A stretch of 64,000 nucleotides of DNA from Saksenaea vasiformis B4078 (taxonomy: Eukaryota > Mucoromycota > Mucoromycetes > Mucorales > Saksenaeaceae), in contig JNDT01002278.1 of assembly GCA_000697055.1 (NCBI GenBank), forward strand, positions 62,001 through 126,000, written 5' to 3'. This document shows positions 1 through 64,000 of the stretch, piece by piece. A program made the translations under genes and the position numbers. The notes beneath the pieces were generated by a model. It made no database searches and had not been told where the DNA came from. It worked only from the letters and a program-made list of their open reading frames with translations. Position 1 is the first letter of the stretch, and every line of letters begins with the position of its first letter.

Positions 1-1120
1 GCAATAATATCAGTATAAGCTAGCTAGGCAAGCAAATCTTACCTTTCCGCGCAATGAGAAAAGGTACTCGTGTAGATCTTTTGGTAGTTTCTGGCTGCAA
101 TATACCGCATTGCAGCTGCGGATTTCTGCCAGTTCTTCTGCTGTGAAAACGTCAAGGTAGATATCGTCTTCAGGGTCCAAAATTAAAGAATGGACGGGAC
201 TTTTGTTGCTGTCAGCGGATATCTCCTTGTTGACAGGGCATGTTACTTACTTTTCATACTGACATTTCATAGCCACTTCGAACATTTTCTCCTCAACAAT
301 TGTTCCGGATCGGAGACACCACAGGTTGCGTTCGTTCTTTAGGATCTCTTCATAGGTTTTTCTGACCTGTTCAAAGTTGTTTGCTTGCATAATCTTAGCC
401 GAATTGGATGTGGAATTGGATGTGGAATTGGATGTGGAATTGGATGTGGAATTGGATGCGGAGTTGGATGCGGAGCTAGGTGCAGATACCGATTCAGGGT
501 TGGATACAGCACTGCTTGAAGGAACGTGTTCTTCTTCACGAATACGTCCAGCCTTTTTACAGTGTTAATTTTTTTTATATATAGAATTATTCTTATCATA
601 CCTCCAGGATTAACAATGCTACATCTCCCCAGTCTATCTTCTTCCTTTGTATAGTCGGCCTTTGGTCACTCGGTGTGTTACGGTAGAAATAGTTAAATGC
701 CAGAACATAACGTGTAGACCACACATCCTGGAGATTTTCTCCAGGCTTGTAGTTTGTAGCGATCAGCTGCTTATGAAGGTCGACAAACTTTGCCAGACTT
801 GGGCTACTGTCACCAAGGAAATAAGTCTCAAACACTATGGTGACTAATTAATATTGATCTTGGGTAACGCATAAAAATTTCATACCATCATAATAGGCAG
901 GAGGCAAAGACATTGCGGTGAAACCAAGAAATGAGACGTCAGTTGTGAAGAAAGATTTGATATATGGAGCTGTATGCCTCGTGTAACAGTCAACCTTAGG
1001 CAATGTGACCAAATCCCTAAGGAAAACTGCGCATAAGCAATCAATAACAAAGAGAAGCCTACAATTGCAACAGTAGTATGTTGTTTGTCCTTGATTATTC
1101 TCATGGATCATCGCAGCCAC
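1..1120 (-). CDS. Partial multi-exon gene, unknown function (3' end off the window)
   Basis: Not recognised. Reading the minus strand, exons at 886-~1024, 602-843, 251-552 and 43-208 join in a consistent phase through GT-AG introns of 41-49 nt, and a donor at position 42 leads off the left edge. The predicted product has a Tyr/Phe-rich N-terminal part, then an acidic segment followed by a Ser-Asn-Ser-Thr repeat coded by six 12-bp units, then a mixed alpha-type segment with many Glu and Lys. The start is uncertain: an ATG lies at 1118-1120, but joining it to the next exon needs either a 36-nt intron or a shifted acceptor. Phase agreement over four exons argues that the gene is real rather than chance. 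It could be a lineage-specific or repeat-derived protein. Confidence 0.55.
401..472. repeat. Six 12-bp tandem units inside an exon
   Basis: Six copies of a 12-bp unit (plus-strand form gaattggatgtg; the last two units are variants). As 12 is a multiple of three, the array stays in frame and codes Ser-Asn-Ser-Thr/Ala units in the minus-strand gene around it. Confidence 0.9.
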
Positions 1121-2595
1121 AGTTCATAAATCGAAGACAAAGATGGTAGCAGCGAGGAGACGTCAATGGTACAGTGTGGGAGTCCGATTGATTAGAGTTG
1201 CTGGGTGTCAAATCGCCAGGTCACCTTATCAATAATTCTATCCAATCGGCACATCGATCACCCTAAGTTCTAGACCGAAAAATATCGCGGTGTAAACAGA
1301 GCAAGCAATGTTGTTCGTACTATGGAAAATCTTTTGTATACGATAGATACTACAATCATCGACAACGATTATTGTTAAGTACAACTGAGGATTGCTGCGG
1401 ACATTCGCGTCCTGACTTTAAGGACATTCACATAGTTATTTATATAAGTGTCTTCTAATTTTCTAATGAAGACTGACAGTGTACAAATGCTAACGAATAC
1501 CCCAGCTTTTGTAAACCGACTGTCTAGGCATGTTCGTAGGCGAACTATAGGTGCTTGTTTATGGACACTTAGCTAGTGTTTGTGTATTATCAGACTTCAT
1601 AGCACATTTATCTAAAAGCCGTCTAGATGATTTTACATGATGGTATACAAGAGATACAATCCTGAGTGTCTGCAGCAATTGTCAGTACGTCTCACAATTA
1701 GCAAGCCGGTGGGATCTAATTTGAACATGTTGTCGATTCTTAATCCTGCCTGGCTTGTGGGTCCTTTTTTCTTTATTTGTATTCGTCGGTAATCATCTAA
1801 TCTTGAAGAAATTAGCGAGAAGATGTCCAAGTAGCTTGATTTCAGAAAGCTGCGGAGAGAACATATATACTACCTGCAGTAACTTATCAACCACATTTTA
1901 TTTTGCTTCGCGGGATCATCCACCTTCACAAATATGGGATCTCCCAACCGCATCGAAACTGCGGAGATCATGTCGCTGATACGGATTAATTCTTATGTAA
2001 AATCGTCGACTAGGTAGAGTAATAGAAGCTATTGTTTATTGCATATGACAGGATGGCTTGACAACAGAAAAAGTGGTATGTTACAACTTCTACCGGCGTA
2101 AAAAAGAGCAGAGTCTCGTTAAAGGTCCTCCCAAAGTAATCACGGTACTCCTATTGCACGATCTTACTCGTACGGCAATTTTCCTGCCATCCCTTGATCA
2201 TCGTATCCTACCTGGTGGTGTTACCACATCGTTCTGAAATCGTATATATCGCTGGGCCGGTAGGTTTTAGACTTTATATTTTGAAAATTAACATGTGCTG
2301 ATTCTAACAGCATAAATGTCTGATAGTGTTGATTTGTATCTTAATGTATCATACCAATAAGAGGTGAGACGTTTTAGGTTTGGGTGCCATTAAAAATCCA
2401 CGATCTTCACTTGCCGTGCAAGCATTCCCGGGAGAACCCTCCCCTGTTTCATTGTGCTTGATCATGGCACTTTCGTTCGCAATCCGTCATAGAAACGTTA
2501 ATGATGTCTATTCCTTTTCTTTTTTGTTCGGATAAGATGGTAGGAATCAGCCTCGAACCGTGCGCGACTGATTGTATAATAACAAAGGCGTGATA
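1121..2595. other. Intergenic, no supported gene
   Basis: AT-rich sequence with only short open frames on both strands. I see no exon chain, no tRNA-like fold and no clear repeat. Confidence 0.6.
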
Positions 2596-3459
2596 TCATT
2601 GACCTATTACCCATGCTTCCATCCTATCGGAGGTGTCTTTTGACTGTGTGGAATCTGGACTTGATGTTGAGCCCTTGACCATGTCTTCCAATTGCTTTAT
2701 GCGTTTCTTGTATTCCATCTCTTTTGCCAAGAAGCCCTTCTTCTCTGATTCTAACAACGCATTGTTCAAAACGAGTTTGGCATTTTCGGATTGTAATTGG
2801 GCCACCCTGGTTTCCAAATTTTGAATGTTCATAAGCTTCTTCATACGTGATCTCCTGGCAGCAAAAGTATTCTTTAAAAAAATTGCAAGTTCAGTAAAAC
2901 AGTCAAGCACACAAAGCACGCGGTAGCCTACTTTTCTTCTTTTCAAAACATCTTCATCGATGGTTCCATCTTCTGCCGGTTCTGGCTCCGGAAGTCTGCG
3001 AACACCACGTGGTTTAGGTAATGGCCTTGTGGGCATCAAAGGCATCTCTTCGTCAGGATGGACTTCGGTAGGAGGTCTATCATTGCCTCCCCAGGAAATG
3101 TTGAAACTTGTTGACGATGAGGAGTTTGTACCAGGGTCTGATGAATGGTCAGTTGCGATGAGAGAGGTTGTGGATGCATTCGATGTCACGGTGGTATTGG
3201 TGGTGTTGGATGGTGAGGTAGAGGTGATTATGGAGCTTTTGTATGCAGGTTCTTGTGAAGTTTGTTCGTTCAAATAAGGAACTTGGATTCCTAAATGCGA
3301 TTGTGGTTGTGAAGGGGCGTCGTATGGAATGGAGCAGTTGGTAACGTCGTCTGTTTCGCTCATGGTCATGAAGGTATCAAGAGGTGGAAAAAGATTAGCT
3401 GCCGTGGTGGCATCGTTAACAGAATCGTAGACTTCATTATCGGGAAAGCTATTGTTCAT
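2596..3459 (-). CDS. bZIP transcription factor (GCN4 class)
   Basis: A 267-residue protein after removing an in-frame 60-nt intron (2872-2931, GTAGGC...AAAG) that splits the basic region. Joining the exons gives a basic region with NTFAARRSR, matching the GCN4-type N-x-x-A-A-x-x-S-R DNA-contact pattern, followed by a leucine-zipper-like coiled coil rich in heptad Leu, Asn and Lys. The N-terminal ~150 residues are Ser/Thr/Asn-rich, as in activation regions, followed by a Pro/Arg linker. The protein should act in the nucleus as a dimer on AP-1/GCRE-like sites. Without splicing, 20 extra residues would interrupt the DNA-binding helix, so splicing is needed for function. The specific paralogue (GCN4, CPC1 or another) cannot be decided. 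Confidence 0.88.
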   Translation of the reverse strand: MNNSFPDNEVYDSVNDATTAANLFPPLDTFMTMSETDDVTNCSIPYDAPSQPQSHLGIQVPYLNEQTSQEPAYKSSIITSTSPSNTTNTTVTSNASTTSLIATDHSSDPGTNSSSSTSFNISWGGNDRPPTEVHPDEEMPLMPTRPLPKPRGVRRLPEPEPAEDGTIDEDVLKRRKVGYRVLCVLDCFTELAIFLKNTFAARRSRMKKLMNIQNLETRVAQLQSENAKLVLNNALLESEKKGFLAKEMEYKKRIKQLEDMVKGSTSSPDSTQSKDTSDRMEAWVIGQ

Positions 3460-3966
3460 ATTTCATAGAAACCAAGATTGGAAACCTGTTTCTTTCTTTT
3501 TTTTTTTTTCTTTGGGCAAAAATGACTGTCAGGACTTGTGTTTTCCCGATAAGCTTGGGAGGTTGTCGAAATCATTTGCGCCAGATTTGTGCTACACATA
3601 AGCACTGTAGAATTGGCATTGTTCAAACACATCCCTGTGCTATAGGATTGCATACCAGGACATCTTCCCCAGGTTTGTTTTGTGTTGCACACATCGCATA
3701 TCGCAGGATAACTACTGGAAACCTTGTCCCCAAAACATAGATTCTGTACCCCCAAAGACAACTACGTACAAATTTACAGCAGTTTATTGTTTTACAACAG
3801 AATCTTTTGTATGCATACAAAAACAGTATGTGTAGAGGATACCCATTTCCCGAACGAAAGCTCTGACTGCTTCCATCCAAAAGAGGCAAGTATCCTTTTT
3901 ATCTCTCTTCTTTTTTACTTTTTCAGATACACATTATGACGTTGTTGAACCAAAAGAATAACTCTT
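3460..3966. other. Intergenic between two minus-strand genes
   Basis: Promoter side of the bZIP gene. It contains a polypyrimidine stretch at about 3491-3510. No gene is supported. Confidence 0.6.
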
Positions 3967-4827
3967 TCAGGTCATACACCCTTTTGTTGGGTAGTTTTTA
4001 CATTTTCCATATCTGCCATGACTTGCGTTTGTTTGTTTCAGTAGAAGATGGGGTTGAGTTTGTTTCTTTCGACTACCATAAAAGAAAGGAAAGGGGTTAA
4101 CGGTTTCATACAGCCACATGAAGTCTTTAGGCGTTTTTACCTTATTCTTTTTCTTCAGAAGGCCGAGTAATCCTGATTTCTTTTTACTTTTTGGCTCTTT
4201 TGCCGTTATTTTTCGTAATATTGGTGTCAGTTTGTTGTTCGGTTTCTTTGTATGTTCATATACACGTTTCGGTTGTTCCATTTTGGTCTTTTCCTCGTTA
4301 TGGCTTATCGGAAACTCTTTCACCGTCATTTCCTCTACTTCATCGGAAACCTCTTCCGTGGATGGTGTTACAGCGTGTGCTTCTTGTACACAAGGTGCCT
4401 CGGTGGCCCCGGTCTCCTTGAACGAAGAGGGAGGCGTGGGTTCATTAATGGTTTCGACATTTGTTTCTTCAATTTCCTGTCCCGAAGCCACCGTTTTAGT
4501 GTCTTCCGCCACTGTTTTCGCCGCCTTATCAGATGCATCCTCCACATCTGTGAGGTTATTGTTTGCCTCTATAGGTAAAGGCATGGCCGCTTCACTTTCA
4601 TGTATGCTGTTCAATGACGTATCCTTGCTTGGCTGGCCTAACGGTAATTCAACGGTTTCAACACCCGGAAACCATGGGACCTCGACACATTTTTCAAGTA
4701 TCTCTGTAGGCGCCTCGATAATATCAAATCCATGACCTGCAGCTCGCTCCACCGCCTTTTTTGCTTTTGCTAATTCTCGCGCGCGGCGCCTTCGTTCATT
4801 GCGATTCATTGATTGTGCAGCAGCCAT
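3967..4827 (-). CDS. Conserved-looking hypothetical protein, charged and probably disordered
   Basis: A single-exon 286-residue reading frame, not recognised. The N-terminus is strongly basic and helical (RNERRRRARELAKAKK), suggesting a nuclear or nucleic-acid-binding tail. The middle 150 residues are Glu/Thr/Val-rich and low in complexity. A Lys-rich segment near residues 200-240 precedes a short aromatic motif (DFMWLYETVNPFPFFYG) that could be a binding motif. There are no membrane segments and no signal peptide. The antisense frame of 205 codons over the same DNA is Ser/Phe-rich and looks like a shadow. Function unknown. Confidence 0.6.
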   Translation of the reverse strand: MAAAQSMNRNERRRRARELAKAKKAVERAAGHGFDIIEAPTEILEKCVEVPWFPGVETVELPLGQPSKDTSLNSIHESEAAMPLPIEANNNLTDVEDASDKAAKTVAEDTKTVASGQEIEETNVETINEPTPPSSFKETGATEAPCVQEAHAVTPSTEEVSDEVEEMTVKEFPISHNEEKTKMEQPKRVYEHTKKPNNKLTPILRKITAKEPKSKKKSGLLGLLKKKNKVKTPKDFMWLYETVNPFPFFYGSRKKQTQPHLLLKQTNASHGRYGKCKNYPTKGCMT

Positions 4828-4947
4828 GATTAATTTTTTTTGTCTTAGGTTGGGGAAAATAAGGAAGAGAGAAAGAACAAACCCCGGACATTGATCCGAC
4901 TTTATATGCGTTTTGCCGTGGCGAACGTTACTTTCCTTTTATGGTGA

Positions 4948-5199
4948 ATGATACACAAAATATTTTTGGTTAGGTACCTTAATCATAGCTTGTCAGATGC
5001 TTTGCAAACGACAGACCAAGATCAATTACACAGACACGACTCTATCATAACTGAGCATTTGCTGCATTACATTGGATCTGACGAGGAATGGTTGTATTTC
5101 ATCGTAGATGCTTTTTTAGCACATCATGCAAAGCTGCAGATATCAGGTTGCACGTCTACCATGGCGCTCGCCTTTCTGAACCTAATTAAGCAAAAATGA
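4948..5199 (+). CDS. Short ORF, possible orphan exon
   Basis: An 83-codon frame whose first codons overlap a possible acceptor (…TTGGTTAG at about 4973), so it may be an exon without its partners or a gene relic. The sequence after that point is well mixed and amphipathic (an SDEEWLYFIVDAF segment) rather than low in complexity. No family was recognised and no upstream exon was found. Confidence 0.25.
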   Translation: MIHKIFLVRYLNHSLSDALQTTDQDQLHRHDSIITEHLLHYIGSDEEWLYFIVDAFLAHHAKLQISGCTSTMALAFLNLIKQK

Positions 5200-6598
5200 A
5201 GTCGATCATTAGACGACGACGAGTGACAAATGTAGAACCAACATTCCCGAGGTCATCCATGTAAGATAATGATAAATCCTGGCGATTGTATTAATCACTC
5301 AATGTGCCATTTGCAGAGTATGTTATATATTTCAATCAACAGCGTCAGTTATCATCTTGGTTTTGGAGATGCAGGTCGTTGAATGAAACATCCCTATCAG
5401 CATTGCGCCCCGCTCAGCCCTAGCTCAAAACCATTCCTATTTACAAACATAGAGAAAATTGATGAATATGAATTGTTGAGCATGCCGTTCTCATCTCTTG
5501 TCGCACATCGCACATCGCCGAGAAAAAAAAGAAGTAAGCAGTAAAAGGAGCCGGAGCGTAAAAGGTACAGAGTCGGGTGTCCTGGCGGAAACAGAATTTC
5601 ATAACGCAGCCAGCCACTTGATAAGCTCCCGCAACAGCCATCATGTCCACAAGCCTGGCCATTAGAATCGCTGATCCAGAGTAATTGCATCGAGCGTAAT
5701 ATAATGTTCACTATTATCACGTACACAGCCAACTAGATGTCATTGAAGAAAGTGAAGGCATATCAACAATTCAAAGGCAGACTGACTGCTCTCAAATCTG
5801 GTAGGAAGAAAACGAACCAAGAACAGGGTGGTGGAAAGCCAAGCCCATCCGCCAAAATGCAAGTAAAAAATAACATGTGGCTGGTGATATTATTATGGCT
5901 TTGGTTTCTAACTTAGACTGTGAGGAAAGGGAAACTCATCCGGTTCAAGTTCCAAATTAGTTCCATACCTGGAATTTTCTCTCGATAGAACTGGATAATG
6001 GGATCTGATGTATGAGATGCGCCAACTTAAAGCAATCCTAACGAAAACCTATGAATGCTAACAATCTGACACCACTCACGATGATGTAAGACTCCCGCGT
6101 TTCTGGGTTATTTCAAGCGACTATTTAGATGAATCAGGCGAGAAAGCGCTACAATTAATCCCTGTCAATTTCAAAGTCGCGATTCGCTTTTTAGCTCTTA
6201 AGATATACATGAAGGCTGGATTTGGAATGATTAAGCAGAGCTCTCACCTTTTGTCTATTGAGACTACATAGTAAAGGCCAGAGTTGGGAGAAATTCGTTG
6301 AGATCGAGCAATAACAAGTTACTGGCAACCAGCAGCATCTTGCTATGTCAAACCGGGCGTTCCAGGACAAAGCATACCTACCTGGGTAGATCCTTCATCC
6401 CAGCCTATCTGGATAATGCTTACGGCACGTCAATGAAGGCTCCATAGTTCTCATGAACTCGCGGTCCTGTCGGGAACTCTAAATCAGTTGACGATTGTGT
6501 ACCGATCACCAATTATGGGTTATTTGGATTCTCCGCATGCATTACTTATAATGGCCTAACCGACTCAAACCTAATTTATTTTTTTCCGTAACATGAAA
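5200..6598. other. Mostly gene-free; one candidate small two-exon gene at 5737-5988 (+)
   Basis: From ATG 5737 a basic 42-codon exon ends at 5862 on a GTAAAA donor. A 54-nt intron (5863-5916, ending CTTAG) joins in phase to a 24-codon exon stopping at 5988, giving a 65-residue Lys-rich peptide of unknown identity. The rest has no supported gene. Confidence 0.3.
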
Positions 6599-7940
6599 CT
6601 ATTCGCATGCTAATTTAGCATCAAAAGAAGTGAGGGCAATAGCAAATGCCTGCAGAAGACAAATCGGGTATTTGTAATCCATTGTGAAATGATCACTCTC
6701 AACACGACCAAACTGCATGACGATGTAATCCACTAGCATAAATGGGTATCAGTCTGTTTTCTGCGTTCTGAGAACCAGATCCACTTACAATCATTATCAT
6801 GAACAATCTGAAAATTTTTGACAGACGCTTGTGTGACGCGCCCATTGAAATTGAGAACAAACGACTGAGTTTCTGTAAAGCAAGCGCTTTAGAGATATCC
6901 TTGGGACCGTAACTTTTACCTTCATTCCATTGAGGGTTCTTATTGTGTAACACCAGCAGATCGCGTGCACCACCCTCTTTGTACTTACTCAACAATGTCT
7001 CTGATTCCTGTTTGACGCATCACCAGGTGCAAATCTCTAATACCCGTCTCCCTCTTACCGTTGTCGGCCGGAACTCTGGCCGTTTACCATCTCTAGTCAG
7101 CGTGTGCATTAAAATCGTCATCTTTCGCGGTCCTTTGAATCCAAAGACATTGGGTTCCTTGATTATACTAAAAATGAATTCGCTTTCTAGATACGAGAAA
7201 AAAGGACTTACATAAAGAACGGCACCAAGTTCCTCACGAATTGGTAAATCTGTCTTCTTACTTGTCAATCCTTCCTTTTTCATTGGATTACGACCATGCG
7301 AATAAATAGTAAACGTCGTCCCCAAAAAGTTGGATCTAACAGCGGCGCATGTCAGGATGACATTCTACCTGACTATATCATCCGTCTACCTCACTTTCCC
7401 CAGGACAACAGACTGTTGGGAGCTCTGATCGCCACTAGGAGATTCATTGTAAATACCCGTAATCGTATAGTAACTCGTCTGGCTCTTGCGTTTCTTGCGG
7501 GCTGTCATCACATGGCGAAGTTCGCCTGTGGCCAGATCTTCAAGGAACAGCTGATATTGAGGACTTAATTTTTCTAGACCTTCACGAAATCGATGGATAC
7601 GACACGTAACACGAGTGTTGAGGGCTGCTGGCCTGCCGAAGCCATCAAATTATCTTGTCTTTCAATTTGCCTGCGCTTACCGGAACGCAAGGTCGTTAAT
7701 ATCTTTGATGGTCGAAATAGGACGTCGTACAACGAAATCGGTTGCTGGGGCTGGACGAGAAACTCGTATCGTGTGAGGAGGAGCGTCATTTACCGGCATC
7801 ACGGGCGCATGTTGCTCTGCTCTTTCATCCTCATCCTCCGAATCAGCAGAAGGAAACCGAGAATTGAATGTATTAAGAGAAAGCTGTTGATGGAAAATTT
7901 GCTGGGTGGAATTGGCGCTCATGTTGAAGAAGGGGAGCAA
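6599..7940 (-). CDS. Tubby-domain protein (TULP-like)
   Basis: Seven exons on the minus strand: 7681-7940, 7390-7632, 7212-7335, 7059-7157, 6920-7007, 6789-6872 and 6599-6732, all joined in phase by 47-56-nt GT-AG introns, give 343 residues. After a short acidic N-terminus the whole C-terminal part is a Tubby domain. Visible family motifs in order are [63 protein letters not shown], and the terminal [12 protein letters not shown] that matches the usual Tubby end. Tubby domains bind phosphoinositides (PIP2) at the plasma membrane, and in animals they also serve as adaptors. The phosphoinositide-binding role is inferred from the family. Start alternatives are ATG 7940 or the in-frame ATG at 7922. 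No disruption is seen. Confidence 0.93.
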
Positions 7941-9049
7941 CCGGGGATGGACCTTTTTCGCTCCCAGTTTTTGCAGACAACTGTAGCAAGCACGTCACAC
8001 ATGCACACAAAAAAGGGCATCCTCTTTCCATGTGTTACTGGAATGTTGCTTGACAGATCCCTACTATCAGCGCATAAAGTGGTACGAAATGCGCGCTTTG
8101 ACCAGTGTTTTAATCCCGATAGATGAAGCACATTTTCTTCATTTCTGCAGTCTCCGATGACTACCGAGGAACAAGAAAGGACAACATATCGCTCGCTTAC
8201 ACAGAGCACGGGCCACATAAATTGGACTAACCAAGCCAAGAAGAAAAAAAGGGAAAACTCGATTATTTAGTCATTGTCAATGGTCTATCATTAAGCACCT
8301 TAGGCTTGCTGGTGTGACGACATGCGATAGCGATACGTTGCTGGTGCACCTTAGTCTCTGCCATAGAATATTTAGTCTGCCGCTTGTCCGAAAAGCGCTA
8401 TGGAAAACGGGACTGGGTCCAACTTGAGATATATGGTGAGAAAAAAATTTGTGCCAACGAAACCCCATTCGATGTAGTTACTACCTCTCATTTCTTAACT
8501 ACTGATTACTGTACAGATATCAGATTTAGTGAGACTCATTCTGCCTATAAAAATGGATGCTTAACTTTTAAAAGCGCCTGGCTTGTGGGCATGAAACGCA
8601 AGATGTTGTGGCACAGTGAAAAACTATCTCAAACAGATTTGAAAGACACACCAGTAGATAAATGTATTAAAGACGAGCTAGCCAAGAGGGACCTGCGCTC
8701 AGCTGTAAATGACTAGATTAGAAGATGGAAGGTTGTCAGAGGTACATGGATTATGTTACGCGTCCAAATTTTATGTCTGCTTATAACGTCAAAACACGAT
8801 GTACTGGTTGGAAACACGATCACAAGAGATGGAGCGAAATCCGTGTTTTGTCTTTCTTAGAGGTCATGTTTTTATAAATGGCAGAGACCCTTGTCAAGAG
8901 CAACGAGTAAGTGGTGACATCGTTGCTGAGAAGAAAGGATGCCTTTTATGTACCATGCTAATGTGTGAGACCTTGGCATAACAAGTGACGACGTAGGAGT
9001 GTAAAAAACTTAAACGAGGAGCGAGTTCCGCAGCAACAACTTGAAGAAG
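7941..9049. other. Divergent intergenic region between Tubby and BRCT genes
   Basis: Holds a 110-codon plus-strand frame (8384-8716) and a 60-codon frame (8799-8981). Neither joins into a longer coding chain and no domain was recognised. They could be a decayed gene. The promoters of both flanking genes should lie at the two ends. Confidence 0.5.
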
Positions 9050-11624
9050 ATGGCAAGTCTTTCACCTGATGTCAAAGAACTTTTTACTGACATCGTTGTT
9101 TGCACCACTGGGGTAAATCAATGCCATGTCTGTTAGCTACATGTTAAATCCCTTCCATTAGCTTCCCAAATGCGACCGCGATGCTATTTTCGGTGGTGTT
9201 CTAGCCCTCGGAGGTCAGTACCGCGAAGATCTGGGACCGGATGTTACGCATCTCGTGTGCATCGCGCCAGAAGGGGTACGTTCATGATCTAATGATGGTA
9301 GCTCCTTACATGAAACCTAATGTAGGAAAAGTATGAGAAAGCTATGGCGCAGCAGAACATGAAGATCGTCCTCCCCCACTGGATCGACGAATGTTTCAAG
9401 CTTAGACGTATTGTGCGAGAGGTGATTAGCAATGAACGAGAATGCAAATGAAACCTAATGCTCCAATGATCATAGGATCTCTTCCAGTTCCCTGATCCAC
9501 CGTTTTTCCATATAGTAAACCAACCAGCCACTGAAGACATCACAAGGTCAGAAATGGATGCAGCAGCAAAGAGCATAGGAGATTTTATCTACCCTTACCC
9601 AAAGGCGGTGGAGCTGCTGCCAGAAGCTTCAGAGAAAGTGACCTATCTTGCCGGTCAACATTTCTACTTCAGTCCAGAAATTGACATGACCGAAGAGTAC
9701 CGAGCTGCTCTGGAAGAAAAGATTGTTCAAGCCGGTGCCACCATATCTCATCAGTACAAAAATAACGTCGACGTAGTGGTTACTGAATGGCGCTCAACTG
9801 ATTCCTATTTGAAAGGCTGTAAAGAAGGGAAGACTGTCTGTAGCCTTTGGTGGGTCACAAATACCCTTGCGCGCCAACGATTCCAGTCGCCATTGCAGAC
9901 GCTTCTAGACTACCCAAAACCAAAGCCTGGAATTCCTGGCATGGAAAAAGCGGTAAGTCTTTTCTTCATCATAGACACAACGTGAACCAGTGGCTACGTT
10001 TAGATCATCACCGTTACGAGTTACAGTGGTGTCGCACGAGAATATATACGGCGCCTTATCGCAGCCGTAGGAGCGACATACTCACCTGAACTATCGAGAT
10101 CACGTACCACACACGTCATTTCGGCTAGGTAGGGTGATAATAGCGAGAAGCCATCCACTGACAAGTGCTTATAGCCCAACTAGCCAGAAACATCGCGCGG
10201 CACAAGACTGGGATCTACCTGTTGTCAACCATTTGTGGCTTGAAGAATCCTTCCAACAATGGACATATAAATCTGTTGCCAATGAACGCTACGTTCACTT
10301 CCCTGTTGGAAGGATATTAGAAGACCTGGTTGGACACACACCTTTACTTGCAGATGAGTTAGAAAGATGGTGGAAAGAGCCAAATCTTTCACAGACTACG
10401 GCCACTCCCGAGGTCCCTTCACAAGTATCCGAATTTGATGAGAGTCTTGACACGCCAACATCGCCTTCTGTGACTCGAACAGACTCCCTTTTTATTCTCT
10501 CTTCGCCCTCCTCGGCTCCCAAGAGCGGGAAAGGAAAGCGGCCTTATCAAGCTACGATGGATACCATCGAGGACTCGCAATTGGAAAGCTTATCGGAAGC
10601 AAGCGGTTCCCAAATGACTGCCGAAAGCAAACGTGCCAAAGTTAACGAAGAACCGTCGAGAACTGCAAAGACAGAGGAGGATTCCCAGTCGTCGACACAG
10701 AAAGGGAAGAGTAAAGCCAGACAAGAGGATTCCCAATCGTCGACACAGAAAGAGAAAGGCAGATACGCTACACAAGAGGATTCTCAATCGTCGACACAGA
10801 AAGAAAAGAGCAAAGCTAGACAAGCGCCTGTGCGAAGAGCCAGAGGTCGTAGCAATGAACAGATGGGTGTTCCCATGCCCAGTTCTCCGATCAAGATTGT
10901 TACTTCTGGCATTGTGCTATCAAACGAGCAAAAAGCGGTAATTCTTTCCCGATTCATACAACACGTTAAATTGCTATCTTGTCTTTTTTATAGGGAGTCC
11001 GTCGACTGGGTGCGAGTACGACGGAATCCGTTATTCATGCAACGCATCTTGTGGTCGAAGAACGCGTCCTACGCACGCCAAAATTCCTGTGTGCCGTGAA
11101 TCTTGGTCTTTTCATTGTTCAGCTGAACTGGGTTAAGGATTCACTAAATAATAACAGCTGGCAAGATGAAACAGCATACACGGTGAAAGATGCAGAAGTG
11201 GAACACCGATTTACATTTGATCTAGCTGAAAGCCTGGCGGCAGCACGTGCCAATCTTGAGGAGAACAACAAAATGCGTCATGGTACATGGCTTAAAGGCT
11301 GGGATGTCTGTCTTTTGCAGTCTAGCAAGAGCGCGCTAAAGGAAGTCATTGAGACAGCCGGCGGAAATGTAAGTATTAATCCTCATGTCATTCATACATA
11401 ACCAACTCGCTGCTACTTAGGTCGTTACCAAGGCACATGCACGAAGAGTACGTGACCGCGCGTCCAACGCGGCCGACAAACAATTGCTCATCCTATCAGA
11501 GCCTAAAGAGACAGACGAGTGGTCGGAATTCACGACCCACGGTGTTTCGATCTATGATGCCGAGGCTGTCATTGTGGGTGCATTCCGCCAGCGACTTGAT
11601 CTAGAAGAATTCAAGTTAAACTGA
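9050..11624 (+). CDS. Multi-BRCT DNA-damage response protein, Rtt107/Brc1-like
   Basis: Eight exons (9050-9112, 9162-9275, 9326-9421, 9476-9952, 10004-10128, 10175-10937, 10994-11368, 11421-11624) join in phase to 738 residues. At least five BRCT modules are visible: about residues 11-95 (with VTHLVCIAPEG and LPHWIDECF), 133-235, 251-330 (ending VVNHLWLEESFQQW), 533-605 (GVRRLGASTTES, THLVVEERV) and 645-735. Residues about 340-530 form an acidic/Ser linker with three EDSQSSTQK repeats. An N-terminal BRCT group, a linker and a C-terminal BRCT pair is the layout of yeast Rtt107 and fission yeast Brc1, nuclear scaffolds at stalled forks whose C-terminal pair binds phospho-H2A. Family assignment rests on layout. 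SQ/TQ sites in the linker would suit Mec1/Tel1-type kinases. A poly(A) signal AATAAA lies at 11739-11744. Confidence 0.85.
10677..10823 (+). repeat. Three ~48-51-bp in-frame repeats in the BRCT linker
   Basis: Units start at 10677, 10725 and 10776, each beginning with codons for EDSQSSTQK followed by a Lys/Arg-rich tail. Each contains an SQ and a TQ dipeptide, the consensus of ATM/ATR-type kinases. Confidence 0.85.
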
Positions 11625-11877
11625 ATACTTCAAGCGGAGAAAAAAAAGAAGAAAAAGCCTTCATCGAATACATGCGGCTGCTATAACCGCTTTGATCTCA
11701 TTTTATAACAAATAGCCTTGTGGACAACGCTACTATTCAATAAACATATACACAACATGAGTAGACTCTAAACAGCAGTGTTCGCTTTCGCTTTCGCTCA
11801 CTATGTATATGTATGGTTTGGGTTGCAAGCCATAGAGGAAAGATCAATGGAGTTTCTGGTTTTTCCTTTTATTATTA

Positions 11878-13004
11878 TTAGACAGGTGTTTCACGTTCAT
11901 TGGCTCTCTGCGACGATGAATAGGGCGGTGGATGCGACTGGGAACGTTCCATATCGATCAGCACCGGCGTTCGATCCTCTGTACTAGTTCCAGCTGCCAA
12001 TAACACTGTACCGTTCTCTGATCCGTAAGCTGGTGGCGGTGCCAACGTACCTTGTGATGGAGCTAGACCCCATTTTTTTACGTTGGCTTCGATAAAGACA
12101 AATCCAGACTGGCCCAGATTAACATGCACTTGGCAGGGACCATTCGCTCCAATGGTAGGAAATAAATTCCGTTTGAAGCCACTGAACGCGTCTTCCAGTT
12201 TTCTTCCGTTACGAGTAAAGAACACAGTGCCAGTGCGGGGTCGATATCCAACGCCGATCACGTCACCGTGATTGAACATGAGACCATAGGACTTACTGTT
12301 GAAAGGTGAGCTGAAATATCTGCAGCCGTCGTTAGAAAAATAGCCGATAGAAAACCGGTTCCAGCCTGCTCATCCAAAACAAAAAAGAAAAGCTGTCTGT
12401 TAACGATATATAATTGTAATATGATTCTTCTTTTTTTTTTTTCTCAACCTGGCAGTCTCCAGCTAGGGTAGGGCTTCGTTGCCAGACCCACAGCAACTGC
12501 CGTGGTGTCAGGTTTTTCAAACATCTTGGCTTCCCAATAATATACATCTTGATTTTTTGGTAGTGGCAGGTTTGTCTGTACACAGCATTCACCATCCATA
12601 AACTGTATCTCCGTCCGAGCTGCGACAAAGCAGCTTGTCTCAGGCTCCCAGAGAAATTCAAAGGCCGAGACACCTTTTTCTTGTATCGCAAGGTATTGTG
12701 AAGAAGTGATATCGGTTTGAATGCTGTCTGGGGGATATTGCTCTTGCCATGCTGATCATCTTTGGGTGAGTATCTTTTCGTTTGTTGTTTGTTGACAACC
12801 TTTTGCTCGTTCATAGCTTAGCCGAGCATCTTCTGGCAGTCCAGCAACCAGTTCTTCCGAATCCGTTGGCCATTCGTCAAAAGCATTACCTTCGGCATCG
12901 AGCGGCAATTCAATAGGTGAACGTGTGAAAAAGAGAACAACAATAATGACCAAAAGGAAAACTACAATGCCAGTGACAAAGATCCACACATAAGAATCGG
13001 GCAT
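11878..13004 (-). CDS. Ssh4/Ear1-like membrane adaptor of the Rsp5 ubiquitin ligase (SPRY domain)
   Basis: Three exons (12800-13004, 12449-12751, 11878-12365) join in phase to 331 residues. The N-terminus has one strong membrane segment (about residues 5-27, Val/Ile/Leu/Phe). Residues about 68-100 hold YPPDSIQTDITSSQYL and IQEKGVSAFEF, typical of the family lead-in. A SPRY domain follows (about 110-265), including YWEAKMFEKP and the segment RFSIGYFSNDG. The C-terminal tail carries two PPxY motifs, PPAY (about 280-283) and PPPY (about 315-318), which bind WW domains of Nedd4/Rsp5 ligases. In yeast, Ssh4 and Ear1 sit on endosome and vacuole membranes and guide cargo ubiquitination into multivesicular bodies. 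Same role is inferred here. The first intron has an unusual GTTGTC donor. Confidence 0.9.
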
Positions 13005-14049
13005 AACACAAATGCAAGAAAGGAAAGGAAAATGAACAATGGTAGCACGCTGTCACCGAAAAAGTGGAACGCCACTCCCTTTCATTTTTGAAACCCGACT
13101 TCGGCATGATTGAAAGTAAAGCTATTTGTCTCACGAGCGGGACCATAAGCAGCTTATTCCCATACAAGTCATTACGAATCTCCTTTTCACTCTGTTTTAT
13201 TAACTTTTACCAGTGTCGCAGCCGATGTTCAATTTTGTCTACCCTAAGCAACCATCCTTACTGCCATTTACTGACTAGAATTTCAGTCGGAACTTTAGAC
13301 CAGGATAGCAGGTGGCAAGCGAGCCAGCTGTATTACAGTGTCTGGCGCCCTTCCGCTCTATCCTCCATACAGTCTATTTATCTGATCCCCTTGTCTCATT
13401 AGTATTTCCATGAATACTTTTGCATACTTTAATGCATATTATGTAGGACCGCAACATGCTTCATCTGTCGCCTGCATTATAAGCTGGCAGGACACGATGA
13501 GGTCTTGGCAAATGCTCGGCAAGATAGGAGTCCATTCGTTTACGACGCATTATTACTGATCCCGGTTTACTGGCTCACAGTTCCGCTTTACAGCACAGAG
13601 CTCGATATCGATCTGGAGATCATCAGCTGACATATTAGTGAATTTATGCGCTAGCATTACATCACGGGCATTTGTTTCTTATTTTTCTTTTTTTGAGCGT
13701 TGACACCCTCGTGCATGCACAAATTTAGTATACTTTATTAACTCTTGCAATGGGATAGTTATCGTAATTGACATGACTGAAAGGGAAAAAAAAGTATCCG
13801 TCTGTATACTCAAACTCATACTAACTTGTACTGTACTCATCAATTTCAATATTAAAAAGACACCAGCTTCAGATTTTCGGCAACCTCTCATCTCAGCTTT
13901 TTGGGCATATTGCCTGGCGTCTCTTGTGTCGTATTTAGAAAGCTACATTAGGTTGTCAAATGAGTGGTGCGCATAATGGGGACCTCTGGGAAGACGTACA
14001 CGTTCAATCTCCTCAATGACCAATACGCCGTTTAATCACCGTCTTGACG
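13005..14049. other. Intergenic, no supported gene
   Basis: Upstream side of the Ssh4/Ear1-like gene. Several short frames occur on both strands without exon structure or recognisable motif. Confidence 0.55.
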
Positions 14050-15470
14050 ACTTCGGTGATGTCTCTATGATCTAGAGATGAGGTACAAGTGGTATTCAAA
14101 TATGGAGAAGCTTGCTGTCAATGGAAATATCTTCCTGTTATAGAACACATTTCAATAGGATGAATACTGCAACCGTTTAGATATACCACAACAAGCTTAC
14201 CCTGTACTTGTACAATACTTTCACTACATCTCGCATGCCATTTAGGTTGCGAGCCGCATGTGGCAACATACCCGACCCTTCATGCACGCCAACGTACAAG
14301 CCATCAGCCACAGGTTTTAATGAATAGAGAGGTTCGCATTCGCTCCTGTAAATTTCATATCATTACAAGCAGCTGTGTCCTTGGGTTATCCACACACAGA
14401 TGTACGTGATAATTGTAGAGCTGGCAGTGCAGCATCTCGCTTAGTATAATCTCGCCAAGCAGCCGATCAGGTATACATTTAGATTCAGTCAGTAATTTGG
14501 TTTTTTCGCTGTCTGTCTTTGTGATTTGAGCGTCCAAACGAGCTATCTCCCCATTCGACTGATCGGCTTCTTATAAGATCCTTTGAGATTGTTGGATCTT
14601 TCTTCTCGGCAGAGACATGCCTGAGCCTTCGTATACCCTCACTGTACCGCACTAGTTTTGGCTCTAGCTATCGGCGTCGTATCATTCATCTGTGGTCAAT
14701 GTGTTCCACAGCACGGTGTTGCGAAATGAGGGTCATGCAGCGTGGGAGCATCTGTTGGATGTACGCAGCCGCCACGATATGGAGCAATGGCAGCTATCCC
14801 TGGGACCCTGTCTCATAGGTGTTATAAACATATACGGATGATAGTTACAACAATTACGAAAAGTCTAACCTCTTCCAGGTTAATCATTTCGAAGGTGCAT
14901 TTGCTTAGGGGCTGAGGCATTCAATCTCTTTGTAGCTTCAAGATTTCTAAGAGAAACTCCAACTTCAGGGAAGACATCTTCGATGACTCTGTCAAGGTTG
15001 TCCACGTTTAAAACATAAACAATTGCCCTGATAAATCCTGCAATTCCGCATTCACGTGTGAATCCTGATGGCTTGACCGACAATTTCATGACCTAATGTG
15101 ATTGATTTCCTTTAGGTCACGACCATGGCCCGTCCTAGTAGCAGCAAACTACCTCTGCGATATTGTGGTACTAGTATGATGTCTGCGTGAGAGTCATGGC
15201 ATTGTGCGGGCGAAAATACCGAGTTACTGTCGCTAAGAATAGCTGGAACATTTACCAGTGGTGAGGTTTAGGGGAATCGCTGCGGACACTCCAACGGGAC
15301 ACTCCAGTTTCCTCAAAATCAAAAGCTTCAGAGATAAACGTCTGTTTCTTTCTGAGAATTAATGGGATATAATGTCGTTCGTATTGCTGGAGCGCTGTGG
15401 ATATTGGAGGCCAGAAATCGAAAGTCGGAATGCTGAGAGCTTTAAAGCTGGGAGCGTTTCGAAAAGGCAA
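14050..15470 (-). pseudogene. Decayed multi-exon gene fragments, unknown family
   Basis: Several minus-strand pieces look coding but lie in different frames with stops between them: 15252-15470 (72 codons, ending on a possible GTAAAT donor), 14880-15089 (69 codons, begins after an acceptor-like ATTAG), 14355-14537, and an overlapping piece near 14200-14350 with a well mixed sequence containing ADGLYVGVHEGSGMLPHAAR. Order and strand agree, so I infer one old gene, now broken. The family was not recognised. It may belong to the repeated family seen at 35-39 kb, but no clear shared motif was found. Confidence 0.35.
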
Positions 15471-15819
15471 AATGCCTCAGATGATAGGATACACAAAGCG
15501 GATGCCCATATTAAATATAATATCTTTAGGAATAGTGGAATATGTTAAAAGTAACAGTTAGTCTTTGACTCCATACTATCTCAAATGATGGAGATATTAC
15601 GTGCTACTGACCGGTTTTGCATAAAATCCGCGTGATGCAGTGTCCCATTAGGGAGTCTCTAGTGATTCCCATCAGTCGGGGCACGTATTATTTACACATC
15701 CTGGTGATTATGGACATGCTCTCATAGTTGTGTAGAGGTCCACATTAACACTATGTATCCGAAATCTATACAGGCTACTATTACATCGTGCATATCTTCT
15801 TTTGTACTTCCATACCATT

Positions 15820-16785
15820 TATTGAATGCATCTTTACGCTACTCTATGTAGATTTTGCGTCCATGAAGAGCCAGGTTTGCATTGAGGTGGGAATGAAATA
15901 TGCGGTTATCAGTATATAAATTGGCGATAAAATAATTTTTTACTTACATCAAACTTGGTCCCATATGGACGCAAAATTTATTCGAGCAGCATAAAAATTC
16001 ACTCACGGTTAGTAAATGGAAAATACTTTGGTGTCAATTCGCTTACCCCCGAAGGCATAACCACTCAATGATGGCAGCCTGCCGGGCATCTGACGCGATG
16101 AGGGCGGCAGCGGAGAGATTATACTGACAATACTGCCAGTTTGGATCTTGACGCTATGCAGAGGACTTGAAGCGATGCAACGTCTGGCGAGGTTCTGTCG
16201 TGGAAGTTGGAGCGAGGCTGCTAATGACAACATTTACTTACCTGGTGGTGAACAATGGGCTACATCACAACCGAGACGGTTCGGGACAGAAGTCATGCAG
16301 GCTAAAGAATAGACATAAAGACAGGAATAATCCTGTATGTATATGAATTGACATCCTTACCGGGATGTCTTTTGAAAAACAGAGCCAAAGAATTTAAAAT
16401 GGCTCATGCGTTCCTTTAAATACGGATGATTCTGGATGAAACCTGTTCTTACTTTGAGCACATTTTCACTGCTTTCCGACAGAATATTATTAAATCCACC
16501 ACTGGATTACCTCAATGCAAAAATAACCTACTTGTTTCAACGGAACATTTTCCTTATCTCAAGACACTTTTACGACTTCTGACGGGATATCGAGAAACTA
16601 CATCACTGAAGCACTTTAATGAAAAACTGAGGTTATTCAGGCGCGGACTATTTCTTGGATTAATGCAAATGAACCAGTTCTTCACGCCAAGACGCATGAC
16701 TTTCCGGCGCTAAAATTGTTTAGCTTGAACATCTTATAATATTTATCTGGCCCAAACGTGGATTCCAAATCCAGTATTTCCATCT
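15820..16785 (+). repeat. Dispersed repeat A, copy 1 (~0.95 kb)
   Basis: The reverse complement of this stretch matches 47,040-48,000 at roughly 80-85% by eye over nearly its whole length. Shared anchors include gattttgcgtccatgaagag near 15850, cttcgggggtaag (read on the minus strand), and the end near 16757-16780 with ggattccaaatcca. One part is probably derived from coding sequence: a minus-strand frame has an NLARRCI segment also found in copy 2. No terminal inverted repeats or target duplications were found. Confidence 0.8.
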
Positions 16786-16992
16786 CTATACAGATTCAGG
16801 CCATTACGCCAAACTTCCGAGATAGAGTTTTCATTGTGGTTGAGGCTTCTCGAAAAGGCAAGAAGCTAGTCCATGTATTCGCATTCGTTCAACTTTCTAC
16901 ATGTGACAGACAGAACAACGACATGAGTTTCATAGCAAAGTATAGGAGTTAGTGACACAAAATTACACATATGTAAGTGATCCTTCCTACAT

Positions 16993-19002
16993 TTAAGCAC
17001 TAGGATGTAATACATCATTACAATTGCTATTTTCGTACTCTGTAGCGTTCGTAGCAGAGAGGAACCGCTCGTGGCCAATTGCATCATCTTCAATGTCTCT
17101 CTCGTCTTGCTTACGGTAGATGACGTAAAACAAAACGGTACAGGTACCCATGGCAGACGCAAACCCGGAAAATACGTAGGTTAGGTTAGGATCCACTGCT
17201 ACAGGTACAAATGCAAGGTTAAGCAGTGAGCCGCAACAGAACGATAGAAAATACAAAGCTATCACTAGTGATTTCATTTTGGTAGGTGCTTTAGCATATG
17301 CGTACTCATGCGCGGTGATGTTTGCAAAGATCTCGGAGAAAGCGAGAAGAACGTAGGCAGGTATGAGCAGCACAACTGACACTTCATTCTTTCCCTGACC
17401 TGTAGGCCACTGGTAGAAAGGAGGGCTCCTATAGATGATGCTCTGCACCACAGCGACGTACTAAGCTCCCGGTTTTAGCTTACTCATCAGTATGCACTAG
17501 GAAAATTAGGTTTGAGAGCCTACCGCCATTGCTGACGCAGTGAAGCCGAAGCCAATACTGATGCGTAGAATGCGCCTGAGATGAAACCCTCTTCGACGCA
17601 GAGCAGGATATACCAGCCAATCCATTACGGGAATTAAAATAGCAAGCGTGATCGATTCAAAGATCCGTAGAAAATCATTAGCTACGGAATCAGACGTCAG
17701 GTACAATTGACCAACAAAAAGTTATTATTTACGTATTTTCCCCGTATCCATAGTGGCAGCCATTGATATCAAGTTGCTTGTCATCTGGGTAAGACATAGA
17801 AAATGGACTGGGAACCAACAGAACACAACACATGCCCTTAACGTACGTCGAATTTCATCCACAAATACATCATCCCACGTAATTGTGTTGGCAACCTCGT
17901 CATTGATGGACCGCATCACACTAGGCTTTGTTCGATCCAGGCCGTATTTGAGTGCAAGCTTCAGCACGGCGAATGATTCGGATATGACAGCCCTACGGGG
18001 CGCAACCCGAGTATATAAAGGCTTGCCAAGAGCTGCGACGATGATAAAAAGGATAAAAACCAAGGTGGGTTGAAGATAAGCTGCCCAAAACCCAATCTTC
18101 TTTTCAATGACCGTTGTAACCGTAATTGAAAGATAGGAAACACCGATAGTCCAGTAAAACATATGGAATAATCTCTGGTACGTCGCTCGTGGTGTTACAA
18201 TCACTCGTTCGCCTGATTTCGCTTTTGTGCCAATTATGCCGTTCCATTCAAGCTGAGATTTCCTTCCTTCTGTGACACGCACAAAAGGCTTAAGTACTTG
18301 ATATTGGTCTGCCATAAGAGCTGTGATGTTAGATGTGACCCCTCCAGTACCGATGCCAATAAGGATAATTGATATGACGAAACACACGAATGCCAACTCG
18401 TTATTGATAGAGGAAAGGATAGATGTACAAGTCAGTAATATAAGTCCAGCCAGATAGATGAACGCAAGACATAAAATTGCTTTGTGCCTTCCTACATATA
18501 TTTCAGCTAGTATGGCGCCGATGATATTCGAGAGATTAGACCACATCTCGAAGAAAGTCGTAAGCGTTGTCGCTATCTGTCGCCCACGGCCCAAGGCACC
18601 TGGCTGTTCTGCCGGATCTTCCAAGATTTTTTTTAAAAAAAATCATATAACAGAAATAGTGAGATAGATGTTCCTTAAGTATTCGCAGAGCTACTTTACA
18701 TATAAGTGGAGGAGGATATTGGACGAAGTTTTGGAAGGGCCAACTTGCTCCATGTACTGTCCATCGCTCAGAAAACTCAAGAAACAACACCAGGAAGCTC
18801 GATTTTGGGATAGAACCGGATACTTCTCGACACTTTTCCCAATCTTTTTCCGTAGGCTGCAGAACATTTAAGTTTTCGATCAGCATTGCTGTCTTTTTAC
18901 TTCTTCGTAGAATTGGCCATCACCGGCGCGAAATCTCTTCCGAAGTGCACCTGAAACTTGTACATCTTTTCTGCCAACAAGGGTTTGTATATCTTGTTCC
19001 AT
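16993..19002 (-). CDS. PTR2/POT-family proton-coupled di/tripeptide transporter
   Basis: Five exons (18901-19002, 18700-18856, 17733-18617, 17524-17681, 16993-17460) join in phase to 589 residues. Family hallmarks in order: PTEKDWEKCREV at the N-terminus, FLEFSERWTVHGASWPFQNF (first helix region with the E-x-x-E-R-type motif), PGALGRGRQIATTLTTFF, the hydrophilic loop ending in a FHMFYWTIG segment, EKKIGFWAAYLQPT, a GKIPNDFL segment formed across an intron, and the C-terminal SEIFANITAHEYAYAKAP. About a dozen hydrophobic helices are visible, as expected for this 12-helix superfamily in the plasma membrane. It imports peptides with protons. The usual ExxER Glu/Arg pattern (E-x-S-E-R) is kept. 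The start chosen is ATG 19002; an in-frame ATG at 19062 would add a hydrophobic leader that looks artificial. Confidence 0.92.
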
Positions 19003-20578
19003 GTAAATAAACGATAATGAGAATAAAAAGAAAAGAAAAAGATTTATATAATCAAAGCACAAATATACTCTACCTGGTCTCGGGTAACTCGGACTCTAGG
19101 AACTATACTCTTAATTTTCTCTGCGATTCGGACAACCTGAGGCGAATAGGGCATCACCGATAACTTTCGATATGACGCAGGCCAAGATAATCAAGCATTG
19201 ACAGAAACGGCTGCAGAAGCTACAAAGTGGTTCTTTCTTTCTTTGGTTCTTTTTTTTTTCACACGAGTACCAGCACAGAAAAAGGCATCTTGTTTTCGTA
19301 TTCCAGAAATTTCTGGAACAGACGCTTGCATGCAACTGAGAGAGGACATTTCAAGTCCCCGTTGTAGTATCTATCTTTGTCATGAGCGCCGTTATGGTAA
19401 TTCATAGACGTAGCTATGACGACCTGAACGCCTATTAGTGCACGCTTGGCTGGTAAGGAGAAGCATGATCTGCAGTACAAGGCAAGGAACCACGTTACCA
19501 GTGTCCTATGCAGAATCTGGCGTGACTACAACGTATTTTCCAACGTGCGATAGACAATGTCGTAAAGGCGGGACCATGCGGAGAAAGACAAGTCAAAGGC
19601 GGTCGAACAATGAAGCAAGCTATCAACTCTAATGCCCAAATGAGTATCTACGTTCATTTAGGACGAAGTAGAGGCGTGAAAGATGGAAGCCCATTCTGTT
19701 ATACTGCGGATATTCTTGAATCGCATGACAAGTTCACAGGAAGATACAGTCACCATGGATGTCGCAATGAGCGGTAGGTAGTAGTACTTACGGAAGCGAT
19801 TGCTACTCTTAAAGGCTCTCAGCATCTGCGACAAACGCACCGCTAACAAACATACTTTGCAAAATTAATGCAATTTTATATGTTACGCTACTCCAGAAAA
19901 CATCAACTAAACACTTGTTCTAGCCTTTGCATGGCAGGATATGCGCCCTGTTAGGTGTCTGTTTTGTCTGAAATACACACCTCCGTACCTTGAGAATGGA
20001 ACTTTTACTGCATTTGCCTCTAGCTTTTACATGTGAAAGATGGGATCGGATGTGATGATGAGATCATCAAGAACAACATTCATATATCTTGCCAACTGAT
20101 GCTAAAGAATAGGATGCCTGTGATCGTCACTTCTGCAGACAGTCTACAGCCTAGCGCTAGCGACTCACAGTGAGAGACTTGCTGGATAGTGAGGACAATG
20201 CAGGTATGCAAAATTTCGTCGTTTGCACATTACATTTCGGATCGTGTGCTATTTCGCATCAACTATCATTTTGGGGACAATAACTCCATTTGTAATGCAG
20301 TTACCCCCTTGGTGCAACGCTGGTATAACAAAGCAGTGGTTGAGGAGTTGTGGGCTTTGAAACCTAGGTTTCATGTCACATCACCACTGTGCCTCATGCT
20401 TAATTTCATGCTGTCCCTTATACTCAACCGACGCTTTATCAGCAAAAAGAATAGTGACACCTTTGGCATCAATCATAGATCGTGCTATTCTATATGCCAT
20501 TTTGCCAGCTGACCTCATCTCAGCTGCTTCCCTTCTCCCTTGTTTCTTTTTTTTTCTTTTTTTTTTCTTTGACACCGT
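19003..20578. other. Intergenic between PTR2 and F-box genes
   Basis: Only short frames on both strands. A polypyrimidine run (20540-20573) lies just before the F-box gene start, where it could be a promoter element. Confidence 0.55.
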
Positions 20579-22363
20579 ATGATTTTGCACACTCTTCCTA
20601 CGGAGCTCATACTGCGTATTGTATGGTTTTTGAACGATGTTCGCGACAAATGTCAGTTATCCGCATCATGCAAATTCTTTTATTCCCTTCTACATTCGCA
20701 TCCTTGGTGTTGGTCACCTCTCGATCTCTCCCGTTATGGGGATCAAATAAGCAATGCAGTCTTAATGACCATTCTCCGTAACTGTGCCATCCCCATTACT
20801 TCATCTCACGATGCTGGGACAACAAACATGCATCCTCAGTCAAGTATGACCATTGATCGCGTCAACCTCAGTGGGTGTTGGTGTCTTACAGCAGATGCCA
20901 TTCTCAAGCTTGCACACAAGTTACCAAACATGGTGGAGCTTCATCTAAACCGGTATGGCTTTACAAAGATTGGCGACGCGGTAGCCAGTGTACCGTTTGA
21001 ACAGCGCGACCATTTATATCAAATTCGTCCATCGCATAATTTATCCTCTTTGGCAATGGACCTCTCCAAAGAACCTTCTATGAGCTTAACCATTCATGGA
21101 AGCACGCTTCGCAAACTCATCCATCGATGCACCAACCTCCAGTCACTCTCGTTACAGTACCAGGAATTAAGCACAGAGGTCTGCGAAGCGTTGAAAAACT
21201 TGAAACACTTGCGTTCACTGGATATCTCGTCTTGCATCGTCACCCAGCAATCGCTACAGTATCTACTACGTGAAGCCGCCTCCGACCTGATTTCTCTCAA
21301 AATGCTCAATATCGACCTGTCGAATCTTACCTTGCTGTGCCTGAAGCAGCATGGCTCCAAATTAGAGTGCCTTCATTTATCATGCCCCGAGCCTCAAATG
21401 TTGGCCAATCTTGGCCACGTGTTAAGCTCGCTCCAGCTCAAAGACTTCCGGTTAACACGCCTACGCACTGGCGACATTGACCCTTTGATCGAAAAACTGA
21501 GTCCGATGCTGAAACGGTTAGATCTTTCACCCAAAATGGATATCTATCCTAAATACCCGCGCTCGTTTCCTCGCCTTGTCCAGCCACACAGTGTCATGAG
21601 CGGACGGGGCGATGGACGGACAAGCCCCGTGTATCGCCGATTCCCTGTCGCCCAACGCCACCATGATGGCCCTACCCCACCCCCACGATTTGGGGGTGCT
21701 ACAAGGGTAGCCTCCTTTGCAGGAACAAAGAATGAAAGAACGAGATTACGGCCCGATTCCTATCTGCATCGTACAGAACATGATTTGTGTTTTACCGACT
21801 GTTCGCTTAGTCGGCTTTCCATGTACACTGATCTGGTAGAACTTCGGCTATGCTTTCCGACCATCACGGCACCCGCCTTAACTCTATTTTTCCAATCGGC
21901 GCCTCAGCTCCAAATCTTTGAGCTGCGGATGCAACGGACCGATGAAACTCAGGATTATTTGCAAGGCATTGAGCACCTGCGACGACTTCGTGAAATTTAT
22001 ATCTACTCTATCTGGCTCAGCGACACCGCTGCGGATAATCTATGTAAACTGAAGGCACTCAGACATATCACACTATGCAGTGGAGGCAATATTGGGGAAC
22101 GGAAGCCTGCATTTCTACGGCGATGGTTGTTGTCTTTGCATTGTTTGGAGATCCTTCGGATCGGAAAAATGAGTTTGCGACCAGATCTAATCGAAGACAT
22201 CATCCAAAAAGCGTCACACAACGACTTTACACTTCCACGTATCCAACAAGCAAACACTGAAGGACTACCATCTTCAGAAATGCTCGCACGCAACACTGTG
22301 GAAGGTGATATTACCTTTTACAAACGAGGAGACCGGCTGTGGTTTTGGAGCTCTGGTGTGTGA
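20579..22363 (+). CDS. F-box / leucine-rich-repeat protein
   Basis: An intronless frame of 594 residues. The first ~45 residues form an F-box (LPTELILRIVWFL ... CQLSASCKFFYSLL), the Skp1-binding module of SCF ubiquitin ligases. The remainder is irregular leucine-rich repeats, for example NLQSLSLQYQEL, HLRSLDISSC and KLECLHLSC, interrupted at about residues 320-400 by a Pro/Arg/Gly-rich insertion (RGDGRTSPVYRRFP region) that is probably disordered. The LRR part would bind the substrate, which cannot be named. A poly(A) signal AATAAA lies at 22519-22524. The gene is convergent with SmD2, the 3' ends being about 370 bp apart. Confidence 0.85.
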   Translation: MILHTLPTELILRIVWFLNDVRDKCQLSASCKFFYSLLHSHPWCWSPLDLSRYGDQISNAVLMTILRNCAIPITSSHDAGTTNMHPQSSMTIDRVNLSGCWCLTADAILKLAHKLPNMVELHLNRYGFTKIGDAVASVPFEQRDHLYQIRPSHNLSSLAMDLSKEPSMSLTIHGSTLRKLIHRCTNLQSLSLQYQELSTEVCEALKNLKHLRSLDISSCIVTQQSLQYLLREAASDLISLKMLNIDLSNLTLLCLKQHGSKLECLHLSCPEPQMLANLGHVLSSLQLKDFRLTRLRTGDIDPLIEKLSPMLKRLDLSPKMDIYPKYPRSFPRLVQPHSVMSGRGDGRTSPVYRRFPVAQRHHDGPTPPPRFGGATRVASFAGTKNERTRLRPDSYLHRTEHDLCFTDCSLSRLSMYTDLVELRLCFPTITAPALTLFFQSAPQLQIFELRMQRTDETQDYLQGIEHLRRLREIYIYSIWLSDTAADNLCKLKALRHITLCSGGNIGERKPAFLRRWLLSLHCLEILRIGKMSLRPDLIEDIIQKASHNDFTLPRIQQANTEGLPSSEMLARNTVEGDITFYKRGDRLWFWSSGV

Positions 22364-22731
22364 GGATCTAGCGCCTTCTACTGTTTGTCCAAGACAGCAA
22401 ACCCCTTGCTTTTGTTTCCCTTTATTTTTTTCCCCCTTCTCTCCGTTTGCCTGTGAGCCATCCATACCTTCTTTTCGTTTAGCAGCAGGTCTGGTGACCC
22501 AAATGTCCATAATGCGTAAATAAATATATGTATATCTGACTCATTTTTCCAATATCAAACTGAGCATTGTTCGATCGTCAAGCAGCCATCACAAAAAAAA
22601 AGCACAAGACAGGTTGCGTTGTTGCTAACCGTGTGCACAATATAGCAGGCTAGCAAACATTTTATCCAAAAGAAGTCGATAAGTGAAGGAGGACGTTTAA
22701 TTCATTGAGAAGACAAGGTTGTTCAAAGTTT

Positions 22732-23319
22732 TTAGACGGTATTGCGTAAGACTAAGGGGCAAAAAAAGAAAAAAAAATATCGGTTAGAACATCGACGTAA
22801 CGGGCTGATCCTTTGCTATTTACCTAAAACGACTGTATCACCACGAAGGAACATCTTGCTCACAAAACGATCCTTATTAACTGGAAACCATGATTTAGCC
22901 AAGTGCACAACTAATGCATTTGCTTTGTTTTACCTGGTTTGGCTTTGGAACCCTTGCCGGTTCGGGGTGTCTCGGTCCACATCTGAAAAGCAAAAAACAA
23001 GTCAGTTGAAGGGAATCACATTTATAGATGAATGCGTCTTACCTCCTTCACGTTTTCCAACACCATGTTGCAATGGCGATCGAATGCCTTTACACGTGCC
23101 AATAATTTATGGTTGTTACGGCAACTGATCAGGATCTGATTGTTATTCTTCACGGATTGCTGAAGCACAGACAATGGTCCATTGTTGAATTCAAGCTCTT
23201 CCTGCTGACGGAGCTCCTCCTCCGTCATTTCCGATCGTGGCTTGTTTGCAATAGCGCTATGCAAAAAGTAGACGAGTTAAGTACGCATCAGATTTTAATA
23301 TGCTTGGGCTTCACCTCAT
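22732..23319 (-). CDS. SMD2: Small nuclear ribonucleoprotein SmD2
   Basis: Five exons (23315-23319, 23043-23256, 22934-22982, 22824-22880, 22732-22751) join in phase to 114 residues, the normal size for SmD2. The coding part of exon 1 is only five bases (ATGAG), giving Met and two thirds of Ser. The Sm1 motif ([16 protein letters not shown]) and Sm2 motif ([15 protein letters not shown]) are intact, and the N-terminal [14 protein letters not shown] segment is typical of SmD2. The protein is one of the seven ring subunits that assemble on U1, U2, U4 and U5 snRNAs for splicing. Nothing unusual was found in the protein. Confidence 0.95.
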
Positions 23320-24589
23320 GATGTGTTCGTGGTAAGCTTGGGGGAAGGTGTCGCGCCAAGCCACTCAGTGGATGGAAAGTGGATCAGTTTTGGAGGGCGC
23401 GTCGGACTTTGACCAACGCGATTTCCTGCTGCGACAATCAAATGGCCTCCCACCTCTATCCTTTATCTATTAATCAATCATTTTCGCCTAAAGAAGGATA
23501 TCTATCGGTAGCATAGACGTAATGCAAACAAAATTCAATAGCAAATGAACTCAGTCTATAGTCGTGATATGTTCCATAACAAAGTAGAAATAGGATTTAA
23601 GCTCAAAAATTCGATTTGATAAAAGATAGTTGACACTGCAGCAACACGGTCTCTGCTGTTGCAACGAAGGATTTAACATAGAGTCTATTATATGTAATCA
23701 TATTGCCGAAACTACTCAAACAATTGTTATCGCCTTTTCTCGCAGGGCAAATCAATGGCTGCGGTCGCAGGAAGGCCGCAAAGTTCAGAATTAATGGTGA
23801 CCATTTGCGCTTCGCACTTTTTGTCACTATTTCACTCAACCCTCCTCTCCAACGAGGTAAGCTTTCAGGCGAAATTATATGGGTCCCGCACTGTTTGTCA
23901 ACTCCAAGAGTACAGCTGCCTAGCTGGCCACCGACTCCAGAAGTCATCCAGGCGGTTGACTGAGGACGAAGGATCTCATACCTTAGCGTATTGGTATGCT
24001 CACCCGATACGTCGAGCAACCCATCAGTATCCGCTCATTGAAAACGGAACTCTGATGCGAAAAGAGTATATTCATTCATTGAAGCTGTCGAGAATCACGA
24101 CCGAGTTCCACGTTTATTTGTCCAATTGCTCTGCCGCACCTGGTGCGCTCAAACTGCTTTGGTTTTTACCTTAAAAAGCCGAATCTTGTTCTGACGAGAG
24201 TATTCACATTTTCTAAATACTTCTTTCATACCAAAATCCTCAGCCTTTGCCCTCGTAAAAGTCATTGTTTCCATGTCAAACTGTTCCTGACCAACTATGT
24301 AGTCCAAGGATCACCATGCTAATCAACGGTGTTTTCGTATAAAAATTGGGGACTCAGGTTATTCATGATAGATCACAACGTGAAATAGGTGTCCAGAATC
24401 AAAAATAACAGAGCGTATCTAAATATATACTATCTTGGCGTGCGACATTTCTAAGCAGACGACGTCCCATTCCTGGGCTGCGACAACGCTTTTGGAAACG
24501 TGCTGCACAAGAAAATCTTACTCAAAGCACAGAAAAATTGCAGCTCTTCTTTCCATCTGATGCTGACAGGTAGGGCGTCTGCCTTTGGA
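23320..24589. other. Intergenic, upstream of SmD2; no supported gene
   Basis: Two overlapping antisense frames of about 138 codons (23603-24019 minus, 23755-24174 plus) cover the same DNA. Neither shows a domain or splice partners. Possibly an old repeat. Confidence 0.45.
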
Positions 24590-25165
24590 TATCAGGTTGA
24601 TTAAATAAATAAGCATGGATGGTAAGACGCGGACCGAAAGACAAGGATACATTTCGAAAATGGTATACATGGAAAGCCGATAGAGATAAAGCGGGGTATG
24701 TGTCTGAAGCTACAAAAGCGTCTCGATTGCAAAAGCAAATATAATTTCTTCTATTGTTTACAACGAAAATAGGCCGTAGCACTCATTTCTCTTCTAAAAG
24801 GGTTCAACCATTTAACCCTCAAGCAGTTGCCATGTGCCAATAAAATGATAATGATTTGCTTGCTTCGCACATGGGTAATCTCGCGCGCAAAATGATTGAC
24901 ACGCGAAAGATCGATCAGCTCGTGCGCTGAAACTACGTAGACGCCCAAGGTGATTGTTCACTTTGCGGCACTAAAGCATTGAGTCTGCGGGAAGAATATA
25001 TTCGCAATCATTGGTTGTTGCTATATGGAACTAAAAGATTTTGCTAAAGTGAACCCAGATGATTGACGCCGAATGCCAGCGAATGTCTTAGTGTGCCTAG
25101 TAATTTGCAGAAGATGGTTCATGCGGGGTTAATTTTTTGAGTTTGCATACATTATACATCTAAAT
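24590..25165 (+). repeat. Dispersed repeat B, copy 1 (~0.55 kb)
   Basis: The reverse complement matches 48,270-48,800 by eye at about 80%. Anchors include caagcagttgccatg near 24820, cgcacatgggtaatctcgcg near 24868, and ggggttaattttttgagtttg near 25128. No coding frame is shared. The end at 25,160 lies next to the stop codon of the adjacent gene. Confidence 0.8.
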
Positions 25166-27558
25166 TTAAGGTGCATTTGCCAACGCTGCACTTTGACGGC
25201 GACGGAGACGTATATTTGCCAGCACCTCTCTTGCTGAATCCGTGACAGATTTAGTTCCTGAAAAGGATGAACGGTCGTGCTGCATGGCCTTGTCGTTCGT
25301 AAAGCGGGTCATTTTCTGCACAAATGGGCCATCCGCATTAACACACACTTCCCCCCCTTTTTTTTCTCATGTGTTCCCTAGACTTACTCTAATGGGAATT
25401 TCAGTGCGGTTAGAATGCAACACTGATGATGATGATGATGATGGAGGATGCTGGTTTTGCACGATGGAGGACCGTTGTTTCTCGTAATCTTTTATGTCCG
25501 ATTTAGAAAATTCATACATCGTAGTGGGACGTGAACGTCCCGTCGATTCATGCATAGTGATGGAACTCTCGCGTGCTGTAGATCGTCTTCGATTGGATGA
25601 GAGATAATTAAAATCTCGGCTGGCAGGTGGATGAGAAGGTGGCTTCGGTTGGTAGAGCGAGCTGCGCTTTGTGCGTTCATAGAACTGCTCTTCACTGGGA
25701 AGGGTATATTTTGTTTTTGTGCTATCGACTTTGTTTGTCACGTAGCGTGGTACACGGACAGTGCGTGTCGTGTCGACAGCCGAGATGGCTTTTGATGGTG
25801 AATGATATGGAGAGGATTCTCCACTCGTTATCGGAGATATTTCATCATCCGTTCCATGGAAGCGAGGGGAATTCAGTTTGAAATCATCCGAACTGGACAT
25901 ATTCGCAGACGATGTGGAGGAAGTAGCTGTGCTGGAACTTACGACCGGTTTTCGCTGTGACTTATGAAGCACATCTGTTTCGGCAAATGAGAAATAGTCC
26001 TTCTCTGACACACGACCGCGTCTTGGTATATCCTCTTTCACACGACTATGGTATTTTCTGTCACTTTCTTCCAAAGAATGTGTCTTCCACTGCCTGCAGA
26101 GATCTTGGATATCTGCGGTAGGTTTCTGATTTTCAGGCATGGATTTCGTACGGTCACGACCACGAAACGTTTTCACAGGAGGAGACTCCGTAGGTAAGGG
26201 ATGTGCTTCATACTCAAAGTGTACTCTTTGTTTCTGGCTCTCCGGCATGGATTTAGTACGATCCCGACTACGATAACCTCTAGGAGCCGGCATTGGCTGG
26301 GAATCTGTAACGGAAAGGCGATGGGAATCATAAGTGACTGGCTGGCAGTTGTTTTCTTTAGCAGTGATTTTGATAGGTAAGCGTTGCAGGTCCCCCGCAT
26401 TATGGATAGTACTCCAGCGTCGACGACGGTCGATCTCCTGACTATCACGCGAAGACCGTTCCTTCCTTCTGCTAGTCCAAACATCTGCAAGATGGTCTGT
26501 CTGTTGTGAGGCTAGTAAATCATTTGTGCGCATTTTCAGCATGGATGCTCGTCGTTCTACAGAGCGATCGTTGCCTTGACGTAAGGCCATCATGGTATCG
26601 ATATCCATGCTGTGTCTTTTCTCTTTATCTAGCAAACGTTTTGAAATCAATGTTTTTTGATGTTGTTGTTCGGATGATAACTTTTGATTGGTGTTGTGAA
26701 GGATGCGTGGTGATGCTCCGCTTTGTTTTTCAAGGGATTGCTCGACAGTTCTGAGTAGCTGTTTTGCTTTCTCTGTTGATTGATGCATTGCGGTTTTCGT
26801 CTTACTTGTTTTCGGGTTGGATGAAGGCGTCTTTGTTTGAATAGGAGAAATTTTTCGTGAGTTGTTGTGGTCAGTAGACTTTCTCAGTTCATTCACAGGT
26901 GGTGACAACGATTCGTGTCTATGGTGTAGTTGGATCAATGTTCCGACTGCATGCATGCTTACGTACCTCTTTTGTAATGGAGATAATCGACGTGTGATAA
27001 CAGCAGGAGGTGCTCTGCTGGCAGGTCGTGACATTGTTTCCTCAAGCATATGAGGATCTATAAAATCAACTAGGTCACTTGATACCAAGTCAAAGGATGG
27101 TAAATCGTCGTCTCCTAAATATATCAGAGAGCAGGTGATGAGTACATTAATGGCTCCATTTCAAATGAACAGATAAAATAAAATAAAAAAAGAAGAAGAA
27201 GCGGTATACCATTTCGTATTTTATTGAAAAGCATGACGCTTTCACTCCTACTGTTTTCGCTTTTACTCCTTGTTGATTGAGAGGATTCGCTTGTTTGTGA
27301 TGCCAGGTCATTATCAAAATTAGGTTGGTGACGAGAAGGAGGATAAGATAGTCGACGACGATCGTAATATCGTTCTTCCTGTCTTGAAGAAGGAGGAACA
27401 GGAGTAACAAGAGTTCGCGTAAAACGGTGAAGTTCGTCATCGTCAATACTTCGAAGGGAGATACGGTAATTATCTGATGGAGTGGCTCGTTCGTCAAGAG
27501 CAGTTTCCAAGTCAATGACGCATAAGCAATCATCAAATGGCACGTTAGAGATGGGCAT
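25166..27558 (-). CDS. Large Ser/Arg/Pro-rich, probably disordered protein
   Basis: Three exons (27210-27558, 25388-27114, 25166-25315) join in phase to 741 residues. Not recognised. The N-terminus (FDDCLCVIDLETALDERA) is the only globular-looking part. The rest is Ser, Arg, Thr and Lys-rich with many SP/TP sites. A motif RSRDRTKSMPESQK recurs ~45 residues later as RGRDRTKSMPENQK, an internal duplication that may be a docking or phosphorylation site. A poly-Ser tract is coded by a GAT/ATC microsatellite near 25428-25442. The C-terminal exon is basic (NIRLRRRQ). The composition resembles fungal cytoskeleton or cell-polarity scaffolds, but that is only a guess. Phase agreement across two introns supports it being a gene. 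Confidence 0.65.
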
Positions 27559-28147
27559 TGTGTAAGGAAAGGGACTGCAGGAAGTAAAGGAAAGAAAGAT
27601 AGAAAGAAAGAAAAGGAAAAAGAAAAAAAAAACCAGGTTGTGTTACGCACGTAAACAAGAGAGAGATGGACAGTGCTCAATTTGTAAATGCTATTTCTAA
27701 AGGAATGGTCATGCAGGTAAGTGTAAAAAAATACGAAGTTTCCTATGTAGAACTCTGTATTGTTACACGAATTCAGATTAAGACCATTATCACGCACTGT
27801 TGCATTTTGACAAAAAAAAAAGGAAGGAGAGCGAGACAGAGGCAGAGGCAGAGAGAGAGGAGCACGTGAGCACTTTACTTGAGTCATTAACATACAAGCA
27901 TGTCAATGGGGAAAAAAAAAGGCCTCTGGATCGGAGCGGGAATTTAGCATCCGCGTTTTTTTTGCGCGATTTTTTTTAGCAGAGGAATAAAAATGACGGG
28001 GTTGACTCTTCAACGAAGTATTCCGATTTTCCTCTTTATTTCCCTTTTTTCTCATTTTGCTGCGAGCTAACTAAAAAGCTTGCCTATCTGCTATTAATTT
28101 TTGATGTTTTCTTATTATCATTCCAACTTCTTCTTCTCCAACAGAAA
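27559..28147. other. Divergent intergenic region, AT-rich
   Basis: Shared upstream region of the unknown minus-strand gene and the copper-fist gene. Contains a GA-rich microsatellite (about 27825-27865) and several A/T runs. A 67-codon plus-strand frame at 27666 looks accidental. Confidence 0.5.
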
Positions 28148-28599
28148 ATGATTATCATTAATAACATTAAATATGCTTGTGCAAGTAAGTTATATAAAAC
28201 ATAATAAACTTGATTTAACACCCATTTATCTAAGCATGCATCAAGGTTCGTTCACGCGCAATAAAAAAAAGAAAAAAAAACACCCCCAATTTCTGTTATT
28301 TAAACACTTCTTTTTTCTTTATTCAGGGCCATCGATCAACTCAATGTACTCACAGAGACCGAAAATTGATATCAATACGACCAAAAGGACGACCAATTAG
28401 TCAATGCGAAAAATGCAGAGAAGAACGAAAAACAAAAAGAGTTCATCAAAAATGCCTGTGCAGACCAAAGAAATCTGGGAAGCACTGGGGTAAGAACATC
28501 CTTCCCACTCGCCTTGTACAGACAACCCAAGTAGACAATCAATCTTACAAATCTCTCACTGTTCGTCAAATAATGTCTATTGAGGCATTGCTACTGTAA
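28148..28599 (+). CDS. Copper-fist DNA-binding transcription factor with an 11-nt microexon
   Basis: Exons 28148-28184, 28235-28245 and 28327-28599 give about 106 residues. The middle exon is 11 nt (between CTAAG and GTTCGT splice sites). Without it the frame is lost; with it the protein reads YACATCIKGHRSTQCTHRDR. This places C11, C14, C23 and H25 exactly at the zinc ligands of the copper-fist fold, followed by the KGRP minor-groove motif at 36-39 and further Cys pairs (CEKC, KCLC). Copper-fist proteins (Ace1, Mac1, Cuf1, GRISEA) switch metal genes in response to copper. The product is short for the family, which usually has Cys-rich activation regions after the fist. The 3' end is therefore uncertain: a further exon after the CCAG at about 28,618 is possible. 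Confidence 0.85.
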
Positions 28600-31500
28600 A
28601 TTATACCACTTTTCCAGCCGAAAAGAAAGAAGACTCCAGTGCAACTCCAAATTGGTTGGGTAAAAATCAAATGAAATTGATTGGTGTGACTACTTATGTC
28701 CATTAACCGTGCCAATCATCAGCAACGCATTTCACCCTCCCCCTTCAACTATTCCCTTTCTACAAAACAAAAAATATATATCTCTGTTTTATAATTTAGT
28801 TCATATTTCTTTGTAGTAAATAAGTAAAATAAGAACGCCGTTATTGTTACGATTGTACTAATATTTCTTGTTCTATTTTATTGATTTTTGTTTGTCAAGG
28901 AATGTTTCTCACCATCAAATGCATTATAACAACATTGAAAGATGTAATTTAAAAAAATGTAATCATATCTATATTAGTAACTATCTTGAATTGATTGTTG
29001 TTCAAGTTAATCTAGTAACGATTGTGTGAATACATCTTCTTTGACTACACAAAGCATTAAAAAAACAGTTAGGTTTTCTGAACCGACAATCTAACCCTAA
29101 TTTGACCTTCACCTTGGCTGTAAAAGATAAGCTTTACCGTTATGTGTTTCATAGTCCCCCGAATTGTCAGCAGGCTATGGTGCATATGAACTATCATTTG
29201 TACTGTCAAAAATGAAAGCAGAAATCACGCTTGTCAATTCGCGGGAAATGGCATACCTATATTTCCCACAGAATCAATGTACACATTGGAAAGTTTTGTC
29301 ACTCCGCTGATAGGTAGTTGCGTGCGAAACAAAAAAGAAAAAAAAAAGGACACACACTAGGGATGCACTAGCCTTAAAACGAACAAGGGTCTCATGACCT
29401 TATTGATCTGACGATGTCTATCAAAAAAATCACGCGGGTAAATGAGTAGCCGCATACGTATCTCTAACTGATTTGAAAGATTTCATGATATTATCAGCAA
29501 TGATACGTAGTCATCAGTACCTTGAAGCGTGTGTATTGAACTCGCCTTCAAGTTCCTTCATTTATTCTTCGTAGATAGTACATCGTTCTTTTTTCCTTTT
29601 TCTACGTTGTTAACACTAGTTTTTAGAAGAAGATCAGCACAGGGTCCTAGATCTGCGCTAGGCAAATGTGAGTTACTATGATCGAACAGGGACGCTCTTT
29701 GTTCTTCAGATTACGTATGGGCCGTAACGATGTGTGCGATATATTTGCTACATGGAAACGGAGAAACAGGAGCTCCTCGTATTTGTATCATACATGCATT
29801 TTATGTGAGTTTTGAACATTATTTATCACAATTAAGGAGCAGAGGCCGCTTTTTGTCATGTCCCTGTTCTCATAGCCAGTGATGTTGATAGGTCGTTTAT
29901 CAGAAACATTTACCACACGCCATTGACAGTAGACGTTTATATTTTCCCTTTTCTCCAAAGCATATTCGCATCAATGATGTTTTACTATTAAAAGTGGTGA
30001 CACGGCTTTCTTGCAATTGCACATTCTTTGACGGTTTTGTTGACTTTTCTAAACCAACGTTTATTACATTATACGTTCTTGATTGACTCATTATTGGGGT
30101 ACCGTAGCAGGCACACCCGTCCCAAACTACATAGCGTCAATATCCTTCGACAGTTGGGATATCCTTGACGATAACTTCCCAAGACTCCATTAGTTTGCGT
30201 CTTTTTTTTTTCTCATTGGCCTTATTTGTCGTATATGGCAAGTAACTTTATTCAAGTAAGCTATTGACACTGAGCTTCTGAATTTGTTATCGGCTGACGC
30301 CTCAGATACTGCAGCATGTGCGGGTGTTCACAAATGCATCATACGTTCCCCGAGAGTTGTAGTTGCTGCTTAATCAGGATTTATTTTCATATGGTAATGA
30401 CCGCATCTTATAGATGACTTTGTGTCATGGCACCCGAAGGATTTAGGTGATACATTTCAGTAGGACTTTTTTCCCTCATCTGAGACGCCCTAGGATGTTG
30501 CATAGCGTTCTTGTCCGGAGGCATATATTCTGAAAACGTCAGAAATCTTTGTTATTATGCCCTTTTCCATAACCTTCGTACATCTTTATGTTTGCTGATC
30601 TCACAAGAAAAGATTATAACTCATTATCGCTCAATTTGTCACACAAGAATCAGCAATAATCGCTCATGGACTACTTGAACCGGAGACCGAATTAAAGTAC
30701 AAACCCTGCACTCTGAAAAAAATCGCTCAAATGCTACTTAATCTAACCACAAGCTATATGCACGGATTTTTCATACACCTTAAATATGGAATTTTTTTTC
30801 TTATCATTGCTCAAACATGATTTCGTAAGCAAAAATACATAAGAAATGCTACTCGAGAGACTATCCGAACGACTTATTTTTTAAACAGTGTTATGAGTAC
30901 TCGCGGTTGATCCTGTCACGCACAACTGCAACCTTGTCACGCGCCCGGTAAGCAAAATTACGCCTAATAGACAACTTTTGTAGGACATATCTCTTGACTA
31001 ACTTTAAATATATACGTAAATCCAACTTAACAAACAAAAAAATGCATCTCTGTTTATTTCCTTTTACTTTAACGTTATTTCCTCATCCCGGGAGCCTTTT
31101 ATCCCGCAAAACTGTACGACAACGTATAATTAAGCGTCCACTCACGGATAGGAAACAAAAGGCAAAAAAAAAACCAAAAAAAAGGGAAAGGGGGAAGGGA
31201 ATATACCATTACTTCTTCTTCTACAGTGACTATGCCTTTGTTTGTGTGGCTACTGACGATATGTTATGCATATCTTCCGCGCGGAATTGTCGCACGGATG
31301 TTAATTTCGGTAAGTTACACGAACGCTGTTGAGCATTCGCGAAAGATGAAACTTACGATTACATTTGGAAAAGCCTCACTCTGCAAGACGATCAGGAAGA
31401 AAATGGAGCAGAAAAAAAGGGTTTAAATAAAGTTCTCATTGATCCGTGAAAAGATTACAGCTATATTACATTCGTCTAGCTATGTTCTTGGAACCATAAA

Positions 31501-31933
31501 ATGCCAAGATTCGTCAGTTTATCTGAAGGAATAGACAATACACATATGCTTCATAATTTATCATTAGTTTGCAACTCGATTCGAATGTAAATTCCTTTAC
31601 GCAAAGTCTTGTGGAGAATGACCGCGTTGGAGGTTAATGAAGACTATGGCGGATGCTCAGAAATTTTGTAAATACAAAGCCGTTCCCCAATTCGAATAAA
31701 TATGCAACTTTAAGTGTTCTAAGAGATCCTGTTAATTGAAATGATTGCTGCCGTACGGTAGTAGAAACGTTGCTAAAGAAAATACACTCGTTTTATTTAG
31801 AAAAAAAGATCTTTTGCAAGAGGTGATGCATGATGCGCGAACACGCAGCATTTGCTCAACTTTTTGAACGTTCTGGAAATTTGACTATCCTCCTATGTTG
31901 TTGGAAGTTAAAAGAAAATGTATATATTGTAGG
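28600..31933. other. Long AT-rich stretch without a supported gene
   Basis: Short frames only. The region has many A/T homopolymers. A plus-strand start at 31,229 gives a hydrophobic 26-codon piece ending on a GTAAGT donor (31,310) but no partner exon was found. No tRNA, rRNA or clear repeat was found. Confidence 0.5.
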
Positions 31934-32299
31934 TCAATCTACTTTGTCAAAGGTACGCTTATTGACTCGGTTTATTTTCGACGAAAAAAGAACTAGTGGC
32001 AGTTGTATACATTCATTATCCGAAGGATCACACAATGGCGCCATTTCCTGCAAGCTTTCTTGAATTTCTTGGTCAAATGCTTCTATTGTGACCTCATAAG
32101 CGATCTCTTGGGTGTATTGTATTAAGTTAAAAAATAAAGAATGAACAATCTGCCTTCTGCTTCGCCTTAGATCGCCTTTCAGCAAAATTATGCATCCATC
32201 GTTTGTTTGAACTGTCGTAACTGATTTATTTTTTTCGGATAGAATAAATATTATTTCCATTGGGAAACATATCAATCGACTAGGTAATAACGAATGCAT
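31934..32299 (-). pseudogene. C-terminal fragment of a repeated gene family (paralogue of 35.2-36.0 kb)
   Basis: A 121-codon minus-strand frame whose last ~55 residues match the end of the copy at 35,173. Here the end reads LPLVLFSSKINRVNKRTFDKVD split over two short runs, LPLVLFSSKINR and KRTFDKVD; there it reads LPTVLFSPKLSR and KRTIEKVD. Both stop right after the final Asp. The upstream exons of the family are absent, so this is a truncated copy. Function unknown. Confidence 0.55.
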
Positions 32300-32384
32300 A
32301 TAATGGTTGCTTAATATAATAGAAGTAGGCTTGATATGATCATCTCGCTCGAAAACGTTACGCAGATCTCTTAGGAGCCATACC

Positions 32385-32525
32385 TAATCCGACCCGCACT
32401 TTTTGGAGCCGTATCTTGCACAACCGCACACCCACCGAAATTCCCTAACCCTATTGATCTCCAGGTCGGGAATTTGGTATGGCTCCAATGTTGGTGTGGT
32501 TCCTAGGAGAAACATCACACTTATG
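32385..32525 (+). repeat. Short repeat C, copy 1
   Basis: About 100 bp from cttgcacaaccgcacaccca to tatggctccaatgttggt match the reverse complement of 38,165-38,305 at about 80% by eye. Both copies lie close to members of the repeated gene family and may mark the edge of a mobile unit. Confidence 0.65.
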
Positions 32526-32650
32526 AACGCCTTCACCACAAAAATCACAAAGCATCAGGTAGTCGTCACAGAAACGTCACATTTGTTGACGTGCGTGGAA
32601 GGATGAATTGATTGTTTCAACGCGTCGTTGTTCATCTCCGTAAAGTCGTA

Positions 32651-34674
32651 ATGGGTACGGCCCTAAAATTGAAGATTCACAAAGTACTTACCGTGTCTTT
32701 CTATGAAATCCACTAGCATTCAACTTTGGAAATACAAACGCCAACAAACAAGGCACAGGATTCGGCGCTACGAGTATGTGTCGATAGAGGGATTGAAGAC
32801 GATGTCGTGCATAGCGCATCGTTATCGACTGAATGTGAATGTTCATGATCGTTTACATAGATACCCTATTTGGTGCATCAGCAACTACTGCAGCAGGAAC
32901 AACAGCATTTGGAAGCACCGCAGCACCAGCTGCGGGAACTGGATTCTCTTTCGGTGCATCTACTACACCTGCAACAGGCGGTTCCGGCTTATTTGGTGGT
33001 AATGCAGGCACCACGACAACAACCAACACAGGATTTGGATCAACAGCTACACCCGCTTTTGGTTCGAGTGCAGCAACAACAACAACACCAAGTTTAGGTG
33101 GATTCGGTGCCGCCACATCAGCACCGGCAGCCTCAGGCTTTGGTGGATTTGGAGCCACAACAACCACAGCAACCCCCGCTAGTACAGCCGCTCCTGCAAC
33201 AGGCGGTTTTGGTGGATTTGGAGGCTTTGGAAGTCACCCTGCCGCAGGAACGGCCACCACCGGAACCACAGGCAGTGGATTCGGCGGCTTTGGATTCGGA
33301 ACGCAAAATACCGCAGCAACCACTACTGCTTCCTCTACACCAGCGGCTGGTGGATTCGGCGGATTTGGAGCCACAACAACAGGAGGTGCAACGGGTGGAT
33401 TTGGTGCAACAACGGCGGCACCAACAACAACAGGACCCACAGTTACTGCCGCACCTGCAGCTGGAGGTAGCTTGTTTGGAGGTAGCGCACCTGCTGCTAC
33501 TGGTGGATTGTTTGGTGCATCCACCACCGCCGCCGCCGCAACGCCATCTACAACCGCTCCTTCTACAGCAGGTCTATCCTTTGGATCGACAGCCGCCTCA
33601 AAACCTGCTTTCAGTCTTGGAACAACCGCACCTGCAGCAACCACCGGAGGATTTAATTTCGGCACATCCACTGGAGCCACCACAACCACGACCGCTACCA
33701 CGACCGCTACCACTGCACCTACAACTGGTTTCTCTGGTTTTAGTTTAGGCGGCACAGACAAGTCCGCTACATGTGAGCACATCATTCATCCCGTAGTAGC
33801 GTTTGATTTATTCATGTTTTGTTAGCTACTACAACTGCAACTTCGGCTGCAACCACCGCTGCTGCGACAACCGCTGCTCCAGCAACTTTCTCTCTCACAA
33901 GTCAACCAGCGGCGACCACTACAGCTACTCCAGCGGCAAAACCGCTCACCGCACCTGTGCCTTCAAGCTTGAAGAATCGATCGATGGGAGATTTACTGAA
34001 CGTCTTCAACAAAGATTTGACAAAATACACGGCGTTGTTCCACGAACAAGCAGCTGTTGTCTCGAAGCGTGATCGTCAATTGATTGAAAATGGAAACAAT
34101 GTAAGTTACATGCCCGGCTGTTTGAATTGTATGGATGAACCATTGAGTTAGATTACAAGACTGAACGACAACGTGAGTGAAGTCGAGCAGATGCAAAACG
34201 AAATCGATAGGAATTTGGAGCATCTCAAAGCGCAGCAAGATGAATTGACCAGCATCCTTGACATGTACGAGAAACAAGTGGCTGATGTATTTGAAGCAAG
34301 CAACCTGCAACAAGCTATGCAGCCTGCAGATGTTCAAAGAGAAAGAACCTACGGTCTTGCGGAGAATCTTAACGGTCAGCTGGACGATATTAACAGAAAC
34401 CTGGGCATCATGATTGATGAAATCAACAAAATGGGAGGATCTCAACAGGCAGCAGTGCAAGATGAAGACGATGTGGTACGTTGTTTCACTGAACGTCAAT
34501 GGCGCATCGTGTTAATTCATTCTTTTATAGGTTGGTCAAATTGTCAAGATTCTCAACTCCCACCTGTCCTCCCTGCAATGGATTGATAATACATCCCTTC
34601 AGCTACAGAGCAAACTTCAGAACGTAACCAAACTGCGAGAAAATGCCATTCGAAACAAAGACAAGATTATGTGA
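32651..34674 (+). CDS. NSP1: FG nucleoporin Nsp1/Nup62
   Basis: Six exons (32651-32654, 32717-32773, 32861-33772, 33826-34100, 34152-34475, 34531-34674) join in phase to 571 residues. The first coding exon is four bases (ATGG), so the protein starts Met-Ala-Phe-Asn-Phe-Gly. Residues 1 to ~345 are FG repeats (GFGGFG, LFGAS, FNFG) in Thr/Ala/Gly-rich spacers, which form the permeability barrier and bind transport receptors. From about residue 374 the conserved Nsp1 C-domain begins (NRSMGDLLNVFNKDLTKY), a coiled coil running to the end that assembles with Nup57/Nup54 and Nup49/Nup58 in the central channel and with Nup82. The length is shorter than yeast Nsp1 and close to Nup62. A poly(A) signal AATAAA lies at 34685-34690. 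Confidence 0.95.
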
Positions 34675-35172
34675 AGAACATTTCAATAAAAAAGAAAGCG
34701 CTACTTGTACCGTCAGTATTGTATGTGCTTAGTAAAAGTAGCAGATCTTACCTTCTAGCAAAAATATATTTAAAACAAAAGCGATACGTTGTACAGATTA
34801 CCGCACTGATTTTTATAAATCGACGTTGTTGGTGTTTTCGAACAGAGGCAGGGGTTGTTTGTTACTAATGTCTTGCAACTTGTTTACTGTAATCAAGCCT
34901 CCCGGAAGCCTTGGTGAAAGTAGTCGAGCTTCCACAATTCGAGCCGCAAAGACCAGATTGGGCTATCCGAGGGCAGGTCAATCTTTTTCCAACACGAACC
35001 AAGACAACGAAATTAAGCCGTTAGCCATACACCAATACTAGCTTGAGTCATATTAGATCATTTCTAGAGGTTATGGTTTGTACACGATATCAATGATCTG
35101 GAATGAATTATTGGCAGAAGTAGTGCCGTTTCCTGGTTAAGCGCTTTTCATGAGAGGCAAAAGTATCAGGCA
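34675..35172. other. Gap between NSP1 and the repeated-family copy
   Basis: Contains the NSP1 poly(A) signal. Otherwise only short frames. Confidence 0.5.
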
Positions 35173-36000
35173 TCAATCTACTTTCTCAATTGTGCGCTTG
35201 GCAGCGCGGCTCAACTTCGGCGAGAACAGAACAGTTGGAAGAAGCAGATATCCCTTTTCTTCTTGATCTCCGGTAGGAACTATTTCCCGCATGTTTTCGC
35301 TTCGTTCATTTTGGAACGCTTGTTTCCTGACCTCGTCTGCTGTTCTTAATACGAAGCCCTGTTTCAAAGAATAAGGAAACAGAAGAATGAGCAAACAGAG
35401 GTTCCTGAATTACCTTCCACCAGAACAACGCTTCCATTGTCGGCTTGAACTGTCGCAGTTCGTTGATACGTTTGGGATAGAAGAGATCCTGCCTCCACTG
35501 CGAAACAAGATGGTCGTTGACAGCAGTTAGCGAATACATGTACCCAAAGAGGCCTATAGAAAAGCGCAATCAATAGCCATTTTATGTAGAACATCCACTT
35601 ACCATTCCAATCCATGGCCACAACTTTTTGAAAACCGCTGGGTTCTTCATACGAAGCTTGTGCAGAGCCGTTGCGTTGATCCGCAATTTTTGCCTTGCTG
35701 CTTAATTCCTGTTGCTGAACCACTATTCATCTTTTTCCATTCATTCGAGCATAATTCAACTTTGTCGAGAACCAGTAAAAGATCTATCTTTCTTCCGTAG
35801 GCTGCTGATTCGTTGCCGCTATTGCCAAATAGGGCGTTGTTGCATTCCTCTGCTTCCCTGGTGCAATCGGATATATGCTCCCCACTAATGAGGTTAAATA
35901 CGCGAAGAAATTTAGCACAAACGGTCGTCAATAAGAGATGCCTATAATGTGCGCTTACTCGACCAAATGAATGCAAATGTCTTTAAATAAAATGTCGAGA
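35173..36000 (-). pseudogene. Repeated gene family, best-preserved C-terminal half with a D...E-x-x-x-EWK motif
   Basis: Minus-strand pieces: 35976 down to about 35640, then a 49-nt intron (GTAAGT...CTATAG), a second exon containing FGYMYSLTAVNDHLVSQW, another intron, then a final exon to the stop at 35173. The first piece contains GRKIDLLLVLDKVELCSNEW followed by KK. The second contains VVAMDWNG at the exon end. At least two frameshifts are needed between these motifs (around 35,680 and 35,640), so the copy is broken. The D-x(n)-E/EWK arrangement resembles the PD-(D/E)XK nuclease core. This is an inference from one motif only. A truncated paralogue lies at 31.9 kb. Confidence 0.5.
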
Positions 36001-36307
36001 ACTTCTATAACAGGTTACTTCCGATTTATCGTGATCCCAATTGCCGAAATTTCAAATGCTGATGGTAGCAAAGAGATCACGTTAGTCTCCTCTAATTCGC
36101 TTGTCACTTCCCATTAAATATTTACATGCTGTCCATAATAGAAAGCATTTGATATAATTGTGAAGTCTTCTTCCCTTTTCTAAGCAGTTTTAACCTTTTA
36201 CGGAATATTCGACTTAGAAGGATATCCGCGTTGTCATCGTTAGTTTCCATTTGAATAAAGAAATGGCGTGATCCGTTAGTATGTGTGCACTTGTTCCTTT
36301 GCTATCG

Positions 36308-39160
36308 TTATAGTATATACCATTCTGTCATCAACAACTCAAATAGCTCGCTATTTTCAAGCGTAAGACCAGTAGGCAGATCATGATTGTCGACTTCTCC
36401 AACCCGTGCGAATTGCTCGCTGGTCAGAGTTTGTTTCCAAAGCTCTTTGGTACTCGGATTAACTAAGTTGATAATTCCAGATAACGTTTGCCTATGACAA
36501 AGCAAATCATGATAACCGTTACTGCTTTCTTTTAGAAGATTGAGGAATATGCCTTACTTTGAAACGTCCTTGTCCCATGGAGTAATCTTTTCTTTTTTTC
36601 AACAGCTGAAACGATAAGCTTCGTACAGTAACTGCGCGCTAAAATTATATTTGATAAAGTTATATTCTCGCTATTGTTATGCTTTTTGGTGTCCACCAAT
36701 TTTGTTCGCAGTAAAATATAAAAAGCTCTCTAAACTTGTATTTTATACAGTTTGAATCCACTTATAAATAGGCAAATGGTCTATCCGATATATATATTGC
36801 TTATCCTAGATGAGACGTCTGGAAGCATTGACAGGAATATGTTTATATGTCACTGTGCATATACATAATTTATTGACTACTAAAATAGTCTTGAACGTTC
36901 ATTTGTTTTTCATTCGCTACTGCCCAATCTAGCGCCCTGAGCTTCTTCAATACCATCAACTCGAGGTGTCCATCCAGTTGGTTCTCCAAGTCCGAGACAT
37001 TATGCACTTGCTGTAGAAGGACTTTTGCAAGGTATCACGATTGATTAGGCCAATAAGAACCAGTTTTCGTACAGAAGGTGTACTCCAATCGCGAGCTTTA
37101 ATTGCGTTTTAATTATATTCTCGATAATGTTATGAGGTTTCCAGTCCACTAAGGTTATAATTTTAACGCGCGGCTGCTGTAGTTTCCCGCTGGTTCCGTC
37201 CCTGACATCTTCATTGGCTAGCCGGCTTCCAATGTCATCGAGCGTTTTGTTGGGCAAACTTTCATCCCGAAGCTAACACGAACGTAATAAATTCCAATCA
37301 GCCTCCAGATAAAAATGCGTATGACGCCTAGCATGTGACACCTTACTTTTCTGATGCCAGCATCATAGAACACGTAACCTAATTTCTTCCATCCATACTG
37401 GTTGCCACAGTCATTTTCCGCCTGTACAGCTTCTTGCTGTTCCTCGAACTCTTGTCCTACAGTACCACCACAGTGCATTCGCTTTTTTTGCTCAAATGTC
37501 GTGATAATCTGTCTAGCGGAAGAGCTAGCAGCAGCATTCAATATTTTTAGACTCTCAAGTTGATACTCGCGTCGCACTTGTAGCTATTTGTAGTTAAAGA
37601 AGCGATGTTGAGCATGATCAGCGGATATTTAATTAGATGCATACTGTTACATAAATGCGATCCTTTGGAAACCTACAATAGTATTCACATCGCTCTGAAT
37701 GTTCTCCCAGAGCAGCTCGTTGTATTGAATATCTGAAAACCTAGCGAAAATGCAGTTCTGTCAGGCACAATGGAGAGAGAGATGGCAACTTACGAATCGC
37801 GATTTGGTCGTATGTCATTCAGGCATAAGATATACCTTACTTTCCACAGATTATACAAGCTTTTTGCGGAATTAACGGGGGAAGACGCAGACCAAGTGAC
37901 GATGTTTGTAAAGTTAGCTTCGATAAATTTTTTGAAGCGAGGACTGGCGCAGCTATGGATGTATTGTCTGAGCTCTAGGGGGGAAAATCCGCGTAAAGGT
38001 ACTCTGTTTGTAGCGCATTTGATTTACTGCCAACATATAGTTAGTGAATTGAATACATAAATACATGTTATCCGATACAACGCTTACGGTGAGGTTGTAT
38101 ACCATAGATCTTCATGTTTTTATAGAGCATATCGTCTCCATATTTGACACCGCAGCGAATCTTTTTCCTTTTACTTAGGAACCATACCCAAAATTGGCGC
38201 CATACCAAATTCTCGTTCCAGAAATCAAGAAGGTTTGGGGTAGTTTTGGTGGGTGCGCAGTTGTGCAAGGTGTGCCTCCTAAGAGGTCTGAATTTTTTTC
38301 ATCATCGCTTAATTCTGTCGCTGACAAAGTGCTGATGGTCGGTTTTGGTAGGCGGTCCGCTAAGTTCAGCCAGAGCGGATGCCATGTCATAAAGCTGTAG
38401 CTTCACGATTACATCCGGTACTTTTCCTTTGATGCATCGTCCATCAACCTTTTGCGCTGATTGTTTCTCGTCTTTATCTGCGGGCAATTTGTTGTGACCA
38501 GTTAATTCAAAGCGAGAAACAAGCAATTGAAAAGCGTCATACAACTGTCAGTCCAGATTCTCATGAACTTTAAAGAGTTGTTTCAACAATGGTGCCAAGA
38601 AGGTTACGTTGTGATGTATTCCCATTTCCCTGCAATAGCGAGCACGCTCTTCCAGCAGAATAAAGGGTACGTCTATTAAAAGCGCGTCAATTTTCGGAAT
38701 CAATGAAGAAAATATGTCTTACGTCTGTTTCATTATCCTGATTGTTTTACGCTTCCACTTTGATAGATCTTTATTTCATCGAAGAAGTTGTCTGGCAGAT
38801 TAACGCTGATCGTAATATTGAGTGGTTGTCCTAATGCGTGCAACGTTAGAACGTAATACATGATAACCTTTCGCTGTATGCACTTACCTGAAAGCCATAA
38901 TTTCGGCTGCGTGCTCTTTCACATCATAGCGTGTTCCGATAATGGACGAACGGATATTACTCATGTAAACACGTTCAAGTAAGACACATTCCCATAGAGA
39001 AGATTGAAGACAGTGATTTGTTTAAAGCTGCGGAAGAGGAATATGAATTCCTCAAGGATTAGCTGCTTCACACCCACACTGAAATGTACGTTTTTAGCCA
39101 GTGACATGGAATAGTTGTGGGTGACATATAAAAGTAACGAAGGTGCAGAATGAAACAACC
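36308..39160 (-). pseudogene. Scattered minus-strand exons of one or two decayed genes
   Basis: Coding-like pieces, all on the minus strand: 39158-38880 (with an IRSSIIGTRYDVKEHAAEIM segment ending on GTAAGT), 38820-38780, 38690-38540, 38544-38302 (KVDGRCIKGKVPDVIVKLQL), 37577-37218, 37257-37045 and 36505-36308. Neighbouring pieces do not stay in phase: a TGA interrupts the junction near 38,548, and the join at 38,830 is out of frame by one. I infer one or two members of the family seen at 35.2-36.0 kb, interrupted by introns and decayed. No catalytic domain was identified. Confidence 0.4.
38165..38305 (-). repeat. Short repeat C, copy 2 (inverted)
   Basis: Minus-strand sequence from cttgcacaactgcgcaccca to tatggcgccaattttggg matches copy 1 at 32.4 kb. 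Inside it, tttggtatgg occurs almost twice in tandem around a GGCGCC palindrome. Confidence 0.65.
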
Positions 39161-39249
39161 AGTGGCGTCATATTTTTGTAAGAAATTAATCAGGTTAGAT
39201 ATTTCTGATGTAACGTGTTCCCGAATAAGATATTCAGCCCTCTTCTTGG

Positions 39250-39560
39250 TTTGGGGTTGATATTAGGGGAGGATGGTCATGTCTCATCGGAACGTCCGAA
39301 AGGTTAGTGAATGCTGCGTGTTCGCACATCACACGTCATCCCTTTCAAATTAACCCTTCTAAATAAAATGAGTGCGTCCTCTTCAGAAATATTTGTGCTA
39401 TCGTACAGCGGCGATAATTTCAATCAATCATATTTCTTACAACATCGGCGGCCGCTCAGACGTTGCATATTTATTCGTCATCTTTCGATTTGGAAAACAA
39501 TATCATATCTACAAAACACTTCTGGACATCCGCCAGGGAGGATTTGAAAATACATCCTGT
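39250..39560 (+). repeat. Dispersed repeat D, copy 1
   Basis: Matches 42,750-43,035 in direct orientation at about 75-80% by eye. Anchors: ggaacgtccgaaaggttagt near 39290, cgataatttcaatcaatc near 39412, and catctacaaaacacttctgg-like sequence near 39510. Confidence 0.7.
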
Positions 39561-41929
39561 GTTTCCTGGATGGTTCTACCAGACGTTTTAAAAAACTGCG
39601 ATTAGATGAGTTTAAGGTTAAAAGGGGAGGTACTTTAAAGATATGTGGCAGTATGCAGTATACTGAGTAAGCATGACAAAAGTATCAAAGAGAAATAATT
39701 CCATGTACCCCATCAAATAAAATGATGGGGCTATCAAAAGAAAGATTCATTATTGTCTTAATGTACAAACGATTTCAGTTATACTACACTAGTAATTATT
39801 CTAACTCGTGACGTTTCTTCTTCAAGTCAATCGCGGGACGCTTCAGAATTTTTGCTAGAACGATTGCCGTAGCTCGTTACTGCTAGTAGTTATCATCATG
39901 AGCAATCCACACGACCCAGCTGTCCTTGAAAAGTGCCTATAATAATGTAAGCAGTAAAAGATGTGCAGACCTCAGGATGACCGATCTCAAATCACATACC
40001 CATTCCTTCATCGATCAAAAGCACTCACATAGGGTATTCAAGAACCAAAGGGATACGAATAGATTTCAAACCTCAAGATGACCCTACGAAGGGCCAGGTA
40101 CCCCATACCGTCATCAGTAGGAAGCTAGTCGCGAGATCGTTGACAGCAAGGGTACCAGCTGCTACGCTAGGTGGGTATGCGAAAGGGTATGTGAACCGGT
40201 ATATTGATTGGGTATACGAACGGGTATATTCTTGCCCACCCACCCTCCAAATGCAAAAAGCATTTAAATTGAACCACGATAAAGAAGTTGCGTGCAATTG
40301 CACGCAACGTCTAGGAAATAAACCTGTATGCCAATAAATTAATCAGAAAACAATCAGAAGGGCTTGAAGTCTTACCAGGTGTTGGACACAGCCTCGGTTT
40401 GTAACGACCTGCATCGAGTATCAAAACCCAGTCAGTACAATCAACCACCCGAGAGACTCAAAGTCACCAGATCATGTCTTTCCGCTTGCTCTTGGAAAGT
40501 ACATCTGGTCCGTGAAGGTGAACTCTATGCGTTTTAGGTTAGTTTAGTTTTTGTGGCATGACGTGGATTCACCTGGATGGCGTGAAAAAAGACTTGAGCA
40601 CATGTATGCCCGCCTCCCTGTTACCGCAGCTGTTTCTCCTCAATAACCGCAGAAGTGGCAGCGCATCATGTAAAGAGGCTACATAAAGTAACCAATCAAA
40701 CAATATAAATAAAACAAATAAACAAATGGTAACCAGGTGACTTACATTGCCTTTGCACTTACAGAAAGATGAAAGAAAAGTGAAAAAAAGAAAAAAGGAA
40801 AACGACGAGGCCTTTTCGTTTTCCTGTTTTGAACTTCCGTGGCCAATGACGATTGCGCGTGACCTTCTTTTTTATGACGCTTTCTCGCCTTCTCGCCGTT
40901 ATTAAGCCTTATAACCACTTTTTACATGTTGAAAGTATGGAGGGAGCAATGGATGAGCATTTACTGTCAATTTACCGTGCAGTGCAATGATCTATGCGGA
41001 GTTGCATTTCGTATCACGTACTGATCCCCGCGTGATTTTTTCATTTGTGCGGTACGTAAGCCGATGGTACGTTGGAAAATATTGTTGTCAATTACAATAA
41101 AGGTAGATCATTCTTTTATCTTGTATTTTTGTTATGTAATGTTTGTAGATAACAATGCAAAACAAGTAAAAAAAAAGCTAAACTACATTTAAGTTCGCCG
41201 ATTAAACTATTCCCGATCTTATGCATGTGCCACCTGTCGATCAGTGCCACGCAACACATATCCAATCACACCCAGGTTCCTGATATATGCAAAAAAGGAT
41301 CATGATGATCCTGTTTACTCACCGATGAATATAAAACAACGCAATATTTTTACATTCAAAACATCAGCATTATACATACCTATACTGTACCGAAGTAGTA
41401 TGATGGTGAACACAATGGCCGACTAATTCAGACGCAGCAAACGGAGATAAATAAACAAAATAAACAATACCGATGTAGACAAGCATAAAGTACTATCATC
41501 GGCGATGATGCAGAAGCTACAATGTAAATTAATAAAAAGCAGTGTATGTATACGGTCGCATCCGTATGAAATGGTATACGTCACCTATGTGACCATTTTG
41601 TATCGAAGGAAAACAGAAGCGAAAACAAAAATTTATTCCTTCCCTTTTTTTCTTTCTTTCTTCTGTGAGTATTCCTGGGATTGTTGGGGAGTCTTTGCCT
41701 TCTGTTTCGGAAGGCAGCCAGTGTCTACGATACATTGGTGCACGCATGTTAGATATAATGTTTGGGTCTGCATTTAAGCTTGTATGACATGCGTGACAGG
41801 ACTTGAGGAATGCTTTACTGGGACCACTACTCCAACATTGGTGTACCATTTGCACGCACTGTTTCTTTGCGTGCATTTTTCTATTTCTCTCATCGCGCGT
41901 TTGGGACTTTTTTATACTTTTTTACGTAC
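39561..41929. other. Gene-free, repeat-rich stretch
   Basis: No exon chain on either strand. A small region at 40165-40230 has an imperfect GGGTAT-containing repeat. Short frames here show no domain. Confidence 0.45.
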
Positions 41930-41994
41930 TTCTTTTTTACTTCTTCTTTTTTACTTCTACTTCTCTTCTTCTACTTTTCTTCTTCTTCTTCTTC

Positions 41995-42025
<31 letters not shown>

Positions 42026-42105
42026 TTTTTACTTCATCATTTGCTGAGACCTTCATCCACTGAGTCTTCATCTTGAGTGCTTCGTTGAGTTTCATCGTTT
42101 CTTTC

Positions 42106-42137
<32 letters not shown>

Positions 42138-42165
42138 TTACTTTTTCTTCTTTCTTTTTCTTCTT
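41930..42165. repeat. Polypyrimidine tract with TTC and TTTC microsatellites
   Basis: About 230 bp almost entirely of C and T on the plus strand, with (TTC)n near 41,965-41,995 and (TTTC)n near 42,095-42,140. The minus-strand frame across it (42037-42252) would be a Lys/Glu-only tail and is probably an artefact of composition. Such tracts can form triplex DNA. Confidence 0.9.
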
Positions 42166-42749
42166 TTTTTTTTCTGGAGATCTTGTATCAGTACCTCCAC
42201 GTGGTGATCTCTGGGAACTTTGAGCTTGCTCATTGCTAAAGCTGATACGCATTTTATTTGTTAGTAAAGTTTAGCGATAATAAAATGCAAATTAATCTTG
42301 TTCTGTAATCGAGACTATGCTTCACAATCTAATCTATGTATCAGAAGATTAACGTGAAAACGTTGATAAAGCTTTTTCTCAGTTCTGAATATTTACAAAA
42401 TAATAAAACATCTGAAACTCTATTCAGTCATTGTGCTGTGTATAAACATAATAGTTGGTATGGGTTATGTTGGCAAAATCAGTAATAATTATAAACTTGT
42501 GTTTTCGTCCTTAATGTCTACGCCCGATGGCTATGACTTCCCTTTTACCACTGAGGAAGTGGTAGAGACCCGAAAGCGCTGTATCAAAGCCGGCGATCGT
42601 TTCCAAGGACTAAAGTCAGATTCCATTTCGAAAGGACTAACAGTTAGCAGCATATTCAGTAAGCATTTCGCTTCTCCAGACAGTTGTACTGGAAAACAAT
42701 GCCACTCTCTGCATTGAATCCAGAAGTTCGTGAAACATACGCCGCCAAC
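42166..42749. other. Possible start exon at 42,513 (+), otherwise gene-free
   Basis: A plus-strand piece beginning at ATG 42,514 (MSTPDGYDFPFTTEEVVETR) reads well for about 45 codons and then degenerates at the edge of repeat D. It may be a gene cut by that repeat. Not recognised. Confidence 0.3.
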
Positions 42750-43035
42750 ATAGGAGGATGGCCATGACTTTCGGAACGTCCAAAAGTTGAGTGAACGCTG
42801 TGTGTTCGCGCATCAAGCATTAAGCATCCTCTCTTTCGGAATACCTTTCCAAATAAAACGTGCGTATCTCTTTAGAAATGCTTGTACTATCATATGGCAG
42901 TAATAATTTCAATCAACGGTGACTCTTAGAACACTATCGGTTGCTTGGACACTGCATCTTTACTCGGCATCTTTTAAATCAGAAAAAAATTTTGTATCTA
43001 CAAAATTTCCAAACATCCATCTGATATCTGTATTT
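42750..43035 (+). repeat. Dispersed repeat D, copy 2
   Basis: Direct, diverged copy of 39,250-39,560. Anchors: cggaacgtccaaaagttgag near 42772 and aataatttcaatcaacgg near 42902. Confidence 0.7.
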
Positions 43036-44559
43036 CGTTCTTGCTAACGCTTTTTTTTGCAGCGAGCTATTCAGAAAGAAGGTATGGAAAAATCCATGAA
43101 ACGCATTTACAGAAATAGCTGCCATCATATAACGATACTAAAGTGGTGTCTCGTGAACTTTTATTGGATACATCTATCTTGCGGCATAGGAAGGTCAGTA
43201 GATTGTGTGAACCATGGGGCAATCTTCTGCTACAGTTAAAAGGCTTGTGCTTCCTTTTAGCTGAACAGATCAGCGGCCAACCAAGTTGATCTGAACAGTG
43301 TTAAGAGGTTAAAAAAATCCAAAAGTCTTGGATGCCGTGGCTACAGGTTTATACGTATCAGACGACATAAAATACTACGTGAGAAAATTCATGGAGTACT
43401 TTCCTTAAATCCGACAAATTGAAGTTCAAAAATAAACTGAGCATCTAAACTCTATTCAGGAAATCTATTTACGCATAGATTCAGGCTGTAATATTTCCTC
43501 GTGCATTCCATTTCTTTGTGTTTTGTACACTAATTTACCACCATTCGCAATAAACGCTTGCTAGAGATGCTCCGGTTAGCGTCCGTTATCTGGTGAGGCT
43601 GTAACCGTCTTCAGGTTCTATGCATCTGCTCATATTGACTTCGCTTATAATTACCCACGTTCTCTTTATTTTTAGTCTCGATAGCCCAAAAAAGTATTTT
43701 GAGCAACGTAAAACGTTCTGCAAAAACAGTAGCTCATAGATCATCCAAATAAAAACAGAATCTTCCAGCTGTATCACTCTTGACCGTGAACCAGGTTCGC
43801 CACTATCGACTATTACAGACTTAATCTTCTAGGCAATAATTCCTTTAGACCTGAATAGAAGTGTTACCGATAACATGGTGGATACTGGTCCATTTATCGA
43901 AGATATCTTTCAAAAAGCTGACATACTAGCCCATAGCTGCACCACTACTCGCATATCCAAGATTCCTGTCCAGCCTTTCTCTTGTTAATAGTTTTCATAT
44001 TCTCAAGTTTACTTTAATTAAATCTGAGGCAGAGGTAGCGCCCAATTTACGTGGTGGTAGTCTTTGCCCTCGTAATTGGCGCTGCAACGATGGCAGGAGC
44101 ACTTTTCCTTAAACCAGGCCCTCTCCCAGAACATACCGACCATAAGCGGTTCCCGTAAATGGTGGGAATACAGAGGATTGAAAACAAGTGAGAAGGAGCC
44201 AAAGCAATGAAGTCATGCTCAATAGACATTTATTTTTGCTAGTCCAATATGTTAATTCAACTTGTGACTGGAATCATTGGAGCTTTCTGTAACATTCTGT
44301 AGATTCCGGCCAGGCAAACGCAGATTGTGCTTGGATTTCTCTCGCACAATCTCCGTTGCCTTCGCTCCGTCCTCGGACGTGGTTAGGCCCCTCAAGCCAC
44401 ACTGTTATTCTCAGATAATTAATAAAATTAAAATTTTCAGTCTACTCCTCCCTCTAACACCTTTCATCGTGCATCATCTTTCTTCGCGAGGACCTGGGAG
44501 GAGTTTCGTACTACATATAAAAAGAAAACAGAAGAAATAAAAATTGAAATAAAATTGAA
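43036..44559. other. No supported gene
   Basis: Short unrelated frames only. No splice-linked coding series was found. Confidence 0.5.
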
Positions 44560-44835
44560 ATAAAAGGGGCGGGCGACCACATCCTTCGGACTTCGTTCCG
44601 GCAACTTTCTGATTTCTGCGAGGACACCACGGTTGCTTGTTGTTCTTCCAGTAACGCGGCTAACACAGTCTGGGTTGTAACAAAGGGACGATCCATACTA
44701 GTTAGGGTTGTAGACTTCTGTTTGACCAGCCTCTGGACGCTGGGGTGGAGAACAGGACCGAAACAATAGGGGCATGTCTTTGATGTGCGAAATTCGTCCG
44801 TTATTGACACGTAGCTTAATCCCGACCTTCTCCTA
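44560..44835 (-). pseudogene. C-terminal stump of a Fanzor-like (TnpB-related) protein
   Basis: Minus-strand reading from about 44,835 gives VSITDEFRTSKTCPYCFG, the conserved Glu-containing segment plus the first CxxC of the zinc ribbon. After a one-base frame change near 44,716 and a stop, the next frame gives LCYNPDCVSRVTGRTTSNRG, the second Cys pair and the RuvC-III region. The catalytic Asp expected after NR (NRD) is Gly here. The copy at 49.3-53.1 kb has the same order (NEFRSSQTCMFC ... CINPDC ... NRDVQAA). Everything N-terminal is missing. It lies directly after the MULE transposase relic on the same strand. Confidence 0.8.
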
Positions 44836-44879
44836 AATACGTAAATGGTAAGAATTTCTACGCATGCAAAATCTAAATA

Positions 44880-46503
44880 TTACCCAGCCGCTTGAGACAT
44901 AAGTTCTTCACTGTGCTGCTTTCCAAAATCTTTTGGAAGCGCAGTTCTCCTTCGTTGTTTGGCAGGTCTACTAGGCGCCTTGACTTCGCTCGCTCCTGGC
45001 AGCGTCATTGGTGGATGGCTGACCTTGTTCTGCGCCTGCAGAATGAGTTTTTCAACTCCAGCCATTAGCTCTTTGGTCTCTTGCTGACCTTCACACTGCC
45101 GAAATGCATCTTGAAGCTTTAAGATGCAATTCATCCACGGCTCTGCGGGTTGCAACTGGAGCTTGCCAGTTGTCTACCGGTTCTGTTGATGGATTTAGAT
45201 GCCATCTCTCCGGTATGTCATCAAGCTCCAGCTGTCTATCCTCTGGTAGCTTGTGCCTACAGGTATCTCAAACAAAATCCAAGGCTGGCATTTGCATGCT
45301 CTCTCCGTTCCATCCTTATATGCAAGTTCATTTTCGATCGTAATTAGAGCTCGTTTGGATATCTTGCAGAACAATTTCTCTAGCTGCTTGTTGCGATACA
45401 ACAGGAGATCGATATGCGTCAACTCCCGGATCAACAAGTCTGAGTAGTCTCTCTTAAATTGCTGGAGGTAGCCATGGACTTTACTAAATGTAACATGCAG
45501 AAGCTGGATAGCATGGAGGTTGCTCTTCAACGCTCGATGGCCACTTTCAGCCCTTTGCGTCGTAGTGCAACCGAAATGCATTAGCTGACCAGTATGACAA
45601 CCAGCCCACTCCTCGGTGCAACTAAGCCATTCACTTGCAAAATAATGGTGAATGTCGCACTTAGGGTGCTTATGCTGAAGTTTTTTATCTTCGGCTAAAA
45701 GCCGAAAGCTCTCGAGACATCTATTGAAGTCCTCCGCGCTGGCGCTATCGATCATCTGCATCACCAGATCCGTCCATTTCTTTTTGTCCTTACTATCAAC
45801 AAACACACCCGAGAACGCCTTTCCAATGCTATTCATCATGTGCCATGTGCACAGGAGCTTCGATGGTTGGGGAATACGTCATCTAGTGCATTCATTAAGG
45901 CAGTGCATTTATCGGTAATAAACACTGTCTTTTCATTATCTTCAGGGATGAGCGACTTTAGGTACTTCAAAAACCACGTATATGTCGCCTGCTGCTTGTG
46001 GTCAAATCAACAAAAGGCGATAGGAAAAGATCTCGACCTCAAGCCCTCCAAGATTGCTGACAGCTCGAACTGCAATCAATGGCATTCCTTGCATTATTAA
46101 TGTTGTAAATGGAATCGATAACCATGACTTCTGAAAAGCGATGAGCTCTGCTGAACATCTCGTTGGAAGCAAAGTACAATTGGCGCAGATATCCATTCTC
46201 GCCCTGATCGAAGTAGACGAAGTAACCTTTTGCTTCCATATCGCTGATCAAGATCGGCGCGGCTTCGCGCAACTCTCCCATCGACGGTCATGCAAGCCGA
46301 TATCTCAGGTTGTTGATATCGTGGACGGCTAGCTTGTTGTTTTTATCTCTTTCGTCGGCCACTTGCATGCTGGATCTGTCTCGTTCCGACCTCTCTTTCC
46401 ATGATAAGTTGTCATCTTCTCGATATCTTCCCCATTGGTCATAGTTTTTCTTCCTTTGATAGATGAAGAAAGAGTTTCTCGAGAGAGCGAATGAGTATGG
46501 CAT
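44880..46503 (-). pseudogene. MULE-type (Mutator-like, FAR1-related) transposase, frameshifted
   Basis: Minus-strand pieces in order match a MULE transposase: VHDINNLRYRL (46,503 piece), LYFASNEMFSRAHRFSEVMV with DSIYN (about 46,160), MPLIAVRAVSNLGG in the next frame, FITDKCTALMNALDDVFP (about 45,870, containing the second catalytic Asp), LCTWHMMNSIGKAF (45,840) and the C-terminal helical part with an H-x(n) segment to 45,195. A further frame at 44,880-45,155 may be the tail. At least three frame changes (around 46,275, 46,105 and 45,850) and stops disable it. Class II mobile element in origin. Terminal inverted repeats were not located. Confidence 0.85.
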
Positions 46504-47039
46504 TTTTCTTCACCGTTTTTTGGTTCAACTACATAATATCGCCGATCGTTTCTCAGGCACGGTCTGATCAGGAACTAGCAGTCAATGAGAGGTGTCTTTC
46601 CTAGTCTCTGACGCTCCTCTTTCTCGGTATGACGCATACTGTAGCAAGTACCGCCTTTGTAGCACTTACAAATGAAGGTGCTACCGCCATTGAGCTTGGT
46701 GCCGAATGTAAAGTGATTTTCTGCATTATAGGAATCTAAAAGTTGACGAGCTGCTTTCTTGTCCTAAAAGCCTTCCTCTGAATATGGCGGAGGGTGACTA
46801 GCGCAGTACAATGTTTTCCAATTGATTATAACTTCGTCAGAATGTGGGATTCATTGTGCAGTAGTTCGAGATCGACAGCTGGCAAAACGGAGGCAATAAG
46901 CAAGATCACGGTGTCCGGCCACTGAAAATCAAACGTTAGACAAGCAGTCCTGAATATCTACTGGATTGGATCACCTAGGGTCCCTAAGAGCACTGCTCTT
47001 ATAAACTGATAATAAAGCAAGGAAGAAGAGGAAATGCAC
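46504..47039. other. Flank of the MULE relic, no supported gene
   Basis: No long frame. Probably the 5' part or flank of the transposon relic. Confidence 0.4.
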
Positions 47040-48000
47040 ATTGGACAAAATGCCGGATTTGGAATCCACGTTTGCATCAGATAAGCCTTATGAGACATTC
47101 AAGCCAAATGATTTTAGCGCTGGAGAGTGATGCTCTTGGCGCGAAGAAATGGTTCATTTGCGTTATCCCAAGGAATAATTCGCGCCTGGGTAACCTCAGT
47201 TTTGCGTTAAAGTGCTTCAGCGATGGTTTTTCGGCATTCTTCCGGAAGCAGTAAAAATGTCTCAAGGTAAGGCAGACGTTCTGTTGAAGCAAGAACAGTA
47301 TCTTTGCATTGAGGTACTTCAGTGATCGATTTCCCAATATTCTGTCGGAAAGCAGTAAAAATGTCTCAAGGTAGGAAAAGGTTTCATCCAAAAATGATCC
47401 ATATTTAAAGGCACGGATGAACCATTTTAAAATTCTTTGGCTCTGTTTTTCAAAAAGACATCCCGGTAAGGATCTCAATTCATATACATACAGGATTATT
47501 CATGTCTTTATGTCTATTCTTTAGCCTGCATGACCTCTGTCCCGAACCGTCTCGGTTGTGGTGTAGCCCATTGCTCACCACCAGGTAAGTAAATGTTGTC
47601 ACACGCAGCCTCGCTCAACTTCTGCCAAAGAACCTCGCCAGACGTTGCATCGGTTCAAGTCTTCTGCACGGCGAGAACGCCCAAACTGGTACTTGCACCA
47701 GTATAACCTCTACTGCCGTCCCCATCGCACCAGATGCGGGGCAGGCTGCTGTCATGCCTTTCGGGGGTAAGTGAAGTGACATCAAAGTATCTCCCATTTA
47801 CTAACCGCGAATGAACTTTATGCTGCTCAAATAAATTTTGCGTCCAGCTGGGGACCAAGTTGATGTAAGTGGAGTATTATTTTATAGCCAATTTATGTAC
47901 TGATAACCGCGTATTTCATCCCTTATTTAGCGTAAACCTGGCTCTTGATGGACGCAAAATTTACATGGACTAGCATAAAAATGCATTCAATAAACATTAT
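47040..48000 (-). repeat. Dispersed repeat A, copy 2 (inverted relative to 15.8 kb)
   Basis: Runs from ggatttggaatccacg (about 47,055) to tgcattcaataaa (about 47,982), opposite to copy 1. It contains an internal tandem duplication of about 105 bp: cttcagtgat-like sequence followed by agcagtaaaaatgtctcaag occurs at about 47,214-47,275 and 47,318-47,372. A plus-strand frame gives NLARRCIGSSLLHGENAQTG and ends before GGTAAG, suggesting an old exon captured in the repeat. Confidence 0.8.
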
Positions 48001-48269
48001 ATGAACGCACAAATAGACATAGATAGTCCGTACCATGAATTCTTAACCATCCTCGCAAAGACAAATTCTCTGTCGTCATTACCAATTGATCCTGATCTGC
48101 TCATATCTTTTACTGACACTGCGATCGACGTCGATGATATATATGTAAGTTAGGTGCATCCATAGAGTGTGCACTGCAAGATTCGTGCATTTAAAGGCAT
48201 GCATATGCATTCTTTTTTGAGTTATATTTACTGCCCAACGGGTTCCTTTCAAATTCACTGACACCGTGT

Positions 48270-48800
48270 ACACTACTCAATGTATGCAAACTCAAAAAAT
48301 TAACCCCGCATGAACCAGCTTCTGCAAACTTGACTAGGCGCACTAAATCACTCGCTGGCCTTCAGCATCAAGCATCTGGGTTCACTTTTAGCAAAAACTT
48401 TTAGCTCTATAGCCACAACCAATGATTGCGAATATATGTGCTTCCCGCAGACTCAATGCTTTAGTGCCGCAAAGTGAACCATCACATTGACGTCTATCTT
48501 CAGTGTGCGAGCTGATCGATCTTTTTCGTGTCAAACATTTTGGGCGCGAGAGATTACCCATGTGCGAAGCAAGCAAGCAAATCATTATCATTTTATTGGC
48601 GCATGGCAACTGCTTGAAGGCTGAACGGTCGCACGCTTTTTAAGCGAGAACGTGCTACGACTGTTTTCGTTGAAAACAATAGAACAAATTGGATTTGCTC
48701 TTGCAACCGAGACTATACACCGTGTCGGCTCTCTGTATTATACCACGTTTGAAGGTACAGTATTCTCGTAATGACGTCCCGGTCAGCTTGATTGATTGGC
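48270..48800 (-). repeat. Dispersed repeat B, copy 2 (inverted relative to 24.6 kb)
   Basis: Opposite orientation to 24,590-25,165. Anchors: caaactcaaaaaattaacccc near 48288, gagattacccatgtgcgaag near 48548 and gttttcgttgaaaacaatag near 48662. It lies 270 bp from repeat A copy 2, so both families sit together just upstream of the Fanzor-like gene. Confidence 0.8.
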
Positions 48801-49254
48801 AGTATATTATGCAGTAATTAGGCTACACCTTGCATTCGGCTAAAATCGCTCAGGTCTTGCTAATATTATACTTGATCTCGTCTTGATCACCAATTTGCTT
48901 ATCATTCTTTGTATATTTTGTTGAGATCCTTTCGTCCTTTTATTCACGCCGGCGCGAGATTCATATCTGAAAGCGTATTTCCCGTTCCATCTCCTTCTCT
49001 GACAACTTCTTATTGATATTTTTCTCTTTGCAAGTATTTCCATCCCAAATACCACGGTAGCCTGCGCAAAAAGTCCAACAAAGCCTTCGAATGCGTCGTA
49101 CCTTATTATGAAGAATGAATGAATCAATGTACAGATTAGCTTCTGGCCGATGCACAAAAAAAAAAGAGAAGTCCAAAACATTGCGTCATTTGGCCATTAT
49201 CCTTAAGCTAGAAATTTAGACAACAATAGTACCTCATCTCTCTTTCTTTATTCC
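48801..49254. other. Upstream flank of the Fanzor-like gene
   Basis: No coding series. This is where the promoter of the Fanzor-like gene and the left end of any mobile unit should lie. No terminal inverted repeat was recognised. Confidence 0.4.
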
Positions 49255-52200
49255 ATGGAAAAAATTGCTTTACCCACAGTGCGCAGCAGCGCACGAAGAA
49301 AAAGAAAAAGGCACAGCAATCCAGAAATATCTCCAGAACAAGCAAAGACCGTATTGCTTGACATATTTGCGCGCAGACTGGATCGTAGTATTGAGAAAGA
49401 GCTTTGGAAGAACGAGGGCAACCGTTCTTTGGTGAAGAAGCCAGGGAAAGTATCCGATAAGCTAAAGGAGAAAAAGCTGAAGACGCAAGAGAAAAACATA
49501 AACCGACTGCGATTAAATTTAGAAAAGGCGGACGTGGTTCCGAGAGGATGCCTGGAAGAGGCAGACAAGGAAGCAAACTTACCGAAAGGAACGATCAAAA
49601 GAAAATTAAGCATACAGAAGCTTGCTGACCTGTGGAGGGAGTTTGTTGTGATCAACTTCGACAGAATTCTGACAACAGTAAAGGCCAGAGGACAGCCTGA
49701 CCGCCCGAAAAAGAAGGATGACCCAGAGACTACGTTAAGGACATGCACAACTCCATTGAAATCCATTCTTCGACCAGATCTTGGCGAATCGTTGAGACAA
49801 CATTTCATAGATACCTTGGTTTCTACCATGGAACAGTCGACCAACTATGTCTCTAATCTGGCGGCCGTAGTACAAAGTACAATGTTAAAATATGTCTCAT
49901 CAATTTGCACCCTTGATCCAAACACGAGTTCAGTAAAAATTGAATCAGGACAACCAATAACCGGCTTTGATGTCGGAACGGTGTTTTCAGAGGAAAAAAT
50001 CCGCTGTAAGGACCTGCTGAAGGATGGCCACATTGCTTCTATAGCCGCACTCCCAGAGGACGTAAAAGAATTCGTTGACCAAAATCCTAGCACACGGAAC
50101 GATGACTTCCTTTGTTTGTTTGATCAAACGTGTATTCAATTCATTCATGGCCTATACTTCTCCAAGCATGGAAGTAGATCCAAGGACAAACACGAATTAT
50201 GGGCGCAGTTGCAGCACCCTATCGTTGATAATCAGCCAAAAAATTCCTGATGGCCTATCACGGACAATGCATTTTCAATTAAATCAATACGCGACGAATC
50301 TCTCGAACATGTGGGATGGAGCTCTTTACAAAAAAAGTATGAATAATCTATTACGTGTTTTTCTCCGGATGAATCTTGCACCAAAACGTGAAGAAAAAAC
50401 TCGGCAAATCATTGAGAAAGCAAAAGAAGAAAGGAAGAAGAAGATTGACGAAAAAAGGTCTGTGCGGCATCCACGTCGAAGAAAAGCTCTCAAGCGAAAG
50501 ATCAGAAAAGAAAAGAAGGAGCTTAACAATCTAAAGAAGCGGATGGAAAAAGGAGGGGATGAAGAGACACTGATCAGACTTGCCACACGAGCTGCAACAT
50601 GTGTCGAAGCAATAAAAAAATTCGAAGTTTCGTTGCAAACAAAGGTGAAAGCGAAACCAAATTCAAGGCAAAGAAAGAAGACTAAACCGGAAGATAACGT
50701 GACGATTGCAACTGCGGAAGTAAGTTTAGAATGCCAGTGAAATCTCTATTTACACGATGACAGGAAAGGGAAGCAGAGGTATTGATATCAATTGGAGTAA
50801 CAGAAACCACGGTGTTTGAAAGTATAGAAGAAACATTGGAACATGCGGAGGAGGAAGATGACGAAACTAAACAAGACGATTGGGAGAAAAGAGAGCCCAG
50901 TCGACGAAGATTAGGAGTATTGCAAGCAATTACCAGAAAGCTTCTGGAGTCAACGGATATCACCGGGATAGTTACCGCTGAAGATGTGCTGGCTGTCTCA
51001 CACGACGATGACTCGTTTCCTGCTGAAGAAATGGACGTGGTGATCAATATTGCGAATTGTTTAAGACCCTACGTTCCTCGAGGGAAGGTCGGATCGGCGA
51101 TTAGTCTACGTCTAAACTTCGTAGCCTTGTCAAATATGCTTCTCCACGCTGTAGATTACGATAGATCTCTCACAAAGATCTGCCCATTGGTTAGTCCAGC
51201 GTCCATTCATGCATTGCCCTTAGATGCAACCACCATCTATGAGCTGTTTGGGTCCGATTCTGCTAGAATGGATTTGTACAAGTTAGACGGGTCAGTCTTT
51301 TCGAGTCTAGATGACGCAATTTCGGACAAGCGAACTATCTTGGGGTCATTCTTTGATCTGCAGGCTATCGAACAGCTATGCAAACGCCGGGGATTGACGC
51401 CGCGATGGCGTATAACTGTAACCCCGCAACTTACCGCGATCATTGATGGTGATATTTGTGGGAATCGAAGGGCTATGAGTTCCAGATATGACGATAGGCG
51501 AAAAAAGAACCGTGGTAAAATGGTATCGGACATCTCACAAGATACCAGTCATCCACAAAGTACGCACGAGATAGCAAAAGCTATCGAAGATACTACGACT
51601 AATATAAAGGCCTTGAGTTGACAGAGCGCCAGGGAGTGAAGTCGGTCAAGGAAGTTACGGGATTGATCGAGCGTTTATGTGACTCTCATCGAGAACAACA
51701 AACGATCGAAAAACGCCGCAGAAGAGATAAACGGAGGATTTCAAAGCGATCGACTGTGTTTAACGAAGATGCGGTGCTCGAGCAGCATATGACAAGTCGT
51801 GAATAGTTGAAAGCCGCACGACTTAACTACTGCAAAATCCAAACAGCCTTGAATGAGGTACGAAACGAATTGGCAGATGCACGAAGGAAGAGATACAGGT
51901 TGCAGCAGGTAAACAATGTGCTTAAAATGTAGTCTGCGGAAGAATCTGATGACGATACATTATAATACGCAGGTTCTCAAAGAACACAAAAAGAAGAAGG
52001 GAAAGAGTAGTACTGAAGGTGAAGAAGAGGAAAATCCGAAACGGGAAGATGGAAAGGAGGAGGTCAGAATGTGCCGGCCTGAAAGTTGGAGACGCCTTGG
52101 ATGTGAAGAAACCACGGATCGATTGGACCTCAGTGGCCTTCTCGAAGAGGCAAGACTGGATGCTAACAAGATAGTGACATTCAGTGGGACGGACTACGGA

Positions 52201-53145
52201 TTATGCGTGATGTCAACGACCGTACCCATCTCCCCTGAGCGCGCAGACTTCCATCTACAGCTGTTCAACGATCCTAACAATGTCGATCAAGCGCGTGTTA
52301 ACCCAGCAGTGCTAAAACTGCCAAAACCGATACGTATCACAGCAGCGTCCTTGGATGAGCGGCGTAAGAGGGTAAGTAAATTTGTTAGTCATCCACAACT
52401 ACTTAGACAAAACCCATGGTTCTAGTCAAATGTAGAAGTCCGTGCGGCTGAAAAAATGCTAAAAGAAGCGGCTATGATAAAAGCTACAACGATAGAAGAA
52501 GTAATACGGTGTCAAGAGGTAGGCGTTTATATCATCTGAATGGGTGCAAATGATTCATGCTCGTAAGTCGGACGCGAATGCCGTCTGGTGCTTAGACGCT
52601 TCTATCACAGCAAACGCTGGCACAAAGAAAAAATCACTCAAGATCTATACAAAGTGCATGTATACGACAGAGTAGCTGCAGACGAGAGGCGGAAGATTAC
52701 GGAGGAAGTGGGATTACGTGGGACCGGCAAAGACGTGGTCCCCGTCCTTGCGATCGGGACCCAAGGGTCGTGTTACGGCTCGACAATCAAGGGCCATGCG
52801 AGGCGAGGGGGAAATTGGCTAAGAAGGAGGCATAGAAGATATGCTCCGGTCTCCATGACCAATGAGTTTCGTTCTTCACAGACATGCATGTTTTGCTTTA
52901 AACGAATTGTTCATCCAAAGTGCCGTCGGTTCATCAACGGTCAATGGCGAAGGACAACGATTAACGGAAGCTCCCAATGTATAAATCCTGACTGCATCTC
53001 ATACAAAACCGGGCGATCCACGCAGAACAGAGATGTTCAAGCCGCGATGGCAATCGGGCTGGCTGCAATCAGCAATTTCGTCTCCCCTGAAAGACAAACA
53101 ATGAAGCCGCTCAACCCCAGCCCCAGCGCTGGAAACCTTTTTTAG
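49255..53145 (+). pseudogene. Fanzor-like RNA-guided nuclease gene (eukaryotic TnpB relative), near-complete but disrupted
   Basis: Coding segments 49255-50719, 50764-51908, 51973-52371, 52426-~52518 and ~52568-53145 are joined by GT-AG introns (50720-50763, 51909-51972, 52372-52425 and one near 52,519). Together they would code about 1,200 residues, long even for Fanzor1. The N-terminal two thirds are basic and helical. The C-terminus has the split RuvC fold: TFSGTDYGLCVMS (Asp codon 52192-52194), a LRRFYHSKRW helix, TNEFRSSQTC (Glu codon 52864-52866, at the Fanzor alternative RuvC-II position), a zinc ribbon (CMFC ... CINPDC) and TQNRDVQAAMAIG (Asp 53032-53034). Lesions: one extra A in the A6 run 50238-50243 (TGA follows), a frame change at about 51,600-51,617, and TAG at 51804-51806. 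The join at 52,519-52,596 is ambiguous. Recent decay, assembly error or recoding are all possible. Confidence 0.82.
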
Positions 53146-53604
53146 CCGATGCCACCGTTCAGGTACTACAACTCCAGAATTAGCAGCGTTATTGATGTTT
53201 GTTCAATCGTAGGTGCGTACAATCGTTGACAGAAGTCGCACAAGCGGTAAGTAACTATTGTCTAACTATCTGCGATGTCTTATAATATTGGTAGACTGAG
53301 TTGACTGGCAACCATCGCATGATGGAATCATATAACAGGTTGGCTTTGAAACATCTGAAACCCGTATATTGATGTGGTTTATAGACATGTTATACACTAC
53401 TCAAATTCGATGGACTACCTCAGATTTATTTTTTCACAGCTCACATTCAGAAAGTCGGGCGATATCCTTTATCAAAGCGCGGACCAGTCGTCCTTCCAGC
53501 ACTATAATATGTGAATAAAAGCGAGAGAGAGAAAAACTAATGTCATCGTCTTGCAAACTTGTGTTTAACATGATTTAAGAAATCTCAACTCGAACAACCC
53601 CAGA
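53146..53604. other. 3' flank of the Fanzor-like gene
   Basis: No gene. In Fanzor systems the guide (omega-type) RNA is usually made from the end of the gene and its 3' flank, so this stretch is the natural candidate. I could not define a conserved hairpin or boundary. Confidence 0.35.
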
Positions 53605-54192
53605 TTAAGCTGAAGCGGCCTGGACCTCAGCCAATGCTTTTCCTAATTCTTCACTTTCATGATCGAAACGTAGACCTGTCTGAAAAGCTTCACTAGCTTC
53701 GTCTACTCTCCCCAATCCAACGAGTGCCTTGCCCTTACGGAACCAACCCTTGCTCCATTCGCGCTTCAGATTTGTGACAACTTCCGCGTCCACAAATGCA
53801 TCGACGTAGTTTCCTAGCGCTAGTTGAGCTGCTGATCGGTTGCTGAGTACAGGTGCTAGTTCTTCTCGTACAAACTGGAACGCCAGAGGTTCCCACAATG
53901 GACGAGACCACGCTAGTTCGACGGCCATGGTATAGTAGCGAATAGCTTCAGGATAATTCGCCGCCTTGAAAAATTTGTTTCCTTCTTCTCTCAATCGGTT
54001 GACCTGCGTGTTTCGCACTGGATTTGGTTCATTGGGTTGTGGTACATCCTTGACCTGCTTGAGTGTACTCGCTAATGCGTTATGGGCTGTCCAATCGACG
54101 TTGCATCGGTTGCATTGTTCCAACCCATGTGGCTGGCACAGGATCTTGTCACCATCACTAGATACTTTAACATCCCATTGAACGTCTGTCAT
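53605..54192 (-). CDS. SEC72: Sec72-like TPR protein of the ER Sec62/63 translocation complex
   Basis: A single exon of 195 residues. The N-terminal 55 residues contain a Cys/His cluster (CQPHGLEQCNRCNVDW) that also occurs in fungal Sec72 proteins. From about residue 60 the line NTQVNRLREEGNKFFKAANY begins a TPR block with YYTMAVELAWSRPLWEP, LSNRSAAQLALGNYVDAFVD and GWFRKGKALVGLGRVDEASE, about three TPR units. Fungal Sec72 partners Sec71 on the ER surface and helps post-translational import, receiving chaperones of Hsp70 type through the TPRs. The order of motifs and the RPLWEP signature fit this family better than general TPR co-chaperones. There are no membrane segments, as expected. Confidence 0.85.
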   Translation of the reverse strand: MTDVQWDVKVSSDGDKILCQPHGLEQCNRCNVDWTAHNALASTLKQVKDVPQPNEPNPVRNTQVNRLREEGNKFFKAANYPEAIRYYTMAVELAWSRPLWEPLAFQFVREELAPVLSNRSAAQLALGNYVDAFVDAEVVTNLKREWSKGWFRKGKALVGLGRVDEASEAFQTGLRFDHESEELGKALAEVQAASA

Positions 54193-55061
54193 CGTTTAAT
54201 CGTCAATCGCAGTAAAAAGAGAAAGGTAGGAGGAGTAAAAATAAAAAAAAGAAATAGAAAAAGAAAAGGGCTCTTGTTCCGCCACGTCTCATTAAGAATC
54301 CATATTTGGACGTATGTGTCACGCCACGAACTCTCCAAAGATTATGTTAGAGACATTCCAAAGTGACGCTGCAATCAAAGATCGTGGATTCACGATTGAA
54401 AACAGTGCTACAGCTCACATTTATCCTTCTTTTTAGGTGCCTCGAAAGTAGACGTAGCACTTGAGCAGTGACTTGCAGTGATGAAAGTAACCAGATCGAG
54501 AGGGCTTCTGTACAGTGTTTTCTCCGTCAAACATGAGGACCACTAGAGAACAGAGAGCGAGCGCCTTACTAGTGCTCTTGCTGTTTTATCGGATAACTTT
54601 CTACGCTACTCATAAATAAATTATGCGCGCATAAAGAGCCCAGTTTGCGCTAAAGAAGGAAGTGGCGACAAAATCATACGCTACTTACAACAACCTGGTC
54701 GCCAAAACAAGATAGAGCACACATCAGACAGCTCCCGCCGTCTCTGTCAACCTTCACCTTTGAGGAATTCAGTTACCTGAGTATGGATGTTACTATTACG
54801 CGTTGTCTTCACAAACATTTCCAAGCTGAATAGTGTGCATCAAGTCACTATCCATTGATTGTTGACGTTGCAAACAACCCTGCAGTCTGGCCACTTTACC
54901 GTAAATATAGCGAGCAGATAAACAATCAGATGAATGTGAGGGAAAACTAAGACAGGTCCTATGGGCCACCTCTTGAGAGCTAAAAACGATCGCCGCTTCT
55001 CACATAAGCGCTACAATTTTAAGGGAAAAAAGTTCTTGCTTTGTGTTGTTTGCTTCCGACG
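54193..55061. other. Divergent intergenic region between SEC72 and the NAA40-like gene
   Basis: Promoter region for both genes. Contains the fragment of repeat A listed at 54,590-54,715. No other feature is supported. Confidence 0.5.
54590..54715 (+). repeat. Fragment of repeat A (third copy, one end only)
   Basis: Sequence cgctactcataaataaatta through agagcccagtttgcg and gtggcgacaaaatcat to cttacaacaacctggt resembles the 15,838-15,965 end of repeat A in the same orientation, with an internal deletion of about 30 bp. More diverged than the other two copies. Confidence 0.5.
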
Positions 55062-56074
55062 ATGCCTGTTGAACAGGTATAACAAACAACGCGAAGGCGA
55101 TCTTACTCCGTTGCTAACCTAAGATTCAGCCCTCGGCGGATGACAATGTAGCCATCGCCAACAAGGTATAGCTACATAGCTCAAGGATCTGCATCCGAAC
55201 TCACATGATCAATCAGGCACCGTGCCTAGTCTCATTCTTCGATCTTCCTATTACATACACAAGGTATATGTATAGCGCCCGTAGTCATCACTAACTCGGT
55301 TTGATCTCGAATAGAGACGATCTCAATCTTGTTATTGACTATTATTCGATCGACGGTCTTCCCGAACATCTGCAGACTTGGACGTTTGAGCTTGTGAAAT
55401 CCAATCTCTATCACATGTAGGCTCCTTCTCCTTTTTTTTCTAGTAGTACAACTGCTTACGTCAACAAAAAGGTATGTTCAATCCAAGGATGGTTGGAGTG
55501 ATGAAGGAAAAAAAGCCGAGATGCGGTCGGCAGGAGCACGGTACCTGATAGCACGGTCAGCTACAGATCCAGAAGACCTGAAGGGGTTTTTGTTGTTTCA
55601 GATGGTTCATGAAGAAACTATGGATGACGATGTGATGGCCCAGGTGGCATACTGGTAAACACCGCAAAAGTTGTTTATAGGCCTTGCAATAACCTATCTA
55701 TGCATAAGTTACGAAATTCAGTTAGTCGATCATGCACGAAATCGTGGATTAGGCGAGTTCCTGATGTCATTATTATACCAGATCGGAAATTACTGGAAAA
55801 TGGATAAAGTTATGTTGACAGTGTTTAAAGGTAAGCCAGTAGAATGATGATCTTGTGTTCGAATGACCCATGCTGTATGAAAAAGCAAACAAGGGCGCTT
55901 TTAGATTCTATCAGAAACTTGGGTAGGTAGTTTATCGCTTTTTACGTTCTTTCTATTCATCTTTATTCTTTTAGGTTCGACTTGGATGAAATATCGCCTG
56001 GTGCTTGTCTGTCAAAACGACTTGCACGTAAATTTGACTATGAACTCCTTAGTAAATCATGTATTCGGAAATAG
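55062..56074 (+). CDS. NAA40: N-alpha-acetyltransferase 40 / NatD-like (histone H4/H2A N-terminal acetyltransferase)
   Basis: Eight small exons (55062-55076, 55130-55165, 55217-55263, 55315-55416, 55472-55654, 55709-55830, 55886-55922, 55975-56074) join in phase to 213 residues; no single exon is longer than 61 codons, so it is easy to overlook. The GNAT fold motifs are clear: DGWSDEGKKAEM followed by ARYLIARS, then YEIQLVDHARNRGLGEFLM (acetyl-CoA loop, R-x-x-G-L-G), KVMLTVFKANKGAFRFYQKL and the C-terminal FDYELLSK. This order matches human NAA40 and yeast Nat4, which acetylate the N-terminal Ser of histones H4 and H2A. The acetyl-CoA loop is intact, so an active enzyme is expected. It is divergent from SEC72. 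Confidence 0.92.
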
Positions 56075-58038
56075 CTGCCAAAGGGATGCATAAAGCTGGG
56101 AAAATGAGTCATACACCACCAAACACTATAACTCTCTGTATATCCTATGACCGAGGATGGATTGATGGATTGATGAAAGGATAAGAGAAGGGGGGGGGGG
56201 GATATCCGTTCCGACTCCTCCAAGTAAAGAAAACATCCTGCTTTTGTTCCTGCAACGTTCGTCCGACTGTAGGAAGGCAAGATTTTTTTTTCTCCTAGAC
56301 ACGCAAATCCTGCCTCCCTAACAAGCACAATAACCCTGTATGACAAGTACGCAAAGCTTAAGCCGGCCGATGATCGGCACAGAAAAGAAAGAAAAAAAAA
56401 GAAAGGAGGTTGTAACCGTCATGTCATCCTTTGGAGGCATCGATTTATGTACGATGAAAACATGGACTAACCTCAGCATGTCTTATCATTCAAGAGGGAA
56501 CGTCTTCCGAAAAAGTTGTTCCGGTTCTTGAGAACGTCAAGTGAGTTGGTAGGTTTGACAGAAAAAATCTTGTTTTCGTGGGTTCCTTCACGTGGACCAC
56601 AAGATGTGGTACGTGAGACGTGTAACATCGTGTCCGGAAAAGAACAAGAGACAGATCTTGATATGGATCTACCAATGGGAAAACAAGACGTTCCTAGCGG
56701 AGGTACAACGATGACACCACCCGCGATTGTTCATTTAGTCATGGCTTTGTCCAACATTAACTCACAAATAGTTCCTTTTTTTTATTCTCACTAAGCTGCT
56801 GGAATCCGAGAGAAAGAGGGGGCTGTTGGACGGCGAAAAAGGGATCAAACGTTATCGCACAAAAACATTGTCAGGAACGTGCTTCTATGACCAATGGTTA
56901 CCAGGGTACCCATATATAGGGCAAGGTTTCATTTGCATTGTTTTGCTATCACCGGAAAGCCTATTCGCGACCGATGAGGAATCTTTCCAAAACATTAGCT
57001 TCTCCTCAAGTCACATGGGTTCTTGCTCCAGAGTGTGTGTGTGCGTTGAAACACTTAATCGACGCATCATTGATGATCATAGTGAGAAAAAAGGGAAAGG
57101 TGTAGTTGGCTGGACCGTTGATTAAGAAAAAAAAAAAAGAGACTTGCTCCGGAAGAAGACAATTCCGGGATTAATTAGCTTCGCTACCAATGAGATGAAC
57201 GCAGACATTGTATGAGGAGAAGGAAATAACAATAGGCCGGTTAAAAAGTAACCTTGTTTCGATGAAAATGAATCGTTGGTAAATAGAAGTTACATAGCTT
57301 ATGTTCTGCTTTAGGCTACCGCTTGCACCGATAATTTCCCCCAGGGCGAGGCAGAGTTCACCCCCAAATTCGTTACTGGGCGGGGTATACGCACGCACTT
57401 TATTCCCAGTGGGTGGGACAAGCCATGATTTGCTACTTCTATTCTGGCAAGAGTATTCTAACAATTAACAGACCCAGTGGTACCATCCATCGACACGAAA
57501 GGAACAGCTTAATTAGGCGTCTCTTCATGTGTCTATTTCCAGAAGCTTTTTTTTTTTTTACGCTGCTGCTCTCGCCCAAGTCATTCCTATTGCATTAATC
57601 GCCAGTTCGTTCCTTTTCATACGTTCATTTGTTTCTTATTTTCTGCATAGCACGTGTTTACAAGGAAGCTCTTACTTTTCCATTAGTCTATCGAGTGCAT
57701 ATTAAATTCAAAGTAACAAAGCATTCTTATTTCTATTATTCTTACCATTTACTGGAAGCGTGAGGCCTTTTCTTAAGGTACAAGCAAGCTGCATCTGACC
57801 TCAACTGTTACCCCTTTGGCCTTTTCGCCCCTTGAACTTGCACGCTCCGATATCTCTCTGGTCTCTTGCACTCTCGCATCTTTTGGGAACCTATCCTTAT
57901 CCTTTTTCCTCTTCTTCTTCTTCTTTTTCTTCTCTCCTCACTTTTTTCTTTACTTGGTTGCCACAACCTTGTTTCCATTTCTTTCTTTTCCTTCCTTTTT
58001 GTTGATGTTCCTGTATATTTCTACATGCATATAAGACA
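56075..58038. other. Intergenic with unrecognised open frames (56340-57125 +, 57171-57464 -)
   Basis: Plus-strand frames at 56340-56531, 56516-56794 and 56826-57125 and a minus-strand frame at 57171-57464 do not join into a convincing gene and match no family I know. A G-run (56,191-56,200), a T-run (57,548-57,560) and a polypyrimidine tract (57,898-57,960) lie here, the last just upstream of the kinesin start. Confidence 0.4.
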
Positions 58039-61000
58039 ATGGCATTCGGCTCTCATACAACGACTATAACTACGACGGCCAGTTCGTCCTCCATAACGAC
58101 ATCAACTTTACATGGAAATACACATAAAGATCATAAAGAGCCACAGACAACTGCTGTCCAAGTTGGTAAAGTTTTTACATTGACTTGGCTGAGGAATAAA
58201 AAAAAAACTTAAATGCCTCCCCTGATTTACAGCGCTCCGAGTACGACCGCTCACGCAACAGGACCGCTCACAACCTCGATTCTCTCATTCTACTGAATCC
58301 GATGTCATCAAGACATTCGACAATGCCATCACCATCGTCCCTCATCAAAAATCCTTTACATTTGATTACCTTTTCGATACAGAAAGTACACAAGAACAAG
58401 TGTTTTCGGGCGTAGGCTCCAAGTTAGTCGATCGATTCATTGAAGGTATGGATATTGGGTATATCACCATCAATGATTCACCTTATTTTTTTCTTAGGTT
58501 ACAATGTCACTATTCTAGCTTATGTGAGTAATGACATAAATGGCCTAGTCCTTTTTTTTTTTGAAGTAAATCAATTGCGTGTTGCTAACGTGTGTTACAC
58601 AGGGACAAACGTCGTCAGGAAAAACCTACACCATGGGAACGGCCATGGATTACGATAAACAACCCGATCCAGAGCAGGAAGGTTAGATCCTAAATTAAGC
58701 GAAGTCCGTGTCTTTTTTTTTCATATGCATGACCCATGACTTTGTGCAGGAATTATACCACGCGCCATGTCAGCTCTATTTGAACGTCTGGAGGAACAAC
58801 GAAGAGGTTCCAGTACTATGAGTCGACGTCCGTCATTCAATAATCTTTCTTCCGCCGTCTCTGGTCTACGAGCGCCGAGAAAGACACCGTCAACTTCTAA
58901 ACTACGACCAGCATCCATGATCACCCCACCTCGGCGGGGATCCAGTCCCAGCCTACCCACTCCGCCTCCCGAGGAAGTGGTCAATGACAGCAAGGCCACA
59001 CGTTATACCGTCCACGTTTCGTTTGTCGAAATTTACAATGAAGAATTAATAGATTTACTTAATCCCGTACCTCATTCAGAGCGTTCGCCAGTGACGATCC
59101 GTGAAGACACCAAAGGCCATATCTATTGGACAGGTGTTAAGGAGGTTTCTGTAGGCAGTACGGAAGATGTTCTTAGGTAAGTAAGAAAAAGCCAACATTA
59201 AGTTGGGGAAAAACGTTTTGCATGCATAAACAGGGCGCCAATCTTGTCTGTTACAGGTATCTGCAAATGGGGACGCAGAATCGCGCGACTGGCTCGACCG
59301 ACATGAATGCCAAATCCTCCCGGTCTCACGCCATTTTCTCCGTGACACTAAAGCAGGAGAAATGGGTGCCTTCTAGTGAGGCGAAGAAATCTGCGGCAGC
59401 CGTTCATCGGCACGACGCCACACCCCACCCGCCTACTCCGTCGCGATCATCGATGCTGGCATCGCCTTTGAGTCGCCGTTCAAATACTCTCAATGTCAAG
59501 GCCCTTGTAGGGCAGATGGAACGTCATGCAAAAAGTCTTGCAGAAGACGATGATGGTGACTGGGTTGTCATCAATTCCAAATTCCACTTTGTCGATCTGG
59601 CAGGCTCGGAAAGGGTAAGCACCAAAAAAGAAAAAAAAAGATTCAACCAAGCAAGCGGATTGCATGAAAAACTAAACTTAACTTTTTCTTCTTTTTTTTG
59701 TAGCTAAAACGCACAGCTGCTGAAGGCGATCGACGCAAGGAGGGCATCAATATCAACGCAGGGTTACTAGCCCTGGGGAATGTCATTTCGGCACTATCCG
59801 ATCCGTCCAAAAAATCAACGCATGTACCCTACCGCGACTCTAAACTGACGCGCCTGTTACAGGATTCACTTGGCGGAAACGCGACAACGTTGATGATTGC
59901 TTGTGTTAGTCCAGCAGAAGTGAATTTGACCGAAACAGCCAACACCATCAAGTACGCTCATAGAGCACGAAGCATCAAAAACAAGGCTGAAAGAAACGAA
60001 GCAGAAGAATGGATGACAAATGATAGCCCTGAATTCCTTCGAAGCATGATTGCTAAACTGAAAAATGAAGTGAGAGCATTGAAGGGTGCACCACCATCAC
60101 CCAAACAAAACCTGAGCCAGTTTGTGAACGGCAACGTGTCACCCTCCTCTTCCTTATCAGACAATGACCACCATCAAATATCCACTTGTGCATCTTCCTC
60201 CGCAACAACCACCATTACCGTACCCGATGTTTCTGAGTTTGACAGTCAAGCGCTTGTGGTCGATCTTCGGCGTCAAATCGAAGAGTTACAGAACGAGGTG
60301 ACAGTGACACGAGAACGTAATCAACACGTTGAAAAAGAGCTGCGACATGTTCGCCAGAGTCGACCACCAGCCTATGCGCGGGGCGCACCGCCAGCTCCTG
60401 CACCTATGCCAAGCGATATGGATTTCCAGCATCTTGTCGAACCTGTGATCGAGGAATATGAAAAGTCTATTTCGGGGCTGGAATCCCAGCTGGCAATGGC
60501 GCGTGCCGCACTAGCCCATTCAGACCATGCGCTCGCAGAGCAGGAGGCGAAGATCACGCAGTACGAGGTGCTGCATGAGAATGAATCACGGGAACTTGCC
60601 GAACTAAAGACACGACTTGCCAAATCGTTGGAACGAGAGCAAACATGCGAAAGCTACGTTGTCGAACTTGAAGAAAAGTTGGCACGTTCCACAAGCGAAG
60701 CAATGCGAGACCAAAATGTTTTGCTGGAGTTGAGACAAAAGATCATGCAGTTCAAACAAGTGGATGATAACACCGAAAAGTACATTGGCGATCTTGAGAC
60801 TAAACTGGCAGCTCTGTCCGAAAATAAATCCCTCGACACGGACGCCCCCATCACAGAAACCGTACTTCGGGATCTTGACGTATCACAAACCAAGTGTAAC
60901 GATCTTGAACAAGAGCTTGATACCCTCAAACAGCAATTGGCTGATAACAAGAAGTTAACAGAAGAACTTGCCGAAAAGACACAGCAGGTGCAAGTGCTGA

Positions 61001-63873
61001 CGGAGCGACTGGCTGAGATTGATGGTCTGCGCGACGAATTAATTCAACTTCGAGATGCCCAGGCAGAAGAGATCGCACGTCTTGAGACTTTGCTCGAGAA
61101 AGTGAAAGCCGATTACGAAGCATGCCACAAGGCGTTGGCAGAAGAGCAAACCCGTCGCGAGGCACTTGAAAAGTCATCGGGCGCCACCATTGATACCTTG
61201 AAGGACCAGGTTCAGAGCTTAACCACAGCCAAGGATACGATGGCGCAGGAGCTGCAGGAAGCGCAGGCCAACACAGAAACGTTACAAAAGCATATGTGGG
61301 AGCATGAGCAAGGAACGCAGATGACATTGCGTATGCGACTGCAGGAGCTTGAGGCAGTCAAGCTTGATCTCCATGCTTTACGTCTTGTTGAAGAGAAGCA
61401 AGATCAAATTATCCACGGTCTAGAGACCAAGCTAGCTGAGATGGAGCAACTGACGTCTGGATTGCGAAAACAGTTGGCAGATCGTGAGAAGCAGATCGAA
61501 CTGCTAGAACGTGAAAACAATGAAAAGACGGCGATGGCCGAGAACGCACAAAAGGAGATGGAGGGTATCTTGCGCGACGTCTCTGGTATGGGCGCGGAGA
61601 AGAAACAACTGGAAATGGTGATCCAAGTGATGGAGGACACGCTCCGTCGTCAGGATGCAAAAGCGGACAGAATGCAAGCAACATTAGAGGAGCTTCAGCA
61701 ACAATATGCTCTACGCGGAGAAGATTTAGAAGAAAAGCGTTCGACTGTCGCACGCCTTTCACTATCTTTGCAAGAGGCTTCCGAACGGGCTTGTCGTAGT
61801 GATGAAATGACCAAGATGCTGGAAGAGGAACTCCGACAGGCCAAGAACGCGTTGGAAGAGCAAGTGCAACAAGTGCATCAGCTTGGCGAGGAGCAAGGAC
61901 AGAACCAAATTGAGTTCCAAAAGATGTCTGCACTGGAAGCCAGAATTGAAGAATTGGATGACAGTCTTGAGAAGGCACAAGAAGAACACAAGAAAGTGTA
62001 CATGGAACTTAAAGCCAAAGAAACTGAGTTAAAGGAGAAGGTTCAACAACTGGAGAAGCAAGTAGCTAAAAATGCGGCGTTGGAAGCAATGATCGCCGAA
62101 CTGGAGAAGACGATTGAGTCTGAGCGTGCTTTGATGGCTACCAATGACACATCTGGTATGATTGCTCAGTTGGAAAAGAAACTGCAAAGTTTGCAACAAG
62201 CCAAGCAAGAAGAGCAGGCCGCTTTCGAAGCCCAGTTGGAGAAAGCTGAAGAAAGCCATAAACAAGAGCGTGAACAACAGCAGCAAGTGATTGAAACTCT
62301 GGAATCATCCTTGCAAGCGCTTCAATCGCGTTCGGGTGACATGGCCAAGTCTGACCAGAATAGCAATAACAGCAGTCAGGAGCATCTGGCGGGTAGCCGT
62401 CGAAAGACCGATATGAGTCTGGACAAGCTTGCAGCGGCAATGATCGATCGTGAGGGATCTCCAGACCAGTACAAGCGTATCTCTGCCTTGGAGAAGAAGA
62501 TTGAATTGCTTGAAAAGGAGAACCATGTGCTTTTACATTCGAGCAAGGACAATTTGTCGATTGATGGAAAGGATCTGGAGAGCGATATCTTGCGTTTGCG
62601 TCTTGAAGAGCAAGAGCGCCAGTTGCAGGAAAAGGACTCAGCTTTGGCGCGACTTGAGAGCCGGCTCAAGTTGTTACAGGAGAAGAACGATACACCAACC
62701 TCACAGCAGACAGCTAGGGAGTTGCACGCTCAATTGAGTGAAAAGCTTCAGGATCCTCAGGGCCAGCAGGAGTTGGTAGAGAAGTTGGTTCAGCTTACAG
62801 AGGACAATGCACAGTTGATGGTCCATGTGGATGATTTGGAGGCTCAGCTTGTACTCCAGCGTAGCCAGTTGACATTAGAAACCAAGAACTTGGAGCTTGA
62901 GGTAATGAAGTTGACGGCAGCAAATGATCGGTTGGAGAAAGAGATGGAACAAGTGTTGCCACGTAGCAACAGCGGTAGCAGCGGAGTGCATCTAGTGAAC
63001 CGCGATTCGCTATCCTTCACTTCACCTCCTCAAACACCACGTGTATCGTCACCGCCTCCTGGTTCAACAGCTGGTTTCCATTACAAATTGCAACGCGATG
63101 TATCGTCGTCTAGCATTGCCAAGTTGCATAAGTCAGGATCCTATCGTTCCATGACGATGATGGATAACGACGAGGAGGTTTCTCGAAGAATTTCGGCTAG
63201 TTCCATGCGTTCGGATGTTACCACCCCCAGACCAGGATCTGCATCCATGCGAGCACGCACCATGTCGAACGTTCAGAATCTTCCACCACCAACAGCTCCA
63301 CCCTCTAACCCACTCCCACCTATTCCTACACCATTACCACCTGTTCCTGGCACGCCCACAAGTCCTCCTACTTCACCTGCTATGGCACCTACGCGATCCA
63401 TTTCATCTCCTGTATTACAGCGACAAAATTCCAATGCTTCAACTAGCTTTAGTGAATTGATGAATGGTACCAATCTTACATCGGAACAATATGACAAGAT
63501 GTTACGATCGTTGCAACGAAAGGCACAAGTAGCGGAGAATGATGTCCGAGCGCATCAAGAGGTGATTAGTAAATTGGAGGCACAACTTTCACGTTCCGAA
63601 AGTTCGGTCAGAGAAGTCAAGAAGCAGTTGGATGTTATCAACCGACAAAAAGACGCTTACAGTATGGAGATTCAAAACCTTCGAAGTCAAGTAACCCAAA
63701 TCCAAAGTCAACAAGAGACATCCTCCAATCAAGTTGCAGAAGAAATGCGAAGGATGGAAGAAGAACTTGAGAACGAGAAACGTCTGAAAGAAAAAGCGGA
63801 GAAAGCACGACATATTCTGGAGAACAGAATGGATGAACTCATGAGCAAGAAGAACAAATTTATGTGTTTCTAA
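58039..63873 (+). CDS. Kinesin-4 family motor (KIF4/KIF21-like), 1,799 residues
   Basis: Seven exons (58039-58165, 58233-58445, 58498-58523, 58603-58681, 58750-59176, 59257-59614, 59704-63873) join in phase. The N-terminal motor has the P-loop [12 protein letters not shown] (about residues 123-134), switch I NAKSSRSH (about 307-314), switch II DLAGSER (about 404-410) and [20 protein letters not shown], followed by a neck-like [17 protein letters not shown] with [20 protein letters not shown] fits kinesin-4. Two Ser/Pro/Arg-rich insertions interrupt the motor (about 165-225 and 325-395). A very long coiled coil follows to about residue 1490, then a Ser/Pro-rich segment with a polyproline run, and a final coiled coil. 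Kinesin-4 motors move to plus ends and suppress microtubule growth; some bind chromatin. The cargo here is unknown. The stop is followed by GA and CA microsatellites. Confidence 0.92.
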
Positions 63874-64000
63874 AAGGACAGAAAGAAAGAAAGAGAGAGA
63901 GAGACAGAGGAGATGATTAATTTTTTATTACTCTTTGTACATAATCAACACACACGCACACTCACACACACAACACAACACACTACTCATACACATCACT
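63874..64000 (+). repeat. GA and CA microsatellites in the kinesin 3' region
   Basis: (GAAA/GA)n at about 63,880-63,912 and (CA)n at about 63,948-63,990. Confidence 0.9.

Follow-up and report, generated by a model that had tools for sequence, protein, structure and literature searches.

A giant Fanzor1 gene in a decayed mobile element of Mucorales, with candidate spliced omegaRNA exons at the right end of the element

A decayed Mucorales mobile element, with a giant Fanzor1 as the sole gene recognized in it, was found in a 64,000-nucleotide stretch of Saksenaea vasiformis B4078 DNA, referred to here as the window (G000:C561:62001-126000; genome of 38.7 Mb in 666 contigs). Taking the evidence together, we lean toward a joint reading in which three short exons (a, b and c) lying 3' of the giant Fanzor1 of this element would form a spliced omegaRNA scaffold, with the flank of the element serving as the guide. 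The coordinates of the features are collected in Table 1.

Table 1. Features of the giant Fanzor1 element in the window (TSD, target-site duplication)
Feature	Position	Strand	Remarks
Candidate left TSD GTACACTACTCA	48268..48279	.	11/12 match to 53392-53403
5' module	48280..48760	+	No blastn match here to left ends of C441, C631, C430, C148
Element body common to other copies	48761..53395	+	blastn, flanks included
Exon 1, degenerate (N-terminal region, no known domain)	49255..50719	+	Frame breaks near 50240 (tblastn of P0001)
Exon 2, degenerate	50764..51908	+	Frame breaks near 51617, in-frame TAG 51804-51806 (window against C441 ORFs by eye)
Exon 3, with RuvC-I Asp 52192	51973..52371	+	Lacks, near its 3' end, 12 codons of relatives (by eye)
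Exon 4, 93 nt	52426..52518	+	GT-AG intron upstream
Exon 5, with the C4 zinc ribbon between catalytic Glu 52864 and Asp 53032	52567..53145	+	Stop 53143-53145
GT-AG introns 1-3 of the gene	50720-50763, 51909-51972, 52372-52425	+	
Putative intron A, 3' of stop codon	53163..53212	+	GT..AG in window
Putative omegaRNA exon a	53213..53246	+	GTGCG start in most C139-, window- and C102-type copies
Putative intron B	53247..53294	+	GT..AG in window
Putative omegaRNA exon b (stem 1 3' strand, stem 2, stem 3 5' strand)	53295..53338	+	
Putative intron C	53339..53384	+	GT..AG in window
Putative omegaRNA exon c, closes stem 3	53385..53395	+	Last bases ATAC overlap candidate TSD
Candidate right TSD ATACACTACTCA	53392..53403	.	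Pairs with 48268-48279

Identification of a giant Fanzor1 gene

The earlier note had described a fungal gene of Fanzor1 type, with several introns and the catalytic glutamate moved next to the zinc ribbon, and both the assignment and the exon layout were borne out. The RuvC and ribbon residues are encoded where they had been placed (GAC 52192-52194, GAG 52864-52866 and GAT 53032-53034), with CMFC...CINPDC between the latter two codons. The spliced window reading gives D-X192-SS, C4 and X11-RD (counted by hand), which conforms to the Fanzor motif of Bao & Jurka, D-X(125,275)-[TS][TS]-XX-C4-X(5,50)-RD, as given in the part of that paper available (PMC3627910). This set of motifs is not due to chance. 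In an alignment of three full-length relatives (A1), neither the three acidic residues nor the four cysteines vary; in a five-row alignment (A2), whose window row does not extend to the first Asp, the Glu, Cys and last Asp are invariant. Among damaged relatives, C441 carries Asn in place of the last catalytic Asp, and P0004 and P0005 have lost catalytic residues. Counting itself, the last exon is matched 145 times in this genome, the best paralogue being 80% identical, and the named protein relatives among 23 matches belong to Apophysomyces, Hesseltinella and Mortierella. The predicted structure of a relative showed the RuvC/TNB fold of Fanzor1. On the basis of homology and catalytic residues, the window gene is assigned to the RNA-guided DNA-cutting Fanzor enzymes.

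The unusually long N-terminal region reported for this gene was also found, as a feature common to its family. Giant Fanzor1 proteins of about 1,260 aa are encoded by intact relatives, and their N-terminal ~870 aa are without known domain. SpuFz1 from Spizellomyces punctatus and PpFz1 from Parasitella parasitica share with the window family the RuvC and zinc-ribbon fold, the Glu just before the ribbon and the terminal Asp; however, the window family is about twice as long as most Fz1 proteins. Proteins of the PpFz1 type with FRI have a RuvC insertion of about 100 aa, which binds cyclophilin. The family lengths (P0001 from A. ossiformis, 1285 aa; C160, 1255 aa; C102, 1260 aa) lie outside the usual, though non-defining, Fanzor1 length of 600-700 aa (PMC11423790, in part), with a maximum of ~800 aa (PMC10711439, in part).

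In a profile search, the window protein scored 12.5 bits against PF07282 and did not reach the cut-off of 26.3. Three of 24 aligned proteins matched PF07282 at E <= 10 (best 1.1e-4) and P0001 gave no match; in contrast to SpuFz1 and PpFz1, the TNB of P0001 and of the window appears too diverged for Pfam. Searching five window pieces against Pfam returned sub-threshold names only, searching four against NCBIfam returned none, and the window protein had no match in the PDB. Profile A2 reached SpuFz1 only at E 1.4, ranked under three unrelated chains, and SpuFz1 was absent from the matches of profile A1. The structure predicted for P0002 (pTM 0.25) yielded nothing usable, nor did a Foldseek search with it, and P0001 residues 150-900 as query retrieved only P0001 itself among 8000 scored candidates. 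Other Fanzor-like families of the same genome (L001-L008), with NEHNTS, DEYCTS or NEAYTS motifs, score above the PF07282 cut-off.

A broken copy from a constrained family

The window copy is a decayed copy of a mobile element. The possibly active catalytic center suggested for it earlier is not supported, because the copy has two frame breaks, an in-frame TAG and 12 codons missing beside RuvC-I. The TAG sits in a stretch that stays open in relatives (by eye against C441), and tblastn of P0001 on exon 1 places residues 23-338 in one frame and 338-484 in another. At a putative fourth intron, from 52519, the GT is present in the window, but the in-frame beginning of exon 5 is not directly preceded by an AG. 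It is highly improbable that this copy is functional and that the breaks are sequencing errors or alternative introns, since, although GT-AG introns 1-3 and the catalytic residues are kept and the last exon has a low dN/dS against C441, four lesions and the missing AG would have to be explained, and the closest full copies, C441 and C631, are themselves not intact and carry different lesions.

Against C441, the last exon has a dN/dS of 0.13 (dS 0.77), and two other exons have values of 0.29 and 0.43 (dS 0.30 and 0.21); the values against C631 are 0.14, 0.36 and 0.39. For the C139 subfamily, constraint was judged from codon-position counts, with the median dN/dS set aside as dS was saturated; 8 of the 15 copies (28 pairs) showed 444/255/1430 differences at codon positions 1/2/3. 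The low dN/dS and the third-position excess indicate that the family was under protein constraint. Within the high-dS exon, 52661-52960 is 77-78% identical to C441 and C631, compared to 84-93% in all other 300-base bins, and this divergent segment suggests gene conversion with another lineage.

The mobile element and its copies

The element body matched C441 with 87% identity over 48761-53371 and C631 with 86% identity over 48763-53395. Left ends vary: those of C441, C631, C430 and C148 extend 5' by as much as ~840 additional bases, with gaps in two, whereas that of the window does not, and more than one kind of 5' region occurs in the C139 subfamily. One other copy of 48279-48713, 85% identical, lies on the minus strand at window 24720-25153 and is a solo copy of the 5' module. 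If the candidate TSDs are its bounds, the element measures about 5.1 kb. In a control, 14 of 2000 letter-shuffled queries reached an 11/12 match in 3.3 kb. Of nine copies searched for a 12-base TSD, the window (11/12) and C458 (12/12) alone gave a clear match; six others reached 9-10/12 at unrelated places, and five further copies 8-9. The 12/12 match of C148 was rejected because it is that copy's own right end. By eye, five copies agree with a 6-bp NTAC-type TSD, exactly in three and with a single mismatch in the other two; in four copies besides the window and C458, agreement was at the 6-bp level only. No TIRs were seen by inspection, and no gene besides Fanzor was noticed in the ORF lists of the window, C441, C631, C561b and C139.

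This layout resembles that of MCi-2, one of two Fanzor1 elements of Mucor circinelloides (MCi-2 and MCi-5) described, in the part of the source available, as having a constant 3' part with the Fanzor gene, variable 5' regions and no TIRs (PMC3627910). MCi-2 and the window element appear to share the Mucorales host, the variable 5' and constant 3' parts and the lack of visible TIRs. The lengths of the candidate TSDs also agree with those of MCi-2 (11-12 bp, ATAATTN..) or MCi-5 (6 bp; PMC3627910, same part), but the TSD of the window element begins NTAC.

Two further observations concern incomplete copies. A second Fanzor-like zinc-ribbon fragment lies at window 44703-44834 on the minus strand (41% identity over query residues 87-132, E 5.8e-5), and the surrounding 44500-45100 has several stops in the one frame translated. 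A copy at G000:C148:2259-3715 (L047, L049, L056) has an internal deletion that removed the nuclease domain and left the 5' part and exons a-c. In keeping the 5' part and the putative RNA exons without the nuclease domain, it is similar to the ghost Spu-1 loci (PMC10432273, in part); however, C148 is a deletion derivative, and one such copy was noticed here.

Conserved putative exons 3' of the stop codon

In the C139 subfamily, introns B and C have GT..AG in all 15 copies, and intron A has GT in 13/15 and AG in 14/15. Similarity within this subfamily ends at ...GGTTCAGATAC, beyond which the flanks are unrelated; this right end shows at most one change in 14/15 copies, L026 being degenerate there. 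Mean pairwise differences are 0.075, 0.091 and 0.117 for exons a, b and c and 0.087 for the coding tail, whereas the stretches between them are more divergent and gapped (0.159, 0.137 and 0.157) and the exons nearly gap-free. A genome-wide search with the 3' block of this subfamily gave 29 matches, of which some were partial.

The layout was also found in six copies of the window subfamily, with losses of the exon-c end in C441, the intron B donor in C631 and both the donor and the acceptor of intron C in C148. Among further copies, C441b is without the intron B donor GT and C386 without its acceptor AG. By eye, the C102 group keeps the GTGCG exon a and C634 a GTGCG stretch without intron A, exons b and c being recognized in neither, and no part of the layout was recognized in the C360 group. 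At the 3' end of L058/L032 (C102 family), close to where conservation stops, TTTTTGCGTCA...TGACGCAAAAA resembles a hairpin, which is unlike the other subfamilies (by eye).

Predicted folding of the putative spliced exons

The spliced exons of L021, L012 and the window have the same predicted fold of three stems. Stem 1 spans the a|b junction, stem 2 lies within exon b, and stem 3 spans the b|c junction and ends at the element end. The same stems are predicted in two subfamilies whose last coding exons are about 55% identical. Spliced z-scores were -4.0 for L021, -2.8 for L012, -2.4 for the window, -2.7 for C382, -1.1 for L018 and -0.2 for L026, compared to -0.92 to +0.46 for unspliced sequences of four C139-subfamily copies (window and C382 left out). 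Exon-wise shuffles reached the observed architecture 0, 1, 2 and 6 times per 1000 for L021, L012, C382 and the window, and 171 times for C602, whose spliced exons do not form the fold. When the possible GT/AG choices were ranked, the proposed one came first in L021 (62 choices) and in the window (8) and fifth in C602 (10). By energy it was second in C382 (12) and fourteenth in L012 (88), whereas per nucleotide it was first in C382 and fifth in L012. Rfam gave no family at E <= 1 on 48700-53500.

The fold was also followed across copies. With L023 left out, 96.6% of cells pair in 14 of the 15 C139-subfamily copies, and 91.8% pair in 13 sequences including divergent copies, against 24-44% when slid. 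Pair 85-96, over the b|c junction, is A-U in five of these 13, G-C in five and unpaired in three. Broken pairs number six in C232, four in C441b, three in C353 and eight each in C386 and C456 (33-34 pairs per copy in C232, C386 and C456); of six further copies folded singly, all three stems formed in C353 only. Within-family covariation was not clearly above shuffles (37, 42, 49, 259 and 424 of 500 on five measures), with one pair showing a double change. Between L012 and L021, two pairs are broken against 4.5 expected (P 0.08), and differences in paired columns are not clearly fewer than in unpaired ones (P 0.21).

These results bear on whether exons a-c could instead be the last coding exons of an ordinary decayed giant Fanzor1 element, with incidental folding and an omegaRNA located elsewhere or overlapping the 3' end of the coding region. 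We regard this as unlikely, while giving it real weight: the spliced exons keep an open frame in the C139 subfamily (by eye), the A. ossiformis annotation P0001 reads exons a-b as a protein tail, and the covariation is weak and the fold missing from several divergent copies. However, the differences between L012 and L021 in exons a+b (19 in all) fall 7/6/6 over codon positions, in contrast to the last coding exon with 36/22/108 (P 0.006), C441 has a different splice phase and an in-frame stop within exon b (by eye), and the fold recurs in two subfamilies. Exons a-c also differ at 21/111 positions compared to 166/570 in the coding exon (P 0.027). The counts are small, but the flat codon-position pattern and the fewer differences than in the coding exon favor constraint on the RNA over constraint on a protein.

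It appears less likely still that exons a-c form a structured 3' UTR, or act in cis as the right end used in transposition, and are no guide scaffold. Such a function would fit a block whose end coincides with that of the element and which C148 keeps without the nuclease domain, but a DNA signal needs no splicing, whereas four of six spliced copies reach z-scores of -2.4 to -4.0, against -0.92 to +0.46 in the four copies folded unspliced, and Fanzor omegaRNAs occupy this position beside the flank (PMC10432273, in part). Support for a spliced scaffold is computational, strong from shuffles in four of five copies and moderate from codon positions; covariation is not significant and several divergent copies misfold.

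Proposed mechanism and implications

The predicted spliced exons lie at the right end, where a Fanzor1 omegaRNA is expected, and this candidate position agrees with SpuFz1 and PpFz1, whose RNA is encoded at the right end; the candidate RNA here differs from theirs in needing splicing. We give an even chance to the view that giant Mucorales Fanzors rely on a guide-RNA scaffold put together by splicing: the spliceosome would remove two introns 3' of the stop and join mini-exons, helices would cross the junctions, and the guide would be active only after splicing. One transcript would serve as mRNA and, once introns B and C are removed, as the omegaRNA scaffold, with stems 1 and 3 forming only in the spliced transcript. 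The transcript would run on past exon c, so that flanking DNA supplies the guide; in other Fanzors, right-end RNA with flanking sequence guides the nuclease (PMC10432273, in part). The last stem of the scaffold would take in ATAC of the target duplication, which fits the recoding of target-site constraints into the scaffold (PMC10711439, in part). In intact copies, the protein would act as an RNA-guided DNA nuclease that cuts through its RuvC/zinc-ribbon C-terminus, and cutting of matching empty sites may keep the element in place.

Among the papers listed on Fanzors/TnpB, fungi and splicing, as covered by titles and the starts of abstracts outside bioRxiv and most subscription papers, none reported a spliced omegaRNA. 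In the available parts of three Fanzor papers, PMC11423790 contains 'splic' twice (one passage concerning cyclophilins) and 'intron' never, PMC10432273 has 'splic' once, in a reference, and PMC10711439 has neither. IStrons, which join TnpB with a group I intron, likewise combine introns with IS elements; however, these introns are self-splicing (PMC4227781, in part), whereas the putative introns here are of the spliceosomal GT-AG type and lie inside the candidate RNA scaffold.

The family represents a double-length class of Fanzor1 with many copies in one genome, which Pfam-based surveys may miss, as P0001 has no PF07282 match. If the proposed mechanism is true, it would provide a eukaryotic RNA-guided nuclease whose guide depends on the host spliceosome; targeting would be limited to spliced transcripts, and the production of mRNA and guide would be coupled in one transcript.
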